NCBI GenBank assembly: GCA_025989215.1
Contig: JAPDNP010000009.1
Span: 62,001 to 126,000, forward strand
Direction: 5' to 3'
Length of the DNA stretch: 64,000 nucleotides
Source of the DNA: Neisseriaceae bacterium JH1-16
GTDB taxonomy: Bacteria > Pseudomonadota > Gammaproteobacteria > Burkholderiales > Chromobacteriaceae
Below the pieces are notes generated by a model. The model did no database searches and was not told the DNA's origin. It saw only the letters and a program-made list of their open reading frames with translations. The position numbers were made by a program, and so were the translations under genes. This document shows, piece after piece, positions 1 through 64,000 of the stretch; within the stretch, counting starts at the first letter, position 1; every line of letters starts with the position of its first letter.

Positions 1-23
1 TTTCGTTCAACGATACCCTAACC

Positions 24-719
24 ATGTTCACTTCCTCGAAATTGGGCGACGTGGCCGCCCGCAGCATTCTTGACGCCATCAAACAGGGGCTATGGCAACC
101 GGGGGACATGCTGCCCTCGCAGCGCGACCTGGCCGAACAGCTGGGCATCAGCCGCCCGCCGCTACGCGAGGCGATCTCGGTGCTGGTAGCGCTGGGCTTT
201 CTGCGCTCGCATCCCGGCAAGGGCGTCTTCGTCATCAGCACCGATCCGGAAGCGGCCAGCGCCGCCGGGATGCCGACCGTCAAGGCCGAGGACGTGTTCC
301 AGCTGCGCCTGGCACTCGAACCCTTCGTGGTCGGTCTGGTGGCCCAGGCGATCGATGCCGAGGAGCTGACCCAGCTGCGCCTGACCGTGCTCGACATGCG
401 CGAGGCGCTCGATGCCGACGATCTGGCCGCCGCGGTCGAGGCCGACATCCTGTTCCACCGTCAGCTGGTCGGCTTTTCGCGCAACCCGGTGTTCAAGCAG
501 GTGATGGAACAGGCCAGCGAGGCGATCGGCCACGCGCGCGACATCATGCTGGCGCGACCGCAGGAGATGCGCGCCGCCCTGACCGAGAAGGAGGCCATCC
601 TGCGCGCGATCAAGGCGCACGACAGCGCCGCCGCCAGCGCCGCGATGCAGCAGCATATCGTCAACGCCGGCACGCGCCTCGGCATCCAGATCCGCGGAGC
701 ACAAGCGAGCGGCGCATAA
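24..719 (+). CDS. GntR/FadR-subfamily transcriptional regulator
   Basis: 231-residue DNA-binding regulator. An N-terminal winged helix (about residues 8-72, with PSQRDLAEQLGISRPPLREA as recognition region and the wing PGKGVFV) is followed by an all-helical FCD ligand-binding domain (about 92-215). FadR-subfamily proteins usually sense carboxylic acids and repress neighbouring catabolic or uptake genes. The next gene, 200 bp downstream on the same strand, is a C4-dicarboxylate carrier, so control of that carrier is a reasonable inference. The ATG lies only 23 bases from the window edge, so its promoter is not visible. The ligand cannot be read from sequence. Confidence 0.88.
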   Translation: MFTSSKLGDVAARSILDAIKQGLWQPGDMLPSQRDLAEQLGISRPPLREAISVLVALGFLRSHPGKGVFVISTDPEAASAAGMPTVKAEDVFQLRLALEPFVVGLVAQAIDAEELTQLRLTVLDMREALDADDLAAAVEADILFHRQLVGFSRNPVFKQVMEQASEAIGHARDIMLARPQEMRAALTEKEAILRAIKAHDSAAASAAMQQHIVNAGTRLGIQIRGAQASGA

Positions 720-919
720 CCGTCGCCAGCCCCCTACCCGACAGCGCGATCCGGCCCAGCCGTCAGACGAATTCAGCCTGCCGTCGTATGCCTGGCCAGG
801 AGCGTTACAACGCGTTTTATCAGTCATTCCAAACCAAGGGCGGAGACACGCCCGCATCATCAGCGTCGCACCGGACCCCACAACGACAATAAGTCCACTA
901 CATCCGGAGAAGAGAAACC

Positions 920-2236
920 ATGCTGCAACTCACCAAGAAATCGCTGTTCATGCAGGTGATGTTCGGGCTCGTGCTCGGCATCGCCGTCGGCTTGCTGTTG
1001 CCCGAACAGGCCGTCACCCTCAAACCGCTCGGCGACGGTTTCATCAAGCTGATCCAGATGCTGATCGCGCCGATCGTGTTCTGCGTGGTGGTCAGCGGCA
1101 TCACCGGCGCCGGCGACCTGAAAAAGGTCGGCCGCGTCGGCGTGAAGGCGGTGGTTTACTTTGAAATCGTCACCACGCTAGCGCTGGTCCTCGGCCTGGT
1201 GCTGGCCTATCACAGCAGCATGGGCGTCGGCATGAACGTCGATCCGAAAGCGCTCGACGCCAGCGCGCTGAGCTCCTACACCGAGCGCGCCCACACGCTG
1301 CAGCACGCGAGCGGCGTGGCGTTCGTGATGAATTTGATCCCGAGCACGGTGTTCGGCGCCTTCGCCAACGGCGACATCTTGCAGGTGCTGATCTTCTCGG
1401 TGCTGTTCGGCTGCGCGCTGAGCCTGATGCGCGAATCGGCCGGCGGGGTGATCCGGCTGATCCACGAGGCCGGGCACGTGTTCTTCAAGCTGATCGGCCT
1501 GATCGTGCGCTTGGCGCCGATCGGGGTGTTCGGCTCGATCGCGTTCACCACCGCCAAGTACGGCGTTCACTCGCTGCAGAGCCTGGGTGGGCTGGTGGCG
1601 ATGTTCTACCTGACCTGCGCGGTATTCGTGCTGGGCGTGCTCGGCGCGATTCTGAAGCTGGCCGGCCTCAATATCGTGCAGTTCCTGCGTTATCTGCGCG
1701 AGGAGCTGTCGATCGTGGCCGGGACAGCCTCGTCCGACGCGGTGCTGCCGCAGGTGATGCGCAAGCTCGAACATCTGGGTATCAAGGACTCCACCGTCGG
1801 CCTGGTGATTCCGACCGGCTACTCGTTCAACCTGGACGGTTTCTCGATCTACCTGACCTTGGCCGCAGTATTCATCGCCCACGCCACCAATACCCCGCTG
1901 TCGCTGGGCAATCTGCTGACCATCCTGGCGGTGTCGCTGGTCACCTCGAAGGGGGCGCACGGTATCCCCGGTTCGGCCATTGTGATCCTGGCGGCGACCC
2001 TGTCGGCGATCCCGGCGATTCCGGTGATCGGCCTGGTGCTGGTGCTGTCGGTGGACTGGTTCATGGGCATTGCCCGGGCGTTGACCAATCTGATCGGCAA
2101 CTGCGTCGCCACCGTAGTAGTGGCACGCTGGGAGAAAGACATCGATCTGGCGCGCGCCCGTAAGGTGCTGGGGCGTCAGCAGGGCTACGAATTCGCCACG
2201 TCGTCCTCGCTCACCCCGCCGCCGGCCCATCGCTAG
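920..2236 (+). CDS. dctA: DctA-like C4-dicarboxylate/cation symporter
   Basis: 438-residue inner-membrane secondary carrier of the DAACS (SDF) family, which imports succinate, fumarate or malate with protons or sodium. It follows E. coli DctA along its whole length: KPLGDGFIKLIQMLIAPIVF near the N terminus, the re-entrant serine-rich loop here GTASSDAVLP, and the DctA signature IPTGYSFNLDG. The C-terminal tail after ARWEKDIDLARA is not conserved. A purine-rich ribosome site (ggagaagag) precedes the ATG. Glutamate/aspartate specificity (GltP type) is less likely because the PTGYSFNLDG signature is the dicarboxylate form. Probably regulated by the FadR-type protein upstream. Confidence 0.88.
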   Translation: MLQLTKKSLFMQVMFGLVLGIAVGLLLPEQAVTLKPLGDGFIKLIQMLIAPIVFCVVVSGITGAGDLKKVGRVGVKAVVYFEIVTTLALVLGLVLAYHSSMGVGMNVDPKALDASALSSYTERAHTLQHASGVAFVMNLIPSTVFGAFANGDILQVLIFSVLFGCALSLMRESAGGVIRLIHEAGHVFFKLIGLIVRLAPIGVFGSIAFTTAKYGVHSLQSLGGLVAMFYLTCAVFVLGVLGAILKLAGLNIVQFLRYLREELSIVAGTASSDAVLPQVMRKLEHLGIKDSTVGLVIPTGYSFNLDGFSIYLTLAAVFIAHATNTPLSLGNLLTILAVSLVTSKGAHGIPGSAIVILAATLSAIPAIPVIGLVLVLSVDWFMGIARALTNLIGNCVATVVVARWEKDIDLARARKVLGRQQGYEFATSSSLTPPPAHR

Positions 2237-2346
2237 TGCGAATGGCGATGCCGTCAGCACAAAATTGCCATGCAGCTGTTGACGCGATTCGAATCGGCCG
2301 GTATAGTTCGGCTCCTGTCAGTGCCAAGCACCAGACACCAGTTTTC

Positions 2347-2422
<76 letters not shown>

Positions 2423-2427
2423 GAAAC

Positions 2428-2459
2428 AAAAAACCTCAAGCTTCGGCTTGAGGTTTTTT
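2428..2459 (+). terminator. Rho-independent terminator after tRNA-Ala
   Basis: A 14-bp stem (AAAAAACCTCAAGC with its complement) closed by a TTCG tetraloop and ending in six T. It is symmetric and could also end transcription arriving from the right, where the minus-strand gene at 2504-3106 finishes. Confidence 0.93.
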
Positions 2460-2503
2460 GCTTTTCGGCCCGCCTGATTGGATTCGCCAGCACTCGATCT
2501 GGC

Positions 2504-3106
2504 TCAGCCGCCGTGATGCCACTGCCGATCCCGGGCAACCGCGTTGGCCAGCTGCGCCAGCGGCAGCGTCATCACCGCCTCGATTTCGCTGCGCCCGCGC
2601 AGCTTCAGCAGCAACACCCCCTGCACTTCCCGCCCCAGCTCGATCGCCCGGCTCAGCAGCCAGTATTCGTCGTCGGACGGATAGTAGCGTTGCGCCGGCT
2701 CGTCTTCGTCGAGCGTATCGAGCGGCCGCGACAGCGGGTGCATCAGCAGCGCCTCGGCCAAGGCGGTGAGGTCGTCTAAGTAGGTGCCGAGCCGGTTGCA
2801 TTCGCCGATCACCACCTTGTGCTCGGAGATCACCACCACCGCGGCGTACAGCTCGTCCAACTCGTCCAGCAGCTTGGGCAGACGCTCGCGCGCCAGCTGG
2901 CGCTGCCGCATCTGCAGCCGCTCGGCAACCATCATTTCGCGCCGCACGCTTTCGGGGTAGTAGCCGAGCGGCAGCTCGGCATGCGGGGTCATTTCCACTC
3001 GCGAGAGCGCGTCGGTATAGCCGCTGGCGGCGGCATCACGCGAGGCCGGGCGCACCCGGCGCCCGGTCAGCAATCCCCACTTCCACGCCAATGGGCTGAT
3101 GTTCAT
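2504..3106 (-). CDS. Hypothetical protein, 200 residues
   Basis: Not recognised. A soluble, charged protein with no signal peptide or membrane segment. The middle (about residues 50-95) is rich in Arg, Glu, Leu and Gln with heptad-like spacing and may be coiled coil. The C-terminal half contains an acidic DEDEPAQRYYPSDDEYW stretch and ends RDRQWHHGG. The start is supported by AAAGGAG about 8 bases before the ATG. It stands alone between tRNA-Ala and ribA. A structural or regulatory role cannot be inferred. Confidence 0.7.
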   Translation of the reverse strand: MNISPLAWKWGLLTGRRVRPASRDAAASGYTDALSRVEMTPHAELPLGYYPESVRREMMVAERLQMRQRQLARERLPKLLDELDELYAAVVVISEHKVVIGECNRLGTYLDDLTALAEALLMHPLSRPLDTLDEDEPAQRYYPSDDEYWLLSRAIELGREVQGVLLLKLRGRSEIEAVMTLPLAQLANAVARDRQWHHGG

Positions 3107-3246
3107 GACGATGCTCCTTTACTTCGGTATAGGGCACGCGTTCACCAAAAACACTAACAACTGCAGTAATTCAATACTTTAATCTAACCGGCATTCCCGA
3201 CCCGGTTTCGAGCGCTCTTTCCCTAACTATCGGCCAGAAAACACAA

Positions 3247-3272
3247 CGGCCCAGCTGCTGGCAGCCGGGCCG
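3247..3272 (-). terminator. Terminator of ribA
   Basis: Read on the minus strand, a stem CGGCCC/GGGCCG extended internally by GCTGC/GCAGC is followed by a T-rich stretch (TTGTGTTTT). It lies 24 bp beyond the ribA stop codon. Confidence 0.7.
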
Positions 3273-3295
3273 TCGATCTTCGTGAAAACGGGTGC

Positions 3296-3925
3296 TTATT
3301 CGCCGAACAGGTGACCGAGCTTGGCGGCCTTGGTGGCGAGATAGCGCTCGTTGTGGACGTTCTTGCCGACTTCCAGTCGCACCCGCTCGACCACCTCGAT
3401 GCCGATCTCGCGCAGCGTGGCGATCTTGCGCGGGTTGTTGGTCAGCAGGCGGACCCGGGCGATGCCCAGTTCGGCCAACATGTCGCGGGCGATACGGAAG
3501 TCGCGCATATCGGCCGGGAAGCCGAGTTGCTCGTTGGCTTCGACCGTGTCGGCGCCGCCGTCCTGCAACTGGTAGGCGCGGATCTTGTTGATCAGGCCGA
3601 TGCCGCGGCCTTCCTGGCGCAGGTACAGCAAGGCGCCGCGGCCTTCGTGCGAGATCGCCTCGAGTGCGGCGGCCAGTTGCGGGCCGCAGTCGCAGCGGCG
3701 CGAGAACAGCGCATCGCCGGTCAGGCATTCCGAGTGCAGGCGCGCCAGCACCGGCGCGCCGTCGTCGACCTCGCCCATGGTCAGCGCCACGTGTTCACGG
3801 CCCGTCGCGACTTCTTCGAAGCCGTGCATGGTGAATTCGCCCCATTCGGTCGGCAGCTTGCACTTGGCGATGAAGGTGACGGCGTGGCTGGATTCGGACA
3901 GGTCAGGTGCTACGGGTACGTTCAT
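3296..3925 (-). CDS. ribA: GTP cyclohydrolase II
   Basis: First committed enzyme of riboflavin synthesis; it opens GTP to 2,5-diamino-6-ribosylamino-4(3H)-pyrimidinone 5'-phosphate plus formate and pyrophosphate. The zinc ligands are visible as Cys67 ([11 protein letters not shown]) and Cys78/Cys80 (RRCDCG), followed by the GTP-binding segment [11 protein letters not shown] and the LLTNNPRKI motif. It aligns over its full length with E. coli RibA (196 residues); here 209 residues from the ATG. A TTG 30 bases upstream (3955) would add ten residues. Neither start has a strong ribosome site, so the exact N terminus is uncertain. Monocistronic, with its own terminator. Confidence 0.93.
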
Positions 3926-4008
3926 GGGAATTCTGTTGGATGTACGATTGGACAAAATGGTAAGGGCCTTTTACCCGAGTGAAAAGCTCAACTTTTCGAT
4001 AAGCTTAT

Positions 4009-4713
4009 TCAAAGTCCTTCAACAAGCGGCAGATTCAGCATCGGTTCGGCCAACACCAGCGCCAACGCCACCAGCCAGGCTTGTTTTTCCGGGGTGAAGA
4101 AGCCCACTTCGGCCGCCTCGGCGTCGATGATACCGACCACTACACCGCTTGGCGTGCAGATCGGCAGGCAGACTTCGCTCTTCACCTTGTCGTCGCACTC
4201 GTAGTAGCCGCCGCCCATCTCCTGCCACTTGGCGATATCGTCGATCACCACGCCCCAGCCGGTCAGGCCGACGCGGCTGTTGTTACTCTTCTCGGCGAAG
4301 GCGTGGGTCAGTGGAAACTCGGCGCGGCTTTCGCGGCCGGTATAGGCGAGCTTGATCAGCCGCGCGTCGTCCATGGCGCCCACCGCGCGGTAGATGCCCA
4401 GCCAGTCCGCGCCGATGCGCTGGTTGGTCGAGTCGATCAACGCGTTGAGGTTGACCAGATGAGCCTGGGCCGCTTCACGGTCCTCGAACAAGGGGTTCAG
4501 GTCGTAGGGCTCGTCGGCCAGCTCTTCGATCAGCGAGCAGGCGCCGTCGTCGGACAGCTTGGGTACCCGGTAGCGGAACAGGTCGCGCGGCGGAGTGGGC
4601 TTGGGCACCTCGAGCACTGCCGACAGCGTGAGCGCGGCGATCTGTACTTCGACGCGCTCGATATCCAACCCTTGTACGGAGAGATAGTCGGCCAGCTGGC
4701 TTGGGGGTATCAT
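4009..4713 (-). CDS. GAF-domain protein
   Basis: 234 residues. The N-terminal third has no recognised domain. The C-terminal part (about 90-230) is a GAF fold with the characteristic end GVVVGIIDAEAAEVGFFTPEKQAWL. The segment YYECDDKVKSEVCLPI resembles the active-site region of free methionine-R-sulfoxide reductases (fRMsr/YebR), with one of the usual cysteines in place. The partner cysteine of the GVCG type is missing (here GLTGWG), so enzymatic activity is doubtful. It may bind a small ligand or act as a redox sensor. It is divergent from the patatin gene. Confidence 0.75.
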   Translation of the reverse strand: MIPPSQLADYLSVQGLDIERVEVQIAALTLSAVLEVPKPTPPRDLFRYRVPKLSDDGACSLIEELADEPYDLNPLFEDREAAQAHLVNLNALIDSTNQRIGADWLGIYRAVGAMDDARLIKLAYTGRESRAEFPLTHAFAEKSNNSRVGLTGWGVVIDDIAKWQEMGGGYYECDDKVKSEVCLPICTPSGVVVGIIDAEAAEVGFFTPEKQAWLVALALVLAEPMLNLPLVEGL

Positions 4714-4791
4714 TTTCGGCTCCTCGATAGATTATCGCCATGATACCGGATTCCGGGTGCCCGACGGCAGTCCGCCCCGGTCGCGCCGCTC

Positions 4792-5871
4792 ATGACCGCC
4801 ATCCATCTGCCCTACTCCGCTTTGACCGTACGCGCCGGAGCCGGTGCCCGCGACACGCTGCGCCGCGACGGCCTGTCACCGGCGATGGTATCCACGCTGC
4901 CCGGTGCCGCCGGCGGGCCGAAGGCGGTCGGGATGACCGGTCTGGACCAGGCGGTATTCGGCTGGCTGGCCCAGGCGCCGCGCGAGCGTGAACTGGTAGG
5001 CGCGTCGATCGGCGCCTGGCGTTTTGCCTGCGCGCTGCAGGACGCCCCCGCCGCCGCGCTGGCCAGGTTGGCCGAACGCTATACGGTGGAAACCTATCCG
5101 GCCGACTCGACGGTAGCCAGCATCACCCGCCAGACCGAGGCGATGTTGGTCGATGTACTGGGCGAGGACGGCTTCGCCCGGCTGCTCAATCACCCTCATT
5201 ATCGGCTGACCTTACTATTAGTGCGTGCGCACGGCCTGCTGGCCAGCGAACAGCGCCTGGTGCAGCTGGGCGGCCTGGCGCTGGCCGCTTCGCTCAACGC
5301 CGCCAGCCGCCGCCTGACCCGCCATGCTTTCAGCCGCGTGCTGTGTCACCATCCGGCCAGCGCTCTCGATTTCGTTCCCGACGACGGCCTGCCCACCGAG
5401 CGGGTGGTGCTCGATGCGGCCAACCTGCGCGCCGCGCTGATGGGCACGGTGGCGATCCCGCTGGTGCTGTCGGGCGTGGACCTGCCCGGCGCGCCGACCG
5501 GCCGTTTCCGTGACGGCGGCCTCACCGACTACCACATCGATTTTCCGTTTGCGCGGCGCGACGGCATCACCCTGTACCCGCACTTCACCGAGCGCATCGT
5601 GCCGGGCTGGTTCGACAAGTTCCTGCCGTGGCGCCGCCACAACGAAGCCAACCAGCACAACACCGTGCTGATCGCGCCGTCGCGCGAATACTTGGCGCGG
5701 CTGCCGCTGGGCCGCTTGCCCGACCGTGGCGACTTCAAGCGCTTTGCCGGGCGCGACGCCGAACGCATCAAGGCGTGGTGGCAGAGCACCGCTGAGAGTC
5801 AACGCCTGGGCGACGCCTTCCTGGAGCTGGTCGAGAAGCAGCGACTCGGCGACGTGGCCTCGCCACTGTAA
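4792..5871 (+). CDS. Patatin-like acylhydrolase
   Basis: 359 residues, cytoplasmic by sequence (no signal peptide). The Ser-Asp dyad of patatin lipases is visible: nucleophile elbow GASIG at residues 70-74 (Ser72) and the DGG motif at 241-243 in RFRDGGLTDYH. The oxyanion-hole loop is GAAGGPK at 38-44. Family members hydrolyse acyl esters of phospholipids or glycerides; the substrate here is unknown. The ATG follows a long GC-rich leader, and no strong ribosome site is seen. A copy of the TTGGCCGAA oligomer lies inside the gene and another 11 bp after the stop codon. Confidence 0.8.
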   Translation: MTAIHLPYSALTVRAGAGARDTLRRDGLSPAMVSTLPGAAGGPKAVGMTGLDQAVFGWLAQAPRERELVGASIGAWRFACALQDAPAAALARLAERYTVETYPADSTVASITRQTEAMLVDVLGEDGFARLLNHPHYRLTLLLVRAHGLLASEQRLVQLGGLALAASLNAASRRLTRHAFSRVLCHHPASALDFVPDDGLPTERVVLDAANLRAALMGTVAIPLVLSGVDLPGAPTGRFRDGGLTDYHIDFPFARRDGITLYPHFTERIVPGWFDKFLPWRRHNEANQHNTVLIAPSREYLARLPLGRLPDRGDFKRFAGRDAERIKAWWQSTAESQRLGDAFLELVEKQRLGDVASPL

Positions 5872-5907
5872 GCCCAGCTCGTTCGGCCAACCCTGCCCGA
5901 TCCCGCA

Positions 5908-5937
5908 CGAAAAAAAGCCCGGTGCAATGCACCGGGC
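5908..5937 (-). terminator. Terminator of the dadA-alr transcript
   Basis: On the minus strand a stem GCCCGGTGCA/TGCACCGGGC is followed by seven T. It lies beyond repeat copy A, about 220 bp after the alr stop, so the repeat would be transcribed in the 3' untranslated region. It has no T-run in the plus direction, so it does not obviously serve the patatin gene. Confidence 0.85.
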
Positions 5938-5998
5938 GGAACAGGGTTACAACAACTGCTTACATCACCACTAATGTATGGCTAGCGCCATCTGCCTT

Positions 5999-6156
5999 AG
6001 AACCAGTCCACGATCTGCTGCGTTTTATCTGCAAGACTTTGGGTGATCCTGCGTTGAAATGCCGCTCAACATGCTCATGGACCCTATGTCCATTCCGCTG
6101 TTTCGCGTCATTTCGCCCGGGCGAACCCTTCGTTCGCGAGATCGTGAACAGGTTCT
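5999..6156. repeat. Dispersed repeat family 1, copy A
   Basis: 158 bp with inverted ends: AGAACCAGTCCACGATCT at the left and AACAGGTTCT at the right. It shares TGATCCTGCG(T/C)TGAAA, TTTCGCGTCATTTCGCC and CCTTCGTTCGCGAG with the copies at 26104-26246 and (inverted, more degraded) 19566-19699. The right end overlaps the alr stop codon by two bases. It encodes nothing recognisable and resembles a MITE or a REP-type element. Confidence 0.75.
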
Positions 6157-7222
6157 ACAGATAGCGCTTGTGTGCACGCTTCACGTTGCACAGCAATTCA
6201 TAGGAAATCGTGCCGGCGGCGGCGGCCACTTCGTTGACGCTGATCTGGTCGCCCCACAGCTCCACCTCGCTGCCGATGCCGGCCTGTGGCAGGTCGGTCA
6301 GGTCGACCATGATCATGTCCATCGACACCCGACCGATGATGCGGCTGCGCACCCCGTCGATCGCCACCGGGCTGCCGGTGGACGCCAAGCGCGGGTAGCC
6401 GTCGGCGTAACCGCAGGCGATCAGGCCGATGCGGGTCGGCCGGTCGCTGGTCCAGGTGCCGCCGTAGCCGATCGTCTCGCCGGCCGGCAGTTCGCGCACC
6501 GAAAACACCTTGGTGGCCAGACGCATCACCGGCTTCAAGCCGTCGCCATCGTGGTTGCCTTCCGGCAGCGGCGAGGCGCCATACAGCACGATGCCCGGGC
6601 GGCCCCAGTCGCGGCGCGCGCGCGGGTGCGACAGGATACCGGCCGAGTTGGCGATACTGACCTCGCCGGGCAGGCCGGCGCTGGCGGCATCGAAGGTTTC
6701 TATCTGCGTCTGGGTAGTCGCCAGCTCCGGTTCGTCGGCGCGGGCGAAGTGGGTCATCTTGACGATGTCGGCCACGTTGGCGCTGGCAGCCAGGCGCTGG
6801 TAGGCGTTCGCATAGTCCTGCGGGTAGAAGCCGGCGCGGTGCATGCCCGAATCCATCTTCAGCCACACCTTGAACGGCGCGGCCGGGCGCGCGGCCAGCA
6901 GCATCTGCAGCTGTTCTTCACTCTGCACCACCGGCCACAGGCCGTGGCGGGCGACGTCGTCGAGCTCAGCCGCCTCGAACACGCCTTCGAGCAGCACGAT
7001 GGGCTGCTGGATGCCGGCTTCGCGCAGCTCCAGCGCCTCTTCCAGGCAGGCCACGGCGAAGCCGTCGGCCACGCCGGCCAGCGCGGCGGCACACTGCACC
7101 GCGCCGTGGCCGTAGGCGTTGGCCTTGACCACCGCCAGCGCACGGCCGCCATGGCGGCAGCGCGACAGCTGGTAGTTGTGAATCAGATTGTCGAGCCGAA
7201 TCTCGGCAACGAGCGGACGCAT
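6155..7222 (-). CDS. alr: Alanine racemase, catabolic type (DadX)
   Basis: PLP enzyme interconverting L- and D-alanine; the D form is a wall precursor and the substrate of the DadA enzyme encoded just upstream. The 355 residues include the PLP lysine K33 in AVVKANAYGHG, catalytic Tyr253 in IGYGGTW, and the C-terminal SMDMIMVDLT motif. It follows dadA by 9 bp, as in the dadAX operons of enterics and pseudomonads, so a catabolic DadX role is likely. Whether another alr exists cannot be judged from this window. The stop codon is overlapped by repeat copy A. Confidence 0.94.
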   Translation of the reverse strand: MRPLVAEIRLDNLIHNYQLSRCRHGGRALAVVKANAYGHGAVQCAAALAGVADGFAVACLEEALELREAGIQQPIVLLEGVFEAAELDDVARHGLWPVVQSEEQLQMLLAARPAAPFKVWLKMDSGMHRAGFYPQDYANAYQRLAASANVADIVKMTHFARADEPELATTQTQIETFDAASAGLPGEVSIANSAGILSHPRARRDWGRPGIVLYGASPLPEGNHDGDGLKPVMRLATKVFSVRELPAGETIGYGGTWTSDRPTRIGLIACGYADGYPRLASTGSPVAIDGVRSRIIGRVSMDMIMVDLTDLPQAGIGSEVELWGDQISVNEVAAAAGTISYELLCNVKRAHKRYL

Positions 7223-7231
7223 GACAACTCC

Positions 7232-8539
7232 TTAGACGTTGGCCGAAGCCGGGCGCCCGAACGGCACCACCAGCTTCTCACCGTCACGAGCGTAACGCTG
7301 GATCGACAGGCCGTCGACGCTGATCTCCGGCTTGCGGCCGACGATCTGGTCGGCCAGCACCTTGCCGGAGCCGGCGCTCATGGTCCAGCCCAGGGTGCCG
7401 TGGCCGGTGTTGAGCGACAGGTTGCTGTAGCGGGTGCCGCCGATGATCGGGGTGCCGTCCGGGGTCATCGGGCGCAAGCCGGTCCAGAAGCTGGCGGCCT
7501 TCACATCGCCCCCTTCCGGGTACAGATCGTTCACTACCATTTCAAGCGTAGCCCGGCGCTGCGGGTTCAGCGACAGGTCGTAGCCGGACAGCTCGGCCAT
7601 GCCGCCGACGCGGATGCGGTCGTCGAAGCGGGTGATGGCAATCTTGTAGGTCTCGTCGAGGATGGTCGAGGTCGGCGCGCCGGCGGCGTTGACGATCGGC
7701 ACGGTCAGCGAGTAGCCCTTCACCGGGTACACCGGCACGTCGATGTCGATGGTCTTGAGCAGGTCGCGCGAGTAGCTGCCCAGCGCCAGCACATAGTGGT
7801 CGGCGGTGTAGGTGACGCCGTTGGCGACGATGCCGGTGATGCGCTTGCCGTCGTCGAGCAGCTTGTCGATACGTTGGCCGAACAGGAATTTCACGCCCTG
7901 GGCCTGGCACAGTTCGGCCAGGCTCTTGGTGAACAGATTGCAGTCGCCGGTCTCGTCGTTCGGCAGCTGCAGGCCGCCGGTCAGCTTGTGCTTAGTCTTG
8001 GCCAGTGCCGGCTCGACGCGGGCGCAGCCGTCCGGATCGAGCACGTTGAAGTCCACGCCGCACTCGCGCAGCACTTCGATGTCCTTGCCCATTCCGTCCA
8101 CCTGGGCCTGGGTGCGGAACAGCTGCAGGGTGCCGCCTTGGCGGCCTTCATAGCTGATGCCGGTCTCGGCACGCAGCTCCTTGATCTTGTCGCGGCTGTA
8201 CTCCGCCAGACGCATCATGCGGCTCTTGTTGACGTTGTAAGCCTTCGGATTGCAGTTGGCGAACATCTTGGCGATCCACTGCAGCTGGTACAGCGAGCCG
8301 TCCGGGCGGATCGCCAGCGGGGCGTGCTTCTGGAACAGCCACTTGGCGGCCTTCATCGGGATGCCCGGCGCAGCCCACGGTGCGGCGTAGCCCGGAGAGA
8401 TCTGGCCGGCATTGCCGAAGCTGGTTTCCAGCGCGACGCCGTCCTGACGCTCGATCACGGTGACTTCACAGCCCGCCTTGGCGAGATACCACGCAGTCGA
8501 CACACCGACGACACCACCGCCCAGTACGATAACCTTCAT
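7232..8539 (-). CDS. dadA: D-amino acid dehydrogenase small subunit
   Basis: Membrane-associated FAD enzyme that oxidises D-alanine to pyruvate and ammonia, passing electrons to quinones. 435 residues (E. coli DadA 432). The FAD Rossmann motif GGGVVG is at residues 7-12, and the family signatures [19 protein letters not shown] and [17 protein letters not shown] are intact. I start at the ATG with AGGAGA seven bases upstream; an in-frame upstream ATG lacks both a ribosome site and homology. First gene of dadA-alr, divergent from lrp, which fits Lrp control by L-alanine or leucine. Confidence 0.95.
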
Positions 8540-8725
8540 GCCTGCTCTCCTAATGCTTTTGCCTTGTTTTTCCCGCCTGTCGACCCCTTGGCCGACGGCT
8601 GGCGCACCCCGGTTTTTACCGATGTTTGCGCCACCGCAATCCACTGCAGTGATTTTTGGTAGTATATTGAGCAATTAGCAGTTTTTTTCACCAATCTTTA
8701 CTGGTAAATTACTGTTATCTCACGC

Positions 8726-8740
8726 CAATTACGATAATTG
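8726..8740. promoter_or_regulatory. Perfect dyad between dadA and lrp
   Basis: CAATTACGATAATTG is a perfect palindrome (CAATTA, centre CGA, TAATTG) ending 10 bp before the lrp ATG. The surrounding 100 bp are far more AT-rich than the genes. It is a plausible operator for Lrp autoregulation or dadA control; the half site is not an exact E. coli Lrp consensus. Confidence 0.45.
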
Positions 8741-8750
8741 CAGTGAAAAC

Positions 8751-9239
8751 ATGAAATCGAAAAACAGCCCTGACCGTGCCTTCGACAAGATCGACCTGAA
8801 GATCCTGCGTCACCTGCAAAACAACGGCCGCATGTCGATGACCGAGTTGGCCGAAAAGGTCGGCCTATCGACCACGCCGTGCACCGAGCGGGTGCGCCGC
8901 CTGGAGCGCGACGGGGTGATCGAGGGCTATTACGCGCGGCTCAACCCGCAGGCGCTCGGCGCCACCTTGCTGGTGTTCGTCGAGATCAAGCTGTCGGCCA
9001 AGTCGGGCGACATCTTCGACGCGTTCCGCCGCGAGATTCAGAAGCTGCCCGAGGTACAGGAATGCCACCTGGTGTCCGGCGAGTACGACTACCTGATCAA
9101 GGCGCGCATCACCGACATGTCGATGTACCGCAAGCTGCTCGGCGAAATCCTGTTGAAGCTGCCGTCGGCCAACGAGTCGCGCAGCTATGTGGTGATGGAA
9201 GAAGTGAAGGAAACGCTGACGCTGCCGGTGTACGACTGA
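8751..9239 (+). CDS. lrp: Leucine-responsive regulatory protein
   Basis: 162 residues, close to E. coli Lrp (164) throughout: DKIDLKILRHLQNNGR, the helix-turn-helix VGLSTTPCTERVRRLERDGVI, and the RAM effector domain with QECHLVSGEYDYLIKARI and the C-terminal SYVVMEEVKE. The level of identity and the conserved C terminus point to a true Lrp rather than a generic AsnC-family protein. It lies divergent from dadA-alr, a known Lrp target in enterics. A TTGGCCGAA copy falls inside the HTH-coding region, encoding LAE. Confidence 0.93.
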   Translation: MKSKNSPDRAFDKIDLKILRHLQNNGRMSMTELAEKVGLSTTPCTERVRRLERDGVIEGYYARLNPQALGATLLVFVEIKLSAKSGDIFDAFRREIQKLPEVQECHLVSGEYDYLIKARITDMSMYRKLLGEILLKLPSANESRSYVVMEEVKETLTLPVYD

Positions 9240-9396
9240 GCCGGCCCCACTGTCCTCGCCGCGGCAGCGCAGGAGAACGCGGCACAGGGCCTGGCGGCAG
9301 CCGCCTCGCCTTCCGCAGGCAGGCGCACCAGGGCTGCTGCACCGACGTCCACTCGGGTTATCATGTGGCCACAATCACAAGACCGAGAGCATCACC

Positions 9397-9873
9397 ATGA
9401 GCCTGGAATCCGTCCGCGCCCATCTCGCCGAGGTGGCCCCCGACATCGCAATCATCGAACTGGCCACCAGCACCGCCACCGTCGCGCTGGCGGCCGAGGC
9501 GCACGGCGTCGAGCCGGGACGCATCGCCAAGACTCTGGCGTTTCGCATCGGCGACGAAGTGGTGCTGGTGGTGGCCCGCGGCGATGCGCGCATCGACAAC
9601 CGCAAGATGAAGGACGCCTTCGGAGGCAAGGCCAAGATGCTGCCGGCCGACGAAGTGGTCGAGCTGACCGGCCACCCGGTCGGCGGCGTCTGCCCGTTCG
9701 GGCTGGCGACCGACCTGCCGGTGCACCTGGATGCCTCGCTGCAGGAATTCGACGATGTGCTGCCGGCAGCCGGCGCGGTGCACAGCGCGGTACGCTTGAG
9801 CCCGACGCGACTGGCCGAGATCACCGGCGGGCACTGGGTCGACGTGTGCCAGGCAGTCGCCGAGAGCGCCTGA
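9397..9873 (+). CDS. YbaK/EbsC-family aminoacyl-tRNA deacylase-like protein
   Basis: 158 residues forming a single YbaK/ProX-type editing domain. Family members hydrolyse mischarged Cys-tRNA(Pro), Ala-tRNA(Pro) or related species in trans. Visible signatures are the lysine in AKTLAFR, the DNRKMKDAFG segment and the glycine-rich GHPVGGVCPFG loop. The exact tRNA preference cannot be assigned. A long near-perfect hairpin 12 bp downstream ends the gene. Confidence 0.85.
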   Translation: MSLESVRAHLAEVAPDIAIIELATSTATVALAAEAHGVEPGRIAKTLAFRIGDEVVLVVARGDARIDNRKMKDAFGGKAKMLPADEVVELTGHPVGGVCPFGLATDLPVHLDASLQEFDDVLPAAGAVHSAVRLSPTRLAEITGGHWVDVCQAVAESA

Positions 9874-9884
9874 CCGTTCTCGCC

Positions 9885-9930
9885 CCACCAATGCAAACGG
9901 GACGCTTCGGCGTCCCATTTGCATTGGTGG
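9885..9930. terminator. Shared terminator between convergent genes
   Basis: A stem of 21 positions (CCACCAATGCAAACGGGACGC side) with one mismatch around a TTCG loop. It sits in the 65-bp gap between the YbaK-like gene and the minus-strand regulator, so it can serve both. There is no long T-run on either side. Confidence 0.65.
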
Positions 9931-9938
9931 CTTACCCG

Positions 9939-10559
9939 CTACCGACTTGGCCGAACCCTGTAGGCGCAGCGCCGCGCACCGGCGAGCAGATGCTCGATGC
10001 GCTCGACACTGGCATCCTCGCCGACGCAGCGGCGGAACAGCGCCAGCTCGCTGCGGCAGAAGCCCTGGCAGCTGGTCGCCGCCGCGCAGATCGGGCAGTG
10101 GTTTTCGATCAGCAGCCAGCCGCCCTCCTCTTCGATCAGCTCGGCCATATAACCCTCTTTGCAGCGGATCGCAGCCAGCCGTGCCAACCGTTCGGCCAGG
10201 TTGGCCGAACCGGCCAGCTTCGCGAGATACCCTTGTTCAGCCGATGTTTCGCGCGCGCTGATCAAGCGTTCCAGCCCGGCCTCGCCGAACAGCTCGCGCA
10301 CATTGCCGAGCAGCTGCACCGTCAACTCGCCGTGCCGATCGGGAAAGCGCGCGTGACCGGCCCCGGTCAGCGACCAGTACTGCGCCGGCCGCCCCACTCC
10401 CTCGGCCCGCTGTTCGCAGTCGACCAGCCCCTGCTCACGCAGCGCCAGCAAATGCTTGCGCGCGCCCATCGCGGTGGTGCCTTGCCGTTCAGCCAACGTT
10501 TGCGTCGTCACCGGCCCCAGGCTCTTCAGCAGATACAGCAGACGCTCGGCGGCGCTCAT
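9939..10559 (-). CDS. SufR/DeoR-like winged-helix regulator with C-terminal Cys cluster
   Basis: 206 residues. An N-terminal winged helix (about 5-65; VTTQTLAERQGTTAMGARKHLLALREQGLV) precedes a C-terminal domain with cysteines at 155, 158, 164, 168, 178 and 198 (HCPICAAATSCQGFCRSEL, then GARRCAYRV). This layout matches SufR-like regulators that bind an iron-sulfur cluster; cluster binding here is inferred. Its ATG overlaps the stop of the upstream MFS gene (ATGA), implying translational coupling. It probably represses its own operon through the dyad at 11832-11855 in response to redox or an exported compound. Confidence 0.8.
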   Translation of the reverse strand: MSAAERLLYLLKSLGPVTTQTLAERQGTTAMGARKHLLALREQGLVDCEQRAEGVGRPAQYWSLTGAGHARFPDRHGELTVQLLGNVRELFGEAGLERLISARETSAEQGYLAKLAGSANLAERLARLAAIRCKEGYMAELIEEEGGWLLIENHCPICAAATSCQGFCRSELALFRRCVGEDASVERIEHLLAGARRCAYRVRPSR

Positions 10560-11797
10560 GCGCTTTCTCCGGCCAGCCGGGCGCGCTGCATCAGCCCCCC
10601 CAGCCGCAAGGTCGCCAGCGCGCAGGTCAACCCGCCGATCAGCAGCACCAGCCGGGTATCGAACAGCGTCAGCAGGCTGCCGAACAGCGACATCAGCACC
10701 GCGGCGCAGCAGAAGATCGTCGACAGCAGGCCCATCACGCTGCCCTGGCCGAGCGCGTCGAAGCGCTCCGAACACCACACCGGCAGCAGCGTGTTGTACA
10801 GCGACAGCGGCAGGCCGATCACCACGATCAGCGCGATGCCGACCCGGTCGGACGCAAGCGTCAGCAGCAAGAGCCCCGCCGCCACCAGCGCGGCGTTGCG
10901 CCGGGCGCGCGGCAAGGGGCTGCCGCTGCGGTTCCTGCCGACCAGGAAGGTCGCCCCAGTCATCACGGCGCACAGGCCGGCGGTAACCAGCGCAATGCCG
11001 ACGCTGTCCATGCCGGCGAACTCGACCAGCCACACCGGATAGAAGTCGTAGAAGGCGTTCACCCCGAGCGCGAACGCCAGCTGCATCCAGAACAGCGAGG
11101 CGAGCAAGGGATCGCGACCGAGCAGGCGGAACGAATGCTGCTCGCGCACCAGCCGCCACAACGAGCGGCCTGCGCCCTTGGCCACCGCGCCGGTTTCCGG
11201 CAGCAGCCAGGCCAGCACCGCCAGGCACGGCAACACCGCCAGCGCCGCCAGCCAGAACGGCACCGACTCGCCCAAGGGCAAGGTGAAGCCGCCGATCATC
11301 GGCCCGACCAGCCAGCCCATGTAGAGCATGGCGTTGAGCAGCGCGAACGAGCGGGCACGGTCGATCACCGGGTGCAGGTCGGCCAGGATGGCGCGCGCCA
11401 CCGGCACATTGCCCTCGGTCAGGCCGGTGAGGAAGCGGGTCAGCACGAACAGCAGATAGAGCTTGGCCGACAGCGCCACCGCGGTCAGGCCGTAGCCGAT
11501 GAAGGTCAGCGCCAGGGTGCCGAGCAGCACCCGACGCCTGCCGAGCCGGTCGGACAGCGCGCCGACGAAGCTGCTGCCGATCAGCACGCCCAGCGGGTTG
11601 GCCGCCAGCGCCAGGCCCAGCAGCAGCTTGGGCGGCAGGCCGAGGAAATGGTTGAACGCGTCGGGCGCGCGGTCGACGAAGATCGGCGCGAGGATCGGAT
11701 ACGGCATCGCCACGCCGGCGGTACTCATCAGGGCGACCACGCAAACTGTGGCGAAGATCAGACGGGGATGCTGGACTGCGGCGGTCATGGTGGGCAC
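10556..11797 (-). CDS. Major facilitator superfamily efflux transporter
   Basis: 413 residues, twelve predicted membrane segments. MFS motif A appears as GALSDRLGRRRVLLG between helices 2 and 3, and the TetA-like feature RFLTGLTEGNVPVARA in helices 4-5. Likely a proton-driven exporter of a small molecule; the substrate is unknown. It is the first gene of a two-gene operon with the Cys-cluster regulator, overlapping by 4 bases. An AT-rich dyad lies 35 bp before the start codon. Confidence 0.85.
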   Translation of the reverse strand: MPTMTAAVQHPRLIFATVCVVALMSTAGVAMPYPILAPIFVDRAPDAFNHFLGLPPKLLLGLALAANPLGVLIGSSFVGALSDRLGRRRVLLGTLALTFIGYGLTAVALSAKLYLLFVLTRFLTGLTEGNVPVARAILADLHPVIDRARSFALLNAMLYMGWLVGPMIGGFTLPLGESVPFWLAALAVLPCLAVLAWLLPETGAVAKGAGRSLWRLVREQHSFRLLGRDPLLASLFWMQLAFALGVNAFYDFYPVWLVEFAGMDSVGIALVTAGLCAVMTGATFLVGRNRSGSPLPRARRNAALVAAGLLLLTLASDRVGIALIVVIGLPLSLYNTLLPVWCSERFDALGQGSVMGLLSTIFCCAAVLMSLFGSLLTLFDTRLVLLIGGLTCALATLRLGGLMQRARLAGESA

Positions 11798-11831
11798 TCG
11801 GCAGTGGGTCTGCCGGTAGTATGCCGATTAT

Positions 11832-11855
11832 TTAACAAACAAAATAGTTTATTAA
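11832..11855. promoter_or_regulatory. AT-rich dyad operator upstream of the MFS-regulator operon
   Basis: TTAACAAAC, six bases, then GTTTATTAA: half sites match 8 of 9 as inverted repeats. It sits in a 76-bp gap between the MFS start codon and the end of the RND gene, in DNA much more AT-rich than the surroundings. It is the best candidate for autoregulation by the SufR-like protein. Confidence 0.55.
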
Positions 11856-11873
11856 TTATTCAGCTGGCCATCG

Positions 11874-14800
11874 TCAGTCGCTGTGATGCACCTCGGCCGG
11901 CTCGCCGCGGCGGCGCCGCATCACGCGGTTGTTGAGCCTGTCCAGATACAGGTAGACCACCGGCGTGCTGAACAAGGTCAGCGCCTGCGACAACAGCAGG
12001 CCGCCGACCATCGCGAAACCGAGCGGCCGGCGCAGCTCCGAGCCGGCGCCGGTGCCGAGCATCAGCGGCAGGCCGGCAAGCAAGGCGCACATGGTGGTCA
12101 TCATGATCGGCCGAAAACGCAGCAGGCAGGCCTGGTAGATCGACTCTTCCGGCGTCAGCCCCTGCTCTCGCTCGGCGGTGAGTGCGAAGTCGATCATCAT
12201 GATGCCGTTCTTCTTGACGATGCCGATCAACAAGATGATGCCGATCAGCGCTATCACCGACAGGTCATAGCCGCCCGCCATCAGGATCAGCAGCGCGCCG
12301 ACGCCGGCCGACGGCAAGGTCGACAGGATGGTCAGCGGGTGGATATAGCTCTCGTACAACAGCCCCAGCACGATGTACACCGCGATCAGCGCCGCCGCAA
12401 TCAGATAGGGCTGGGTGGCCAGCGAATCCTGGAAGGCCTGGGCCGTGCCCTGGAAGGAACCGCTCAACGTCACCGGCACCCCCATCTGCGCCTGGGCCTT
12501 GTTGATCGCGTCCACCGCCTCGCCCAGCGACACACCGGGGGCCAGGTTGAACGAAATGGTCACCGCCGGAAACTGGCTCTGATGGTTGATCGACAAGGAG
12601 CCGGTCTGGGTGGTGTCCAGCTTGACGAAGGTCGACAGCGGGATCTGCTGGCCGGTATTCGGCGACGTCAGATAGAGCTTGTCGAACAGGGCGGGGTCCT
12701 CCTGCAGCGCCGGCGTGACCTCCATCACCACGTGGTAGCTGTTGATCTGGGTGAAGTACTGGGTGACCTGGCGTTGGCCGATCGCGTCGTAGATGGTGGC
12801 GTCGATCAGCGCCGGCTGAATGCCGAAGCTTGCAGCGCGGTCGCGGTCGATGGTCAGCGTGGCGCTGGGGGCAGAGTTCTGCTGGTCGGTAGCCAGGTCG
12901 GTTAGCTGCGGCAGCTTGCGCAGCCGCTCCAGCACGCGCGGCGCCCACGCATTCAGCTCGCCCAGGTCCGCATCGGTCAGCGTGTACTGGTACTGGGTGC
13001 GCGACAGCCGCCCGCCCACATTGATGTCTTGCCCGGCCTGCAGGAACAGGTTCACCCCCTGCAGCTTGGCGAGCTTGGGCCTGAGGCGCGCGATCACCTG
13101 GTCGGCGTTGAGCTTGCGCCCCTCGGCCTTGGGCTTGAGGTTGATGTAGAAGTTGCCGGTGTTGAAAGTGGTACTGCCGGCCACGGCGGCGAAGCTCAGC
13201 ACCGCCGGGTCCTGGCGTACCACGTCGGCGATCTGGCGCATGTGCTCGTTCATCGCCTTGAACGAGGAGTCCTGTCCGGCCTCGGCGAAGCCGAACACGA
13301 AGCCGGTGTCCTGCTGCGGGAAGAAGCCTTTGGGAATCACCACATAGAGCAGCACCGAGGTCGCCACCGTGGCCAGGAACACCAGCAGCGTGACGAACTG
13401 GTGCCGGAGCACCAACTCCAGCCCGCGCTTGTAGCCGCCCAGCATCGCATCGAAGCCGCGTTCGAACAGGTTGTACAGCCTACCGTGCCGGCTGCTGTGG
13501 TTGTGCTTCAGGTAGCGCGAGCACAGCATCGGCGTGAGGGTCAGCGACACGAACACCGATACCACGATGGTCAGTGTCACCGTGATGGCGAACTCGCGGA
13601 ACAGCCGCCCGACGATGCCGCCCATCAACAGTAGCGGGATGAACACCGCCACCAGCGACACCGAGATAGACACGATGGTGAAACCGATCTCGCCCGCCCC
13701 TTTAAGCGCAGCCTCCATCGGCTCCATGCCGTCCTCGACGTGGCGGTAGATGTTCTCCAGCACCACGATCGCATCGTCGACCACGAAGCCGACCGAGATG
13801 GTCAGCGCCATCAGCGACAGATTGTCCAGGCTGAAGCCGAGCAGATACATGATCGCGGCGGTGCCCAGCAGCGCCAGCGGCACGGTGGCGCTGGGGATCA
13901 GCGTCGCCGGCAGGTTGCGCAGGAAGACGAAGATCACCAGCACCACCAGGATGATGGTCAGCACCAGGGTGAACTCCACGTCCTCCACCGAGGCGCTGAT
14001 GGTCTGGGTACGGTCGGTCAGCAGGTTGAAGTGCACCGACGGCGGAATCGCCGCCTGCAGCTTGGGCAGCGCCGCCTTCACACGCGCCACGGTATCGATC
14101 ACGTTGGCACCCGGCTGCTTGCGCACTGCCAGGATGATGGATTGTCCGTTCGGTATGTTGTTCTCGACTGTCATCGCCTTGCCGGCGTAGGCGTAGCCCG
14201 AAAATGTGGTGTTCTCCGCACCGTCGATCGCTACCCCGATGTCGCGTACACGGATAGGCGCGCCGTTCTTGTAGGCCAGCACCACGTCGTTCCAGGGTGC
14301 GGCGTTGAGCAGCTGATCATTATCGTAGACGGTGAAACTCTGCTTGCGGCCGTCGAAGGTGCCCTTGGGCGCGTTCACCGTGACGTTCACCATCTGGGCG
14401 CGGATGCCCTCCAGGCTCAGGCCCAGCGCCGCGATCTTGGCCGGATCGATCTGGACGCGGATCGCCGGCTTTTGCTGACCGCCGATATTGACCAGCCCCA
14501 CCCCCTGAATCTGCGAGATCTGCTGCGCCAGGATGTTGTCGGCAAAGTCGTTCACCACGGTGATCGGCTGCGTCTGCGACGACACCGACATCACCAGGAT
14601 CGGCGAGTCGGCCGGGTTGACCTTGCGGTAGGTCGGCGGGGCAGGCAGGTTGCTCGGCAACTGGCCGGAGGCGGCGTTGATGGCGGCCTGTACGTCCACC
14701 GCGGCGGCGTCGATATTGCGGTTCAGGTCGAACTGCAGCGTGATGCTGGTGCTGCCCAGCGCGCTGGCCGAGGTCATCTGGGTCAGCCCGGCGATCAGCG

Positions 14801-15014
14801 CGAACTGCCGCTCCAGCGGCGTGGCCACGTTGGAGGCCATCGTCTCGGGGCTGGCGCCAGGCAGGCTGGCCGACACCTGGATGGTCGGAAAGTCCACCTG
14901 CGGCAGCGGCGCCACCGGCAGCAGCGGCCAGACGGCGAGGCCGACCAGGAAGATCGCCATCGCCAGCAGCGAGGTGCCGATCGGCCGGCGGATGAAGATC
15001 TCCGACAGGTTCAC
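11874..15014 (-). CDS. RND multidrug efflux pump, MdtB/MdtC-like
   Basis: 1046 residues, the full length of a hydrophobe/amphiphile-efflux RND protomer, with twelve membrane helices and two large periplasmic loops. It starts MNLSEIFIRRPIGTSLLAMAI, as MdtB, MdtC and MuxB do. Helix 4 contains the proton-relay aspartates in GFVVDDAIVVLENI, and the helix 10 lysine lies in GIVKKNGIMMIDFAL. Only one pump gene follows the adaptor, whereas MdtBC and MuxBC systems use two different pump subunits, so this is either a homotrimer or a reduced locus. Its start overlaps the adaptor stop (ATGA). No outer-membrane channel gene is adjacent. Confidence 0.92.
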   Translation of the reverse strand: MNLSEIFIRRPIGTSLLAMAIFLVGLAVWPLLPVAPLPQVDFPTIQVSASLPGASPETMASNVATPLERQFALIAGLTQMTSASALGSTSITLQFDLNRNIDAAAVDVQAAINAASGQLPSNLPAPPTYRKVNPADSPILVMSVSSQTQPITVVNDFADNILAQQISQIQGVGLVNIGGQQKPAIRVQIDPAKIAALGLSLEGIRAQMVNVTVNAPKGTFDGRKQSFTVYDNDQLLNAAPWNDVVLAYKNGAPIRVRDIGVAIDGAENTTFSGYAYAGKAMTVENNIPNGQSIILAVRKQPGANVIDTVARVKAALPKLQAAIPPSVHFNLLTDRTQTISASVEDVEFTLVLTIILVVLVIFVFLRNLPATLIPSATVPLALLGTAAIMYLLGFSLDNLSLMALTISVGFVVDDAIVVLENIYRHVEDGMEPMEAALKGAGEIGFTIVSISVSLVAVFIPLLLMGGIVGRLFREFAITVTLTIVVSVFVSLTLTPMLCSRYLKHNHSSRHGRLYNLFERGFDAMLGGYKRGLELVLRHQFVTLLVFLATVATSVLLYVVIPKGFFPQQDTGFVFGFAEAGQDSSFKAMNEHMRQIADVVRQDPAVLSFAAVAGSTTFNTGNFYINLKPKAEGRKLNADQVIARLRPKLAKLQGVNLFLQAGQDINVGGRLSRTQYQYTLTDADLGELNAWAPRVLERLRKLPQLTDLATDQQNSAPSATLTIDRDRAASFGIQPALIDATIYDAIGQRQVTQYFTQINSYHVVMEVTPALQEDPALFDKLYLTSPNTGQQIPLSTFVKLDTTQTGSLSINHQSQFPAVTISFNLAPGVSLGEAVDAINKAQAQMGVPVTLSGSFQGTAQAFQDSLATQPYLIAAALIAVYIVLGLLYESYIHPLTILSTLPSAGVGALLILMAGGYDLSVIALIGIILLIGIVKKNGIMMIDFALTAEREQGLTPEESIYQACLLRFRPIMMTTMCALLAGLPLMLGTGAGSELRRPLGFAMVGGLLLSQALTLFSTPVVYLYLDRLNNRVMRRRRGEPAEVHHSD

Positions 15015-16165
15015 TTGCTTGCCCCTGCCGAACCGGCACGCGCTTCGGCCACGCGGCTGCCCGGCTTGAGCTTGTATTGCCCGTCGAGCACCACCCGCTC
15101 ACCCGCAGCCAACCCCTGCTCGATGATGGCGGTGCCGCTTTGCACCGGGTCGACCCGCACCGGCTGCGGCTGCGCAACGCCGTTGACGTCGACCTTGTAG
15201 ACATAGGTGCCGTTGGGGCCGCGCTGGATCGCCGCGGCCGGAATGGTCAGCGCCTGCGAGCGGGTGCCGGCCTGCAGCTGCACATTCACATACTGCCCCG
15301 GCCACAGTGCATGCTTGGGGTTGGCAAAGCGCGCCTTGAGCAGCAGAGTGCCGGTGGTGCTGTCGATCTGGTTGTTGATCAACGTCAGCCCGCCGCGTGC
15401 CAGCGGCGTGCTGGGGTCGGTGCGCGCATAGGCCGCAACCGCCAGCGGCTTGCTGTCGACGCGGTGCGCAGTGTTGATGGCGCCAAAGTAGTCCTCCGGC
15501 ACGGTGAACTGCACCATGATCGGGTCGATCTGGTTGATCACCACCAGACCCGTGGTATCGGTGGCATGCACGATATTGCCCGGGTCGATCAAGCGGGCGC
15601 CGGTGCGGCCGGACAGCGGCGAGCGGATGGTGGTGTAGGCCAGCTGCACCTTGGCGAAGTTGACCTGAGCAATATCGGTCTTAACCGTGGCCGCCAGTTG
15701 GTTGACCAGCGCCCGCTGGGTATCGAGCGTCTGGTGCGACACCGAGTTTTCCTTGACCAGCTCAACATAACGCGCCAGGTCGATGCGCGCATTGGCCAGC
15801 TGCGCCTCGTCGCGCGCCTGCTGCGCCTGAGCCTGGGCCAACAGAGCCTGCAACGGCTGCGGGTCGATCAACGCCAGCAGCTGTCCGGCCTTGACGTCCT
15901 GTCCCTCGACAAACAGCACCTTGTCGAGCTGACCGTCGACGCGCACCTTGACGGTGACGCTCTGCTCGGCGTGCACCATGCCGACCGCAGTGAGATAGAT
16001 CGGCACATCCTGGCTAACGACCCGTACCGTGCCAACCGCAATCGGCGGCGGCTGAGCGACCTTGGTCGAGGTCTCGCCCCGCCCGGCCAGGCTCCATACC
16101 GACAGGGCCACGACTCCGACCCAGCCTAATGTCGAGCCAGGTCGGGAAAACCGCCCTTTGGACAT
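15011..16165 (-). CDS. RND periplasmic adaptor (membrane fusion) protein
   Basis: 384 residues. An N-terminal membrane anchor (about 12-30) is followed by the barrel-sandwich lipoyl half (VRVDGQLDKVLFVEGQDVKAGQLLALID), a helical hairpin (about 105-165), the second lipoyl half (IRSPLSGRTGARLIDPGNIV) and the beta-barrel/MP domains. It joins the inner-membrane RND pump to an outer-membrane channel. There is no lipobox cysteine, so it is anchored by the transmembrane segment or secreted. First gene of the pair. Confidence 0.9.
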   Translation of the reverse strand: MSKGRFSRPGSTLGWVGVVALSVWSLAGRGETSTKVAQPPPIAVGTVRVVSQDVPIYLTAVGMVHAEQSVTVKVRVDGQLDKVLFVEGQDVKAGQLLALIDPQPLQALLAQAQAQQARDEAQLANARIDLARYVELVKENSVSHQTLDTQRALVNQLAATVKTDIAQVNFAKVQLAYTTIRSPLSGRTGARLIDPGNIVHATDTTGLVVINQIDPIMVQFTVPEDYFGAINTAHRVDSKPLAVAAYARTDPSTPLARGGLTLINNQIDSTTGTLLLKARFANPKHALWPGQYVNVQLQAGTRSQALTIPAAAIQRGPNGTYVYKVDVNGVAQPQPVRVDPVQSGTAIIEQGLAAGERVVLDGQYKLKPGSRVAEARAGSAGASK

Positions 16166-16403
16166 GCCTATCGCTCCCTAGAGACAGAACGGCCCATATG
16201 GCATCGCCAGTGGGCCCGTCAGCATTGCCGACACCGTGGCCTTCGGCCAACTTTAGTTAGCTACTCTAAGCATGATAGTCAGCCGCCCTAGCAACTGGCT
16301 GGCAAAAAACGCCGTTGCCGACTACGCTGGCAACGAAGACCGTCCACGCCGCCCGGCAAGCCTAGAACGATCAGAACCAGCACCATCAAAAAATGGAATC
16401 AGC

Positions 16404-16709
16404 GTGAAAAGAACCTATCGACTGCTCGCCTGCGTGGCGAGCGGCCTGCTCGGCATGGCCGGCCAGAGCCAGGCGGGAAGTTTCGGCGGCTTCGGCGGTG
16501 GTGCTCCGATGATCGGCTACGGCTCTTCCGGCGGCTTCGGTGCCTATCGCTCGCCCGAGATCAGCCCTGCCACGGTGCGCGACAATCGTGCGACGGTGCC
16601 GCCCTACAGCCAGGAACGGGTCGACTGGCTGCGGCAGCAGGTGAGCCTGCATATGCAGGGCTGCGGCTGTGCGCTGTGCCAGGAGCTGCGGGCCGATACC
16701 GCCAGCTGA
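16404..16709 (+). CDS. Small secreted Cys-motif protein, first of a tandem pair
   Basis: 101 residues from a GTG start. It begins VKRTYRLLACVASGLLGMAG and is cut, by the usual rule, after QSQA: a Sec signal peptide. The mature part is glycine-rich (GSFGGFGGG) and ends with a compact Cys motif, GCGCALCQELR. Both ends match the protein encoded at 16969-17229, which shows that the GTG, not an ATG 132 bases upstream, is the homologous start. Function unknown. The CxC/CxxC arrangement could bind metal or form disulfides in the periplasm. Confidence 0.62.
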   Translation: MKRTYRLLACVASGLLGMAGQSQAGSFGGFGGGAPMIGYGSSGGFGAYRSPEISPATVRDNRATVPPYSQERVDWLRQQVSLHMQGCGCALCQELRADTAS

Positions 16710-16968
16710 GGCTGGAGCACGGCGGCTCCCCGGCAACGACAATGACAGCGTCCCGCTGCACCGCTGGACTGAGGTGGGGCGGCTAGTCAGGGTGGTAGCA
16801 AATGGCTAAGCTGTCGCTAGCGCCCAACCCCGGCGGATGGGCAACGCGGTCTTGCCGCCGTATCGGTATGACCCGTCGCAACGACGATACTGCCGCTCTT
16901 GACCGGGCCCGCATGTACGCCGCCCAAGACCCAGTTTTCCGGGAGCCTCCCGGCAGGAAGGAACACCG

Positions 16969-17229
16969 ATGAAGCCCCGCTATCGTCTCGCCGCCGCCGG
17001 CGCGACCGGTCTGGTCGGCCTGATGGGTCAGGCTCAGGCCGCCGGCCTCGCGGCGCTGCCGGCACAGACTCCGGCGGTCGTGATGGAGCAAGCTCTCCCC
17101 GGTGCCCGACCGTTGACCGCGGAGGAAAAGTCGCTGCGACTGCACGCGATCCTGCGCCAGTACGGGCTTGGCTGCGGCAACCCGAACTGCCCGCTCTGCC
17201 GCGGCCTACCGCCGGCCGGCAACGGCTAA
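16969..17229 (+). CDS. Small secreted Cys-motif protein, second of a tandem pair
   Basis: 86 residues with a strong ribosome site (AGGAAGGA). Signal peptide MKPRYRLAAAGATGLVGLMG, cleaved near GQAQA. The mature chain ends RQYGLGCGNPNCPLCRGLP. It is a paralogue of the protein encoded at 16404-16709: same KxRYRL start, same G(M/L)xGQxQA cleavage region and a related terminal cysteine motif, but a different middle. The 259-bp gap between the two genes holds no clear terminator. I do not recognise the family. Confidence 0.68.
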   Translation: MKPRYRLAAAGATGLVGLMGQAQAAGLAALPAQTPAVVMEQALPGARPLTAEEKSLRLHAILRQYGLGCGNPNCPLCRGLPPAGNG

Positions 17230-17372
17230 GAGCGGCCCACTTGGCGTTGTTGTGCTGCCTTGCCGTGCACCTTATGTATGTAGCCGCGCAGAGACGTCGA
17301 CTTTGCCTCGTTTTCCGCGGCGGCACGCTTGGCCCGGACCGTTACGCTGAGATTTGTTAGCGGCGCTCAGCC
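17228..17372 (-). repeat. Dispersed repeat family 2, minus-strand copy
   Basis: On the minus strand it begins GCGCCGCTAACAAATCTCAG and contains CACGGCAAGGCAGCACAACA before ending near GGGCCGCTCTTA. It matches the better preserved copy at 48738-48851 at both ends and in the core. It starts at the stop codon of the second secreted-protein gene. Confidence 0.65.
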
Positions 17373-17398
17373 CCCTGTCGTTTCCCCATCGGAAATAC

Positions 17399-17434
17399 AA
17401 AAGTCCGGCCACATCGTGATGTGGCCGGACTTTT
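17399..17434. terminator. Bidirectional terminator
   Basis: A perfect 16-bp stem (AAAAGTCCGGCCACAT and its complement) with loop CGTG, flanked by A-run and T-run on opposite sides. It ends the minus-strand CHRD gene and blocks read-through from the left. Confidence 0.92.
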
Positions 17435-17449
17435 TACATCTCCACGCGT

Positions 17450-17878
17450 TCAGGGCGCCTTCTTGAGCTGGCCGCGGATCTCGCCGCCGGGGTTCTGGGC
17501 GGTATGGACGTTGAAATACCAGTTGCCGGCCATCAGGTCGCGCGCCTGGTCGTCGGTCAGTACCGCCTGTCCCTTGATCGGGCTGGCCAGACCATCGGCC
17601 GGGATCGGTACCTGTACCCCGGCGTTGCTGCCAACCGGCGCCGGGCCGTGGAAGTGCGCCGCAGTGGCCGGGCCGGATAGCCCGCCGTAGTTGATCTGGT
17701 ATTTCAGCACCTTGCTGTCGGTGTTGTAATTGGCTTCGAGATAGCCGGTGCCGTTGCCGGTTTTCGGTGGCACTTCACTGGCGACGTTCAGCGAAGCGCG
17801 GAACATCACCGTTTCGGCCAACACCAGGGTCGAGGACATCAGCAGGCAAGCAACGGCGGCAAGACGGAACAGTTTCAT
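17450..17878 (-). CDS. Secreted CHRD-domain protein
   Basis: 142 residues: a Sec signal peptide (cleavage near LVLAET) and one CHRD domain (about 25-140). The domain hallmarks are ASEVPP near the start, AAHFHGPAPVGSNAGV in the middle, and NWYFNVHTAQNPGGEIRGQL at the end. CHRD domains were named from chordin; in bacteria they occur singly in exported proteins of unknown role. Monocistronic. Confidence 0.85.
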   Translation of the reverse strand: MKLFRLAAVACLLMSSTLVLAETVMFRASLNVASEVPPKTGNGTGYLEANYNTDSKVLKYQINYGGLSGPATAAHFHGPAPVGSNAGVQVPIPADGLASPIKGQAVLTDDQARDLMAGNWYFNVHTAQNPGGEIRGQLKKAP

Positions 17879-17907
17879 GACTTTCCTCCCTAAACGGCCC
17901 TAAAAAG

Positions 17908-17946
17908 ACGCGGCGCCCGGCGGGACAATGCCGCCGGGCGCCGCGT
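17908..17946 (-). terminator. Terminator of the scoAB operon
   Basis: A perfect 16-bp GC-rich stem (ACGCGGCGCCCGGCGG side) with a 7-base loop, followed on the minus strand by TCTTTTT. It lies 43 bp after the scoB stop codon. Confidence 0.85.
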
Positions 17947-17989
17947 TCTACTACTTATAGGACAGCTTGGCGCCGAAGAAAGCCCGCGC

Positions 17990-18634
17990 TCAGGCGAACT
18001 GCAACGACACCGCCGTTTTGGCGGAGATCTCCTCGCGGCTGACGCCCGGCGCCAGCTCCAGCACCTCCAGCCCCTTGCTGCCGACCTGCAGCACCCCAAG
18101 ATCGGTGATGATCAGGTCGACCACGCCGACGCCGGTGAGCGGCAGCGTGCAGGCGGGCAGCAGCTTGAGGTCCTCGCTGCCGTCCTTCTTCTTGGCAGTG
18201 TGCTCCATCAGCACGATCACCCGCTCCACGCCGGCCACCAGATCCATCGCCCCGCCCATGCCCTTCACCATCTTGCCGGGGATCATCCAGTTGGCCAGGT
18301 CGCCGGTTTCGCTCACCTGCATCGCGCCCAGGATCGCCAGGTTGATCTTGCCGCCGCGGATCATGCCGAACGAGTCGGCCGAACTGAAGATCGCCGTGCC
18401 TGGCAAGGTGGTGATGGTCTGCTTGCCGGCGTTGATCAGGTCGGCGTCGACCTCGTCGTCGGTCGGGAACGGCCCGATGCCGAGCAAGCCGTTTTCCGAC
18501 TGCAGCCATACTTCGACATCGGCCGGCACATGGTTGGCCACCTGGGTCGGCAGGCCGATGCCCAGGTTCACGTAGAAGCCGTCCTGCAGTTCTTTCGCGG
18601 CGCGCGCCGCCATTTCGTCACGAGTCCAGGCCAT
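17990..18634 (-). CDS. scoB: 3-oxoacid CoA-transferase subunit B
   Basis: Beta subunit of succinyl-CoA:3-ketoacid (acetoacetate) CoA-transferase, which activates acetoacetate to acetoacetyl-CoA. 214 residues. The catalytic glutamate is in [13 protein letters not shown] (about residue 47), and [11 protein letters not shown] near the N terminus is typical. It starts 10 bp after the scoA stop. Together with bdhA next door it gives a route from 3-hydroxybutyrate through acetoacetate to acetyl-CoA. Confidence 0.93.
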
Positions 18635-18644
18635 GGGGCGCTCC

Positions 18645-19346
18645 TCAGTCTGCGGCGCGCACGGTGCGCTGCTCGATGCGTTTCTCGGGGGTGGCGTTCA
18701 CCACCAGACGGTGCACGAAGATGCCCGGGGTGTGGATCGCGTCCGGGTCGAGCTCGCCGTTCTCGACGATCTCCTCTACCTCGGCCACGGTAATCTTGCC
18801 GGCCATCGCCACATTCGGATTGAAGTTGCGCGCGGTGCGACGGTAGACCAGATTGCCGGCGCGGTCGGCCTTCCAGGCCTTGACCAGCGACACGTCGGCG
18901 GTCAGCGCCTGTTCGAGGATGTGCGGATGACCGTTGAACTCGCGCACCTCCTTGCCCTCGGCCACCCAGGTGCCGTAGCCGGTGCGGGTGAAGAAGGCCG
19001 GGATGCCGCTGCCGCCGGCGCGCAGCTTTTCGGCCAAGGTGCCCTGCGGGGTGAATTCCAACTCCAGTTCGCCGGCCAGATACTGGCGCTCGAACTCCTT
19101 GTTCTCGCCCACATAGGACGAAATCATCTTGCGGATCTGGCGGGTTTCCAGCAACTGGCCGAGGCCGAAACCATCCACCCCGGCGTTGTTGGAGATCGCG
19201 GTGATCCCGGTGACGCCGCTGTCGCGCAATGCCGCGATCAGCGCCTCGGGGATGCCACACAGGCCGAAGCCGCCGACCGCGACGGTCTGCCCGTCGCGCA
19301 CGATGTCGGCCAGCGCCTCGGCGGCGCTCGGATAAAGCTTGTTCAT
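18645..19346 (-). CDS. scoA: 3-oxoacid CoA-transferase subunit A
   Basis: Alpha subunit of the acetoacetate CoA-transferase, 233 residues. Family signatures: [16 protein letters not shown] with the oxyanion glycines, [13 protein letters not shown], and the C-terminal [10 protein letters not shown]. The ATG is preceded by AAGGAA; a longer in-frame extension upstream is not conserved. The 356-bp gap between its start and bdhA carries repeat copy B and must hold the promoter. No sigma-54 site of the kind seen before the permease was found there. Confidence 0.93.
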
Positions 19347-19565
19347 CGTCGGTTCCTTGCAAAGCGGGCCGCGGGTTACGGCCCGGTGAATCATGGCGGA
19401 CAGCGGTAGTCCCGTCTGCCCCATCCTGCAAAACAGCGGGCCGGAACGTTTTCCGCTCCCGACCCGGTCACTGACAAAGCCCAATCGTACGGGTCCCGAA
19501 GAAACCCGGCCCTAGACAGTAACAGTAGCCGCACGCAGCGAAAAGGTGGAGCGTGCCGCTTGTCT

Positions 19566-19699
19566 AGAATCTGTTTATGATTTCGCGAACGAAGGGTCAA
19601 TGACACGAAAAGGCGGAGTGCACTCATCGGGTAGACTGGCATGTTGAGATGCGTTTCAACGCAGAGTCCCCCGAGTGCAGCAGGCCGCGAACAGGTTCT
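19566..19699 (-). repeat. Dispersed repeat family 1, copy B (inverted, degraded)
   Basis: 134 bp. The minus strand reads AGAACCTGTTCGCGGCCTGC at one end and AAACAGATTCT at the other, with CTGCACTCGGG, CTCTGCGTTGAAACGC and CCTTCGTTCGCGAAATCAT between, matching copies A and C. One end lies 3 bp after the bdhA stop codon. Confidence 0.7.
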
Positions 19700-19702
19700 G
19701 CG

Positions 19703-20479
19703 TTATTGCGCCGTCCAGCCGCCATCCATGGTCCAGGCCACGCCGCGCACCTCGGCCGCCGCCTCGCTGGCGAGGAACAAGGTCAGCGCGCCCAACTGCG
19801 CCGGAGTGACAAAGGCGCCAGACGGCTGCTTTTCGGCCAACAGCAGTGCCTGCGCCTGCGCCTGGCTCAAGCCCTGTTCGCGCGCCTTGGCCTCGATCTG
19901 CCGGGCCACCAGCGGCGTCAGCACCCAGCCCGGACACAGCGCGTTGCAGGTGATGCCGGAATGCGCCTGCTCCAGCGCCACCGTCTTGGTCAGGCCGACC
20001 AGGCCGTGCTTGGCCGCCACGTAGGCCGACTTGTTGGCCGAGGCGACGAGACCGTGCACCGAGGCGATGTTGACGATGCGCCCCCAGTGCCGCTCGCGCA
20101 TCGCTGGCAGCGCCAGCCGTATGGTGTGGAAGGCGGCGGAGAGGTTGATCGCCAGCACGTCGTCCCACTTCTCGGTCGGGAAGTCGTCGATGGGCGCGAC
20201 ATGCTGGATGCCGGCGTTGTTGACCAGGATATCGACTGCGCCGAACTCGGCAGCGGCATAGGCCATCATCGCGGCGATCTCGTCCGGGCGGCGCAGGTCG
20301 GCGCCATGGTGAGCGACAGCCACGCCGTGAACGGCGATCTGCTCGCGGGCGCTATCGACCTCGCCGAAGCCATTGAGCACGATGTTGGCTCCGGCTTCGG
20401 CCAGGGCAGTAGCGATACCGAGACCGATGCCGCTGGTCGAGCCGGTGATCAGGGCGGTTTTTCCGTGTAATGACGTCAT
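19703..20479 (-). CDS. bdhA: D-3-hydroxybutyrate dehydrogenase
   Basis: 258-residue short-chain dehydrogenase that oxidises 3-hydroxybutyrate to acetoacetate with NAD. NAD-binding TGSTSGIG is at residues 13-20, NNAGI is near 88, and the catalytic set is Ser in IASVHG and Tyr/Lys in SAYVAAKHG. KQPSGAFVTPAQLG is a BdhA-type segment. It follows the GntP-family permease by 54 bp, with a hairpin (CCGAAGGC/GCCTTCGG at 20493-20514) in the gap, and lies near scoAB, which makes the substrate assignment firm. Confidence 0.93.
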   Translation of the reverse strand: MTSLHGKTALITGSTSGIGLGIATALAEAGANIVLNGFGEVDSAREQIAVHGVAVAHHGADLRRPDEIAAMMAYAAAEFGAVDILVNNAGIQHVAPIDDFPTEKWDDVLAINLSAAFHTIRLALPAMRERHWGRIVNIASVHGLVASANKSAYVAAKHGLVGLTKTVALEQAHSGITCNALCPGWVLTPLVARQIEAKAREQGLSQAQAQALLLAEKQPSGAFVTPAQLGALTLFLASEAAAEVRGVAWTMDGGWTAQ

Positions 20480-20533
20480 TGGGGTACTCCAGCCGAAGGC
20501 CGGGCAGCCTTCGGCAATCAGGGGATAGTCAGA

Positions 20534-21925
20534 TCAGACCAGGCCGGTCAGGTAGAAGGTCGTAATGACCACGAACACCGCCAGTGTCTTGATCACCGTC
20601 ACCGAGAAGATGTCGCGATACGCCTCGCGATGGGTCAGGCCAGTCACCGCCAGCAGCGTGATCACCGCGCCGTTGTGCGGCAGCGTATCCATGCCGCCGC
20701 TGGCCATCGCCACCACCCGGTGCAGCACATCGAGCGGAATGCCGGCGGCCTGGCTCAGCATGATGAATTTATCGCCCATCGCGGCCAGCGCGATGCTCAT
20801 GCCGCCCGAAGCCGAGCCGGTGATGCCGGCCAGCGAGCTGACCGTCACCGCCGCGTTGACCAGCGGATTCGGGATGCTCTCGAGCGCGTGGCCGACCAAC
20901 AAGAAGCCAGGCAGCGCGGCGATCACCGCGCCGAAGCCGTACTCGGACGCGGTGTTCATCGACGCCAGCATCGCGCCGCCGATCGCCGCTTTGGTGCCGT
21001 CGGCAAACCGGCTGCGGATGGTGCCGAAGGCGGTCACCACCACGAACAGGATGCCCAGCAGCAGCGCCGCCTCCACCGACCAGATCGCGGTCACGGTGGA
21101 AATCTGCGTCGACACCGGCTTGGCGAGGCCCGGCAACGCCAGCTCGTGACTCGCGCCGTACCAATGCGGAATCAGCTTGGTGAAGCTGAAGTTAGCGACG
21201 CCGATCAGCACCAGCGGCGCGATCGCCAGCCACGGCGACGGCAGGTTGGCGGTGTCGATCGGCTCCGGCTCGTTCGACAGATTGCTGCCGTAGCCCTCCC
21301 CCTTCGCCATCAGGCTGCGGCGGCGCCACTCCAGGTAGCAGATGCCGACGATGATGATGAACACCGCACCGACCACGCCCAGCGCCGGCGCCGCCCAGGC
21401 AGTGGTCTTGAAGAAGGTCGTCGGGATGATGTTCTGGATCTGCGGCGTGCCCGGCAGCGCGTCCATGGTGAACGAGAACGCACCCAAGGCCACCGTGCCC
21501 GGGATCAGCCGCTTCGGGATATTGCTCTGGCGGAACAGCTCGGCGGCGAACGGATACACCGCAAACACCACCACGAACAGCGACACGCCACCGTAGGTCA
21601 ACAGCGCGCACACCGTCACGATCACCGCGATCGCGCGCTTCTCGCCGATCCAGCGGATCACCGCCGCGACGATGGACTTGGAAAAGCCCGACAGCTCGAC
21701 CAGCTTGCCGAACACCGAACCGAGCAGAAACACCGGGAAGTACAGCTTGATGAAACCGACCATCTTCTCCATGAATACCCCGGAGAACACCGGCGCGACC
21801 GCAGACGGCTCGGTCAGCAGCACCGCACCGAGCGCGGCGATCGGCGCCATCAGGATGACGCTGTAGCCACGATACGCAGCCAGCATCAGGAAGATCAGTG
21901 CGGCAAGCACCACGATAAAGCTCAT
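20534..21925 (-). CDS. GntP-family permease, probably 3-hydroxybutyrate uptake
   Basis: 463 residues with about twelve to fourteen membrane segments. GntP-family traits: VFLLGSVFGKLVELSGFSKSIV, TYGGVSLFVVVFAVYPFAAELF, FTMDALPGTPQIQNIIPTTFF and GITGSASGGMSIAL. A near-perfect ribosome site (AAAGGAGAT) precedes the ATG I chose; the longer reading frame upstream is not conserved. Operon partner bdhA and the adjacent sigma-54 activator match the hydroxybutyrate loci of pseudomonads (HbcR-permease-BdhA), so 3-hydroxybutyrate is the likely substrate rather than gluconate. Confidence 0.88.
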   Translation of the reverse strand: MSFIVVLAALIFLMLAAYRGYSVILMAPIAALGAVLLTEPSAVAPVFSGVFMEKMVGFIKLYFPVFLLGSVFGKLVELSGFSKSIVAAVIRWIGEKRAIAVIVTVCALLTYGGVSLFVVVFAVYPFAAELFRQSNIPKRLIPGTVALGAFSFTMDALPGTPQIQNIIPTTFFKTTAWAAPALGVVGAVFIIIVGICYLEWRRRSLMAKGEGYGSNLSNEPEPIDTANLPSPWLAIAPLVLIGVANFSFTKLIPHWYGASHELALPGLAKPVSTQISTVTAIWSVEAALLLGILFVVVTAFGTIRSRFADGTKAAIGGAMLASMNTASEYGFGAVIAALPGFLLVGHALESIPNPLVNAAVTVSSLAGITGSASGGMSIALAAMGDKFIMLSQAAGIPLDVLHRVVAMASGGMDTLPHNGAVITLLAVTGLTHREAYRDIFSVTVIKTLAVFVVITTFYLTGLV

Positions 21926-22064
21926 GCGGTATCTCCTTTGCGGTTTTTCAAACGGTGGCATTGCGCGAGCGATTTTCGGCAACGGCCCGTTTTTTTATAG
22001 CGACAGATCCGGATTACGGCGCTGTGACGTGCACGGGCAGGGGCAGCTCTGCCGAATCGCTATC

Positions 22065-22081
22065 AGCAGGAAGTATGCCAA
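22065..22081 (-). promoter_or_regulatory. Sigma-54 (-24/-12) promoter for permease-bdhA
   Basis: On the minus strand TTGGCATACTTCCTGCT matches the RpoN pattern: GG and GC dinucleotides separated by exactly ten bases, TTGGCA at -24 and TGCT at -12. It lies about 140 bp upstream of the permease ATG, and the neighbouring gene encodes a sigma-54-dependent activator. The two central positions deviate from the best consensus. Confidence 0.75.
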
Positions 22082-22142
22082 CTATTAAAACCTATAAAAA
22101 TCAATGAACTGCATGGAAACAGAGATTAATACAGGGAGAGCG

Positions 22143-22160
22143 CGTCTCGAAATCGAGACG
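22143..22160. promoter_or_regulatory. Upstream activator site 1
   Basis: CGTCTCGAAATCGAGACG is an 18-bp perfect palindrome except for the two-base AA centre. First of three related sites between the sigma-54 promoter and its activator gene; its edge is 62 bp from the promoter. Confidence 0.75.
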
Positions 22161-22226
22161 GCGGAAAAGGCTGTTGCATTGCAGCAACGCGTAAAGAATC
22201 ATCCACTTAACATGGAATCGCATGGC

Positions 22227-22244
22227 CGTCTCGATATGGAGACG
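22227..22244. promoter_or_regulatory. Upstream activator site 2
   Basis: CGTCTCGATATGGAGACG has the same CGTCTC/GAGACG arms and the same 18-bp length as site 1. Centre-to-centre distance from site 1 is 84 bp, i.e. eight helical turns. Confidence 0.75.
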
Positions 22245-22246
22245 GC

Positions 22247-22264
22247 CGTCTCGCTTCGGAGACG
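22247..22264. promoter_or_regulatory. Upstream activator site 3
   Basis: CGTCTCGCTTCGGAGACG has the same arms. It is spaced 20 bp centre-to-centre from site 2, so the two would face the same side of the helix. A TTGGCCGAA copy starts 6 bp further on. Confidence 0.75.
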
Positions 22265-22336
22265 ATACGTTGGCCGAACGCCCGTGGCGGCTCGCCGGCA
22301 CGGGCTTATCGATGAAGAGGCGGGAAGAGCAAGGAT

Positions 22337-23761
22337 TCAGCGCGGCGCGATGTCCAGCGCGGCGAGCTTCTTGTACAGGGTGGCGCGGCCGATACCGAGC
22401 CGAGCGGCAGCGCTCGGCACATGGCCGTCGCAGGCGGCCAGCGCGTCGCGCAGCAGTTGCGCCTCGAAGCCGGCCATTGCACTCTGGTAGGAGTGCGCGG
22501 CCTCTTCCGCGTCGAAGCGTGGCGGACTGGCCGGGCTGAGCAGCGGCACCACGTCGGCGACGTCGAGCACGCTGGTGTCGGCCAGCATGATCGCGCGCTC
22601 CAGGATGTTGCGCAGCTCGCGCACATTGCCCGGCCAGTCGTAGTCGGCGAGGCGCGCCAGCGCGGCGGCGCTGAGCCGGTACCGACCCGCCGCGCTGTTG
22701 CCGGCCAGCTCCGCCAGCAGCGCCTCGCACAGCTCGGCCAGGTCCGACAGCCGGTCGCGCAGCGGTGGCAGCTCGATCGCCAGCACATTCAGGCGGTAGA
22801 ACAGGTCGGCGCGGAACTCGCCGCGCTCGACCTTTTCGGCCAACCTGACCGAGGTGGCGGCGATGATGCGCACGTCCGAGTGCTGCACCTTGTTGGAACC
22901 GAGCGCCTCAAACTCCTTGTCCTGCAGCACCCGCAGCAGCTTGGCCTGCAGCGCCGGCGGCAAATCGCCGATCTCGTCGAGGAACAGCGTACCGCCGTCG
23001 GCGAGCTGGAACTTGCCGACCCTGCCCTTGCGGTCGGCACCGGTATAGGCGCCGGCGGTGGCGCCGAAGAACTCGGCCTCGAGCAGCGTCTCGGGAATCG
23101 CCGCCATATTGATCGTCACCAGCGGCTTGTGGGCGCGGCGGCTGGCGGCGTGGATCGCGTGCGCCAGCACCTCCTTGCCGGTGCCGGTCTCGCCCAACAG
23201 CAGCAGCGGCGAATCCATCTGCGCGGCGCGTTCGGCCTGGTGCTTGAGGGCGCGCGCCGCCTCGCTGCTGCCGATGAAACTGTCGAAGGTGTACTTGGCG
23301 CGGCGCGCCTGGGCCAGCGATTCGCGGGTGGCGACCAGTTCCTCACTGAGGCGGGCGAATTTGGCCAATAGCGGCGACATCGACTGCACCTCGTCGAACA
23401 ACGCGAAGCCGATCGCGCCGACCAGCTGGTCCTGATCGTCTTTCAGCGGCAGCCGCGTCACCACCAGCGTGCCCTGGCGGGTCTGCATGATGTCGAGCAG
23501 CATCGGTCGGCCGCTCGTCACCACCTCGCGCATCAGACTGTTGGGGATCACCTCCTCGACCTGCCGACCGATCGCCGCGGCCGGGTCGGCGAAACCGAAG
23601 CGGTCGGCGTAGCGGGCGTTGATCCAGACGATGCGCGCGCCGGCGTCGACGATCACCGTGCCCTCGCTGTAGTCCTCCAGCGATTCGAACAGCGACTGGA
23701 TCGCCCAGTGCCGCACGCTGCCATAGTCGCCCAACCGTTCGCTCAAGCCCTGCTCCGACAC
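22337..23761 (-). CDS. Sigma-54-dependent activator (HbcR-like, PAS sensor)
   Basis: 474 residues from a GTG preceded by GGGGAG. An N-terminal PAS-like sensor (about 25-125; EGTVIVDAGARIVWINARYADRFGF) is followed by the AAA+ domain (about 160-395) with Walker A GETGTGKE (190-197), the sigma-54 loop as GAYTGA (237-242, tyrosine for the usual phenylalanine), Walker B GGTLFLDEIGDL and WPGNVREL. A Fis-type helix-turn-helix lies at the C terminus. There is no receiver domain, so it senses a ligand directly. By context it activates the permease-bdhA operon through the three CGTCTC/GAGACG sites next to its 3' end. An ATG 63 bases upstream is an alternative start. Confidence 0.9.
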   Translation of the reverse strand: MSEQGLSERLGDYGSVRHWAIQSLFESLEDYSEGTVIVDAGARIVWINARYADRFGFADPAAAIGRQVEEVIPNSLMREVVTSGRPMLLDIMQTRQGTLVVTRLPLKDDQDQLVGAIGFALFDEVQSMSPLLAKFARLSEELVATRESLAQARRAKYTFDSFIGSSEAARALKHQAERAAQMDSPLLLLGETGTGKEVLAHAIHAASRRAHKPLVTINMAAIPETLLEAEFFGATAGAYTGADRKGRVGKFQLADGGTLFLDEIGDLPPALQAKLLRVLQDKEFEALGSNKVQHSDVRIIAATSVRLAEKVERGEFRADLFYRLNVLAIELPPLRDRLSDLAELCEALLAELAGNSAAGRYRLSAAALARLADYDWPGNVRELRNILERAIMLADTSVLDVADVVPLLSPASPPRFDAEEAAHSYQSAMAGFEAQLLRDALAACDGHVPSAAARLGIGRATLYKKLAALDIAPR

Positions 23762-23960
23762 GTCGCTACTCCCCTTTTTGGTTCCGGCCACAGGGTAGCA
23801 CGCGGTCGCGTTGCTGCCCCGCACCTCACTACATAGACATTATTGGAATAAAAACAGCGTTTCATATCACTTCATGTACTTATGTCGTCGCCGTATAGTC
23901 AGTTCACCACGCTGCATTGCAGCATTCAGCTTGCCCACTACGGAAGAACGGAGGACGGAC

Positions 23961-24296
23961 ATGAAGGCTCTCGTGATCGGCGCCGATTCGCTCGGCAACA
24001 TCCCCCAGCTCCTGGCTGCCTACAACATCGACATCAGCCGGCACATCACCGGCCGCAACGCCTCGCACAAGCGCAAGCCGTCGAGCCTGCCCAAGGGCAC
24101 CGACCTGATGATCCTGTTCACCGACTTCCTGGGCCACAACGTGATGCACAACTTCAAGGCGCTGGCACAGGCGCGCGGCGTGCCGGTGGTGGCGTGCTGC
24201 CGCTCGGTCTGCGCCGTCGAGGCGCAGCTGACCAGCAACGGCCTGCAGCGCTGCGAGCCCGACGTCTGCGCCGAGCGAAGGCGCCGACTCAACTGA
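23961..24296 (+). CDS. DUF2325 protein
   Basis: 111 residues, a single DUF2325 domain: MKALVIGADSLGNIPQLL at the start, the HITGRNASHKRK block, DLMILFTDFLGHNVMHNFK and the cysteine-containing PVVACCRSVCAVEAQL. The function of the family is not established. The ATG has GGAGGA upstream. It is divergent from the sigma-54 activator and closed by its own terminator, so it does not belong to the following desaturase operon. Confidence 0.85.
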   Translation: MKALVIGADSLGNIPQLLAAYNIDISRHITGRNASHKRKPSSLPKGTDLMILFTDFLGHNVMHNFKALAQARGVPVVACCRSVCAVEAQLTSNGLQRCEPDVCAERRRRLN

Positions 24297-24315
24297 GCCT
24301 GACCGACAGCCCCCG

Positions 24316-24338
24316 GGGCCGGCCTAGCCGGCCCTTTT
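24316..24338 (+). terminator. Terminator after the DUF2325 gene
   Basis: Perfect 8-bp stem GGGCCGGC/GCCGGCCC with loop CTA, followed by TTTT. Confidence 0.85.
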
Positions 24339-24365
24339 CGATGCTGCCCGATGAGAAAGCTCACG

Positions 24366-25298
24366 ATGCCTGCCCATATTGTCCCCTCCCGCCACTGGCG
24401 CGACGAACTGCCGATCGAACACGAATGGCCGACCTGGCTGCTGATCGCGGCCGTCTACGCCGGCTGGTTTGCCGCGGTCGCCCTCGCGCAGCGCCTGGGT
24501 GCGCTGCCCAGCGCCATCCTGCTGGCGCTGATCGTCTGCTGGTACGGCTCGCTGCAGCACGAGCTGCTGCACGGTCACCCCACCCGTTCGGCGCGGCTCA
24601 ACCGGCTGCTCGGCCTGGCGCCGTTGGCGGTGTGGTTTCCCTACGACCTGTACCGCGCGAGCCACCTGCGCCACCACCGCGACCCGCTGCTGACGCTGCC
24701 CGGCGAAGACCCGGAAAGCAATTACGTGACCGAGACCGACTGGGCCCGGCTCGCCACGCCGCTGCGCTGGACGTACCTGGCGCGGCGCACACTGCTCGGC
24801 CGTGCGCTGGTGGGGCCGGCCTTCGCCATCGCGCTGACCTGGCGCGACATCGTCGCCCAGCCCCGGCGTGGCGACTGGAGCGAGACGATGAGCTGGCTCG
24901 AACACCTGCCGCTGCTGGCCTTGCTGTTGTGGGCACTCGATCGCTACGCCGGCATCTCGCCGCTGTTCTACCTGGCCGCCGTCGCCTATCCGGCGCTGTC
25001 GCTGACGCTGGTGCGCTCCTTCTACGAGCACCGCCCGGCCGATACGCCGGCGCACCGCATCTGCCTGAACGAGGCGAATTGGGCCTGGCGGCTCTTGTTC
25101 CTCAACAACAACTACCACCTGGTGCACCACGAGCAGCCGTCGCTGCCCTGGTACCGGATACCCGCGGTGTACCGGGCGCGACGCGACGAGTACATCGCCA
25201 AGAGCGGCGGTTTCCTGCTGCCCGGCTACGGCGCGTTGTGGTGCCGCTTCGCCTGGCGGCGGGTCGACTCGCCGGTACTGCCGGAGGCGCGATCATGA
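24366..25298 (+). CDS. Membrane fatty acid desaturase-family protein
   Basis: 310 residues from the ATG with GAGAAAG upstream (an ATG 15 bases earlier is possible). The three histidine boxes of the di-iron membrane desaturase/hydroxylase superfamily are intact: HELLHGH (about 65-71), HLRHH (about 100-104) and HLVHHEQP (about 251-258), between hydrophobic spans. Substrate unknown: acyl lipid desaturation, or hydroxylation of a small amine such as carnitine- or betaine-type compounds, are both possible for this superfamily. It overlaps the next gene (ATGA) and lies upstream of a betaine-type ABC transporter, which hints at a quaternary-amine substrate. Confidence 0.82.
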   Translation: MPAHIVPSRHWRDELPIEHEWPTWLLIAAVYAGWFAAVALAQRLGALPSAILLALIVCWYGSLQHELLHGHPTRSARLNRLLGLAPLAVWFPYDLYRASHLRHHRDPLLTLPGEDPESNYVTETDWARLATPLRWTYLARRTLLGRALVGPAFAIALTWRDIVAQPRRGDWSETMSWLEHLPLLALLLWALDRYAGISPLFYLAAVAYPALSLTLVRSFYEHRPADTPAHRICLNEANWAWRLLFLNNNYHLVHHEQPSLPWYRIPAVYRARRDEYIAKSGGFLLPGYGALWCRFAWRRVDSPVLPEARS

Positions 25299-26104
25299 GC
25301 CACTGGCAAGCCGCCCTGCCGATGTACAACGTCGGCGACGAGGTCACCGGGCTGTACCGGCTGTGGCTGGAGCGCATCCTGGCGCGACTGGTGGAGCGAG
25401 GCTTTGGCGAGTCGGTGGCGTTGGCCGAACCGGACGAATCGCTACTCGACTGGTGGCAGCGCGACGACTTGCTGCTGTCGCAGACCTGCGGCTACCCGCT
25501 GATGACCCGGCTGCGCGAGCGGGTAGTGCCGCTGGCCATCCCCGCCTATCGCTACGCCGGCTGCCAGAGCGGCTTCTATCGCAGCGCACTGCTGGTACCG
25601 GCCGACTCGACGATCCGCCAGCTGTCCGACGCGCGCGGCCGAAGGGTGGTCGCCAACCAGCCCGACTCGCACAGCGGCATGAACGCGCTGCGCGCCGCAG
25701 TGGCGCCGTTGGCCGAAGGCGGCCGCTTCTTCGGCTCGGTTACCTGGTCGGGCAGCCACGTCGCCAGCATCGAGGCGCTGCTGGCTGGCTCGGCCGACCT
25801 GGCCGCGATCGACGCGGTCACCTACGCCTATCTGCTGCGGCAGCGCCCCGACCTGAAGACCGCGCTGCGCCGCATCGGCTGGACCGCGCCGGCGCCCGGC
25901 CTGCCGCTGATCGCCGGCCGGCGCGTACCGCCGCAATGGCGCAGCGTACTGACCGGGCTGATCGTCGCCTCCTCGCAACAGGATCGCGCTATTCTTGATG
26001 CACTTGGCATTGACCGCTTCGTCCCCTGCCACTGGCGCGACTACCGCACCATCTTGTCGCTGGAGGCGGGCGCGCAACAACATGGTTACCCGGAGTTGGC
26101 CTGA
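25295..26104 (+). CDS. PhnD-like substrate-binding-fold protein without signal peptide
   Basis: 269 residues of the PhnD (phosphate/phosphonate periplasmic binding) fold: an early MYNV-type strand, GYPLMT, the hinge RGRRVVANQPDSHSGMNALR, TWSGSHVASIEALLAGSADLAAIDAVTYAYL, and a final helical part. There is no signal peptide or lipobox, although PhnD proteins are normally exported. The start is fixed by the ATGA overlap with the desaturase gene, so it may be a cytoplasmic ligand sensor or enzyme partner. Two TTGGCCGAA copies lie inside. Repeat copy C starts on its stop codon. Confidence 0.72.
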   Translation: MSHWQAALPMYNVGDEVTGLYRLWLERILARLVERGFGESVALAEPDESLLDWWQRDDLLLSQTCGYPLMTRLRERVVPLAIPAYRYAGCQSGFYRSALLVPADSTIRQLSDARGRRVVANQPDSHSGMNALRAAVAPLAEGGRFFGSVTWSGSHVASIEALLAGSADLAAIDAVTYAYLLRQRPDLKTALRRIGWTAPAPGLPLIAGRRVPPQWRSVLTGLIVASSQQDRAILDALGIDRFVPCHWRDYRTILSLEAGAQQHGYPELA

Positions 26105-26246
26105 GAACCTGCTTACGATCTGCTGCACTCGGGTGATCCTGCGCTGAAACGCCACTAAAAATGCTCATGTACTTCATGTACATTCCACTTTTTCGCGTCA
26201 TTTCGCCTTGGCTGACCCTTCGTTCGCGAGAACTTAAACAGGTTCT
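26104..26246. repeat. Dispersed repeat family 1, copy C
   Basis: 143 bp from AGAACCTGCTTACGATCTGC to AAACAGGTTCT, same orientation as copy A. It starts on the last base of the TGA stop of the PhnD-like gene. The ends are inverted repeats of each other (AGAACCTG and CAGGTTCT). Confidence 0.78.
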
Positions 26247-26330
26247 GAGGCCCGTGCCTTCACGCTGTCGCGGCACAAACCCGATAAACGCTTATAACTC
26301 AAACTACATACAACCCGAAGGAAGAAGCCG

Positions 26331-27374
26331 ATGATCCGTTCCGCCCTGTCCTTGTCGCTCGCCGCCGTGTTCGCCGGCAGCCTGGCCCTGACCGCAGTGC
26401 CGGCCAATGCCGCCACCGCGTCCACCTGGTGCAACGCCGGCAAGCCGCTGAAGTTCGCCGGCCTCAACTGGGAGAGCGCCTCCTTCCTGACCGAACTGCT
26501 GCGCCTCGTCACCGAGAAGGGCTACGGCTGTCAGACCGAGTCGATTCCAGGCAGCACCGTGACGATGGAGAACGCGCTGGCTAGCAACGACGTGCAGGTG
26601 TTGGCCGAGGAATGGGTGGGCCGCAGCGACGCCTGGAACGACGCGGCCAAGGCCGGCAAGGTCAAGGCGCTGGGCAAGACCATCGTCGGCGCGTCGGAGG
26701 GCTGGTACGTACCCGACTATCTGGTGAAGGGCGACGCCAAGCGCGGCATCAAGCCGGCCGCCGCCGGGCTCACGTCGGTCGCCGACCTGCCCAAGTACAA
26801 GGCGGTGTTCAAGGACGCCGAGGAGCCGGGCAAGGGCCGCTTCCTCAACTGCCCGACCGGCTGGAGCTGCGAGGGCGTCAACAGCCAGAAGCTGAAGGCC
26901 TACAAGCTGACCGACAGCTACACCAACTTCCGCCCCGGCACCGGCGCGGCGCTCGACGCCGAGATCGCCTCGGCCTACCAGCGCGGCAAGCCGGTGCTGT
27001 TCTATTACTGGGCGCCAACCGCGCTGTTCGGCAAGTACCGCTTCGTGCAGCTGAAGGAGCCGGCCTACAACGAGGCCTGCTTCAAGACCCTGTCGGACAA
27101 GGACAACGCCGCACCGTGCGGCTCGGCTTCGCCGGCGGCGCTGATCCAGGTCGGCGTGTCCAAAGCGCTGAACGACAGCGACCCGGCACTGGTGGCCTTC
27201 TTCAGCAAGTTCAACGTGCCGATCGAGCTGCTCAACAAGACGCTGGCCGACCAGGCCGAGCACAAGACGCCGTGGCCGCAACTGGCGCGCGACTTCGTGC
27301 GCCAGCACCCGGAGGTGGTGAAGGGCTGGGTGCCGGCCGACGTGTCGACCAAGGTGATCGCCGCGGCGAAGTAA
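26331..27374 (+). CDS. Betaine/choline-type ABC transporter substrate-binding protein
   Basis: 347 residues with a Sec signal peptide (cleavage near VPANAATA). It has the ProX/OpuAC fold: the early LNWESASFLTELL, GSTVTMENALASNDVQV, and NCPTGWSCEGVNSQKLKAY followed by YYWAPTALFGKY. OpuAC proteins bind glycine betaine, choline or proline betaine between aromatic residues; Trp and Tyr residues are abundant in the expected places, but the ligand is not fixed by sequence. The ATG has GAAGGAAG upstream. It is separated from its permease and ATPase by a small unrelated membrane gene. Confidence 0.87.
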   Translation: MIRSALSLSLAAVFAGSLALTAVPANAATASTWCNAGKPLKFAGLNWESASFLTELLRLVTEKGYGCQTESIPGSTVTMENALASNDVQVLAEEWVGRSDAWNDAAKAGKVKALGKTIVGASEGWYVPDYLVKGDAKRGIKPAAAGLTSVADLPKYKAVFKDAEEPGKGRFLNCPTGWSCEGVNSQKLKAYKLTDSYTNFRPGTGAALDAEIASAYQRGKPVLFYYWAPTALFGKYRFVQLKEPAYNEACFKTLSDKDNAAPCGSASPAALIQVGVSKALNDSDPALVAFFSKFNVPIELLNKTLADQAEHKTPWPQLARDFVRQHPEVVKGWVPADVSTKVIAAAK

Positions 27375-27485
27375 GCGACCACGCTTAAAGCGCCGCCGAC
27401 AACGCTACGGGCGTTCTGTTGGCAGCGCTGAACGAGACGCCGGGCTTCACCGGCGTCGCCCAACCCCACCCACCACGCACAGACC

Positions 27486-27758
27486 ATGACCGAGCAAAAC
27501 ATCGAACAACTGGCCCGCCGTCGCGCCGGCGCCAAGCTGGGCTTCTATATTCACGCACTCACTTTTGTACTAGTCATGAGCGGCCTCGCCGCATTGAACT
27601 ACCTGACCTCGCCCAAGCCGTGGAGCCTGGCACCGCTATTGGGCTGGGGCTTCGGGCTGACGATCCACGGCTTCACAGTGTTCGGTCGCGACCGGCTGTC
27701 GGGATTCAAGGAGCGGCTGGTCCAGGCCGAGCTAGAGAAACTGAAGAAGTCGAACTGA
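27486..27758 (+). CDS. 2TM-domain small membrane protein
   Basis: 90 residues with two hydrophobic segments (about 20-40 and 48-66) and basic flanks, fitting the 2TM domain often found fused to histidine kinases or free-standing. The C terminus is a charged helix (FKERLVQAELEKLKKSN). It sits between the binding protein and permease genes of an ABC transporter, an unusual position. It may be a regulator, a stabiliser of the permease, or an unrelated insertion. Confidence 0.72.
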   Translation: MTEQNIEQLARRRAGAKLGFYIHALTFVLVMSGLAALNYLTSPKPWSLAPLLGWGFGLTIHGFTVFGRDRLSGFKERLVQAELEKLKKSN

Positions 27759-27847
27759 CGGGCAGCCAGAAGGCCCTCCCCTGACAAGCGGCCGCTTCGG
27801 CCAACCTTTACCCCGTTACCAACGAATCGAGAAAGCGAGTATTGCGG

Positions 27848-28717
27848 ATGGAGTTTCCCGCACTGTCGATCAAGGACGCGATCAACGCGCTGGTCGGCTG
27901 GCTGGTCGAGCACTGGGGCGACCAGTTGCACGCGGTCAGCGATGCACTGCTGCAGTGGCTGCTGGTGCCGCTGGAGAGCACGCTGCGCGCCGCCCCGCCA
28001 TGGCTGATGCTGATCATCGTGGGCCTGCTCGCCGCCTACGCCACCCGCGACTGGAAGCGTACCGCGCTGTGGGTGGGCCTCTTGTACCTGATCGGCTGCT
28101 TCGGCCTGTGGGATGCGCTGATGCAGACGCTGGCCATCGTGCTCTTGTCCACCTTGCTGACGGTGCTGATCGGCCTGCCGCTGGGCATCGCGATGGCGAG
28201 GAGCGACAGGCTGCGCGCGGTGGTGCTGCCGGTGCTGGACGTGATGCAGACGCTGCCGTCCTTCGTCTACCTGATCCCGGTGCTGATGCTGTTCGGCCTG
28301 GGCAAGGTGCCGGCGATCTTCGCCACGCTGGTGTACGCGCTGCCACCGTTGGCGCGGATGACCGACCTCGGCATTCGCCAGGTCGACCGCGAGGTGCTGG
28401 AAGCGGCCGAGGCGTTCGGCAGCAACCGCTGGCAGCTGCTGTTCCTGGTGCAGCTGCCGCTGGCGCGGCCGAGCATCCTCGCCGGCATCAACCAGGCAAC
28501 GATGCTGGCGCTGTCGATGGTGGTGCTGGCGTCGATGATCGGCGCGCGCGGTCTAGGCGAGGACGTGCTGGTCGGCATCCAGACCCTCGACGTCGGTCGC
28601 GGCCTACAGGCGGGCCTGGCCATCGTGGTGCTGGCAGTGGTGATGGACCGCATCAGCCAGGCCTTCGGCCAGGACCGCCGCCAGAAGCTGGCGCTCTCTC
28701 GGGGGGACGCGCAATGA
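27848..28717 (+). CDS. Betaine/choline-type ABC transporter permease
   Basis: 289 residues from the ATG (a TTG two codons earlier is possible), with about six to seven membrane helices. The ABC permease contact loop reads EAAEAFGSNRWQLLFLVQLPLARPSILAGINQATMLALSMVV, as in ProW/OpuAB. The N-terminal amphipathic stretch before the first helix is also ProW-like. It pairs with the ATPase that starts inside its stop codon and probably with the binding protein at 26331-27374. Osmoprotectant or nutrient uptake is likely. Confidence 0.9.
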   Translation: MEFPALSIKDAINALVGWLVEHWGDQLHAVSDALLQWLLVPLESTLRAAPPWLMLIIVGLLAAYATRDWKRTALWVGLLYLIGCFGLWDALMQTLAIVLLSTLLTVLIGLPLGIAMARSDRLRAVVLPVLDVMQTLPSFVYLIPVLMLFGLGKVPAIFATLVYALPPLARMTDLGIRQVDREVLEAAEAFGSNRWQLLFLVQLPLARPSILAGINQATMLALSMVVLASMIGARGLGEDVLVGIQTLDVGRGLQAGLAIVVLAVVMDRISQAFGQDRRQKLALSRGDAQ

Positions 28718-29562
28718 GCCGCATCGTCCTCAACGACATCACCACGATCTTCGCGCCGCGCGGCAAGGGCGCCCGCTCCCGGCAGGTCGCCGAACGCGCG
28801 CTGGCGATGGCACAGGCCGGCGAAACCCGCGATGCGATCTTCGCCGCCACCGGCGCGACGCTGGCGCTGAAGAACGTGACCCTCGCGATCGCCCCGGGCC
28901 AGATCACCGCGATCATGGGGCTGTCCGGCTCGGGCAAGTCGACGCTGATCCGTCACCTCAACCGCTTGATCAGCCCGAGCAGCGGCCAGGTGCTGTGGGA
29001 CGGCATCGATATCCTCAGTTACACGGAAAAGCAGCTGCAGGACTGGCGCCGCCACCATGTCAGCATGGTGTTCCAGGGCTTCGGCCTGTTGCCGCACCGC
29101 AATGTGCTCGACAACGTCGCGTTCGGCTGCCGGCTACGCGGCGATAAGCCGGCCGACTGCGTCGCCGCGGCGCGGCACTGGCTGGAACGGGTCGGGCTGG
29201 CGAACCATGCGAAGAGCTACCCGGACGAGCTGTCCGGCGGCATGCGCCAGCGGGTGGGCCTAGCACGGGCGCTGGCTGTCGACACCGAGGTACTGCTGAT
29301 GGACGAGGCGTTCTCGGCGCTCGACCCGCTGATCCGCCACGAGCTGCAGGACCAGCTGCTGGAGTTGCAGGCCAGCCTCAACAAGACCATCGTGCTGGTG
29401 ACGCACGACGTGGACGAGGCGTTGCGGCTAGGGCAGGAGATTGTGCTATTGCGCGATGGCGAGATCGTCCAGCACGGCGCGCCGGCCGAGCTGGTGCAGC
29501 ATCCGGTCGACGATTACACGCGGCGGTTTGTGCAGCAGCGGCAGGTGGTGGTGACGGGGTGA
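28714..29562 (+). CDS. Betaine/choline-type ABC transporter ATP-binding protein
   Basis: 282 residues, with Walker A GLSGSGKST, Q-loop in VFQGFGLLPHRNV, signature LSGGMRQR, Walker B VLLMDEAFSALD and H-loop VTHD. The N-terminal extension (RALAMAQAGETRDAIFAATGATLALKNV) is the one seen in ProV and ChoV. It lacks the C-terminal CBS domains that make ProV osmosensitive, so transport is probably not gated in that way. The ATG overlaps the permease stop (ATGA). A terminator follows. Confidence 0.91.
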   Translation: MSRIVLNDITTIFAPRGKGARSRQVAERALAMAQAGETRDAIFAATGATLALKNVTLAIAPGQITAIMGLSGSGKSTLIRHLNRLISPSSGQVLWDGIDILSYTEKQLQDWRRHHVSMVFQGFGLLPHRNVLDNVAFGCRLRGDKPADCVAAARHWLERVGLANHAKSYPDELSGGMRQRVGLARALAVDTEVLLMDEAFSALDPLIRHELQDQLLELQASLNKTIVLVTHDVDEALRLGQEIVLLRDGEIVQHGAPAELVQHPVDDYTRRFVQQRQVVVTG

Positions 29563-29608
29563 GAGTTGGCCGGGGTGCTGTCACCCCCACGTCCCATGCG
29601 GAATGATG

Positions 29609-29633
29609 AAGCGGCCAGATGGGGCCGCTTTTT
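29609..29633 (+). terminator. Terminator of the betaine-type ABC operon
   Basis: Stem AAGCGGCC/GGCCGCTT with a six-base loop, followed by TTT, 47 bp after the ATPase stop codon. Confidence 0.78.
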
Positions 29634-29711
29634 CTATTGCATGGGCACATTGGTGTTGTTCGGCCAACGTTAGTGAGGATGGTGCCTTTGTCGGTCTCGC
29701 CCGACTGGCGA

Positions 29712-29766
29712 GTTCCTTTCTTTTGCTTCGCCAAAAGAAAGGAACCAAAGAAAAGGCGACCCCGCG
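29712..29766 (+). repeat. Hairpin repeat arm, left
   Basis: A perfect 14-bp stem (GTTCCTTTCTTTTG and complement, loop CTTCGC), then CAAAGAAAAGGCGACCCCGC. The same arrangement, inverted and with small changes, is at 30289-30347. Similar hairpin repeats occur in many proteobacterial genomes. Confidence 0.75.
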
Positions 29767-30288
29767 ACGCCGGCCCGCTTTCGCGGGCTACCCTGCGGGC
29801 GACACGGCCAACGGGCGGCTGCGCAACTCGCACCGACTGCGTCGGCACTCGGACAGTGCTCGCCGACTACTCCCGTTGACCGCGCCGTCCTCGGCGGCGT
29901 CGAAGGGAGAAATGGCGGACATTGGTAACAGTAGCTGAATTGGATCAAAAACCTCTTGAATATCAGAGCGCACAATGTGATCGAATACGGTCAGAGCAAA
30001 AGGCCCCCATCGATTTGCTTGATCAATACGGGCAAGACTCATAGCTTGGCCCCCCCCAGCTTGGCCGAACTGCTAATCTCGCTCTGCCAATCAGCCCCAT
30101 TAAAGGGATTGGGTCGCATTCATCTTCGTCAACGCAGCAGTCATCCTGCCCATCCCCTTCTGCGCTGCCGAGCGATCGTCAAGTGGCCAGGTTTTAAGCC
30201 GCCGCTTGTTCGAGCGGGCGGACGTTAGCCGCCCGCGAGTTCGGCGGCGCCTGGCCGCTTGGCAGGCGCGAGGGAAGCCGCAGGCCAG

Positions 30289-30347
30289 CGCGGTGGGGTC
30301 GCCTTTTCTTTGGGTACTTTCTTTTGGCGACGCAAAAGAAAGTACCC
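30289..30347 (-). repeat. Hairpin repeat arm, right (inverted copy)
   Basis: GGGGTCGCCTTTTCTTTG followed by a perfect 15-bp stem (GGGTACTTTCTTTTG and complement, loop GCGACG). It is the inverted counterpart of 29712-29766. Confidence 0.75.
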
Positions 30348-30424
30348 CGCCCCGCCGGGCGGGACCGGCTCTGTCGCCGTCCTCACCAACCTCACAAAGA
30401 ACACAACGACTCGCCGCCTAAATG

Positions 30425-30455
30425 CATTCGGCCAACCCCAAAGGTTGGCCGAACA
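30425..30455. terminator. Hairpin of two inverted TTGGCCGAA copies after the FUSC gene
   Basis: TTCGGCCAACC, loop CCAAA, GGTTGGCCGAA: an 11-bp perfect stem made of two facing copies of the abundant oligomer (30427 and 30445). It lies 20 bp past the stop codon of the minus-strand FUSC gene and can act as its terminator, though without a long T-run. Confidence 0.7.
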
Positions 30456-30474
30456 AATCCTACACAACAGCACC

Positions 30475-31575
30475 TCACTCCGACGCAGGCCCCGCCTCCC
30501 CCTCCGGCGGCACCAACACCAACCCCGCCACGCACCAGTACGGCGCGCTGTCGAGAATCTGCCGGTTGAGCCGCTCCACCTGGTCGAGCAGCTTCAGCGT
30601 CAGCCATAGATAACCGCGCCCCTCGAAGCCAAACTCGGACGACGGCAGCGCCGTCAAATCGTGCTCGCGCTCGTCCTGAGCCGGCTGCAGCCGGTCGGGA
30701 CGGTCGAAGCGCAGCGCGTGCGCCATGCCGAGCAGGGTGTGCTTGATCAACAACTGCTCTGTTTCGCAGGCTTCTTCCAGGCGCTGGTGCTCGGCACGGT
30801 CCAGCCGCTGCGCGCCGGTTTCGCTCAACAGATCGAGCGTGGTGAGGATACCGCGCTGCAGCAGCTGGATATGTTCCAGCTCCTTTGCGCCGATCGGCAC
30901 CTCCTTGCGCACCGCGGCGAACAGCGTGCGCTGCTTGGTCAGCCGGCTGTTGAGGCTGGCGAACGCCGTCTCGATCTCGGTGGACGGCGCCAGCTCGTGG
31001 TGGCGCAGCCGCGCGTACAACATGCCTGCCTCGCGCAGATTGTCGGCGAGCAGGTACTTCCAGTGGTTGACCGCCTTCTGCGGCAGCAGGCTGGCGAAGC
31101 CCAGCGCAATCAGCGCGCCGGCCAGCACGTTGGCCGAACGCCACAAGGCGCCGTTCATGTCGTTGTCGCCGTAGCCGGCCACCACCGCCATGGTAATGCC
31201 GGACAACAGCGCGATGTAATCGGCGCGGCCCAGGGCGAAGTAGCTGCTCAGCCCGGCGAACAGTACCATCCAGCCATAGGACAGCGGCACCGAGTAGCGG
31301 TGCAGCACGATGGCGAGAATGCCGGCCACGCCGCCGATCAGGGTGCCGGCGATGCGCTGGCCGGCCTTGCGGAACACGCTGCCCAGGTGCGGCAGCGAGC
31401 CGATCACCACCAGCACGGTGATCAGCATCCAGGCGCCGTGCGGGATGGCGAACAGCGTGACCAGCACCAGCGAGGTCAGAAACGCCAGCGCCACGCGAAA
31501 CGCGTGCAGCACCGCGTAGTGCTGATGGATGAAGTACGGAGAGACCCAGCGGCCAAAGGAAGGAAGACGCACCAT
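30475..31575 (-). CDS. FUSC-family inner-membrane protein
   Basis: 366 residues. The N-terminal half has about six membrane helices (RVALAFLTSLVLVTLFAIPHGAWMLITVLVVIG and on) with the FUSC signature KAGQRIAGTLIGGVAGIL. The C-terminal half is a soluble, mostly helical region with charged heptads. Relatives include the YccS/AaeB group linked to export of aromatic acids or other solutes, but those are longer (about 650-720) with two membrane blocks; this one has a single block. Substrate unknown. The start codon lacks a strong ribosome site. Confidence 0.82.
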   Translation of the reverse strand: MVRLPSFGRWVSPYFIHQHYAVLHAFRVALAFLTSLVLVTLFAIPHGAWMLITVLVVIGSLPHLGSVFRKAGQRIAGTLIGGVAGILAIVLHRYSVPLSYGWMVLFAGLSSYFALGRADYIALLSGITMAVVAGYGDNDMNGALWRSANVLAGALIALGFASLLPQKAVNHWKYLLADNLREAGMLYARLRHHELAPSTEIETAFASLNSRLTKQRTLFAAVRKEVPIGAKELEHIQLLQRGILTTLDLLSETGAQRLDRAEHQRLEEACETEQLLIKHTLLGMAHALRFDRPDRLQPAQDEREHDLTALPSSEFGFEGRGYLWLTLKLLDQVERLNRQILDSAPYWCVAGLVLVPPEGEAGPASE

Positions 31576-31703
31576 GAACGGGCCGGTCGGAGAACACCTT
31601 TGCAGTATCGCATCGGCCCGCGACGGCGGCCAACTTGCTTGTCATTGCCGTGGCGCACAGGTGCATAATAGTGAGTTGACGATACCCCCCCGGAAGTACC
31701 TAA

Positions 31704-32840
31704 ATGCCCATCCTGTCGCCGGATACCGACCGCCATTTCGCCCTGGACAAGCAGCAGGCCGCACACCGCAGCACGCTGGTCAGCGTCGCGGTCAACCTGG
31801 TGCTGTCGGCCTGCCAGATCGTGATCGGCATCTTCGCCCGCTCCAGCGCGCTGATCGCCGACGGCGTGCACTCGCTGTCGGACCTGGTCTCCGATTTCGT
31901 GGTGCTGTATGCCAACAAGCACAGCCACAAGGCCGCCGACAGCGACCACCAGTACGGCCATGCCCGCTTCGAGACGGCCGCCTCGCTGGCGATCGGCGTG
32001 CTGCTGTTGGTGGTGGGCCTGGGCATGCTGTGGTCGGCGGCGCTGAAGTTCGAGGACCCGGGCAAGATTCCCACCGTGCACTTCATCGCGCTGTGGATGG
32101 CACTGGCGACGCTGTGCGCCAAGGAAGGGCTGTTCCGCTACATGATGTCGGTGGCGAAAAAGGTGAAGTCGAGCATGCTGATCGCCAACGCCTGGCACGC
32201 CCGCTCCGACGCCGCCTCGTCGCTGGTGGTGGCGGTGGGCATCGTCGGCAACCTGATGGGCTTGCCGCTGCTCGACCCGCTGGCCGCCGCCATCGTCGGC
32301 TTCATGATCAGCCGCACCGGCTGGAATTTCAGCCGCGATGCGCTGAACGACCTGATGGACCGCGCGCTCGACGAGCAGCAGGTGAAGGCGATCCGCGCCA
32401 CCCTGGCCGAGACCGAGGGCATCCGCAATGTGCACGACCTGCGCACCCGCAAGATGGGTGACCTGGCGGTGGTCGACGCCCACCTGCTAGTCGACAGCCA
32501 CCTGAGCGTGTCCGAAGGCCACCAGCTGGCGCTGAAGGCGCACCAGCGCGTCAGCGAACGCTTCCCGGTGCTGACGGTGACGCTGCATATCGACGCCGAT
32601 CCGGACCAGACCGCCGACAACCCGAACCTGCCCAGCCGCAGCGCACTATTGGGCGCACTCAACGCCAGGCTGAGCGCCCCGCTCGGCTTCGACGATCTGC
32701 GCGCCCACTATCTGGGCGGCCGGATCGAGCTGGAGCTGTATATCGACGGCGACGACGCGGCGCGCGAGGCGGAGCTGCGCCGGGCCGCGACGGCCCTGCC
32801 GGAGATCGCCTCCGTGCGATTCTTCCGCCGCCTTAACTGA
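31704..32840 (+). CDS. Cation diffusion facilitator (CDF) metal exporter
   Basis: 378 residues: six membrane helices (to about 205) and a cytoplasmic zinc-transporter dimerisation domain. The metal site is of the histidine-aspartate type: DGVHSLSD in helix 2 (His56, Asp60) and HARSD in helix 5 (His165, Asp169). The regulatory domain (about 212-300) contains VVDAHLLVDSHLSVSEGH. A further 75-residue extension after LHIDADPD is unusual and may be a second degenerate dimerisation domain. Substrate likely zinc, iron or manganese. Confidence 0.9.
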   Translation: MPILSPDTDRHFALDKQQAAHRSTLVSVAVNLVLSACQIVIGIFARSSALIADGVHSLSDLVSDFVVLYANKHSHKAADSDHQYGHARFETAASLAIGVLLLVVGLGMLWSAALKFEDPGKIPTVHFIALWMALATLCAKEGLFRYMMSVAKKVKSSMLIANAWHARSDAASSLVVAVGIVGNLMGLPLLDPLAAAIVGFMISRTGWNFSRDALNDLMDRALDEQQVKAIRATLAETEGIRNVHDLRTRKMGDLAVVDAHLLVDSHLSVSEGHQLALKAHQRVSERFPVLTVTLHIDADPDQTADNPNLPSRSALLGALNARLSAPLGFDDLRAHYLGGRIELELYIDGDDAAREAELRRAATALPEIASVRFFRRLN

Positions 32841-33106
32841 ATGGCGCCGGCCTGCAGGCTGGCCCTGTCGCGTGGCCCTTCCCCGTTGCCGCGCCGCATT
32901 GTTGCAAGTTTCCCACTGCAGCCCTGACCGCATGGTGGCGTCTCGCCGCCCTCTTTCGCCGGCCGAACGCCCCTGTCGCCGCGACAGAGGCGACCTGCTC
33001 CCGGCGCAGGACGGCACCCGATCGACAAGGCTTCACGCATCTTTCACGTCTATCCCACCGACATGTGCTAGACCGTTAATGGTGACTAATCTAATGATGC
33101 GCCGCC

Positions 33107-33520
33107 ATGGACCAACAGCAATACAACCGCATGCTATCCCGGCTCTATCGTCTTCCCATCGTGCTGGGTGTCGCCGCGCTGGTGCTGTTGTGCATAGTCA
33201 TGGCGATCTCAGGCATCCTGCGGGACCTGCCTGCACCTGACACCCTGTTCTTGCTGCTCTTCCTCGCCGTCGCCTTGCTGAGTTTCTCCGCCTTGGGCAC
33301 GGCGCTTTCCATGTCGGTCGTTCTTGCAGCCTGGGCGATGGGGCGACTGCTCGACTGCGCCAACTGCCAGGGCCTGCTGGTGCGACAGCGCCGCCATGAC
33401 TCGCTTGGCAGGCACCGGCGCTGTCTGGCCTGTAACGCCCGATTCTGCTCGCTCTCGGACAAGCCCGCCGAACTGCCGATAGCTCCCGAAGCCACCCCTG
33501 CCGGCAATGCCTTGATCTGA
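33107..33520 (+). CDS. Membrane protein with a C-terminal zinc-ribbon-like motif
   Basis: 137 residues, no family recognised. Two hydrophobic helices (about 17-40 and 46-78) are followed by a cytoplasmic tail with two CxxC pairs, CANCQGLLVRQRR and RRCLACNARFC, spaced like a zinc ribbon. No strong ribosome site is visible before the ATG. The opposite strand also has an open frame across the 3' end, but the paired cysteines and membrane segments favour this strand. Confidence 0.55.
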   Translation: MDQQQYNRMLSRLYRLPIVLGVAALVLLCIVMAISGILRDLPAPDTLFLLLFLAVALLSFSALGTALSMSVVLAAWAMGRLLDCANCQGLLVRQRRHDSLGRHRRCLACNARFCSLSDKPAELPIAPEATPAGNALI

Positions 33521-33884
33521 TCCGGGACTGTTGCAGCATCAGCGGCGTGCCCTCCGGCAGCCCTACCGATCTTCCCATTAGCTTCGACGATTGCTTTACC
33601 GTTAGACAAAATCATACAAATGGCATTTAATGTCTTTTTATTAAGCATCTCTCTTAATAAATTCCAAACAAGATAGCGATACCCGCGAAGTGCTCACGGC
33701 GAGTGGACTGCACGCCCAAGGTGTTAGTCCGATCACCCACAGGACCCGCCCCCGTACCTACCGCCCAGCCAACCAGTCAGTTCCAGAGGACGACGGCACG
33801 GAATGCCAAGGTTGTATCGCACTCCTGATATGCGGCCTGCTGCCGGAGCAGCGTCAGACACACAATCACATTCGGAGCCCTTTC
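33521..33884. other. Intergenic stretch before the autotransporter
   Basis: About 360 bp. The first half is AT-richer than the genes. A minus-strand frame starting at 33648 with AAGAGAG upstream reads MLNKKTLNAICMILSNGKAI and continues into the 3' end of the previous gene; I cannot decide whether it is expressed. The promoter of the autotransporter should lie here. Confidence 0.4.
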
Positions 33885-36569
33885 TTGCAGACCACAAGCT
33901 CTCCTCTCAAGCCCAAGCGCCTGCTCACTCATGGCGTGCCATCGGCGCTGTGCCTTCTGCCGCTGATCCACTCGACCGGCGCGCTGGCCGCCTGCGATAA
34001 CACCGGGCCGACCAATGGCACCACGGCCACCTGTTCCGCCACGATTACCACGCCGGTACTGGCAGTGCCAGGCAGCACTGCCGTTGCCATCAATATCAAC
34101 GCCGGCAGTAGCGCCAGCTTCGTCAACAGCAGCAATCTCGTCGGCTTCAGGGTCGACAGCGCCAGCCAGATCGCGAACAACGGCACGCTAGCTCTCAGCG
34201 GCAGCTCGGCCAGCGGCCTGAACCGCGGCGCAGCGCTGTTAGGAAACAACAATGGCAACACGCTCACCAATACCAGCCAGGGCAGCATCACCAGCACCGG
34301 TGCCTACAACGATGGCATGGCGGCCAATGGCAGCAACAACACGCTGATCAACAATGGCAGCATCACCACGGCCGGAACCTACGCCTACGGCATGACCGCG
34401 GCGTGGGGGCAGTCCAATACCGGGCAAGTCGGCAACACCCTAGTCAACACCGGCTCGGTCACAACGGGCGGCAGCAACGCCCGTGCCATGTCCATCCTCG
34501 GCGGCAATGGCTCGGTCACCAACAGCGGCGCGTTGCTGACCACCGGCACCGCCAGCACTGCCGTCTATATGCAGGGGAACGGCGACAAGCTGGTCAACAG
34601 CGGCATCATCGAGGCACGTGGCTCAGGCGCGGATGCCGTCTTTTCAAATACCGCGGGCTCCGGCTTTACCGCCAGCATCGAAAACCGGGCCGGCGGTCAG
34701 ATCATTAGCCAGCAAGCCGCCGCGGTACGCACCCTCAATGGCGCCACGACGGTCACCAATGCCGGCCTGCTGCAAAGCGGCGCCGGCACGGCTGTATCGA
34801 TGGGCACCGGCGCCAACGCGCTGATCCTGCAGACCGGCTCGGTCATCAATGGTGTGGCCGATGGCGGCGGCAATGCGGCCACCAAGCTGGTTCTGCAAGG
34901 CACTGGCACCGCCAGCAATGCCTTCTCGCGCTTCGCCATGCTGCAGATGCAAGGCAGCGACTGGACCTGGAGCGGCAGCGGCACCTTTAACACGGCGACG
35001 ATCCAGAGCGGGCGCTTCAACCTGACCGGCACGCTGGGCGGCACCACCACCGTCCAGACGGGTGCCACCCTGGCCGGCACCGGCGTGCTGACCGGTAGCC
35101 TGCTCAACCAGGGCATCGTCCACCCCGGCACCGGCAACGCCAACGGTCAGCTGACGGTGAACGGCAACTACACCGGCAGCAACGGCATCCTGCAGGCCGA
35201 GAGCGTGCTCGGCAGCGACGCGTCGCCCGCCAGTAGGCTGGTCGTCTCCGGCGGCACCATCGGTGGCACCACCACCATCCGATTGAGCAATCTGGCAGGT
35301 GCCGGCGGCATCACGACGACTGACGGTATTCCGCTGGTCCAGGCGGTCAACGGCGCCACCTCCTCTGCCGGCGCCTTCACCCTGGCAGGCGGTTCGGTCA
35401 GCGCCGGCGCCTACACCTACTACCTGTTCAAGGGCGGCGTGTCCGCCGGCACCGCTGACAACTGGTATCTGCGCTCCAGCGTACCGGCGGTGCAGCAGGT
35501 CACGCCACCGCCGACGCCAGACAATCCCGCCCCGCAGCCGCAGCTCATCGCCCCGCGCGTTGCCGAAGGCACGCCGCCTTTGCCTTCGGTCCAGCCGGGC
35601 GCCGACCCAGTCCCGCTGTACCGCCCGGAGGTGCCGATCTACGCGGAAATCCCGGTCGCCGTCCGCCAGCTGGGCATCGAGCAGATCGGCACCTTCCATG
35701 AGCGCCAGGGCGAACAGAGCCTGCTGAGCGAGAACGGCAGACTGCCGGCCGCTTGGGCGCGGGTGTGGGGCGAGCACAGCAAGCAAAGCCAACAGGGCGA
35801 GGTGAACCAGACCTTCGACGGCACGCTGACCGGCCTGCAGATCGGCCAGGACCTGTACGCCGACACCAGTGCCGCCGGCCACCGTAATCACTACGGCCTG
35901 CTGCTGGGTTACGCGCACGCCAAGGGCGACGTCAGCGGCTTCGCGCTGGGTTTCCAGGACCAGGCCGTCGGGACGCTGGCGATCGACGCCTACAGCCTGG
36001 GCGGCTACTGGAGCCATATCGGCCCGAGCGGCTGGTACACCGACACGGTGCTGCTCGGCAGCGCGCTGTCGGTCGATCCCAAGTCGTCGCGCGGCATCGG
36101 CAACACCACGCACGGCAAGGCATTCGCTGCCTCGCTGGAAGGCGGCTATCCGCTGACGCTGCGCCCCAACCTGACCTTCGAGCCGCAAGCGCAGCTGATT
36201 TGGCAGCGGGTGGCGATCGACGACCTGAACGACGGCATCTCGACCGTATCGTTCGAGCGCCAGGACGGCTTCCTCGGCCGGATCGGCGCCCGGTTGCAGG
36301 GGCAATTTGAGCGAGCCAACGCGACGTGGCAGCCGTATCTGCGCGTCAACCTGCTGCGCAGTTTCGGCGGCAACGATCAGGCGACCTTTGCCGGTAGCAC
36401 CGCGATCCCGACCACGCTGACCGGCACCGCCGGCCAGTTCGGTGCCGGACTGGTCGGCAAACTGTCGCCGAGCAGTAGTGTCTACGCGACGCTAACCTAC
36501 ACGACTAATCTGGACAGCACTTCGCGGGAGACGATAGCCGGCAATATAGGCGCACGCTTCGCTTGGTAA
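33885..36569 (+). CDS. Type V autotransporter, outer-membrane beta-barrel domain
   Basis: 894 residues from a TTG with CGGAG seven bases upstream; the frame stays open further left, but the signal peptide (KRLLTHGVPSALCLLPLIH, cleavage near ALAA) only makes sense from here. The passenger (about 35-520) is low-complexity, rich in Asn, Gly, Thr and Ser, with repeated units of the type NTLINNGSITTAG, predicting a beta-helix. A Pro-rich linker (about 535-580) leads to a 12-strand barrel (about 625-894) ending GNIGARFAW. No protease or lipase motif is seen in the passenger; adhesion or biofilm roles are typical. Confidence 0.85.
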   Translation: MQTTSSPLKPKRLLTHGVPSALCLLPLIHSTGALAACDNTGPTNGTTATCSATITTPVLAVPGSTAVAININAGSSASFVNSSNLVGFRVDSASQIANNGTLALSGSSASGLNRGAALLGNNNGNTLTNTSQGSITSTGAYNDGMAANGSNNTLINNGSITTAGTYAYGMTAAWGQSNTGQVGNTLVNTGSVTTGGSNARAMSILGGNGSVTNSGALLTTGTASTAVYMQGNGDKLVNSGIIEARGSGADAVFSNTAGSGFTASIENRAGGQIISQQAAAVRTLNGATTVTNAGLLQSGAGTAVSMGTGANALILQTGSVINGVADGGGNAATKLVLQGTGTASNAFSRFAMLQMQGSDWTWSGSGTFNTATIQSGRFNLTGTLGGTTTVQTGATLAGTGVLTGSLLNQGIVHPGTGNANGQLTVNGNYTGSNGILQAESVLGSDASPASRLVVSGGTIGGTTTIRLSNLAGAGGITTTDGIPLVQAVNGATSSAGAFTLAGGSVSAGAYTYYLFKGGVSAGTADNWYLRSSVPAVQQVTPPPTPDNPAPQPQLIAPRVAEGTPPLPSVQPGADPVPLYRPEVPIYAEIPVAVRQLGIEQIGTFHERQGEQSLLSENGRLPAAWARVWGEHSKQSQQGEVNQTFDGTLTGLQIGQDLYADTSAAGHRNHYGLLLGYAHAKGDVSGFALGFQDQAVGTLAIDAYSLGGYWSHIGPSGWYTDTVLLGSALSVDPKSSRGIGNTTHGKAFAASLEGGYPLTLRPNLTFEPQAQLIWQRVAIDDLNDGISTVSFERQDGFLGRIGARLQGQFERANATWQPYLRVNLLRSFGGNDQATFAGSTAIPTTLTGTAGQFGAGLVGKLSPSSSVYATLTYTTNLDSTSRETIAGNIGARFAW

Positions 36570-36873
36570 GTACACACGACTGAACGCGCCGACTCGGCTC
36601 AATGCGCTTCATTTAAACGAAGAAATGGCCGTTCCTTCTGTCGAGGAACGGCCATTTTTTGTCTTCTCGAACTGCAGGGGGAAACTGACAACAGTCTCCG
36701 GAAAAATGGAAGACGAAATGTCCATCCCGCTGCTAACAATATCGAAGCGACGGCATCGGTCTTGCCACCGTATGCCAACATTAGCGCTTCATCATTGGCT
36801 CTTGTAGTTTGTTGGCCTCAAAAACGGTTTAGGTTCTCTGTGCCCCTCTCAAGTCGAAGGAATGACGGCAGCC
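36570..36873. other. AT-richer intergenic stretch
   Basis: 304 bp between the autotransporter and the lipoprotein gene, with clearly lower GC than the neighbours. It contains the terminator at 36623-36660 and otherwise nothing I can identify. Confidence 0.6.
36623..36660 (+). terminator. Terminator of the autotransporter gene
   Basis: Stem AAATGGCCGTTCC with its complement around an 8-base loop, ending in six T. Confidence 0.9.
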
Positions 36874-37209
36874 TCATCTTCGCATCATTCCGAAGCCTCC
36901 TCGGTGTGGAGCGATGAGTAGATTACTATGCCCACCGGTCGAACCTACCATCCCGTTTTGAGCGTGATGAAAGTCATGGTCATGGTCGTGGCGAAAGTCA
37001 TGATCGTGGTCGTGATGAAACCGATGATCGATAAATATCTCCCCATAAAACGTTGGGTAGCAGTCGGGACCATAGTAATAACCCGGATAGCTCGGCACGC
37101 ACCCCAGATCGCTGGAATAAGCTGGTCTCTCGTCAGGCACCGCGGCACAGCCACTAAGCATAACCGCCACGACAACCCCGCCTAACAGGGGCAAAAGCTT
37201 GCGCCCCAT
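36874..37209 (-). CDS. His/Asp-rich lipoprotein
   Basis: 111 residues. A lipoprotein signal peptide ends in LSGC (lipidated Cys21). After a Tyr/Pro/Cys-rich part comes a His/Asp tract at 61-82, in which HDHDHDF occurs twice, and a Gly/His-rich tail. Such tracts bind divalent metals (Ni, Zn, Cu), so a periplasmic metal buffer or chaperone is plausible; no family is recognised. GAGGTG precedes the ATG. The gene is AT-richer than its surroundings, a sign of possible acquisition. No TTGGCCGAA copy occurs within about 0.4 kb on its left-transcribed side or several kilobases on the other. Confidence 0.7.
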   Translation of the reverse strand: MGRKLLPLLGGVVVAVMLSGCAAVPDERPAYSSDLGCVPSYPGYYYGPDCYPTFYGEIFIDHRFHHDHDHDFRHDHDHDFHHAQNGMVGSTGGHSNLLIAPHRGGFGMMRR

Positions 37210-37430
37210 GATGACACCTCACGCGCTAGAGCAGAACGACTCTGCTCATTTACTTGGACCGGTGCCCGGCGGGTATATCCTTCATCGAGCCGGCGATAAT
37301 TCGTTAAGAGATATGTCGGATTTTGACAATTGCTTAAAACGGGTTTCGGCCGGCTTTCCTCCCGCCTTGCTCAAGCACCGTTAAAACCCGGCGGCTTACT
37401 GCGGGCCCTGTGGAGGGTTCCTCAATGCAA

Positions 37431-37461
37431 AATGCCGCTCACCGGTTAGGTGAGCGGCATT
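37431..37461 (-). terminator. Terminator of thiBPQ
   Basis: Perfect 13-bp stem (AATGCCGCTCACC and complement) with a five-base loop, continuing into TTTTGC on the minus strand, 20 bp past the thiQ stop. Confidence 0.85.
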
Positions 37462-37481
37462 GCGGCGGTAATGACTGCCCC

Positions 37482-38424
<943 letters not shown>

Positions 38425-38432
<8 letters not shown>

Positions 38433-40014
38433 GGGGTAACTCCGTGGCGGCGACCGCTCGGCCGGCGAGCGCGCGGCGCGCCCGCTCCAGCGGGCTCGGC
38501 CACTCGATCAGCACGAAGGCCAGCAGCGCGAACAGCATCAGCAGCGCCGACAACACCAGCGCCGCGTCGAGGTTGGCCGAACCGGGCCGGCCAAGCCGCT
38601 GGTAGATCAGCGTGGTCAGCGTCATCCACTCGGGGCGGGACAGGAACAGCGTCACCGCGAACTCGCCGACGGTGGTCGCGGCGGCGAACGCTAGGCCGCG
38701 CCGAAACGCCGGCAGCAGCCACGGCCAGCTCACCCGCCAGAACGCCCGCCACGGCGTGGCGCCCAGGCTCTGCGCCGCCTGCGGCTGACTGGCCGGCAAG
38801 GCGTCGAGCGCGGCGGCCAGCGCCTTGGCGATGAACGGATAGGCGAACAGCGCGTAGGCGGACAAGAGCAGCGCCAGGCTGGCGGTCCACGTCGGGTAGA
38901 GCAGCAGTAGGCCGAAGGCCACGCACACCGGCGACACGATAAAGGGCAGGAACACCGCGCCGCGCAGCCACAGCGAACGGCGCGCGATCAGCGCGTGGGT
39001 GACGCCGAGCACGCTGGCGAGGCCGAGCGCGATCAGGCTGAAGCGGCCGCTATTGGCCAGCGCCGCCAGCGTGTCGGGCTCGGCGAGCACCGCCCAGGCG
39101 TCCGGGCCGGCCATCAGCGCGCGACCGAGCACCGCGATCAGCGGTGCGCCGCTGAACGTGAGCAGGGTAAGCAAGGCCACGGCGAGCCAGGCCCGTTCGG
39201 CCAACGTTGCCGGCTTGCGCGGCGCGATCGGCTCGAGCTTGCCCGGCGCGGCCAGGCGCTTTTCCACCCAGGCATAGCCGAGCGCTGCCGCGCCGGTGAT
39301 CGCCATCATCGCCAGCGCCAAGGCGCCAGCGTCACCAAGATTCAACTCGTAAGCGACCAGCGAATAGATCTCGACATCGACGGTGGCGTAGCGCTGCCCA
39401 CCGAGCAGCAGCGCGAGGCCGAAACCGGAGAAGCAGTACAGGAACACCAGGCACAGCGCCGAGGCGAGCCACGGCCGCACCGCCGGCCACTCGACCCGCC
39501 AGAAGGTGCGCCACGGCGTGGCGCCCAGGCTGCGCGCGGCGGCCAGGCGCGAGGCCGGCACAGCGGCGATGCCGTCTACGCCGGCGCGCAGCACCAGCGG
39601 CAGGTTGTAGAACAGGTTGCCGTAGAGCAGCAGCCACGGCGTGTCCTGGCCATTGAAGGGCAGCACGCCGTGCGGGCCGGCCAGCGCCAGCACGCCGAGC
39701 CCGGCCACCAGCGTCGGCATCACGAAGGGCAACATCAACAGACGCAACACCAGCGTGCGCCCGGCGAAGTCGAAGCGCGCCAAGGCCCACGCCAGCGGCA
39801 CGCCGAGCAGCAAGGTCAGCACGCAGGTGACGGCCGCCTGGATCAGTGACCAGACGATGCGCCAGCGCAGATAAGCGTCGGTCAGGATGTTGGCCGAAAG
39901 ATGGTCCCAGCCTTCGGCCAACAGCCGCGCCAGCGGCGCGACCACCACCACAGCCAGGAACAGCAGCGGCAACAGCGTCAGCGCCGTGCGTTTGGGGTCA
40001 AACCGCTCGATCAC
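38425..40014 (-). CDS. thiP: Thiamine ABC transporter permease
   Basis: 529 residues (E. coli ThiP 536), a duplicated permease with about twelve helices and two EAA-type loops, ARSLGATPWRTFWRVEWP and AQSLGATPWRAFWRVSWP. It starts at a GTG whose last bases overlap the thiB stop (GTGA). Four TTGGCCGAA copies fall within it, one of the densest clusters in the window. Confidence 0.91.
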
Positions 40015-41027
40015 TGCCCGCCCTTGAGCACCACGCGGGTCCAGCGCGCCACCCATTGCTGGCCGCGACTGGCGATCGCCTTGCTGTCGGCGGCCGGCAC
40101 CGCGCCCGGCTTGTCGGCGTGCTTGAACACCGGGTCGATGGCGGCGGCCGGGTTGACCGGGTACATCCACATCGTGGTCTGCAGCGCTTGCTGCACCGGG
40201 CTGCTGCGCAGGTAGTCGATGAACTGCTTCGCCGCCGCGCGCTCGCCGCCGCCCTTGATCAGCGCGGCGCCTTCCACCTGCTGGAACACCCCACCCGGCA
40301 GGTTCAGGTTGGCGGTCGGCGACTCGGTCAGCTTGGTCTTGCTATAGAACACCTCGGCGGCCGGGCTGGTGGCGTAGCTGACCACGATAGGCCGGCTGCC
40401 GCCGTTGCGGCTGAAGTCGGTGTAGTAGGCCTCGCTCCAGCCCTTGGCGACCTTCACTCCGTTGTCGCGCAACTTGCCCCAGAACGCGAACGCCTTGTCC
40501 TCGCCCATGCCCTGCACGTTGGCCGAAAGGAAGGCGAGACCCGGGCTGGAGGTGGCCGGGTTCGGCACCACCAGCAGGTCCTTGTAGGCCGGGGTGGTCA
40601 GCGCGTCGAGCGAAGTCGGCAGCGGCTTGCCGTTCTTGGCGAACCAGGCCTTGTCGATGTTGAGCGTGACATAGCCGTAGTCGACGCTGACTACGCCATC
40701 GGGTAGCGATTGCAGCACCTTGCCGGCCGGGGCGTAGGGTTCGATCACGCCGGCGGCGGCGGCCTTGCCGACCAGGCTGTTGTCGATGCCAAAGGCCACG
40801 TCCGCGATCGGGTTGGCTTTAGTCAGGATCAGCTTGTTGACCATCGCGCCGGCATCGCCGGCCTTGATGATGGACAGCTTCACGCCCGACTGCTTCTCGA
40901 ACTGGGCGATCAGGGGTTTCGGCAGCTCGAAGGAATCGTGGGTGAGCACGCGCAGCTCGGCGGCGTGGGCAAACGGGGCGAGGCCGGCGGCGACGAGCGC
41001 GAGCGGCAATAGACGCTTGGTGAACAT
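40011..41027 (-). CDS. thiB: Thiamine-binding periplasmic protein
   Basis: 338 residues with a signal peptide (cleavage near AHAAE). It follows E. coli ThiB/TbpA: LRVLTHDSFELPKPLIAQFE, the DVAFGIDNSLVGKA segment, DYGYVTLNIDK, TSSPGLAFL, VAKGWSEAYYTDF and the C-terminal MWMYPVN. It binds thiamine, its phosphate and its pyrophosphate for import by ThiPQ. First gene after the TPP riboswitch; its ribosome site AGGGAG is part of the stem at 41033-41064. Confidence 0.94.
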   Translation of the reverse strand: MFTKRLLPLALVAAGLAPFAHAAELRVLTHDSFELPKPLIAQFEKQSGVKLSIIKAGDAGAMVNKLILTKANPIADVAFGIDNSLVGKAAAAGVIEPYAPAGKVLQSLPDGVVSVDYGYVTLNIDKAWFAKNGKPLPTSLDALTTPAYKDLLVVPNPATSSPGLAFLSANVQGMGEDKAFAFWGKLRDNGVKVAKGWSEAYYTDFSRNGGSRPIVVSYATSPAAEVFYSKTKLTESPTANLNLPGGVFQQVEGAALIKGGGERAAAKQFIDYLRSSPVQQALQTTMWMYPVNPAAAIDPVFKHADKPGAVPAADSKAIASRGQQWVARWTRVVLKGGQ

Positions 41028-41032
41028 CGAAA

Positions 41033-41064
41033 CTCCCTATGGCAATGCGGCAAGGCGCAGGGAG
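41033..41064 (-). promoter_or_regulatory. Stem sequestering the thiB ribosome site
   Basis: In the transcript CTCCCT (41064-41059) can pair with AGGGAG (41038-41033), which is the Shine-Dalgarno sequence six bases before the thiB ATG. It lies between the TPP aptamer and thiB and is the likely expression platform, acting on translation initiation. Confidence 0.65.
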
Positions 41065-41093
41065 TCGCGACGCGGCCGAAGCCGGGGGCAGCA

Positions 41094-41216
41094 CCTCCCT
41101 ACGCAGGTTTCCGGAGTCGTCGACAGCGCTTGGCGGTGGTCGACGACTCGACATCCTGATCAGGTTCGAGGGGACTCTCTCAGCACGATGCGCCAGGGCA
41201 TCGGCACCCCCGGTGT
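41094..41216 (-). promoter_or_regulatory. TPP riboswitch (THI box)
   Basis: Minus strand, in order: ACCGGGGGTGC, the CTGAGAG element, the highly conserved CCTCGAACCTGATCAGGAT, a long variable P3 stem (GAGTCGTCGAC with its complement) and the closing GCGTAGGGAGGTG. These are the pyrimidine- and pyrophosphate-binding elements of the TPP aptamer in canonical order. It controls thiBPQ. Confidence 0.95.
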
Positions 41217-41331
41217 CGAATCGGGCAAGTATACCTTGGGCCCAAGATAGACCGACACATTTGCTAACAACTGGTAACAGCCCCCGCACCGGCGCTCGAC
41301 TAGCATCAGGGAAACAATACGGGGAAGAAAA

Positions 41332-42771
41332 ATGGCACGTTTTAGGCTGGTTCTGGCGCTTTGCGCGCTGCTGCCGGCGCTGGCGCAGGCCGCCGGCATC
41401 GGCGAGGACGGCGCGCGACTCTTGCTGACCCGCACCGGCTTCGGTGCCAACCCTTTGAGGATCGCCGAACTCGCGCCGCTGTCCCGCGCGCAGGCGGTCG
41501 ACCGGGTGCTGGCCAACCCGCGCACCGAGCCGCTGACCCCGCCGCCGGGCTGGGTGATGCAGCCGATCGAGCTGCCGCGCTACGCGCAGCTGCCCGAGGA
41601 CCAGAAGAAGGCGCTGCGCCAGCAGGAAAACCAGCGCGCGCTGGAGCTGAAGGGCTGGTGGCTGGGCGAGATGCGCGCCACCGATTCGCCGATCAGCGAG
41701 AAGATGACCCTGTTCTGGCACAACCACTTCGTGTCGGGCCTGGACAAGGTGCGCTCGCCCGAGCTGATGGCGCGGCAGAACCTGCTGTTGCGTCGCGAGG
41801 CGCTCGGTAATTTCGGCACGCTGCTGCACGAGGTCGCCCACGACCCGGCGATGATGCGCTACCTCGACACCGCCAATAACCGCAAGGGCCAGCCCAACGA
41901 GAACTTCGCCCGCGAGGTGATGGAGCTGTTCACGCTGGGCGAGGGCCACTACAGCGAGCAGGACATCCGCGAAGCGGCGCGCGCCTTCACCGGCTGGGGC
42001 ATGCAGCCCGGCACGGGTGATTTCATCAACCGGCCACGCCAGCACGACGACGGCATCAAGACCGTGTTCGGCCAGAGCGGCAATTACGACGGCGACCAGG
42101 TGCTCGGCCTGTTGCTGCAGCGCCCGGAGACCGCCCGCTTCGTCACTGCCAAGCTGTGGCGCTACCTGGTCTCCCCCACCCCCGATGCGCGCAGCGTCGA
42201 CCGCTTGGCCGCAGGCTTCTACGACTCGGGTTACCAGATCAAGCCGCTGGTGCGCGCGCTGTTGATGACTGACGCGTTCTGGAAGAGCGGCGGCCAGCTG
42301 GTGAAATCGCCGGTGGAGCTGACCGTGGGCACCCTGGTCACCTTCGACCTGACCCCGGCCGACTACCGGCCGCTGGCGCTGCTCAACCGCAACCTGGGTC
42401 AGGACCTGTTCAGCCCGCCGAACGTGAAGGGCTGGCCGGGCGGCGACGACTGGATCAACAGCGCCACCCTGCTCGCCCGCAAGCAGTTCCTGGCGCGGCT
42501 GTCCGGCGGCGGCATCAACCTGCCCTCGGGCGGGCCGGCAATGCTGCCGGTGGCGACCGGCCTCGACGACCCGTCCCAGAAGGCCACCGAGCGGCGGCTG
42601 ACCCGGCTCAACCTCGACACCGCCGACTGGGCCGAGCGCTACCACGTCGACAGCGTGCACCGCGCGGGCCGCCTGCTGCTGGCGGTGAAGCCGGCCGAAA
42701 CGCCGCAAGCCGGCGACGCGGGCGCGGTGGTGCGGGCGCTGCTGCTGGATGCCGCCTACCAGGTGGACTAG
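41332..42771 (+). CDS. Secreted DUF1800 protein
   Basis: 479 residues. Signal peptide (LVLALCALLPALAQAAG), then a DUF1800 domain: LLTRTGFGANP at the start, MTLFWHNHFVSGLDKV, NENFAREVMELFTLGEGHYSEQDIREAARAFTGW and SPPNVKGWPGGDDWI. The family is exported and nearly always encoded next to a DUF1501 protein, as here; the biochemical role is unknown. It is 53 bp ahead of its partner. Confidence 0.9.
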   Translation: MARFRLVLALCALLPALAQAAGIGEDGARLLLTRTGFGANPLRIAELAPLSRAQAVDRVLANPRTEPLTPPPGWVMQPIELPRYAQLPEDQKKALRQQENQRALELKGWWLGEMRATDSPISEKMTLFWHNHFVSGLDKVRSPELMARQNLLLRREALGNFGTLLHEVAHDPAMMRYLDTANNRKGQPNENFAREVMELFTLGEGHYSEQDIREAARAFTGWGMQPGTGDFINRPRQHDDGIKTVFGQSGNYDGDQVLGLLLQRPETARFVTAKLWRYLVSPTPDARSVDRLAAGFYDSGYQIKPLVRALLMTDAFWKSGGQLVKSPVELTVGTLVTFDLTPADYRPLALLNRNLGQDLFSPPNVKGWPGGDDWINSATLLARKQFLARLSGGGINLPSGGPAMLPVATGLDDPSQKATERRLTRLNLDTADWAERYHVDSVHRAGRLLLAVKPAETPQAGDAGAVVRALLLDAAYQVD

Positions 42772-42824
42772 CCGCGACGAACCCGACCTATTCGAGACAC
42801 GACGTCCCAATCAGGACCGATGAC

Positions 42825-44030
42825 ATGCAACGACGCGAATTTCTGCAAGTGCTCGGCGCCGGGCTGACCCTGGCGGTGCTGCCCGAGCTGACCCTGGCCT
42901 ATTCGGCCGACCCGGCGCGCTATGGCCGCCTGTTGGTACTGGTGGAGCTGAAAGGCGGCAACGACGGCCTCAACACGGTGATCCCCTACGCCTCGCCCGA
43001 CTACGCGCGGCTGCGCCCCAGCCTGGCGATCCCGCGCGACCAGGTGCTGACGCTGTCCGAGCGCGCCGCCTTCCACCCCTCGCTCGCGGCGCTGATGCCG
43101 CTATGGCAGGACGGCGAGCTGGCGCTGGTCGAAGGGGTCGGCTACCCCGAGCCGAACCTGTCGCACTTCCGCTCGATCGAGATCTGGGACACCGCCTCGG
43201 CCAGCAACCAGGTGCTGCAGAGCGGCTGGCTGAGCCGGCAGTTCCGCCGCGCTCCGCTCCCGGGCCAGTTCGCCGCCGACGGCGTGGTGCTGGCTAGCCA
43301 GACACTCGGCCCCTTCGAGGGCGGCGCGCGGGTGGTGGTGCTGAACGACCCGGCCGCGTTCGCCCGCGAGGCGCAGCTGGCGGCCGACCAGGGCAGCGGC
43401 AAGGCGCCGGGCGCGCTGGCGCACATCCTCAAGGTGGAGGGCGACATCCGCCATGCCGCCGAGGGGCTGGCCGGCGGCGGCACCGCCGCGCTGATGGCCA
43501 AGCGCGACCCGAACAGCCCCGAGGCACAGGGCAAGATCCCGCCGCCGCCGGGCGCCTTCGGCAAGGCGGTGAAGACGCTGACCGACACGCTGGCGCGCGG
43601 CTCGCAGGTGGCGGTGGCACGGCTGACGCTGACCGGCTTCGACACCCACGGCGGCCAGCTGGCGACACAGGGTCGCTTGCTCAAGGAGTTGGCCGAAGGG
43701 CTGGCCAGCCTGCGCTCGAGCCTGCAGGCGCAGGGGCGCTGGCAGGACACGCTGGTGATGAGCTATGCCGAGTTCGGCCGCCGGCCGCGCCAGAACGGCA
43801 ACAACGGCACCGACCACGGCACCGCCAACGTGCACTTCGTCGCCGGCGGCCGGGTGAAGGGCGGCTTCTACGGCAAGGCGCCGGAGCTGGCCGGCATCAG
43901 CGACGGCAACCTCGACTACGGGGTGGACTTCCGCCAGCTCTACGCCACCGCGCTCGGGCCGTGGTGGGGACAGGATGCGGCGGCGGTGCTGGGCGGGCGC
44001 TTCGCGCCGGTGCCGCTGCTGCGCGCCTGA
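42825..44030 (+). CDS. Tat-exported DUF1501 protein
   Basis: 401 residues. A twin-arginine signal (QRREFLQVLGAGLTLAVLP) precedes a DUF1501 domain of the alkaline-phosphatase/sulfatase superfamily type: LVELKGGNDGLNTVIPY, EGVGYPEPNLSHFRSIEIWDTA, LTGFDTHGGQ and YAEFGRRPRQNGNNGTDHGTAN. Metal-binding Asp/His residues appear conserved (GGNDG, FDTHG, GTDHGTA). Partner of the upstream DUF1800 protein, probably in the same periplasmic complex. A hairpin of two inverted TTGGCCGAA copies follows about 80 bp downstream. Confidence 0.9.
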   Translation: MQRREFLQVLGAGLTLAVLPELTLAYSADPARYGRLLVLVELKGGNDGLNTVIPYASPDYARLRPSLAIPRDQVLTLSERAAFHPSLAALMPLWQDGELALVEGVGYPEPNLSHFRSIEIWDTASASNQVLQSGWLSRQFRRAPLPGQFAADGVVLASQTLGPFEGGARVVVLNDPAAFAREAQLAADQGSGKAPGALAHILKVEGDIRHAAEGLAGGGTAALMAKRDPNSPEAQGKIPPPPGAFGKAVKTLTDTLARGSQVAVARLTLTGFDTHGGQLATQGRLLKELAEGLASLRSSLQAQGRWQDTLVMSYAEFGRRPRQNGNNGTDHGTANVHFVAGGRVKGGFYGKAPELAGISDGNLDYGVDFRQLYATALGPWWGQDAAAVLGGRFAPVPLLRA

Positions 44031-44033
44031 GCG

Positions 44034-44230
44034 GCCCGCTCTACGGCAAGGCAGAGCAGGAGCGCATTGCGGGGCTAGCGACACCGAGGCCCTGCCCCGC
44101 TCACCAAAACGATTCGGCCAACCTTGAAGGTTGGCCGAATCGCTTGGCGTCGCTAACAAAGCTGGCGATCCCGACTAGGCGCACTGCCCTGCCGTGCCCG
44201 TTCTGCAGCCAGGCTGCGCAACAAGCTCGG
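44034..44230. repeat. Degenerate pieces of repeat family 2 flanking a hairpin
   Basis: 44041-44087 (TACGGCAAGGCAGAGCAGGA and on) resembles the right half of the family, and 44149-44200 (GTCGCTAACAAAGCTGGCGA, then TAGGCGCACTGCC) the left half. They are in reverse order with the TTGGCCGAA hairpin between them, as if two copies had decayed or one had been rearranged. Confidence 0.5.
44110..44142. terminator. Hairpin of two inverted TTGGCCGAA copies after the DUF1501 gene
   Basis: A perfect 14-bp stem, CGATTCGGCCAACC and complement, loop TTGAA. The stem is formed by two facing copies of the oligomer (44113 and 44131). It lies between convergent genes and can terminate both. Confidence 0.75.
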
Positions 44231-44256
44231 GGGGCTCCAATCGAGGAAGCCTTCAC

Positions 44257-45681
44257 TCACAGCGACATCGTGCCGCTCCACAGCCCCCACAGCGACAGCG
44301 CGGCGCCGGCGATCTGCAGCAGCGCCAGCAGCGCGTCGCCCATCGCGAACAGCGGCTTGCCCTGCTCGCGCCGGGTCCGCATCCAGAACGGCAGGCCCAG
44401 CACGTAGAGCAGCGCCGACAGCAGCAGATAGTGCGGCCCCGCCGCGTACAGCAGCCACAGCCCGTACAGCGCCGCCAGGATCGCGATCAGTCCCTCCTTG
44501 CTGCGCACCCGCTCGCCCGCCGCGTAGCTCTCGCCGGTCAGCGCCAGCTTCACCGCATAGCCGGCCGACAGCCAGTACGGCACCAGGATCATCGAGGTGG
44601 TCAGCGATACCACGGTCAGGTAGGACGACTTGGCCATCAGCACCACCAGCAGGAACAGCTGCACGCAGCTGTTGGTCAGCCACAGCGACGCCACCGGCGA
44701 GCCGTTGGCGTTCTCGCGGCCGAGCCAGGCCGGCATTGCGCCGTCGCGCGCAGCCAGATACGGGATCTCGGCCGACAGCAGCGTCCAGGCCAATAGCGCG
44801 CCGCCGATCGACACCACCAGGCCGATATTGATCAGCAGCGCCCCCCAGCTGCCGACCACGTGCGACAGCACCAGCGCGGTCGACGGGTTTTTCAGAGTGG
44901 CCAGCTCCGGCACCGCCATCACCCCCAGCGACAGCACCGACACCGCCATCAGCATGGTCAGTGTAATCAGGAAGCCGAGGATTGTGGCGCGGCCGACATC
45001 GGCGCGGTGCAGCGCCCGCGAGGAATAGACGCTGGCCCCTTCGATGCCCATGAACACGAACACCGTCACCAGCATCATGCCGCGCACCTGCTCGATCACT
45101 CCGCCGGCGGTCGGGTGCTTCCAGAAGTCGTGGCGGAAGGTATCGACGTTGAATGCGAACAACAGCATCACCACGAACAGCAGCAACGGCACCAGCTTGG
45201 CAGCGGTGGCGATCTGGTTGATCAGCGCCGCGCCGGACACGCCGCGCAGGATCAGAAAGTGAAAGCTCCACAGCAGCACCGACGCGCAGCCGATCGCCAA
45301 GGGCGTATTGCCCTCGCCGAAGGCCGGCACGAAGTAGGACAGCGCCGAGAACAGCACCACCATGAACGACACATTGCCCAGCCAGGCGGCGATCCAGTAG
45401 CCCCAGGCGGCGTTGAAGCCGAAGAAGTCGCCAAAGCCGGCGCGCGCGTAGGCATACACCCCGCCATCGAGCTTGGCCTTGCGCGTGGCCAGTTGCTGGA
45501 ACACGAAGGCCAGCATCAGCATGCCCGCAGCGGTGATCAACCAACCGATCAGCGTGGCGCCGGCGCCGGCCGAATGGGCGATGTTCTGCGGCAGCGAGAA
45601 GATGCCCCCGCCTATCATCGAGCCGACCACCAGCGCGGTCAGCGCCGGCAGTTTCAAGGTCCCCGCGGAATTTGTCGTCAT
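44257..45681 (-). CDS. Basic amino acid/polyamine antiporter (ArcD/APC family)
   Basis: 474 residues, about twelve to thirteen helices. APC-family signatures: LVVGSMIGGGIFSLPQNIA in helix 1 and GVYAYARAGFGDFFGFNAAWGYWIAAW. Closest in type to arginine/ornithine or lysine antiporters (ArcD, LysP-like APA subgroup), with VFVFMGIEGASVYSSRA in helix 6. No arginine deiminase genes are in the window, so the exchanged pair is unknown. Monocistronic, divergent from the hypothetical gene at 45833. Confidence 0.87.
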   Translation of the reverse strand: MTTNSAGTLKLPALTALVVGSMIGGGIFSLPQNIAHSAGAGATLIGWLITAAGMLMLAFVFQQLATRKAKLDGGVYAYARAGFGDFFGFNAAWGYWIAAWLGNVSFMVVLFSALSYFVPAFGEGNTPLAIGCASVLLWSFHFLILRGVSGAALINQIATAAKLVPLLLFVVMLLFAFNVDTFRHDFWKHPTAGGVIEQVRGMMLVTVFVFMGIEGASVYSSRALHRADVGRATILGFLITLTMLMAVSVLSLGVMAVPELATLKNPSTALVLSHVVGSWGALLINIGLVVSIGGALLAWTLLSAEIPYLAARDGAMPAWLGRENANGSPVASLWLTNSCVQLFLLVVLMAKSSYLTVVSLTTSMILVPYWLSAGYAVKLALTGESYAAGERVRSKEGLIAILAALYGLWLLYAAGPHYLLLSALLYVLGLPFWMRTRREQGKPLFAMGDALLALLQIAGAALSLWGLWSGTMSL

Positions 45682-45832
45682 GTTTTTCCCTGTTGCACCC
45701 GATAAGAGGGTAATCGCTGTCTTCCACCCTTACTACAAGGGCTTGTCGAGTCGGTCATGAAGCAAACTCCGGCGGTGCCGGCACGGTCCGCAAACCGCTT
45801 CATAACAGACTCCAGGCTGATATGATAAGCAC

Positions 45833-46657
45833 ATGGAAACCTTAAGTCCCCCGATCTCTGCGAGCCTCGCCAATCTGAAGCTGCCACCGCCGGAGAGCGA
45901 CAAGTCGCTCGCCGCCCGCGCCATGCCGGTCAGCGAAACGGTATTGATGTTGCAGGACGACGCCGGCCCCCTGTACGGCCTGATGCGCAAGAGCCATGCC
46001 CGCACCGAGCAGAGCGAATACCTGTGCGTGCAGTTTCGCGGCGTCGCCCGGCTGGTCGACAGCAGCAGCTGGCAGCCGCTCGACGATGTCAATCACGACT
46101 ATGCGGCGGGCGAGCACTGCGCCTGGATCAAGGTCGACTTCCCCAGCCAAACGATCAACTTCGGGCCGGGTACCGGCATCGTCATCGAGCCGCCGTTCGA
46201 GCGCACCGAGCTGGCCACCTATCTGTTCGTGCAGCTGATCGCCTGGGCCAAGGCCCACTATCCAGACTATAGCGTTGCACCGGGTGCCTTTGCGCTGTCC
46301 GGCGGTCTGACCGAGCAGGAGAAACTGGCGCGCCAGGCCTTCTATGCCGGCCAGGGCTTCGACTTCGAATGGCTGGACCCGGAGCAGCGCACCGGTCGCT
46401 ACAGCAAGGACAAGGTGCACCGGCTGATCGGCATGGCCGACCAGGAGGCGGTCACCGAGATCAGCGGCGCGGCGCTGTTGGAAAGCATCTCGCGTCAGGA
46501 AGCGCATCGCCACGAACTGGAAGGCCAGTTGGCCAACCTCGATTCCGGCCGCGCCAGCCTGATGCGCCAGTTGCAACGCGAGCGCAGCATCAACCAGATC
46601 CTGTCCGGGGTGCTGCTCACCGCACTGGTGTCGGTGTTGTTCTGGGCGATCTGGTAG
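45833..46657 (+). CDS. Hypothetical tail-anchored protein
   Basis: 274 residues, not recognised. A globular domain (about 35-190) with segments such as YLCVQFRGVARLVDSSSW, INFGPGTGIVIEPPFERTELATYLFVQLIAWAKAHYP and ARQAFYAGQGFDFEW, the last reminiscent of an acetyltransferase. A basic segment RTGRYSKDKVHRLIG and a coiled coil (about 205-250) come next. It ends in one hydrophobic helix (ILSGVLLTALVSVLFWAIW), so the protein is probably anchored in the inner membrane by its C terminus with the rest in the cytoplasm. Followed by a terminator. Confidence 0.68.
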   Translation: METLSPPISASLANLKLPPPESDKSLAARAMPVSETVLMLQDDAGPLYGLMRKSHARTEQSEYLCVQFRGVARLVDSSSWQPLDDVNHDYAAGEHCAWIKVDFPSQTINFGPGTGIVIEPPFERTELATYLFVQLIAWAKAHYPDYSVAPGAFALSGGLTEQEKLARQAFYAGQGFDFEWLDPEQRTGRYSKDKVHRLIGMADQEAVTEISGAALLESISRQEAHRHELEGQLANLDSGRASLMRQLQRERSINQILSGVLLTALVSVLFWAIW

Positions 46658-46683
46658 CGGTCGCACAATCCTCAGCAATACCC

Positions 46684-46710
46684 AAAGGCGGGGCATTCCC
46701 GCCTTTTTTC
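46684..46710 (+). terminator. Terminator between convergent genes
   Basis: Stem AAAGGCGGG/CCCGCCTTT with a five-base loop and further T. It ends the tail-anchored protein gene and lies 9 bp from the LysR stop. Confidence 0.88.
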
Positions 46711-46718
46711 TTGTCCCG

Positions 46719-47579
46719 TCAGCGGGCCAGCAGCCGCTGCTGCAGCCAGCTGCCGGCCGGGCCTAGCCGGTGCGCGCGCGACCAAACCACGTCGACCGGC
46801 AGACTCTTCGGCCAACCCGGCACCGCCAGCTCGACCAGCCGCTCGGCGGCGAAGCGTTCGACTAGCCAGCGCGGCAGCTCGGCCCAGCCGAAGCCGAACA
46901 CCGCCATCTCCATCAGCAGCAGATAACTGGGCGCCGACCAGCAGCGCCCCGCGCCCGATGGCGCGGCGTCGTCCAGATAGGTGTTGAGCCGCAGCGCGCG
47001 GTACGCCGCCAGATCGTCGTCCCCCGGCGTCGCCAGGGCGGCGAGCGGATGGTGACTGGCCGCATACAGGCCGATCTGCGCCCGCTCGGCCACCGTCGCC
47101 GCGCCGATGTCGGGCGGATAGGCCGGCTGCGCCGCCATCAGCCCCAACTGCGCCCGGCCCTGCCGCACCAGCGCCAGCACGTCGCCGTGCTCGGCGACCA
47201 GGCATTCGAACTCCAGCTCGGGATAACGCTGATCGAGTTCGGTCAGCGTCGCCTCATACTGCACCGACTGGTAGGTATCGGACACCACCACGGTCAGCCG
47301 CGGCTCCATGCCGCCGGCGAGCAAGCCGGCGGCACGGCCGAGCCTATCGTGCGCGGCCAACACCTCGTCGACCCGGCCGAGCAGCGCCCGGCCGGCCTCG
47401 GTCAGCACCGGCTGGCGGCTGCTGCGGTCGAACAACGCCACGCCGAGGTCGATTTCCAGGTTGGCGATCGCCTCGCTGACGGTGGACTGGCTCTTGCCGA
47501 GCCGGCGCGCCGCGGCGCTGAACGAGCCCTGTGCGGCCGCTTCGGCAAAGGCCTGCAGCGATTCGGGAGAAAAGTTCAT
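46719..47579 (-). CDS. LysR-family regulator of the PACE efflux gene
   Basis: 286 residues from the ATG. N-terminal LysR helix-turn-helix (SLQAFAEAAAQGSFSAAARRLGKSQSTVSEAIANLE), linker helix and periplasmic-binding-like effector domain. It lies divergent from a PACE transporter, with 86 bp between the start codons, the standard arrangement for PACE genes and their LysR activators. A start 30 bases upstream is possible. Confidence 0.9.
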   Translation of the reverse strand: MNFSPESLQAFAEAAAQGSFSAAARRLGKSQSTVSEAIANLEIDLGVALFDRSSRQPVLTEAGRALLGRVDEVLAAHDRLGRAAGLLAGGMEPRLTVVVSDTYQSVQYEATLTELDQRYPELEFECLVAEHGDVLALVRQGRAQLGLMAAQPAYPPDIGAATVAERAQIGLYAASHHPLAALATPGDDDLAAYRALRLNTYLDDAAPSGAGRCWSAPSYLLLMEMAVFGFGWAELPRWLVERFAAERLVELAVPGWPKSLPVDVVWSRAHRLGPAGSWLQQRLLAR

Positions 47580-47665
47580 ATCGGTTTTTCCGATGGTATC
47601 TAGTTTCACCCTATCCGAAATACCGATGAAAATACAAGCCTACCATTCACATTCGGGAGCTTGTG

Positions 47666-48109
47666 ATGACCCACGACAAATCGCTGAAGGAGCGGCTGTT
47701 TCACGCCGCCAGCTTCGAGTTGCTGGCACTGGCGATCTGCGCGCCGCTGTTTTCCTGGCTGCTCGGCATCTCGCTCGGCCACATGGGCGCGCTGACCTTG
47801 ATGATCTCGCTGATCGCCATGCTGTGGAACATGCTGTTCAACACGTTGTTCGACCGGCTGCAGCGGCGCGTCGGCTTCGTACGCACCCTGCCGGTGCGCA
47901 TCGGCCACGCGGTGCTGTTCGAGCTGGGACTGATCTGCGCGGTGGTGCCGCTGGCCGCCTGGTGGCTGGGAGTGAGCCTGTGGGAAGCGCTACTGCTCGA
48001 CCTGGGCATCCTGCTGTTTTTCCTGCCGTACACGGTGGTATTCAACTGGCTCTACGACACGCTGCGGGCCCGCTGGATGAGCCGTCGACCACTCACCGTT
48101 AGTGCCTGA
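47666..48109 (+). CDS. PACE-family multidrug/biguanide efflux protein
   Basis: 147 residues with four helices, made of two tandem bacterial transmembrane pair domains. Hallmarks: ERLFHAASFELLALAICAPL, MLWNMLFNTLFDRLQRR, RIGHAVLFELGLICAVVPLAAWWLG and TVVFNWLYDTLRARW, including the conserved glutamate in helix 1, Asn in NxxFN and Asp in FD. PACE proteins export chlorhexidine, acriflavine or short diamines. GGGAG precedes the ATG. Confidence 0.93.
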   Translation: MTHDKSLKERLFHAASFELLALAICAPLFSWLLGISLGHMGALTLMISLIAMLWNMLFNTLFDRLQRRVGFVRTLPVRIGHAVLFELGLICAVVPLAAWWLGVSLWEALLLDLGILLFFLPYTVVFNWLYDTLRARWMSRRPLTVSA

Positions 48110-48131
48110 TTTTCCACGTTTCGTCGCCCCG

Positions 48132-48159
48132 TTTCGGCCAAGCTCAAGCTTGGCCGAAA
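48132..48159. terminator. Hairpin of two inverted TTGGCCGAA copies after the PACE gene
   Basis: A perfect 12-bp stem, TTTCGGCCAAGC and complement, loop TCAA, 22 bp past the PACE stop codon. Both arms contain the full oligomer (48133 and 48150). Confidence 0.75.
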
Positions 48160-48227
48160 GTGCGCTTGCCGGTGATAAATCCAGCCCTCTACTATCAAGG
48201 AAAACCCACGGGGAAAGGTGGCCGATC

Positions 48228-48707
48228 ATGACGATGCGCGAATGGTTGATGCTGTATGGCGAAAGCCACCGGCATCCCGTCAATATCGTGATCCACAAGA
48301 TCTGCGTTCCGCTGATCGTGTTCACCGTGCTCGGCCTGTTGTGGTGCGTACCGCTGCCGCTCGCCTGGCGCACGCTGTTGGCATTCAACGGCGTCGGCTA
48401 TGCCAATCTGGCGACACTGGCGGTGCTGCTGGGCCTGGTGTTCTACCTGCGCCTGTCGACGCCGATGGCGGTGGGCATGGCGCTGTTGACCTTCGTGATG
48501 CTGGTGACGCTGGGCATGATGGAAAAACACGGCGCCGACCTGCTGCGGCTGTCGGCGGCGGTGTTCGTGCTCGCCTGGATCGGCCAGTTCATCGGGCACA
48601 AGATCGAGGGCAAGAAGCCATCGTTCTTCCGCGACCTGCAGTTTCTGCTGATTGGCCCGGCCTGGACACTGGCGCCGCTCTACCGGCGGCTCGGCATCGC
48701 CTACTAA
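48228..48707 (+). CDS. Mpo1-like (DUF962) membrane protein
   Basis: 159 residues with about four helices. The family opening is present, LMLYGESHRHPVNIVIHKICVPLIVF, with the histidines that bind iron in yeast Mpo1, and a second pair in WIGQFIGHKIEGKKPSFFRDLQFLLIGPAW. Mpo1 is an iron-dependent dioxygenase that alpha-oxidises 2-hydroxy fatty acids; bacterial homologues are little studied. AAAGGTGG precedes the ATG, which is reached after the PACE-gene hairpin. Confidence 0.85.
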   Translation: MTMREWLMLYGESHRHPVNIVIHKICVPLIVFTVLGLLWCVPLPLAWRTLLAFNGVGYANLATLAVLLGLVFYLRLSTPMAVGMALLTFVMLVTLGMMEKHGADLLRLSAAVFVLAWIGQFIGHKIEGKKPSFFRDLQFLLIGPAWTLAPLYRRLGIAY

Positions 48708-48737
48708 GAACTGGTTCCCTACTAAGAACTAGTTCTA

Positions 48738-48851
48738 AGAGCCGCTAACAAAACCCAGCGCAGCGATCCTGGCTAGGCGCACTGCCGCAGACAGTACAGG
48801 TAGTACGGCAAGGCAGTGCAACAACGCCAGGAGGGATTTGTTAGCGACTCT
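48738..48851. repeat. Dispersed repeat family 2, best preserved copy
   Basis: 114 bp with inverted ends AGAGCCGCTAACAAA and TTTGTTAGCGACTCT (14 of 15 match). The core GCAGACAGTACAGGTAGTAC and GGCAAGGCAGTGCAACAACG resembles a repeat widespread in Neisseria genomes. Other copies: 17228-17372, 53440-53568, pieces at 44034-44230. Confidence 0.78.
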
Positions 48852-48866
48852 AAGCCACTGCCAACG

Positions 48867-48897
48867 AAAAAGGCCAACCCATGGGTTGGCCTTTTTT
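48867..48897. terminator. Bidirectional terminator between Mpo1-like gene and hisP
   Basis: Palindrome AAAAAGGCCAACCC and complement around ATG-type centre, flanked by A5 and T6. It ends the minus-strand his transport operon. Confidence 0.9.
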
Positions 48898-48918
48898 GCA
48901 TGATGCGACGGCGACCGG

Positions 48919-49683
48919 CTATTTCAGGCGCCCGGACAGGAACTGCGCCAGCCGCTCGCTCTTCGGGTTCACCAGCACATCCTGCGGGTGACCCTCTTCC
49001 TCGACGCGCCCCTGGTGCAGGAACATCACGTGGTTGGACACGTTGCGGGCAAAGCCCATCTCGTGCGTCACCACCACCATGGTGCGCCCCTCTTCGGCCA
49101 ACGATTGCATTACCTTCAGCACCTCGCCGACCAGTTCCGGGTCGAGCGCCGAGGTCGGCTCGTCGAACAGCATCACCTCCGGCTCCATCGCCAGCGCCCG
49201 GGCGATCGCCACGCGCTGCTGCTGGCCGCCGGACATGTGCGACGGGTACTTGTCTTCGACGTTCTTCAGGCCGACCTTGTCCAGATACTTGCGGGCACGC
49301 GCCACCGCCTCGTCCCTCGGGATGCCGAGCACGTTCATCGGCGCCTCGATGATGTTCTCCAGCACCGTCATGTGCGCCCACAGATTGAAGTGCTGGAACA
49401 CCATCGACAGCTTGGTGCGCATGCTCTGCAGCTGCTTCTGGTCGGCGACGCGCAGCGCGCCCTTCTTGTCCTTGGCGGTGCGGATCTCCTCGGCGTTCAC
49501 CGTGATGCGCCCGGCACACGGCTGCTCCAGGAAGTTGATGCAGCGCAGGAAGGTGCTCTTGCCCGAGCCGGAGGAGCCGATGATGCTGATCACATCGCCG
49601 GCCTTGGCCTTCAGCGACACGCCCTTGAGCACTTCGTGGTCGCCGTATTTCTTGTGCAGATCGTCTACAGACAGCTTGTACAT
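48919..49683 (-). CDS. hisP: Histidine/basic amino acid ABC transporter ATP-binding protein
   Basis: 254 residues, near E. coli HisP in length and sequence. Walker [11 protein letters not shown]-loop [16 protein letters not shown], signature [15 protein letters not shown], Walker [15 protein letters not shown] and H-loop [16 protein letters not shown] precedes the ATG. Last gene of hisQMP; energises import of histidine, lysine or arginine bound by HisJ. Confidence 0.93.
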
Positions 49684-49732
49684 GATTTCTGTTCTCCAGA
49701 TGGTGTCGGTCGCAAAGCGGACCCACACCGTC

Positions 49733-50446
49733 TCAATGTCCTTGGGGTTTCAGGAAGGCCAGCCAACGCAGCTCGCAGCGGCGGAAGCCCCACACCAGCG
49801 TGAAGGCGATGCAGGCATACAGGATGGCGGCGATGCCGAAGGCCGAGAACGACGCATAGGTCGCCGAGTTCACATCGCGCGCCACCTTGAGGATGTCCGG
49901 TACGGTGGCGGTAAACGCGATCGTGGTCGAGTGCAGCATCAGGATCACTTCGTTGCTGTAGTACGGCAACGCGCGGCGCAACGCCGACGGGATGATGATG
50001 CGACGGTACAGGGTGAACTTGGACATGCCGTAGGCGCGCGCCGCCTCGATCTCGCCGTACGGAATGGAGCGGATCGCCCCGGCGAAGATCTCGGTGGTAT
50101 AGGCGCAGGTATTGAGCGCGAACGCCAGGATGGTGCAGTTGATGCCCTCCCGGAAGAAGGCGTCGAGCAAGGCATGATCACGCACCACCTGCAGGCTGTA
50201 GATGCCGGTGTAGCAAATCAACAGTTGGATATACAGCGGCGTACCGCGAAACACGTAGGTGTAGAACCACACCGGGCCGCGGATGTAGATGTTGTCCGAA
50301 ACCCGGGCCACCGACATCGGAATGGCCAGACAGAAGCCGACCGCGATCGATGCCGCCAGCAACCACAAGGTCATGGCCACGCCGGAAATGTGATAGCCGT
50401 CGCTCCACAAGAATGCCTGCCAGTACTCCTGGAAGATGCCGATCAT
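49733..50446 (-). CDS. hisM: Histidine ABC transporter permease HisM
   Basis: 237 residues (E. coli HisM 238), five helices. The permease contact loop is [37 protein letters not shown], and the preceding [16 protein letters not shown] is typical. ATGA overlap with hisQ. Confidence 0.93.
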
Positions 50447-51132
50447 AGCTGTGCCTTTCTAACGCCGACCGAATAGTGACGCTCCAGCCAAAGCAGGACG
50501 AAGTTCGAGGCGGTGGTGATGAACAGGTAGACGAAGGCGCCGACGATGCTGAAGTAGAACAGCTGCATCGAGCTCTTGCCGGCGTCCTGGGTCACTTTGA
50601 TGATGTCGATCAGGCCGATGATCGAGACCAGCGCGGTGGCCTTGATCATCACCTGCCAGTTATTGCCGATGCCCGGCAGCGCGAAGCGCATCATTTGCGG
50701 AAACAGCACGCGCCGGAACACGGTCCACGGCGCCATGCCGTAGGCCCGGGCGGCCTCGATCTGGCCGCGCGGCACGGCCTCGAAGGCGCCGCGGAAGGTT
50801 TCGGTGAAATAGGCGCCATAGATGAAGCCGAGCGTGACGACCCCGGCCACAAACGGGTCGATGTCGATCTGATCCCAATGCAGCCAGTCGGTCACCTGAT
50901 TGAGCAGCAATTGCAGGCTGTAGAACAGCAGCATCATGATCACCAGGTCCGGCACGCTGCGGATCAAGGTGGTGTAGGCGGTGGCGCCATAACGCAGCAC
51001 CCTATGCTGGGACAACTTGGAACTGGCGCCGACCAGGCCGAGCAGCACCGACACCAGCAGCGACAGGGCGGCCAGCTTGATGGTCGACAGGGTCCCGTCC
51101 AGAATTAACGGACCATAGCCTTGCAGAAACAC
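50443..51132 (-). CDS. hisQ: Histidine ABC transporter permease HisQ
   Basis: 229 residues from a GTG with AAGGAG eight bases upstream. GASSKLSQHR, TTLIRSVPDLVIMMLLFYSLQ, QIDIDPFVAGVVTLGFIYGAYFTETFRGAFEAVP and the C-terminal [14 protein letters not shown] all follow E. coli HisQ (228 residues). The alternative ATG upstream lacks a ribosome site. Confidence 0.93.
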   Translation of the reverse strand: MFLQGYGPLILDGTLSTIKLAALSLLVSVLLGLVGASSKLSQHRVLRYGATAYTTLIRSVPDLVIMMLLFYSLQLLLNQVTDWLHWDQIDIDPFVAGVVTLGFIYGAYFTETFRGAFEAVPRGQIEAARAYGMAPWTVFRRVLFPQMMRFALPGIGNNWQVMIKATALVSIIGLIDIIKVTQDAGKSSMQLFYFSIVGAFVYLFITTASNFVLLWLERHYSVGVRKAQL

Positions 51133-51218
51133 GATTATTACTCCTTTGCCAACGACCCGACGCACGGGCCATATCGGTGGTGCGCCCAAACGCACCCCCC
51201 ATCGCGACCAGCCCTACC

Positions 51219-51244
51219 GGGCGCCGAAAGAACCCTAGGCGCCC
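51219..51244 (-). terminator. Hairpin between hisJ and hisQ
   Basis: Stem GGGCGCC/GGCGCCC with a 12-base loop and no T-run. In other bacteria a hairpin at this position reduces expression of the membrane genes relative to the abundant binding protein; the same role is inferred here. Confidence 0.5.
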
Positions 51245-51261
51245 AGAGGTACGGCTTGCGC

Positions 51262-52029
51262 TCAGTACACGTTGAAGGAGAAATATTTCTGCTCGATCTG
51301 CTTGTAGGTGCCGTCCTTGATGATCGCGGCGATCGCACCGTTGATCGACTTCTTCAGCTCGGCATCCTCCTTGCGCAGGCCGACGGCGGAGCCGGTGCCC
51401 AGCGTCTTGGGATCCTGCAGTTCCGGTCCGGCAAAGGCAAAGCCCTGCCCGCCCGGCTTCTTCAGGAAGCCCACATCGGCTTCGATCGCATGCTGCAAGG
51501 TGGCATCGAGCCGGCCCGACTGCAGATCCTCGTAAACCCGGCTCTGATTCTGGTACTGCACCACGGTCACGCCCTGCTGTTCCCAGTGCGCCTTGGCATA
51601 GGCTTCATGGATGGTGCCCTGCACCACGCCGACGCGTTTGCCCTTCAGCGACTCGGCGGTCGGCAGCAGGTTGGAGCCCTTCTTCGCCACCAGACGGCTT
51701 GGCGCGTTGTACAGCTTGTCGGAGAAGTCGATCTCGCGCATACGCTTCTCGGTCACGTTCATCGACGACAGGATGCCGTCGAACTTCCGTGCCTTGAGCG
51801 CCGGGATCATGCCGTCGAAATCGCTCTCCACCCACACACACTTGGCGTGCAGCTTGGCGCAGATGGCATTGCCCAAGTCGATGTCAAAGCCGAGCAGCTT
51901 GCCATCGGGGGCCTTCGACTCAAAAGGGGCATAGGTGGGATCGACCCCGAAGCGGATAACGCTCGGGTCTTTTGCAAAAGCACCGGTAGAGCCCAGCGCC
52001 AGTGCAGCGACAATGACAAGCTTCTTCAC
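51262..52029 (-). CDS. hisJ: Histidine/lysine-arginine-ornithine periplasmic binding protein
   Basis: 255 residues with a Sec signal peptide (cleavage near GAFAKD). Class II amino-acid-binding fold of the HisJ/ArgT type: IRFGVDPTYAPFESKAPDGKLLGFDIDLGNAIC, FDGMIPALKARKFDGILSSMNVTEKR, GVVQGTIHEAYA, and the late RKEDAELKKSINGAIAAIIKDGTYKQIEQKYF. First gene of hisJQMP. A HutC-type operator lies 114 bp upstream, linking uptake to histidine degradation; histidine is therefore favoured over arginine as main ligand. Confidence 0.92.
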   Translation of the reverse strand: MKKLVIVAALALGSTGAFAKDPSVIRFGVDPTYAPFESKAPDGKLLGFDIDLGNAICAKLHAKCVWVESDFDGMIPALKARKFDGILSSMNVTEKRMREIDFSDKLYNAPSRLVAKKGSNLLPTAESLKGKRVGVVQGTIHEAYAKAHWEQQGVTVVQYQNQSRVYEDLQSGRLDATLQHAIEADVGFLKKPGGQGFAFAGPELQDPKTLGTGSAVGLRKEDAELKKSINGAIAAIIKDGTYKQIEQKYFSFNVY

Positions 52030-52142
52030 AGTTCATCTCCTTGATTCTGTGCATCACACGGCCGGCTTGCCCCGGAGAGGTCGACTCCCCGGCCGCGAGC
52101 GGCGCATCCATCTCGGGTCCGGTCTGCTGCCAGCCCTCAAAA

Positions 52143-52152
52143 TGTATATACA
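52143..52152. promoter_or_regulatory. HutC-type operator before hisJ
   Basis: TGTATATACA, a perfect palindrome in AT-rich DNA upstream of hisJ; identical to the box at 53907. Confidence 0.7.
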
Positions 52153-52441
52153 AACTTAAGCCTGTGATTGAAAAACTGCAATCGCTTTCTCAACCCGTGT
52201 CCGACATTACTCATACGGCATCGGCAGAAATGCGACGGACATGGAGACACTCCGCCACAAATCAGCCGACAATAAACATGCAACATACTGATAATATTGA
52301 AATTTTTCCCAATTAGAAAAACAGAAAAGATCAGCACGACCCGACGTCGGCTCTGCTCGGCAATTTCCACTTCTACCCGCCAACGGCGACGCTGAATCGC
52401 GGACATTCCCATCCAGTGAGAAAATGGCAGGCATCGACCAT

Positions 52442-52451
52442 TGTCTATACA
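52442..52451. promoter_or_regulatory. HutC-type operator, central
   Basis: TGTCTATACA within TTGTCTATACAA; one or two mismatches to the perfect box. It lies midway between hisJ and hutC. Confidence 0.55.
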
Positions 52452-52669
52452 AACGATCAACAGGGACATCAATGTCGATAGAAACGCTGCACCTCGGCCG
52501 AACGGCGGACTCGCCGTCGATCCGGACAAGCAAACCAGCACCGCTAACGCAATGGACAAGCAACACTGGGCCAGCGGCATCTGTCGTACGCTTGCGGCCC
52601 CGCCACTATCAAGAGGGTGCCGCCGCCATTGACGGCATTCCCCCTGCCCGGCGCAATTGGCGCCGGAAT

Positions 52670-52679
52670 TGACTATACA
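52670..52679. promoter_or_regulatory. HutC-type operator in the hutC promoter
   Basis: TGACTATACA, overlapping the TTGACT -35-like hexamer, 46 bp before the hutC ATG. It suggests autorepression. Confidence 0.6.
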
Positions 52680-52725
52680 AGCTCGGTGCGTGCTATAGTT
52701 TGACGTTACCTTCAGGGTCCGCGCC

Positions 52726-53436
52726 ATGTCCTACGCCAACAGCAAGCCCGTCCCCGCCTACGTCCAGATCAAGGACTATGTGCGCCGTCAGATCGAGACC
52801 GGCGTCTGGTCGATGGGCAGCCTGATTCCATCCGAGCACGAGCTGCTCAAGCAGTTCGGCGTATCGCGCATGACGGTGAACCGGGCGCTGCGCGAACTGA
52901 CCGACGACCAGATACTGCACCGCGTACAGGGCGCCGGCACCTTCGTCGCCTCTCAGAAGTACCAGTCCACCCTGGTCGAGATCAAAAGCATCTCCGAGGA
53001 GATCAAGGACCGCGGCGGCGTGCACCGCAGCGAGGTGCTGGTGCTGGAGCGCACTAACGACGCCAAGGCGCTGGAGGCGCTGGGCCTGCCAAACGGCGAC
53101 GAGGCCTTTCACTCGCGCATCGTGCATTTCGAGAACGAGGTGCCGATCCAGCTGGAAGACCGCTTCGTCAACCCGGCCCTGTATCCGCAGTACCTCGAGC
53201 AGGACTTCCTCCAGATCACTCCAAACGAGTACATGACGCGCGAGGCGCCGCTGCAGCGTGCCGAATATGTGATCACCGCCCGCATGCCGGACGCCACCGC
53301 GCGCCATCGCCTGCGCATGGACATCGGCGACCCCTGCCTGGTGCTGCACCGCCGCACCTGGGCCCACGACCGGATCGCCACCGATGTCACCCTGTGGCAC
53401 CCCAGCTCGCGCTACCAGTTCTCCGGCGGCTTCTGA
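52726..53436 (+). CDS. hutC: Histidine utilisation repressor
   Basis: 236 residues, GntR family, HutC subfamily. Winged helix at the N terminus (PAYVQIKDYVRRQIETGVWSMGSLIPSEHELLKQFGVSRMTVNRALRELTDDQILHRVQGAGTFVA) and a UTRA effector domain (about 90-232) ending VLHRRTWAHDRIATDVTLWHPSSRYQFSGGF. HutC proteins are released from DNA by urocanate. The TGTATATACA-type boxes around this gene and before hisJ and hutU are its likely targets. Confidence 0.95.
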   Translation: MSYANSKPVPAYVQIKDYVRRQIETGVWSMGSLIPSEHELLKQFGVSRMTVNRALRELTDDQILHRVQGAGTFVASQKYQSTLVEIKSISEEIKDRGGVHRSEVLVLERTNDAKALEALGLPNGDEAFHSRIVHFENEVPIQLEDRFVNPALYPQYLEQDFLQITPNEYMTREAPLQRAEYVITARMPDATARHRLRMDIGDPCLVLHRRTWAHDRIATDVTLWHPSSRYQFSGGF

Positions 53437-53439
53437 AAG

Positions 53440-53568
53440 GGCCGCTGAGCAGGCTTGGCCGGGTTCTGCGTCACCAAGACTCCCTCTATATTGTTGCGCT
53501 GCCTCGCCGTACTACTTGGTTCGGCCGCAGCCAAGGTCGCTACGCCAAGCGTTGTTAGCGATGCCAAG
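53440..53568 (-). repeat. Dispersed repeat family 2, minus-strand copy after hutC
   Basis: The minus strand reads ATCGCTAACAACGCTTGGCG, then AGTAGTACGGCGAGGCAGCG and CAACAATATAGAGGGAGTC, ending at GCGGCCC. It begins within 5 bp of the hutC stop codon. Confidence 0.65.
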
Positions 53569-53647
53569 TAGCCCCCCCTAGCACCCGCTCCGTACCGATA
53601 ACGAAGCGGTACTCTTGCACCACCCCCGACCGAAGCCGTCGCAATGT

Positions 53648-53657
53648 TGTATATACT
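53648..53657. promoter_or_regulatory. HutC-type operator, distal to hutU
   Basis: TGTATATACT, one mismatch to the perfect palindrome, about 480 bp before hutU. Confidence 0.5.
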
Positions 53658-53906
53658 TTACCGCAGCAACGGCTCGACCTAATTCGCGTCCTCCCCTCTC
53701 CCTTCAGCCTTGCCAGCTTGCCTTTCTCGACCGGTCAGCAGCGCTTTCCCCGTTTTCTCGGCAAACCTCCATCCATGCACTAAATAGTTAACTATCAATC
53801 GGTTAACGACACACCAGACACTATTCTACGAGTACCGTGCGGCGACCACTTGTACCCGATCACCACACGTCGATCGCGCATGCTAAAAAATTTTCGCCGT
53901 AGCACT

Positions 53907-53916
53907 TGTATATACA
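53907..53916. promoter_or_regulatory. HutC-type operator before hutU
   Basis: TGTATATACA inside the longer perfect dyad CTTGTATATACAAAG, 215 bp before hutU. Confidence 0.72.
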
Positions 53917-53944
53917 AAGACAGTGCGATACAGTTTGTTCACGT

Positions 53945-53954
53945 TGTATAGACA
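53945..53954. promoter_or_regulatory. Second HutC-type operator before hutU
   Basis: TGTATAGACA, 38 bp centre-to-centre from the preceding box. Confidence 0.6.
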
Positions 53955-54130
53955 TAGATCAATACCCACAACGTGCAGCGCAGCCAATACGGGCTGTACA
54001 GCACTGCCGGACACCGCCCAGTCAGTACGGGCACTGGTTGACTGAGCAGGCTTTGATCGGTCGCAAGACTGTCGAAACCCAAGCAATGCCCCTATTCACC
54101 GGACACCTTGATGTGTCGAAGGAGACCCGC

Positions 54131-55834
54131 ATGAACCAGCCGCAACGCCTCGATCCGCGCCTCGACCCGACCCGCACCATCCGCGCCCCGCGCGGCAGCG
54201 AACTCACCTGCAAGAGCTGGCTGACCGAAGCCGCTTACCGCATGCTCCAGAACAACCTGGACCCGGACGTGGCGGAGAACCCGCAGCACCTGGTGGTGTA
54301 CGGCGGCATCGGTCGTGCGGCGCGTGACTGGGAGTGCTACGACCAGATCCTCGAATCGCTGAAGAATCTCGAGAACGACGAATCGCTGCTGATCCAGTCG
54401 GGCAAGCCGGTCGGCGTGTTCAAGACCCACGCCGATGCACCGCGCGTGCTGTTGGCCAACTCCAACCTGGTACCGAAATGGGCCAATTGGGAAAAATTCA
54501 ACGAACTCGACCGCGCCGGCCTGTTCATGTATGGCCAGATGACCGCCGGTAGCTGGATCTACATCGGCAGCCAGGGCATCGTGCAGGGCACCTTCGAGAC
54601 CTTCGCCGAAGCCGGCCGCCAGCACTACAACGGCGACCTGGCCGGCCGCTGGATCCTGACCGCGGGCCTGGGCGGCATGGGCGGCGCACAGCCGCTGGCC
54701 GCGACCCTGGCCGGCGCCGTGTCGCTGAACATCGAATGTCAGCAGTCGAGCATCGACTTCCGCCTGCGCACCCGCTACCTCGACAAGCAAGCGCGCGACA
54801 TCGACGAAGCGCTGGAACTGGTGCGCTACCACACCGAACGCAAGGAAGCCGTGTCGATCGGCCTGTTGGGCAACGCCGCCGACATCCTGCCGGAATTGGT
54901 GAAGCGCGCCCGTGCCGGTGCGATCAAGCCGGACCTGGTCACTGACCAGACCTCGGCGCACGACCTGGTGAACGGCTACCTGCCGACCGGCTGGAGCGTG
55001 GAAGACTGGCGCGCCGCCCAGCAGGACCCGTCCCAGCATGCCCGCCTGACCGAAGAAGCCGCCCGCTCCTGCGCGGTGCACGTACAGGCGATGCTGGACT
55101 TCCAGTCCATGGGCATCCCGACCGTCGACTACGGCAACAACATCCGCCAGGTCGCGCTCGACCAGGGCGTGAAGAACGCCTTCGACTTCCCGGGCTTCGT
55201 ACCGGCCTATATCCGCCCGCAGTTCTGCGAAGGCCGTGGCCCGTTCCGCTGGGTGGCGCTGTCCGGCGACCCGGAAGACATCTACAAGACCGACGCCAAG
55301 ATCAAGGAGCTGTTCCCGGAGCACAAGATGGTGCACCGCTGGCTCGACATGGCGCGCGAGCGCATCGCCTTCCAGGGCCTGCCGGCGCGTATCTGCTGGC
55401 TCGGCCTGGGCGAGCGTCACCTCGCCGGCCTGGCGTTCAACGAAATGGTGCGCAACGGTGAGCTGAAGGCGCCGATCGTGATCGGCCGCGACCACCTCGA
55501 CACCGGCTCGGTCGCCAGCCCGAACCGCGAAACCGAAGCGATGCGCGACGGCACCGACGCCGTGTCCGACTGGCCGCTGCTCAACGCCCTGCTGAACACC
55601 GCAGGCGGCGCGACCTGGGTATCGCTGCACCATGGCGGCGGCGTCGGCATGGGTTACAGTCAGCATTCCGGCATGGTGATCGTTGCCGACGGTTCGGAAG
55701 AAGCCGAGAAGCGCCTGGCCCGCGTACTGGTGAACGACTGCGGCTCGGGCGTAATGCGCCACGCCGACGCCGGTTACGAGACCGCGATCGCCTGCGCCAA
55801 GCGCTTCGGCCTGAAACTGCCGATGATTAAATAA
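54131..55834 (+). CDS. hutU: Urocanate hydratase
   Basis: 567 residues. Adds water to urocanate to give imidazolonepropionate, using tightly bound NAD. Conserved blocks: [34 protein letters not shown], the NAD-binding [30 protein letters not shown], and [24 protein letters not shown]. The ATG with AAGGAGA upstream is at the family start. First structural gene of the operon, preceded by HutC boxes. Confidence 0.96.
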
Positions 55835-55859
55835 GCGTCGCTATCCGCGACCCGACAAT

Positions 55860-55880
55860 GCCCCCGCCACCGGCGGGGGC
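55860..55880 (+). other. GC-rich hairpin between hutU and hutH
   Basis: Perfect 9-bp stem GCCCCCGCC/GGCGGGGGC with loop ACC and no T-run. It may stabilise the hutU message or modulate read-through; it is not a strong terminator. Confidence 0.5.
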
Positions 55881-55946
55881 CGCCCCCAGCTATCGAACCC
55901 GTGACGGCGACCCCGTCACCCCGTTCATTTCGTAAAAGAGACAGAC

Positions 55947-57497
55947 ATGAGCAAGACCTTGACCCTTCGTCCCGGCCAACTGAGCCTCGCTGAACTGCGC
56001 CAGCTGTGGCAGACCCCGACTACCCTCGCACTGCCCGACTCGGCCTACCCGGCGATGGCCGCCTCGGCCGCCGTGGTCAGCCGCATCGCCGACAAGGGCG
56101 ATGCCGCCTACGGCATCAACACCGGCTTCGGCAAGCTGGCGCTCACCCGCATCCCGGACGAACAGCTCGAGCTGCTGCAGCGCAACCTGATCCTGTCGCA
56201 CTCGGTCGGCGTGGGCGAGACGCTGAGCCCGGCGGTGACCCGCCTGGTGATGGCGCTGAAGATCGGCAGCCTGGCGCGCGGCTTCTCCGGCGTGCGCGCG
56301 ATTGTCGTCGACACCCTGCTGGCCGTATTCAACGCCGGCATCCTGCCGCACATCCCGGCCAAGGGCTCGGTGGGCGCTTCAGGCGACCTGGCCCCGCTGT
56401 CGCACATGACGCTGACGCTGATGGGCGAAGGCGATGCCTACCTCGACGGTCGCCGCATGCCGGCACGCGAGGCGCTGGAACAAGCCGGCATCACCCCGCT
56501 GCGCCTGGCATCCAAGGAAGGTCTGGCGCTGATCAACGGCACCCAGGTGTCGACCGCGCTGGCGCTGAACGGCCTGTTCATGGCCGAGCGCGTGTTCAAG
56601 GCAGGCATCCTGACCGGCTCGCTGTCGGTGGACGCCGCCAAGGGCAGCGATGCACCGTTCGACCCGCGCATCCACGCGGTACGCGGCCAACAGGGCCAGA
56701 TCGCCATGGCCGGCGTCTACCGCGAGCTGCTCTCCGGCAGCGCGATCCGCAAGTCGCACCTGGAAAACGACAACCGCGTGCAGGACCCGTACAGCCTGCG
56801 CTGCCAGCCGCAAGTGATGGGCGCCTGCCACGACCTGATCCGTCAGGCGGCACGCACCCTGCTGATCGAAGCCAACGCCGTCACCGACAACCCGCTGGTG
56901 TTCCCGGGTGAAAACGGCGAACCGGACGCAGTACTGTCCGGCGGCAACTTCCACGCCGAACCGGTGGCCTTTGCCGCCGACACCCTGGCGCTGGCGATCT
57001 CGGAAATCGGCGCGCTGTCCGAGCGCCGCATCGCCCTGTTGATCGACTCGACCCTGTCCGGCCTGCCGCCGTTCCTGGTGCAGGAGCCGGGCCTGAACTC
57101 CGGCTTCATGATCGCCCACGTCACCGCCGCCGCGCTGGCGTCGGAGAACAAGTCGCTGGCGCACCCGGCCAGCGTCGACAGCCTGCCGACTTCGGCCAAC
57201 CAGGAAGACCACGTCAGCATGGCCACCCATGCCGGCCGCCGTCTGGCCGAGATGGCCGAGAACACCGCCACCATCGTCGGCATCGAGCTGTTGGCCGCCG
57301 CCCAGGGCGTCGACTTCCACCAGCCGCTGGCCACCTCGCCGCGCCTGGCGAAGCTGCACCAGCAGATCCGCGCCAAGGTACCGTTCTACGACCGCGACCG
57401 CCTGTTCGCGCCGGAAATCGACGCGGCCACCATGCTGGTGCGCCAAGGCGAGCTCTCCGGCTCGCAGGGCGACCTGCTCGACGCGCTGTTCGACTGA
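55947..57497 (+). CDS. hutH: Histidine ammonia-lyase
   Basis: 516 residues. Converts histidine to urocanate and ammonia, the first step of the pathway. The MIO prosthetic group forms from Ala144-Ser145-Gly146 in [15 protein letters not shown]; Tyr55 in AYGINTGFG and the late [17 protein letters not shown] are further signatures. One TTGGCCGAA copy (57191) lies inside. Confidence 0.96.
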
Positions 57498-57509
57498 GCG
57501 GAGGCACGG

Positions 57510-58475
57510 ATGGGTCAAGCTACCCTGCCCGGCTGGCAAGGCCGGATCGACGCCGAGGAGGGCGAGCTGGGCCGTCGCTGGCACCAGCTCGTCGCCGCCG
57601 CGCCGGCTGACGGCAAGCTCGACGGCGTGACCTTGGTCGGCTTCGCCTGCGACGCCGGCGTGGCGCGCAACCACGGCCGCATCGGTGCGGCCGAGGGCCC
57701 GGCGGCGCTGCGCGCGCTGCTGGGCAATATGCCGGTGCGTCACGTCAGCACGCTGTGGGACGCCGGCGACGTACGTTGCGTCGGCGACGCGCTGGAGCCG
57801 GCGCAGGCCGAGCTGTCGGAGCGTCTCGCCGGCCTGCTCGGCCGCGGCACCTTCCCGATCACGCTCGGCGGCGGCCACGAGATTGCCTACGGCTCCTACG
57901 GCGGGCTTGCCCGCCACCTGGCGGCGCAGAGCGACGACGTGCCGCGCATCGGCGTGATCAACTTCGATGCGCACTTCGACCTGAGGTTGGCCGAACGCGC
58001 CAGCTCCGGCACGCCGTTTAGACAGATCGCCGAGGACTGCGCCGCGCGCGGCTGGCCGTTCCACTACGCCTGTCTCGGCGTCAGCGACTATGCCAACACC
58101 CGCGCGCTGTTCGAGCGCGCCGAACAACTGGGTGTTTGCTGGCGGCGCGACGAGGAGATGGGCGTCGACCAGTTGGCCGAAGCGCGTGCGCAGCTGCAAC
58201 GCTTCCTCGACGGCGTCGACCATGTGTATCTGACCATCTGCCTCGACGTGCTGCCCGCCGCGGTCGCACCCGGGGTCAGCGCCCCGGCCGCCCACGGCGT
58301 GGCGCTGGAGGTGGTCGAGACGCTGATCGACACGGTGCTCGCCAGCGGCAAGCTGCGTCTGGCCGACATCGCCGAGCTCAACCCGCGCCTGGACATCGAC
58401 GCGCACACCGCCCGGGTCGCAGCCCGTCTGGTGGCGCGTCTGGCCGAGGCGGTGACGGCACGGCGGGGGGGCTGA
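57510..58475 (+). CDS. hutG: Formimidoylglutamase
   Basis: 321 residues of the arginase/agmatinase family. Hydrolyses N-formimidoyl-glutamate to glutamate and formamide. The dinuclear manganese ligands are visible: His123 in LGGGHE, Asp152, His154 and Asp156 in NFDAHFD, and Asp245 in TICLDVLP. With hutH, hutU and hutI present and no hutF, this indicates the four-step pathway. It follows hutH by 12 bp. Confidence 0.93.
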   Translation: MGQATLPGWQGRIDAEEGELGRRWHQLVAAAPADGKLDGVTLVGFACDAGVARNHGRIGAAEGPAALRALLGNMPVRHVSTLWDAGDVRCVGDALEPAQAELSERLAGLLGRGTFPITLGGGHEIAYGSYGGLARHLAAQSDDVPRIGVINFDAHFDLRLAERASSGTPFRQIAEDCAARGWPFHYACLGVSDYANTRALFERAEQLGVCWRRDEEMGVDQLAEARAQLQRFLDGVDHVYLTICLDVLPAAVAPGVSAPAAHGVALEVVETLIDTVLASGKLRLADIAELNPRLDIDAHTARVAARLVARLAEAVTARRGG

Positions 58476-59069
58476 ATGCGGCACCTCACCCCCGCCGATT
58501 ACCGGTCACAGCCGTGGAAGAACGGCGCGGGCGTCACCGTCGAGCTCGCGGTGTTCCCGGTCGACGCCGGCATCGACGGTTTCGACTGGCGCATCAGCCG
58601 GGCACGGGTCGGCAGCGCCGGCCCGTTTTCGGCGTTTCCCGGCATCGACCGCAGCCTGGCGCTGCTGTCTGGCGCCGGGGGGCTGCGGCTCTCCGGCGAC
58701 GGCTTTACCCCGCTCACGCTCAAGGCCGACGGCACCGTCTGGCGCTTCGCCGGCGAGACGCCGGTCGCAGCCGAGCTGATCGACGGAGCAGCGGTCGAGG
58801 ACTTCAACGTGATGACGCGGCGCGGACGTTTCGCGCACCGCGTCGCCCATCACGCGCTGGCTGCCGCTGACACGTTATCGCTTCCTGCCGAAGGCGACGC
58901 GATCCGCTTCGTGTACTGCGTCGCAGGCCGGCTGCGTTCCGGCGATGAAATGCTCGCCGCGGATGAGAGCCTGCTGCTGACCCCGGCCGACGGCCCGGTC
59001 ACGCTGTTGCCCGACGGTGACTGCCGGCTGTTCATCGTCACCCTGATTCCGCAAGGAGACCCCGCATGA
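58476..59069 (+). CDS. hutD: HutD-family cupin
   Basis: 197 residues, starting with the family signature [25 protein letters not shown] and continuing [23 protein letters not shown]. HutD is a double-stranded beta-helix (cupin) protein proposed to set the upper level of hut expression, possibly by binding formiminoglutamate. It begins on the base after the hutG stop and overlaps hutI by 4 bases. Confidence 0.9.
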
Positions 59070-60301
59070 GCGAACACCGCTCCGCCCCACGCTGGGATGC
59101 GCTGTGGCGCAATGTGCACCTGGCGACGCTCGTTGATGGTTATGGCGAGCTTCGCCACGGCGCCATCGCCGTGCAGGACGGCCGCATCGCCTGGCTCGGC
59201 GCAGAAGCCGATCTGCCTGCCGGCGCTTCGGCCAACGTCGAGCACGACGGCGGCGGCGCCTGGCTGACGCCGGGCCTGATCGACTGCCACAGCCACATCG
59301 TCTACGCCGGCAACCGCAGCGACGAATTCGAAGACCGCCTCAACGGCGTGCCCTACGAGGCGATCGCCCAGCGCGGCGGCGGCATCCTGTCCACCGTGCG
59401 CGCCACCCGCGCCGCCGACGAAGACCAGCTGTTCGCCGCCAGCCGCGCCCGGGTTGACGCGATGTTGGCCGAAGGCGTGACCACGCTGGAGATCAAGTCC
59501 GGCTACGGCCTGGACCTCGCCAGCGAGCGGCGCATGCTGACGGTGGCGCGCCGCTTCGGTGAGCGTCTGCCGCTGCGGGTGCGCACCAGCTTCCTCGGCG
59601 CGCACGCGCTGCCGCCCGAGTTCGCCGGCCGCGCCGACGACTATGTGACGACCTTGGCCGAACAGTGGCTGCCGACGCTGGCGGCCGAGGGCCTGGTCGA
59701 CGCGGTCGACGCGTTCTGCGAGAAGATCGCCTTCAGCCCGGCGCAGACCGCCCGGCTGTTCGACGCCGCGCGAAAGCTTAAGCTACCGGTGAAGCTGCAT
59801 GCCGAGCAGCTGTCCGACCAGGGCGGCGCGGCGCTGGTCGCCGACTACCGTGGCCTGTCGGCCGACCATCTGGAATACCTGTCCGACGCCGGCATTGCCG
59901 CGATGCGCGAAGCCGGCACGGTAGCGGTACTGTTGCCCGGCGCGTACTACTTCCTGCGCGAGACCAAGCTGCCGCCAATCGCCGCGCTGCGCGATGCCGG
60001 CGTGCCGATCGCGCTGTCCACCGACAGCAACCCGGGCACCTCGCCGCTAACCTCGCCGCTGCTGACGATGAACATGGGCTGCACGCTGTTTAGGCTCACG
60101 CCGCAGGAGGCGCTGGCTGGCTTCACCCGCCACGCCGCCGCCGCACTGGGGCTCGCCACCGACCTCGGCACGCTGGAAGTCGGCAAGATCGCCGACTTCG
60201 CGCTGTGGGACATCGACCGTCCGGCCGACCTGTCCTACACGCTGGGACTGAACCCCTGCCGCCAGGTGGTCAACGCCGGCGTCGCACGCGCACCACACTA
60301 A
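59066..60301 (+). CDS. hutI: Imidazolonepropionase
   Basis: 411 residues of the amidohydrolase superfamily. Opens imidazolonepropionate to N-formimidoyl-glutamate. Metal ligands His75 and His77 lie in [22 protein letters not shown]; further sites are [12 protein letters not shown] and the late [26 protein letters not shown] overlap with hutD. Last gene of the operon; three TTGGCCGAA copies lie inside. Confidence 0.95.
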
Positions 60302-60321
60302 CTACGGCTTGTTCCCTTCCT

Positions 60322-60356
60322 CCCCCTTACGGCGCCAGCCGGACGGGGGCTTTTTT
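60322..60356 (+). terminator. Terminator of the hut operon
   Basis: Outer stem CCCCC/GGGGG, inner CGGC/GCCG, followed by six T, 20 bp after hutI. Confidence 0.78.
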
Positions 60357-60417
60357 GCGTCTGGGGGTAGCGAAACTCGCCAAGCGCTAGGCACGACTGA
60401 TCGGCCCCCCGGAAACG

Positions 60418-60445
60418 ACACAGCCCTGGCATGCCAGGGCTGTGT
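60418..60445 (-). terminator. Terminator of the fru operon
   Basis: A perfect 28-bp palindrome (ACACAGCCCTGGCA and its complement), 22 bp past the fruA stop; a T-containing tail follows on the minus strand. Confidence 0.75.
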
Positions 60446-60467
60446 TCGTTCGGCCAAGCTTGAGCGG

Positions 60468-62201
60468 CTAGACGCCCGCCGCCACCGGTTTCTTCAACAC
60501 CCGCAGCAGCAGCGCGGTCAGCACCGTGCCGGCCAGCAGCGCCCCGACGTAGCCCGCCAAGTGCGTCACCGCATTCGGAATCGGCAGCACGAACACCCCG
60601 CCGTGCGGCACCTTCAGTTCGGCGCCGATCACCATCGAGATCGCTCCGGTCAAAGCGGCGCCTGCCACCAGCGCCGGGATCACCCGCAGCGGATCGCGGG
60701 CGGCGAACGGAATCGCGCCCTCGCTGATGAACGACAGGCCCAGCACCGCGGCGGCATTGCCGGCTTCGCGCTCGTCATGGGTAAAACGGTCGGCGAACAG
60801 CTTGGTCGCCAGCGCGATGCCCAGCGGCGGCACCATGCCGCCGGCCATCGCCGCCGCCATCGGGGTGTAGACCTGGCTGGCGATCAAGCCGGTACTGAAC
60901 GCGTACGCCGCTTTGTTGACCGGGCCGCCCATGTCGAAGGCCATCATCGCGCCGAGCAAGGCACCGAGCAGCAGTGCACTGCTGCCCTGCATGCTCTTCA
61001 ACCACTCGGTCAGCGCCGCCAGCACCGCCGCCACCGGCGTGCCGACCACGTAGATCATCAGCAGGCCGACCAGCAGCGAGCCCAGCACCGGCAGGATCAG
61101 CACCGGTTTCAGGCCGTCGAGGTTGCGACCGAGCTTGATGTGGCGGTTCAGCCAGTCGGTGCCGTAGCCGGCGATGAAGCCGGCGGCGATGCCGCCCAAG
61201 AAGCCCGAGCCCAGGCTCGCTGCCAGCATGCCGCCCACCATGCCCGGCGCGATGCCGGGGCGGTTGGCGATCGAGTACGAGATATAGCCGGCCAGGATAG
61301 GCACCATCAGCGCGAACGCCGACTTGGCGCCGATCTGGAACAGCGACCAGGCCAGCGTGCCCTTGTGCGCGTCGTCGAAGGCGTAGATGCCGCCGAACGC
61401 GAACGCCAGCGCGATAAGGATGCCGCCGGCGGTGACGAACGGCAGCATGAACGACACGCCGGTCATCAGGTGCTGGTAGGGGCCGGTGCGCTTGCTGGTC
61501 GATTCGGTCGACTCGGCAGCCGCCTTGACGTTGGCCGAAGCCCCCTCGTGCGGCTGCGCCTCGGCTGCGGCGCGGCGCAACAGGGCCTGGCCGTCGTTGA
61601 TCGCCACCTTGGTGCCGCTCTTGTAGAGCCGCTTGCCGGCGAAGCGCGCCAGGTCCACCTGGGTGTCGGCGGCGATCACCACCAGGTCGGCGGCGGCGAT
61701 CTCGTCGGCGGAGAGCGTGTCCTGCGCGCCGACCGAACCCTGGGTCTCGACGCGGATCGAATGACCCAGCGCCTTGGCCGCCTGCGCCAGGCCCTCGGCC
61801 GCCATGAAGGTGTGGGCAATGCCGGTCGGGCAGGAGGTGATCGCGACGATGCTCAGCGCCTTGTCGCCCGCCGCGGCGACCGGAGCCGCCGTGCCGGCCA
61901 GCGCGTCGAGCGCGTTGCGAATCACCAGCTCGGCATCAAGCAGCACCGCGTCCAGCGTGACATTGAAGCGGGTACGGCCGGCGAAGCGCGCGTCCGATGG
62001 CGGCGGGCTGCCAACCAGCAGCACCGCGTCGGCGCCGGCGATGCTCGCTTCCAACAGCGGCTTCTGCACACCGTCGGCGGTGTGGATTTCCAGCTCCAGC
62101 CGATGGCTGAGTCGCGCCGCGCTCTGGCGCAGCGCCTCGCCGGCCAGCATCGATTGGGTGCTGCGATCGCCCGCGGCGATCACGGCCAACAGGTTTGCCA
62201 T
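60468..62201 (-). CDS. fruA: Fructose PTS transporter, EIIB'BC
   Basis: 577 residues. An N-terminal degenerate IIB' region (1-100) is followed by IIB with the phospho-accepting Cys124 in AITSCPTGIAHTFMAAE, then a linker rich in Ala/Glu and IIC (about 235-570) with about ten helices. GGPVNKAAYAF and ISEGAIPFAARDPLRVIPA are fructose IIC signatures. It imports fructose as fructose 1-phosphate. Last gene of fruBKA, 58 bp after fruK. Confidence 0.94.
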   Translation of the reverse strand: MANLLAVIAAGDRSTQSMLAGEALRQSAARLSHRLELEIHTADGVQKPLLEASIAGADAVLLVGSPPPSDARFAGRTRFNVTLDAVLLDAELVIRNALDALAGTAAPVAAAGDKALSIVAITSCPTGIAHTFMAAEGLAQAAKALGHSIRVETQGSVGAQDTLSADEIAAADLVVIAADTQVDLARFAGKRLYKSGTKVAINDGQALLRRAAAEAQPHEGASANVKAAAESTESTSKRTGPYQHLMTGVSFMLPFVTAGGILIALAFAFGGIYAFDDAHKGTLAWSLFQIGAKSAFALMVPILAGYISYSIANRPGIAPGMVGGMLAASLGSGFLGGIAAGFIAGYGTDWLNRHIKLGRNLDGLKPVLILPVLGSLLVGLLMIYVVGTPVAAVLAALTEWLKSMQGSSALLLGALLGAMMAFDMGGPVNKAAYAFSTGLIASQVYTPMAAAMAGGMVPPLGIALATKLFADRFTHDEREAGNAAAVLGLSFISEGAIPFAARDPLRVIPALVAGAALTGAISMVIGAELKVPHGGVFVLPIPNAVTHLAGYVGALLAGTVLTALLLRVLKKPVAAGV

Positions 62202-62259
62202 GGGTCTTCTCCTTCTATGCCATGTCGGCGCCGTTCCGGATGGAAGGCGGCCTTGTCGT

Positions 62260-63210
62260 TTAGATGATTCGCACCGTCACGTCGTCCATCAGCTTGCACA
62301 CCACGCCCGGCGCCGGCAGGTGTGGCCCGATGCGGCCGAGCTTGGCCGCGGCGAACGCCACCGCACGTCGTGCAATGTCTTCCTCGCTGGCGCCACCACG
62401 CCAGGCGCTGATCAGCCCGGCCACCAGCGCATCGCCGGCGCCGACGGTACTGAGCGCATGAATCACCGGCAGGCGGGCCAGCAGCACGCTGCGGGCATCG
62501 ACGAACAACGCGCCCTCCTCGCCCAGCGACACCACCACCTTCTCGATGCCGCGCTGCTGCAGGCCGAACGCCGCCGACACCACGTCATCCAGCGTCGGCA
62601 GCGGCCGGCCGGCCCACTGTTCCAGCTCGTGACGGTTGGGCTTGATGCAGGCTGGCAGCGACTCGCGCGGCGCGGCGAGCGCGGCGGCCAGCGGCGCGCC
62701 GCTGGTATCGAGCAGCACCCGCGCGCCGAGCTTGTTCAGACGCGCGATCACCCGAGCGTGGCTGTCGGCCGGCAGGCCGGCCGGCAGGCTGCCGGCCAGC
62801 ACCACGTCGCGGCCGAGCTCGGTCAGGTCGTCGAGCCGCTCCAGCAACCGGTCCAAATCCTCCTCGCCGACGTCCAGACCCGGCAGGTTGATGTCGGTGG
62901 TCTCGCCGCGGCGGGTGTCGGCGAGCTTGATGTTGACCCGGGTGTTGCCCGGTACGCGCAGGAAGCGGTCGAGTATTCCCTTGGCTTCGAACAGCGCCTC
63001 GAACGGCTCGCTATTGCTCTTGCCGAGCAAGCCGGTCGCGAGCACCGGCGTGCCCCAGTCGGCGAGGCAGCTCGCGACGTTCACGCCCTTGCCGCCGGCG
63101 TTGCTGGCGACTGTTTTGGCCAGGTTGACGCTGCCCGGGTACAGGCCGTCGAGCGTGACGGTCTGGTCGATCGCCGGGTTCAGCGTGACGGTGATGACCG
63201 GGCCGCTCAT
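62260..63210 (-). CDS. fruK: 1-phosphofructokinase
   Basis: 316 residues, PfkB family. Phosphorylates fructose 1-phosphate to the 1,6-bisphosphate. Motifs: LNPAIDQTV, NAGGKGVNVASCLADWG, and the anion hole/base loop STVGAGDALVAGLISAW. ATGA overlap with fruB upstream. Confidence 0.94.
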   Translation of the reverse strand: MSGPVITVTLNPAIDQTVTLDGLYPGSVNLAKTVASNAGGKGVNVASCLADWGTPVLATGLLGKSNSEPFEALFEAKGILDRFLRVPGNTRVNIKLADTRRGETTDINLPGLDVGEEDLDRLLERLDDLTELGRDVVLAGSLPAGLPADSHARVIARLNKLGARVLLDTSGAPLAAALAAPRESLPACIKPNRHELEQWAGRPLPTLDDVVSAAFGLQQRGIEKVVVSLGEEGALFVDARSVLLARLPVIHALSTVGAGDALVAGLISAWRGGASEEDIARRAVAFAAAKLGRIGPHLPAPGVVCKLMDDVTVRII

Positions 63211-64000
63211 GCCAACTCCCCTTCCAAGGCGCGCACCGCTTCGGCGCTGTCGCAGTCGAGCGCGCGGGCGGCGAGCTCGGCGAGCATGCTCTGTTCGCTG
63301 CTACGCAGCCGGGCCTTCACCGCCGCCACGTCGCGCGGGCTCATCGACAGCTCGGCCACGCCGAGCCCCACCAGCAGCGCCGCGCCGAACGGGTCGCCGG
63401 CGATGCCGCCGCACACCCCGACCCAGCGCTGGTGCAGCGCCGCGCCGTTGACGGTCTGCTGGATCAGCCTCAGCACCGCCGGGTGCAGGCTGTCGGCTTC
63501 GGCGGCCAGATCCGGGTGCTGGCGGTCGATCGCCAGCACGTACTGGGTCAGGTCGTTGGTGCCGATCGAGAAGAAGTCGACGTGCTCGGCCAACTTGTCG
63601 GCCAGCGCGGCCACCGCCGGCACCTCGACCATGATGCCCAGCGCCACCGCCGGCGCGTCGAGCTCGACGCGGATGCGCTCGCAGATCGCGCGCAGCGTGA
63701 TCACTTCCTTCAGCGAGGTGATCATCGGGAACATGATGGACAGCGGGTGTCCCGATTTGGCGGCGCGGTACAGCGCGCGCAGCTGCGGCTCCAGCAGGTC
63801 CGGACGGCGCAGCAGCAACCGCGCGCCGCGCACGCCGAGGAAGGGGTTCTCCTCGTGCGGCAGGTTCAGGTGCGGCACCTGCTTGTCGCCGCCGATGTCG
63901 AGCGCGCGCACGATCAGCGGCCGACCGCCCAGCGCCTCCAGCATCGCCTGGTAGACCTCGAACTGCTCTTCCTCGTCCGGCGCATGGTCGCGCTCCAGGA
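63207..64000 (-). CDS. fruB: Fructose PTS multiphosphoryl transfer protein, C-terminal part (window edge)
   Basis: Only the last 260 or so residues are inside the window. They belong to the enzyme I domain: LIVRALDIGGDKQVPHL, NPFLGVRGARLLL, MFPMITSLKEV, MVEVPAVAALADKLAEHVDFFSIGTNDLTQYVLAIDR and the active-site Cys in WVGVCGGIAGDP. Because it heads a fruK-fruA operon it is probably a FruB-type fusion of EIIA, HPr and EI, but the N-terminal domains are outside. It could also be a stand-alone enzyme I. Confidence 0.88.
   Translation of the reverse strand, partial: LERDHAPDEEEQFEVYQAMLEALGGRPLIVRALDIGGDKQVPHLNLPHEENPFLGVRGARLLLRRPDLLEPQLRALYRAAKSGHPLSIMFPMITSLKEVITLRAICERIRVELDAPAVALGIMVEVPAVAALADKLAEHVDFFSIGTNDLTQYVLAIDRQHPDLAAEADSLHPAVLRLIQQTVNGAALHQRWVGVCGGIAGDPFGAALLVGLGVAELSMSPRDVAAVKARLRSSEQSMLAELAARALDCDSAEAVRALEGELA

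Follow-up and report, generated by a model that had tools for sequence, protein, structure and literature searches.

Positions 22065–22264 of the DNA analysed here, a 64,000-nucleotide stretch to which we refer as the window, very probably form the regulatory region of an operon for the import and use of (R)-3-hydroxybutyrate that depends on sigma-54 and is switched by an HbcR-type activator at three palindromes, as judged from the sequence and its relatives. According to the model that we propose, the activator, whose gene lies directly upstream in the same orientation, would sense (R)-3-hydroxybutyrate, directly or not, and activator dimers would bind three GTCTC-N6-GAGAC palindromes, namely a pair approximately 20 bp apart and one nearer the promoter. 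The bound activator would then form an AAA+ hexamer which, the DNA between site and promoter being bent (possibly by IHF), would remodel RNA polymerase-sigma54 held at TGGCAT-N7-TGC. The operon so controlled would consist of the permease gene, bdhA, and probably scoAB. (We infer activator binding, hexamer assembly, the action of IHF, induction by 3-hydroxybutyrate, and read-through into scoAB.)

Genes of the putative 3-hydroxybutyrate operon

All of the genes concerned are carried on the minus strand, in the order activator, permease, bdhA, scoA, scoB, and a gap of 411 bp separates the activator gene (22337–23824, with a nominal GTG start) from that of the permease (20534–21925). The activator protein matches the Pfam families Sigma54_activat, AAA_lid_14, HTH_8, and PAS_4, corresponding to PAS, AAA+, and Fis-type HTH domains, and the GAYTGA motif (that of the GAFTGA-type loop) as well as the Walker A and Walker B motifs could be located in it. 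The genome also contains an rpoN gene (TIGR02395, above cut-off). The 463-aa permease, submitted in a longer ORF form, had no Pfam or NCBIfam match; its designation as a candidate 3-hydroxybutyrate permease follows the annotation of relatives, and among plasmid-borne relatives many are annotated as "GntP family permease" and one as "D-beta-hydroxybutyrate permease". The products of bdhA (19703–20479; 3-hydroxybutyrate dehydrogenase, NCBIfam TIGR01963 PHB_DH), scoA (18645–19346, with a probable ATG at 19346; 3-oxoacid CoA-transferase subunit A, TIGR02429), and scoB (17990–18634; subunit B, TIGR02428) all scored above cut-off. On the same strand, 3' of scoB, is a strong intrinsic-terminator-like hairpin (17908–17946) with a 16-pair stem and a T tract, which as a match to the terminator consensus is the probable end of the operon.

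Beyond the activator gene, in the interval 24351–28717 on the plus strand, lie a gene of the fatty-acid-desaturase family (24351–25298) and a betaine/choline-type ABC transporter (26331–27374 and 27842–28717). Nothing in this interval showed a sign of belonging to the hydroxybutyrate operon.

Palindromic sites, sigma-54 element, and candidate IHF site

The three 18-bp sites with CGTCTC and GAGACG arms that the original prediction had placed at 22143, 22227, and 22247 are all present, free of mismatches, and spaced by 84 and 20 bp. Distal site 1 (CGTCTCGCTTCGGAGACG, 22247–22264), which has a counterpart in relatives, site 2 (CGTCTCGATATGGAGACG, 22227–22244), which is 20 bp from site 1, and promoter-proximal site 3 (CGTCTCGAAATCGAGACG, 22143–22160) are each a perfect CGTCTC-N6-GAGACG, and, measured from start to start, the 16-bp core of site 3 lies 79 bp upstream of the sigma-54 element. 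The -24/-12 element predicted ahead of the permease gene and bdhA is likewise there, at 22065–22080 on the minus strand (TGGCATACTTCCTGCT); it has the form GG-N10-GC, differs at two positions from the sigma-54 -24/-12 consensus TGGCACNNNNNTTGCW, and is of a kind that is conserved in relatives. Note that the element taken alone does not stand above chance, as the window contains 21 matches with two or fewer mismatches compared to 37 expected. Between site 3 and this element, at 22099–22111 on the minus strand, we found a candidate IHF site (CAGTTCATTGATT) with one mismatch to the IHF consensus YAANNNNTTGATW.

Conservation of the sites in relatives

From an alignment of nine permeases we took 80 named loci, which were the best 80 of 525 confirmed, added five more stretches from relatives, dropped one duplicate, and included the window. 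(Locus L025, which comes from the same record as L021, was left out of the counts of sites, distances, IHF-like sites, and promoters.) In 55 of the loci a relative of the activator adjoins the permease gene, in tandem in 18 and divergently in 37, and these activator-linked loci come from the genus of the window, Aquitalea, genera of the Burkholderiaceae, and Pseudomonas; the other 30 have no such gene within the flank examined.

Allowing one mismatch, we found at least one GTCTC-N6-GAGAC site in 54/55 activator-linked loci, at least two in 45, and at least three in 26, whereas none was found in the 30 permease loci without an adjoining activator (0/30); note that the loci are related, such that the counts are not independent, and that the two sets also differ in taxonomy. 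The activator-linked loci together contain 125 such sites, whereas 60 rounds of shuffling gave 0.38 on average. With two mismatches allowed, three or more sites are present in 53/55 loci, the shuffles total 9.5 sites, and 5/30 of the control loci have at least one. This search of orthologous loci was the check put forward with the original prediction, absence of the sites being the outcome that would refute it, and what it returned was the sites. It also modified the prediction in one respect, in that the CGTCTC and GAGACG arms are those of the window, and the core conserved across relatives is GTCTC-N6-GAGAC: the information resides in the GTCTC and GAGAC arms, the centre leans towards A/T, and the C and G at the outer ends of the arms in the window are only weakly conserved.

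Three perfect sites are found in a locus of the same genus as the window (L020). In the sole exception among the 55, L070, the layout is similar and all three sites are degenerate. This locus, on plasmid pplas3 of Cupriavidus necator, is a copy of the operon in which the activator and the sigma-54 element accompany degenerate activator sites upstream of the permease gene, possibly a copy that is decaying or has been retuned. Ten further loci outside the 55 and 30 (L117, L118, L120, L121, L131, L133, L134, L136, L152, and L153) all have a site with at most one mismatch (10/10); in L133, one site is good and the other two are degenerate. (Left out as duplicates were L119, which equals L021 and L025, L123, which equals L024, L124, which equals L023, and L122 and L135, which probably equal L026 and L043, respectively; part of the survey of further relatives scored four candidates per genome, and its tallies are lower bounds.)

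The sigma-54 element shows the same association. All 55 activator-linked loci have a GG-N10-GC match with two or fewer mismatches no more than 180 bp from the permease start (2.4 expected), compared to 2/30 loci without an adjoining activator (1.1 expected). An IHF site between enhancer and promoter is frequent in sigma-54 systems and is not obligatory. Such a site, with at most one mismatch, lies between the proximal activator site and the promoter in 19/54 loci compared to 3.5 expected. These comprise the window, its genus relative L020 (a perfect match at a nearly identical position), 4/4 Aquitalea loci (three of the four perfect), 11/12 Pseudomonas loci, and two from Paraburkholderia; at this cut-off none was found in the Burkholderia, Caballeronia, Trinickia, or Cupriavidus loci, or in most of those from Paraburkholderia.

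The sites accompany the permease promoter

In two genomes from another family of the same order (G558 and G750, which carry loci L152 and L153), the gene for the activator relative (66–71% identity) and that for the permease are on separate contigs, and the permease promoter keeps three sites together with a sigma-54 element. No site with at most one mismatch is present beside the unlinked activator gene in either genome, and in G722, which belongs to the same family, activator, permease, and sites are all linked. Because the three sites remain where the activator gene is on another contig, their presence is tied to the permease promoter, and the activator would act in trans. (Both assemblies are drafts, and the separation of contigs shows non-adjacency of the genes and no more than that.) That the palindromes are probably binding sites for the HbcR-like activator, as had been proposed, is supported both by the contrast between activator-linked and unlinked loci and by this retention of the sites at the promoter.

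A relative of the activator at E <= 1e-120 was found in 12/61 genomes of the window's family. Among eleven more distant relatives (50–57% identity; L125–L129 and L139–L144) that lack the permease in the flanks examined (at most 1.5 kb in each direction), a single site in L142 was the only one with no more than one mismatch to lie within 600 bp. Two others, L137 and L138 (54–56% identity), do have sites of the GTCTC-N6-GAGAC type beside the genes of these distant HbcR-like activators, upstream of an SDR gene (L137, 1394–1498) and of a gene for an ABC substrate-binding protein (L138, 2900–2995), which suggests a wider regulator family that might share one DNA code.

Alternative explanations for the palindromes

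One alternative is that the sites bind some other regulator, such as a repressor, rather than the adjoining sigma-54 activator. We consider this very unlikely, because the sites co-occur with the activator and because they are positioned upstream of the sigma-54 element at clustered distances, as is typical of sigma-54 enhancers. The DNA-binding domain bears on this alternative too. In an HTH alignment from 39 chosen loci, the residue that follows the Tyr of the presumed recognition helix is Lys or Arg in 25/25 site-linked activators, and also in L070, L130, and L132, whereas it is Glu or Gln in 10/11 activators without sites (the eleventh, L143, has Lys); this split may, however, reflect shared ancestry rather than specificity.

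The inverted repeats might instead be RNA hairpins, that is, terminators or processing signals that follow the activator gene. The repeats follow directly on the stop codon of the activator gene, and folding of the RNA strand is better than that of shuffled versions (z -3.4). Against this, no terminator-like site was called at the repeats, it is the letters of the arms themselves that are conserved and not merely their complementarity, the divergent orientation of the activator in 37/55 loci places the sites between two gene starts, and L152 and L153 have the repeats without an adjoining activator gene. An RNA hairpin or terminator is thus highly improbable, and we rejected it on the basis of the terminator scan and the relatives.

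That the sites are a dispersed repeat or chance palindromes has next to no probability and was rejected from genome counts, shuffles, and relatives: degenerate matches are common in the DNA of the window (27 with three or fewer mismatches, compared to 48 expected), but these three are the only perfect CGTCTC-N6-GAGACG matches in the whole genome (4,602,739 bp in 18 contigs), such sites recur ahead of the permease gene across many genera, and 2000 dinucleotide shuffles of the intergenic region yielded zero perfect 18-mers. Moreover, with two or fewer mismatches the pattern occurs at 173 places in the genome and its backwards version at 181, and in the absence of enrichment over this control the motif is not a dispersed repeat. 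A scan of the genome for other members of a regulon, with the pattern RTCTC-N6-GAGAY, returned 10 places compared to 3 for a reversed-pattern control. Three of the 10 are the sites described here, and the other seven, each of which lies inside a stop-to-stop frame of at least 150 codons, were not accepted as targets.

Spacing and helical geometry

We return to the reading of the palindromes as activator sites. The original prediction had described their spacing as whole helical turns. This applies to the window, where at 10.5 bp per turn the spacings of 84 and 20 bp amount to 8.0 and 1.9 turns; relatives, however, do not share the 84-bp spacing, and inter-site phasing is not general. In the 53 loci of the 55 that have three sites, the distal pair is close, at 18–23 bp apart, and the spacing from the middle to the proximal site varies between 32 and 199 bp. 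The 84 bp of the window is a local value (83 bp in the same-genus relative, and 84 bp in L131 and L152). Across unique genus-distance pairs, the middle-to-proximal spacing had R=0.33 for a 10.5-bp period (p ~0.05), and for Pseudomonas alone (n=11) R=0.67 (p ~0.008), where both p values are uncorrected for the eight periods tried. Whole-turn spacing between activator sites was therefore rejected as a general rule, given the 32- to 199-bp range and the R of 0.33.

The distance from the proximal site to the sigma-54 element is more constrained than the spacing between sites. It takes values of 65–68, 76–81, 90–92, 100–102, or 112 bp, with steps of approximately one helical turn. (L070 has no distance at the cut-off, and L042 has two sites only.) Among 33 tree-based pairs of loci, the distances differ by 0–2 bp in 26 and by 3–8 bp in none, and the remaining pairs differ by 9, 10, 10, 12, 22, 25, and 112 bp. 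The last of these differences is an artefact of L133, which was assigned a false distance of 192 bp and has a degenerate site that is actually 79 bp from the promoter, and the difference of 25 bp, which is between two distant loci, does not correspond to an integral number of turns of 10.5 bp. For 16 lineage values condensed by hand, phase coherence peaked at approximately 11–11.5 bp (R 0.82), which 0/20,000 uniform draws matched; when each lineage contributed a single value (n=10), the fraction of uniform draws was 0.0011. These figures are to be taken as approximate because the values were condensed by hand, the null was uniform, and the loci share ancestry; the best-fitting period is a little longer than 10.5 bp.

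With the nearest site moving in steps of approximately one turn (~66, 78, 91, 101, and 112 bp) and the distal pair free to vary (32 to 199 bp), we think it reasonably likely that the proximal dimer has to be oriented towards the polymerase on one fixed face of the helix, with the distal pair serving only to raise the local concentration of activator or complete the hexamer. The clustered spacing provides a comparative case for a helical-face constraint in sigma-54 activation, and if this reading is correct, the family of enhancers represents a natural experiment on enhancer geometry.

Control of scoAB

As originally predicted, scoAB has no such activator sites nearby. In the 356-bp gap between bdhA and scoA, the best match to the activator site has three mismatches (at 19652), which is chance level; the gap also contains no terminator-like site on that strand and no sigma-54 match with two or fewer mismatches. 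The accompanying suggestion that scoAB is controlled differently is doubtful, considering the short gaps in Aquitalea, where scoA begins 18–23 bp after bdhA in L023, L024, and L026, the lack of a terminator-like site before scoA, and the strong one after scoB. (The corresponding distance is ~165 bp in L021/L025 and ~207 bp in the same-genus relative.) We consider it probable that scoAB is co-transcribed with the permease gene and bdhA, with an additional promoter possible. Of note, the gap contains a GC-rich hairpin (CGGGT..ACCCG; 19490–19508), for which L020 has, by eye, a counterpart of other sequence and similar pairing. It is possible that this hairpin is a scoAB-specific control element.

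Comparison with known systems

The primary paper on HbcR of P. aeruginosa is that of Lundgren et al. (2015). HbcR (PA2005 in P. aeruginosa PAO1 and PFLU2630 in P. fluorescens SBW25) is RpoN-dependent and shares with the activator of the window a PAS domain and the sigma-54 activator type. In the 12 Pseudomonas loci the activator is 55–62% identical, the order activator, permease, bdhA is that of the window, and the sites are of the same kind, whereas the window differs in that scoAB follows bdhA. It is on these Pseudomonas relatives and on synteny that we base the probable assignment of the window's activator to the HbcR type. Published work names HbcR as the regulator of (R)-3-hydroxybutyrate catabolism in P. 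aeruginosa (PMC8694187, PMC8657755) and describes that, in P. fluorescens cells overexpressing HbcR, (R)-3-hydroxybutyrate activates HbcR and switches on the motility rescue reported there (PMC10482368). On the basis of conserved residues, the PAS domain of PA2005 has been described as one that binds an autoinducer (PMC8694187), so we treat direct sensing of 3-hydroxybutyrate as no more than a possibility.

Within the passages of the literature that were searched, we found no statement of a binding motif for HbcR, and the GTCTC-N6-GAGAC motif may already be in print. GcsR, an activator of the same class, is described in PMC4894688 as binding three palindromes of 18 bp each, positioned upstream of an RpoN element. 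The GcsR/TyrR-type sites at the P. aeruginosa gcvH2 promoter nevertheless differ from those of the window, as they have the motif TGTAACG-N4-CGTTCCG and serve another regulator and another operon.

The permease promoter could be tried as a sensor for 3-hydroxybutyrate. GTCTC-N6-GAGAC in three copies would amount to an explicit DNA code for the presumed 3-hydroxybutyrate regulator, from which its regulon could be predicted in several genera. A switch composed of a sigma-54 promoter and an enhancer-binding protein is well known as a type; what is added here is the conserved core motif, the three-site layout across genera, the independence of the sites from linkage to the activator gene, and the clustered spacing to the promoter.
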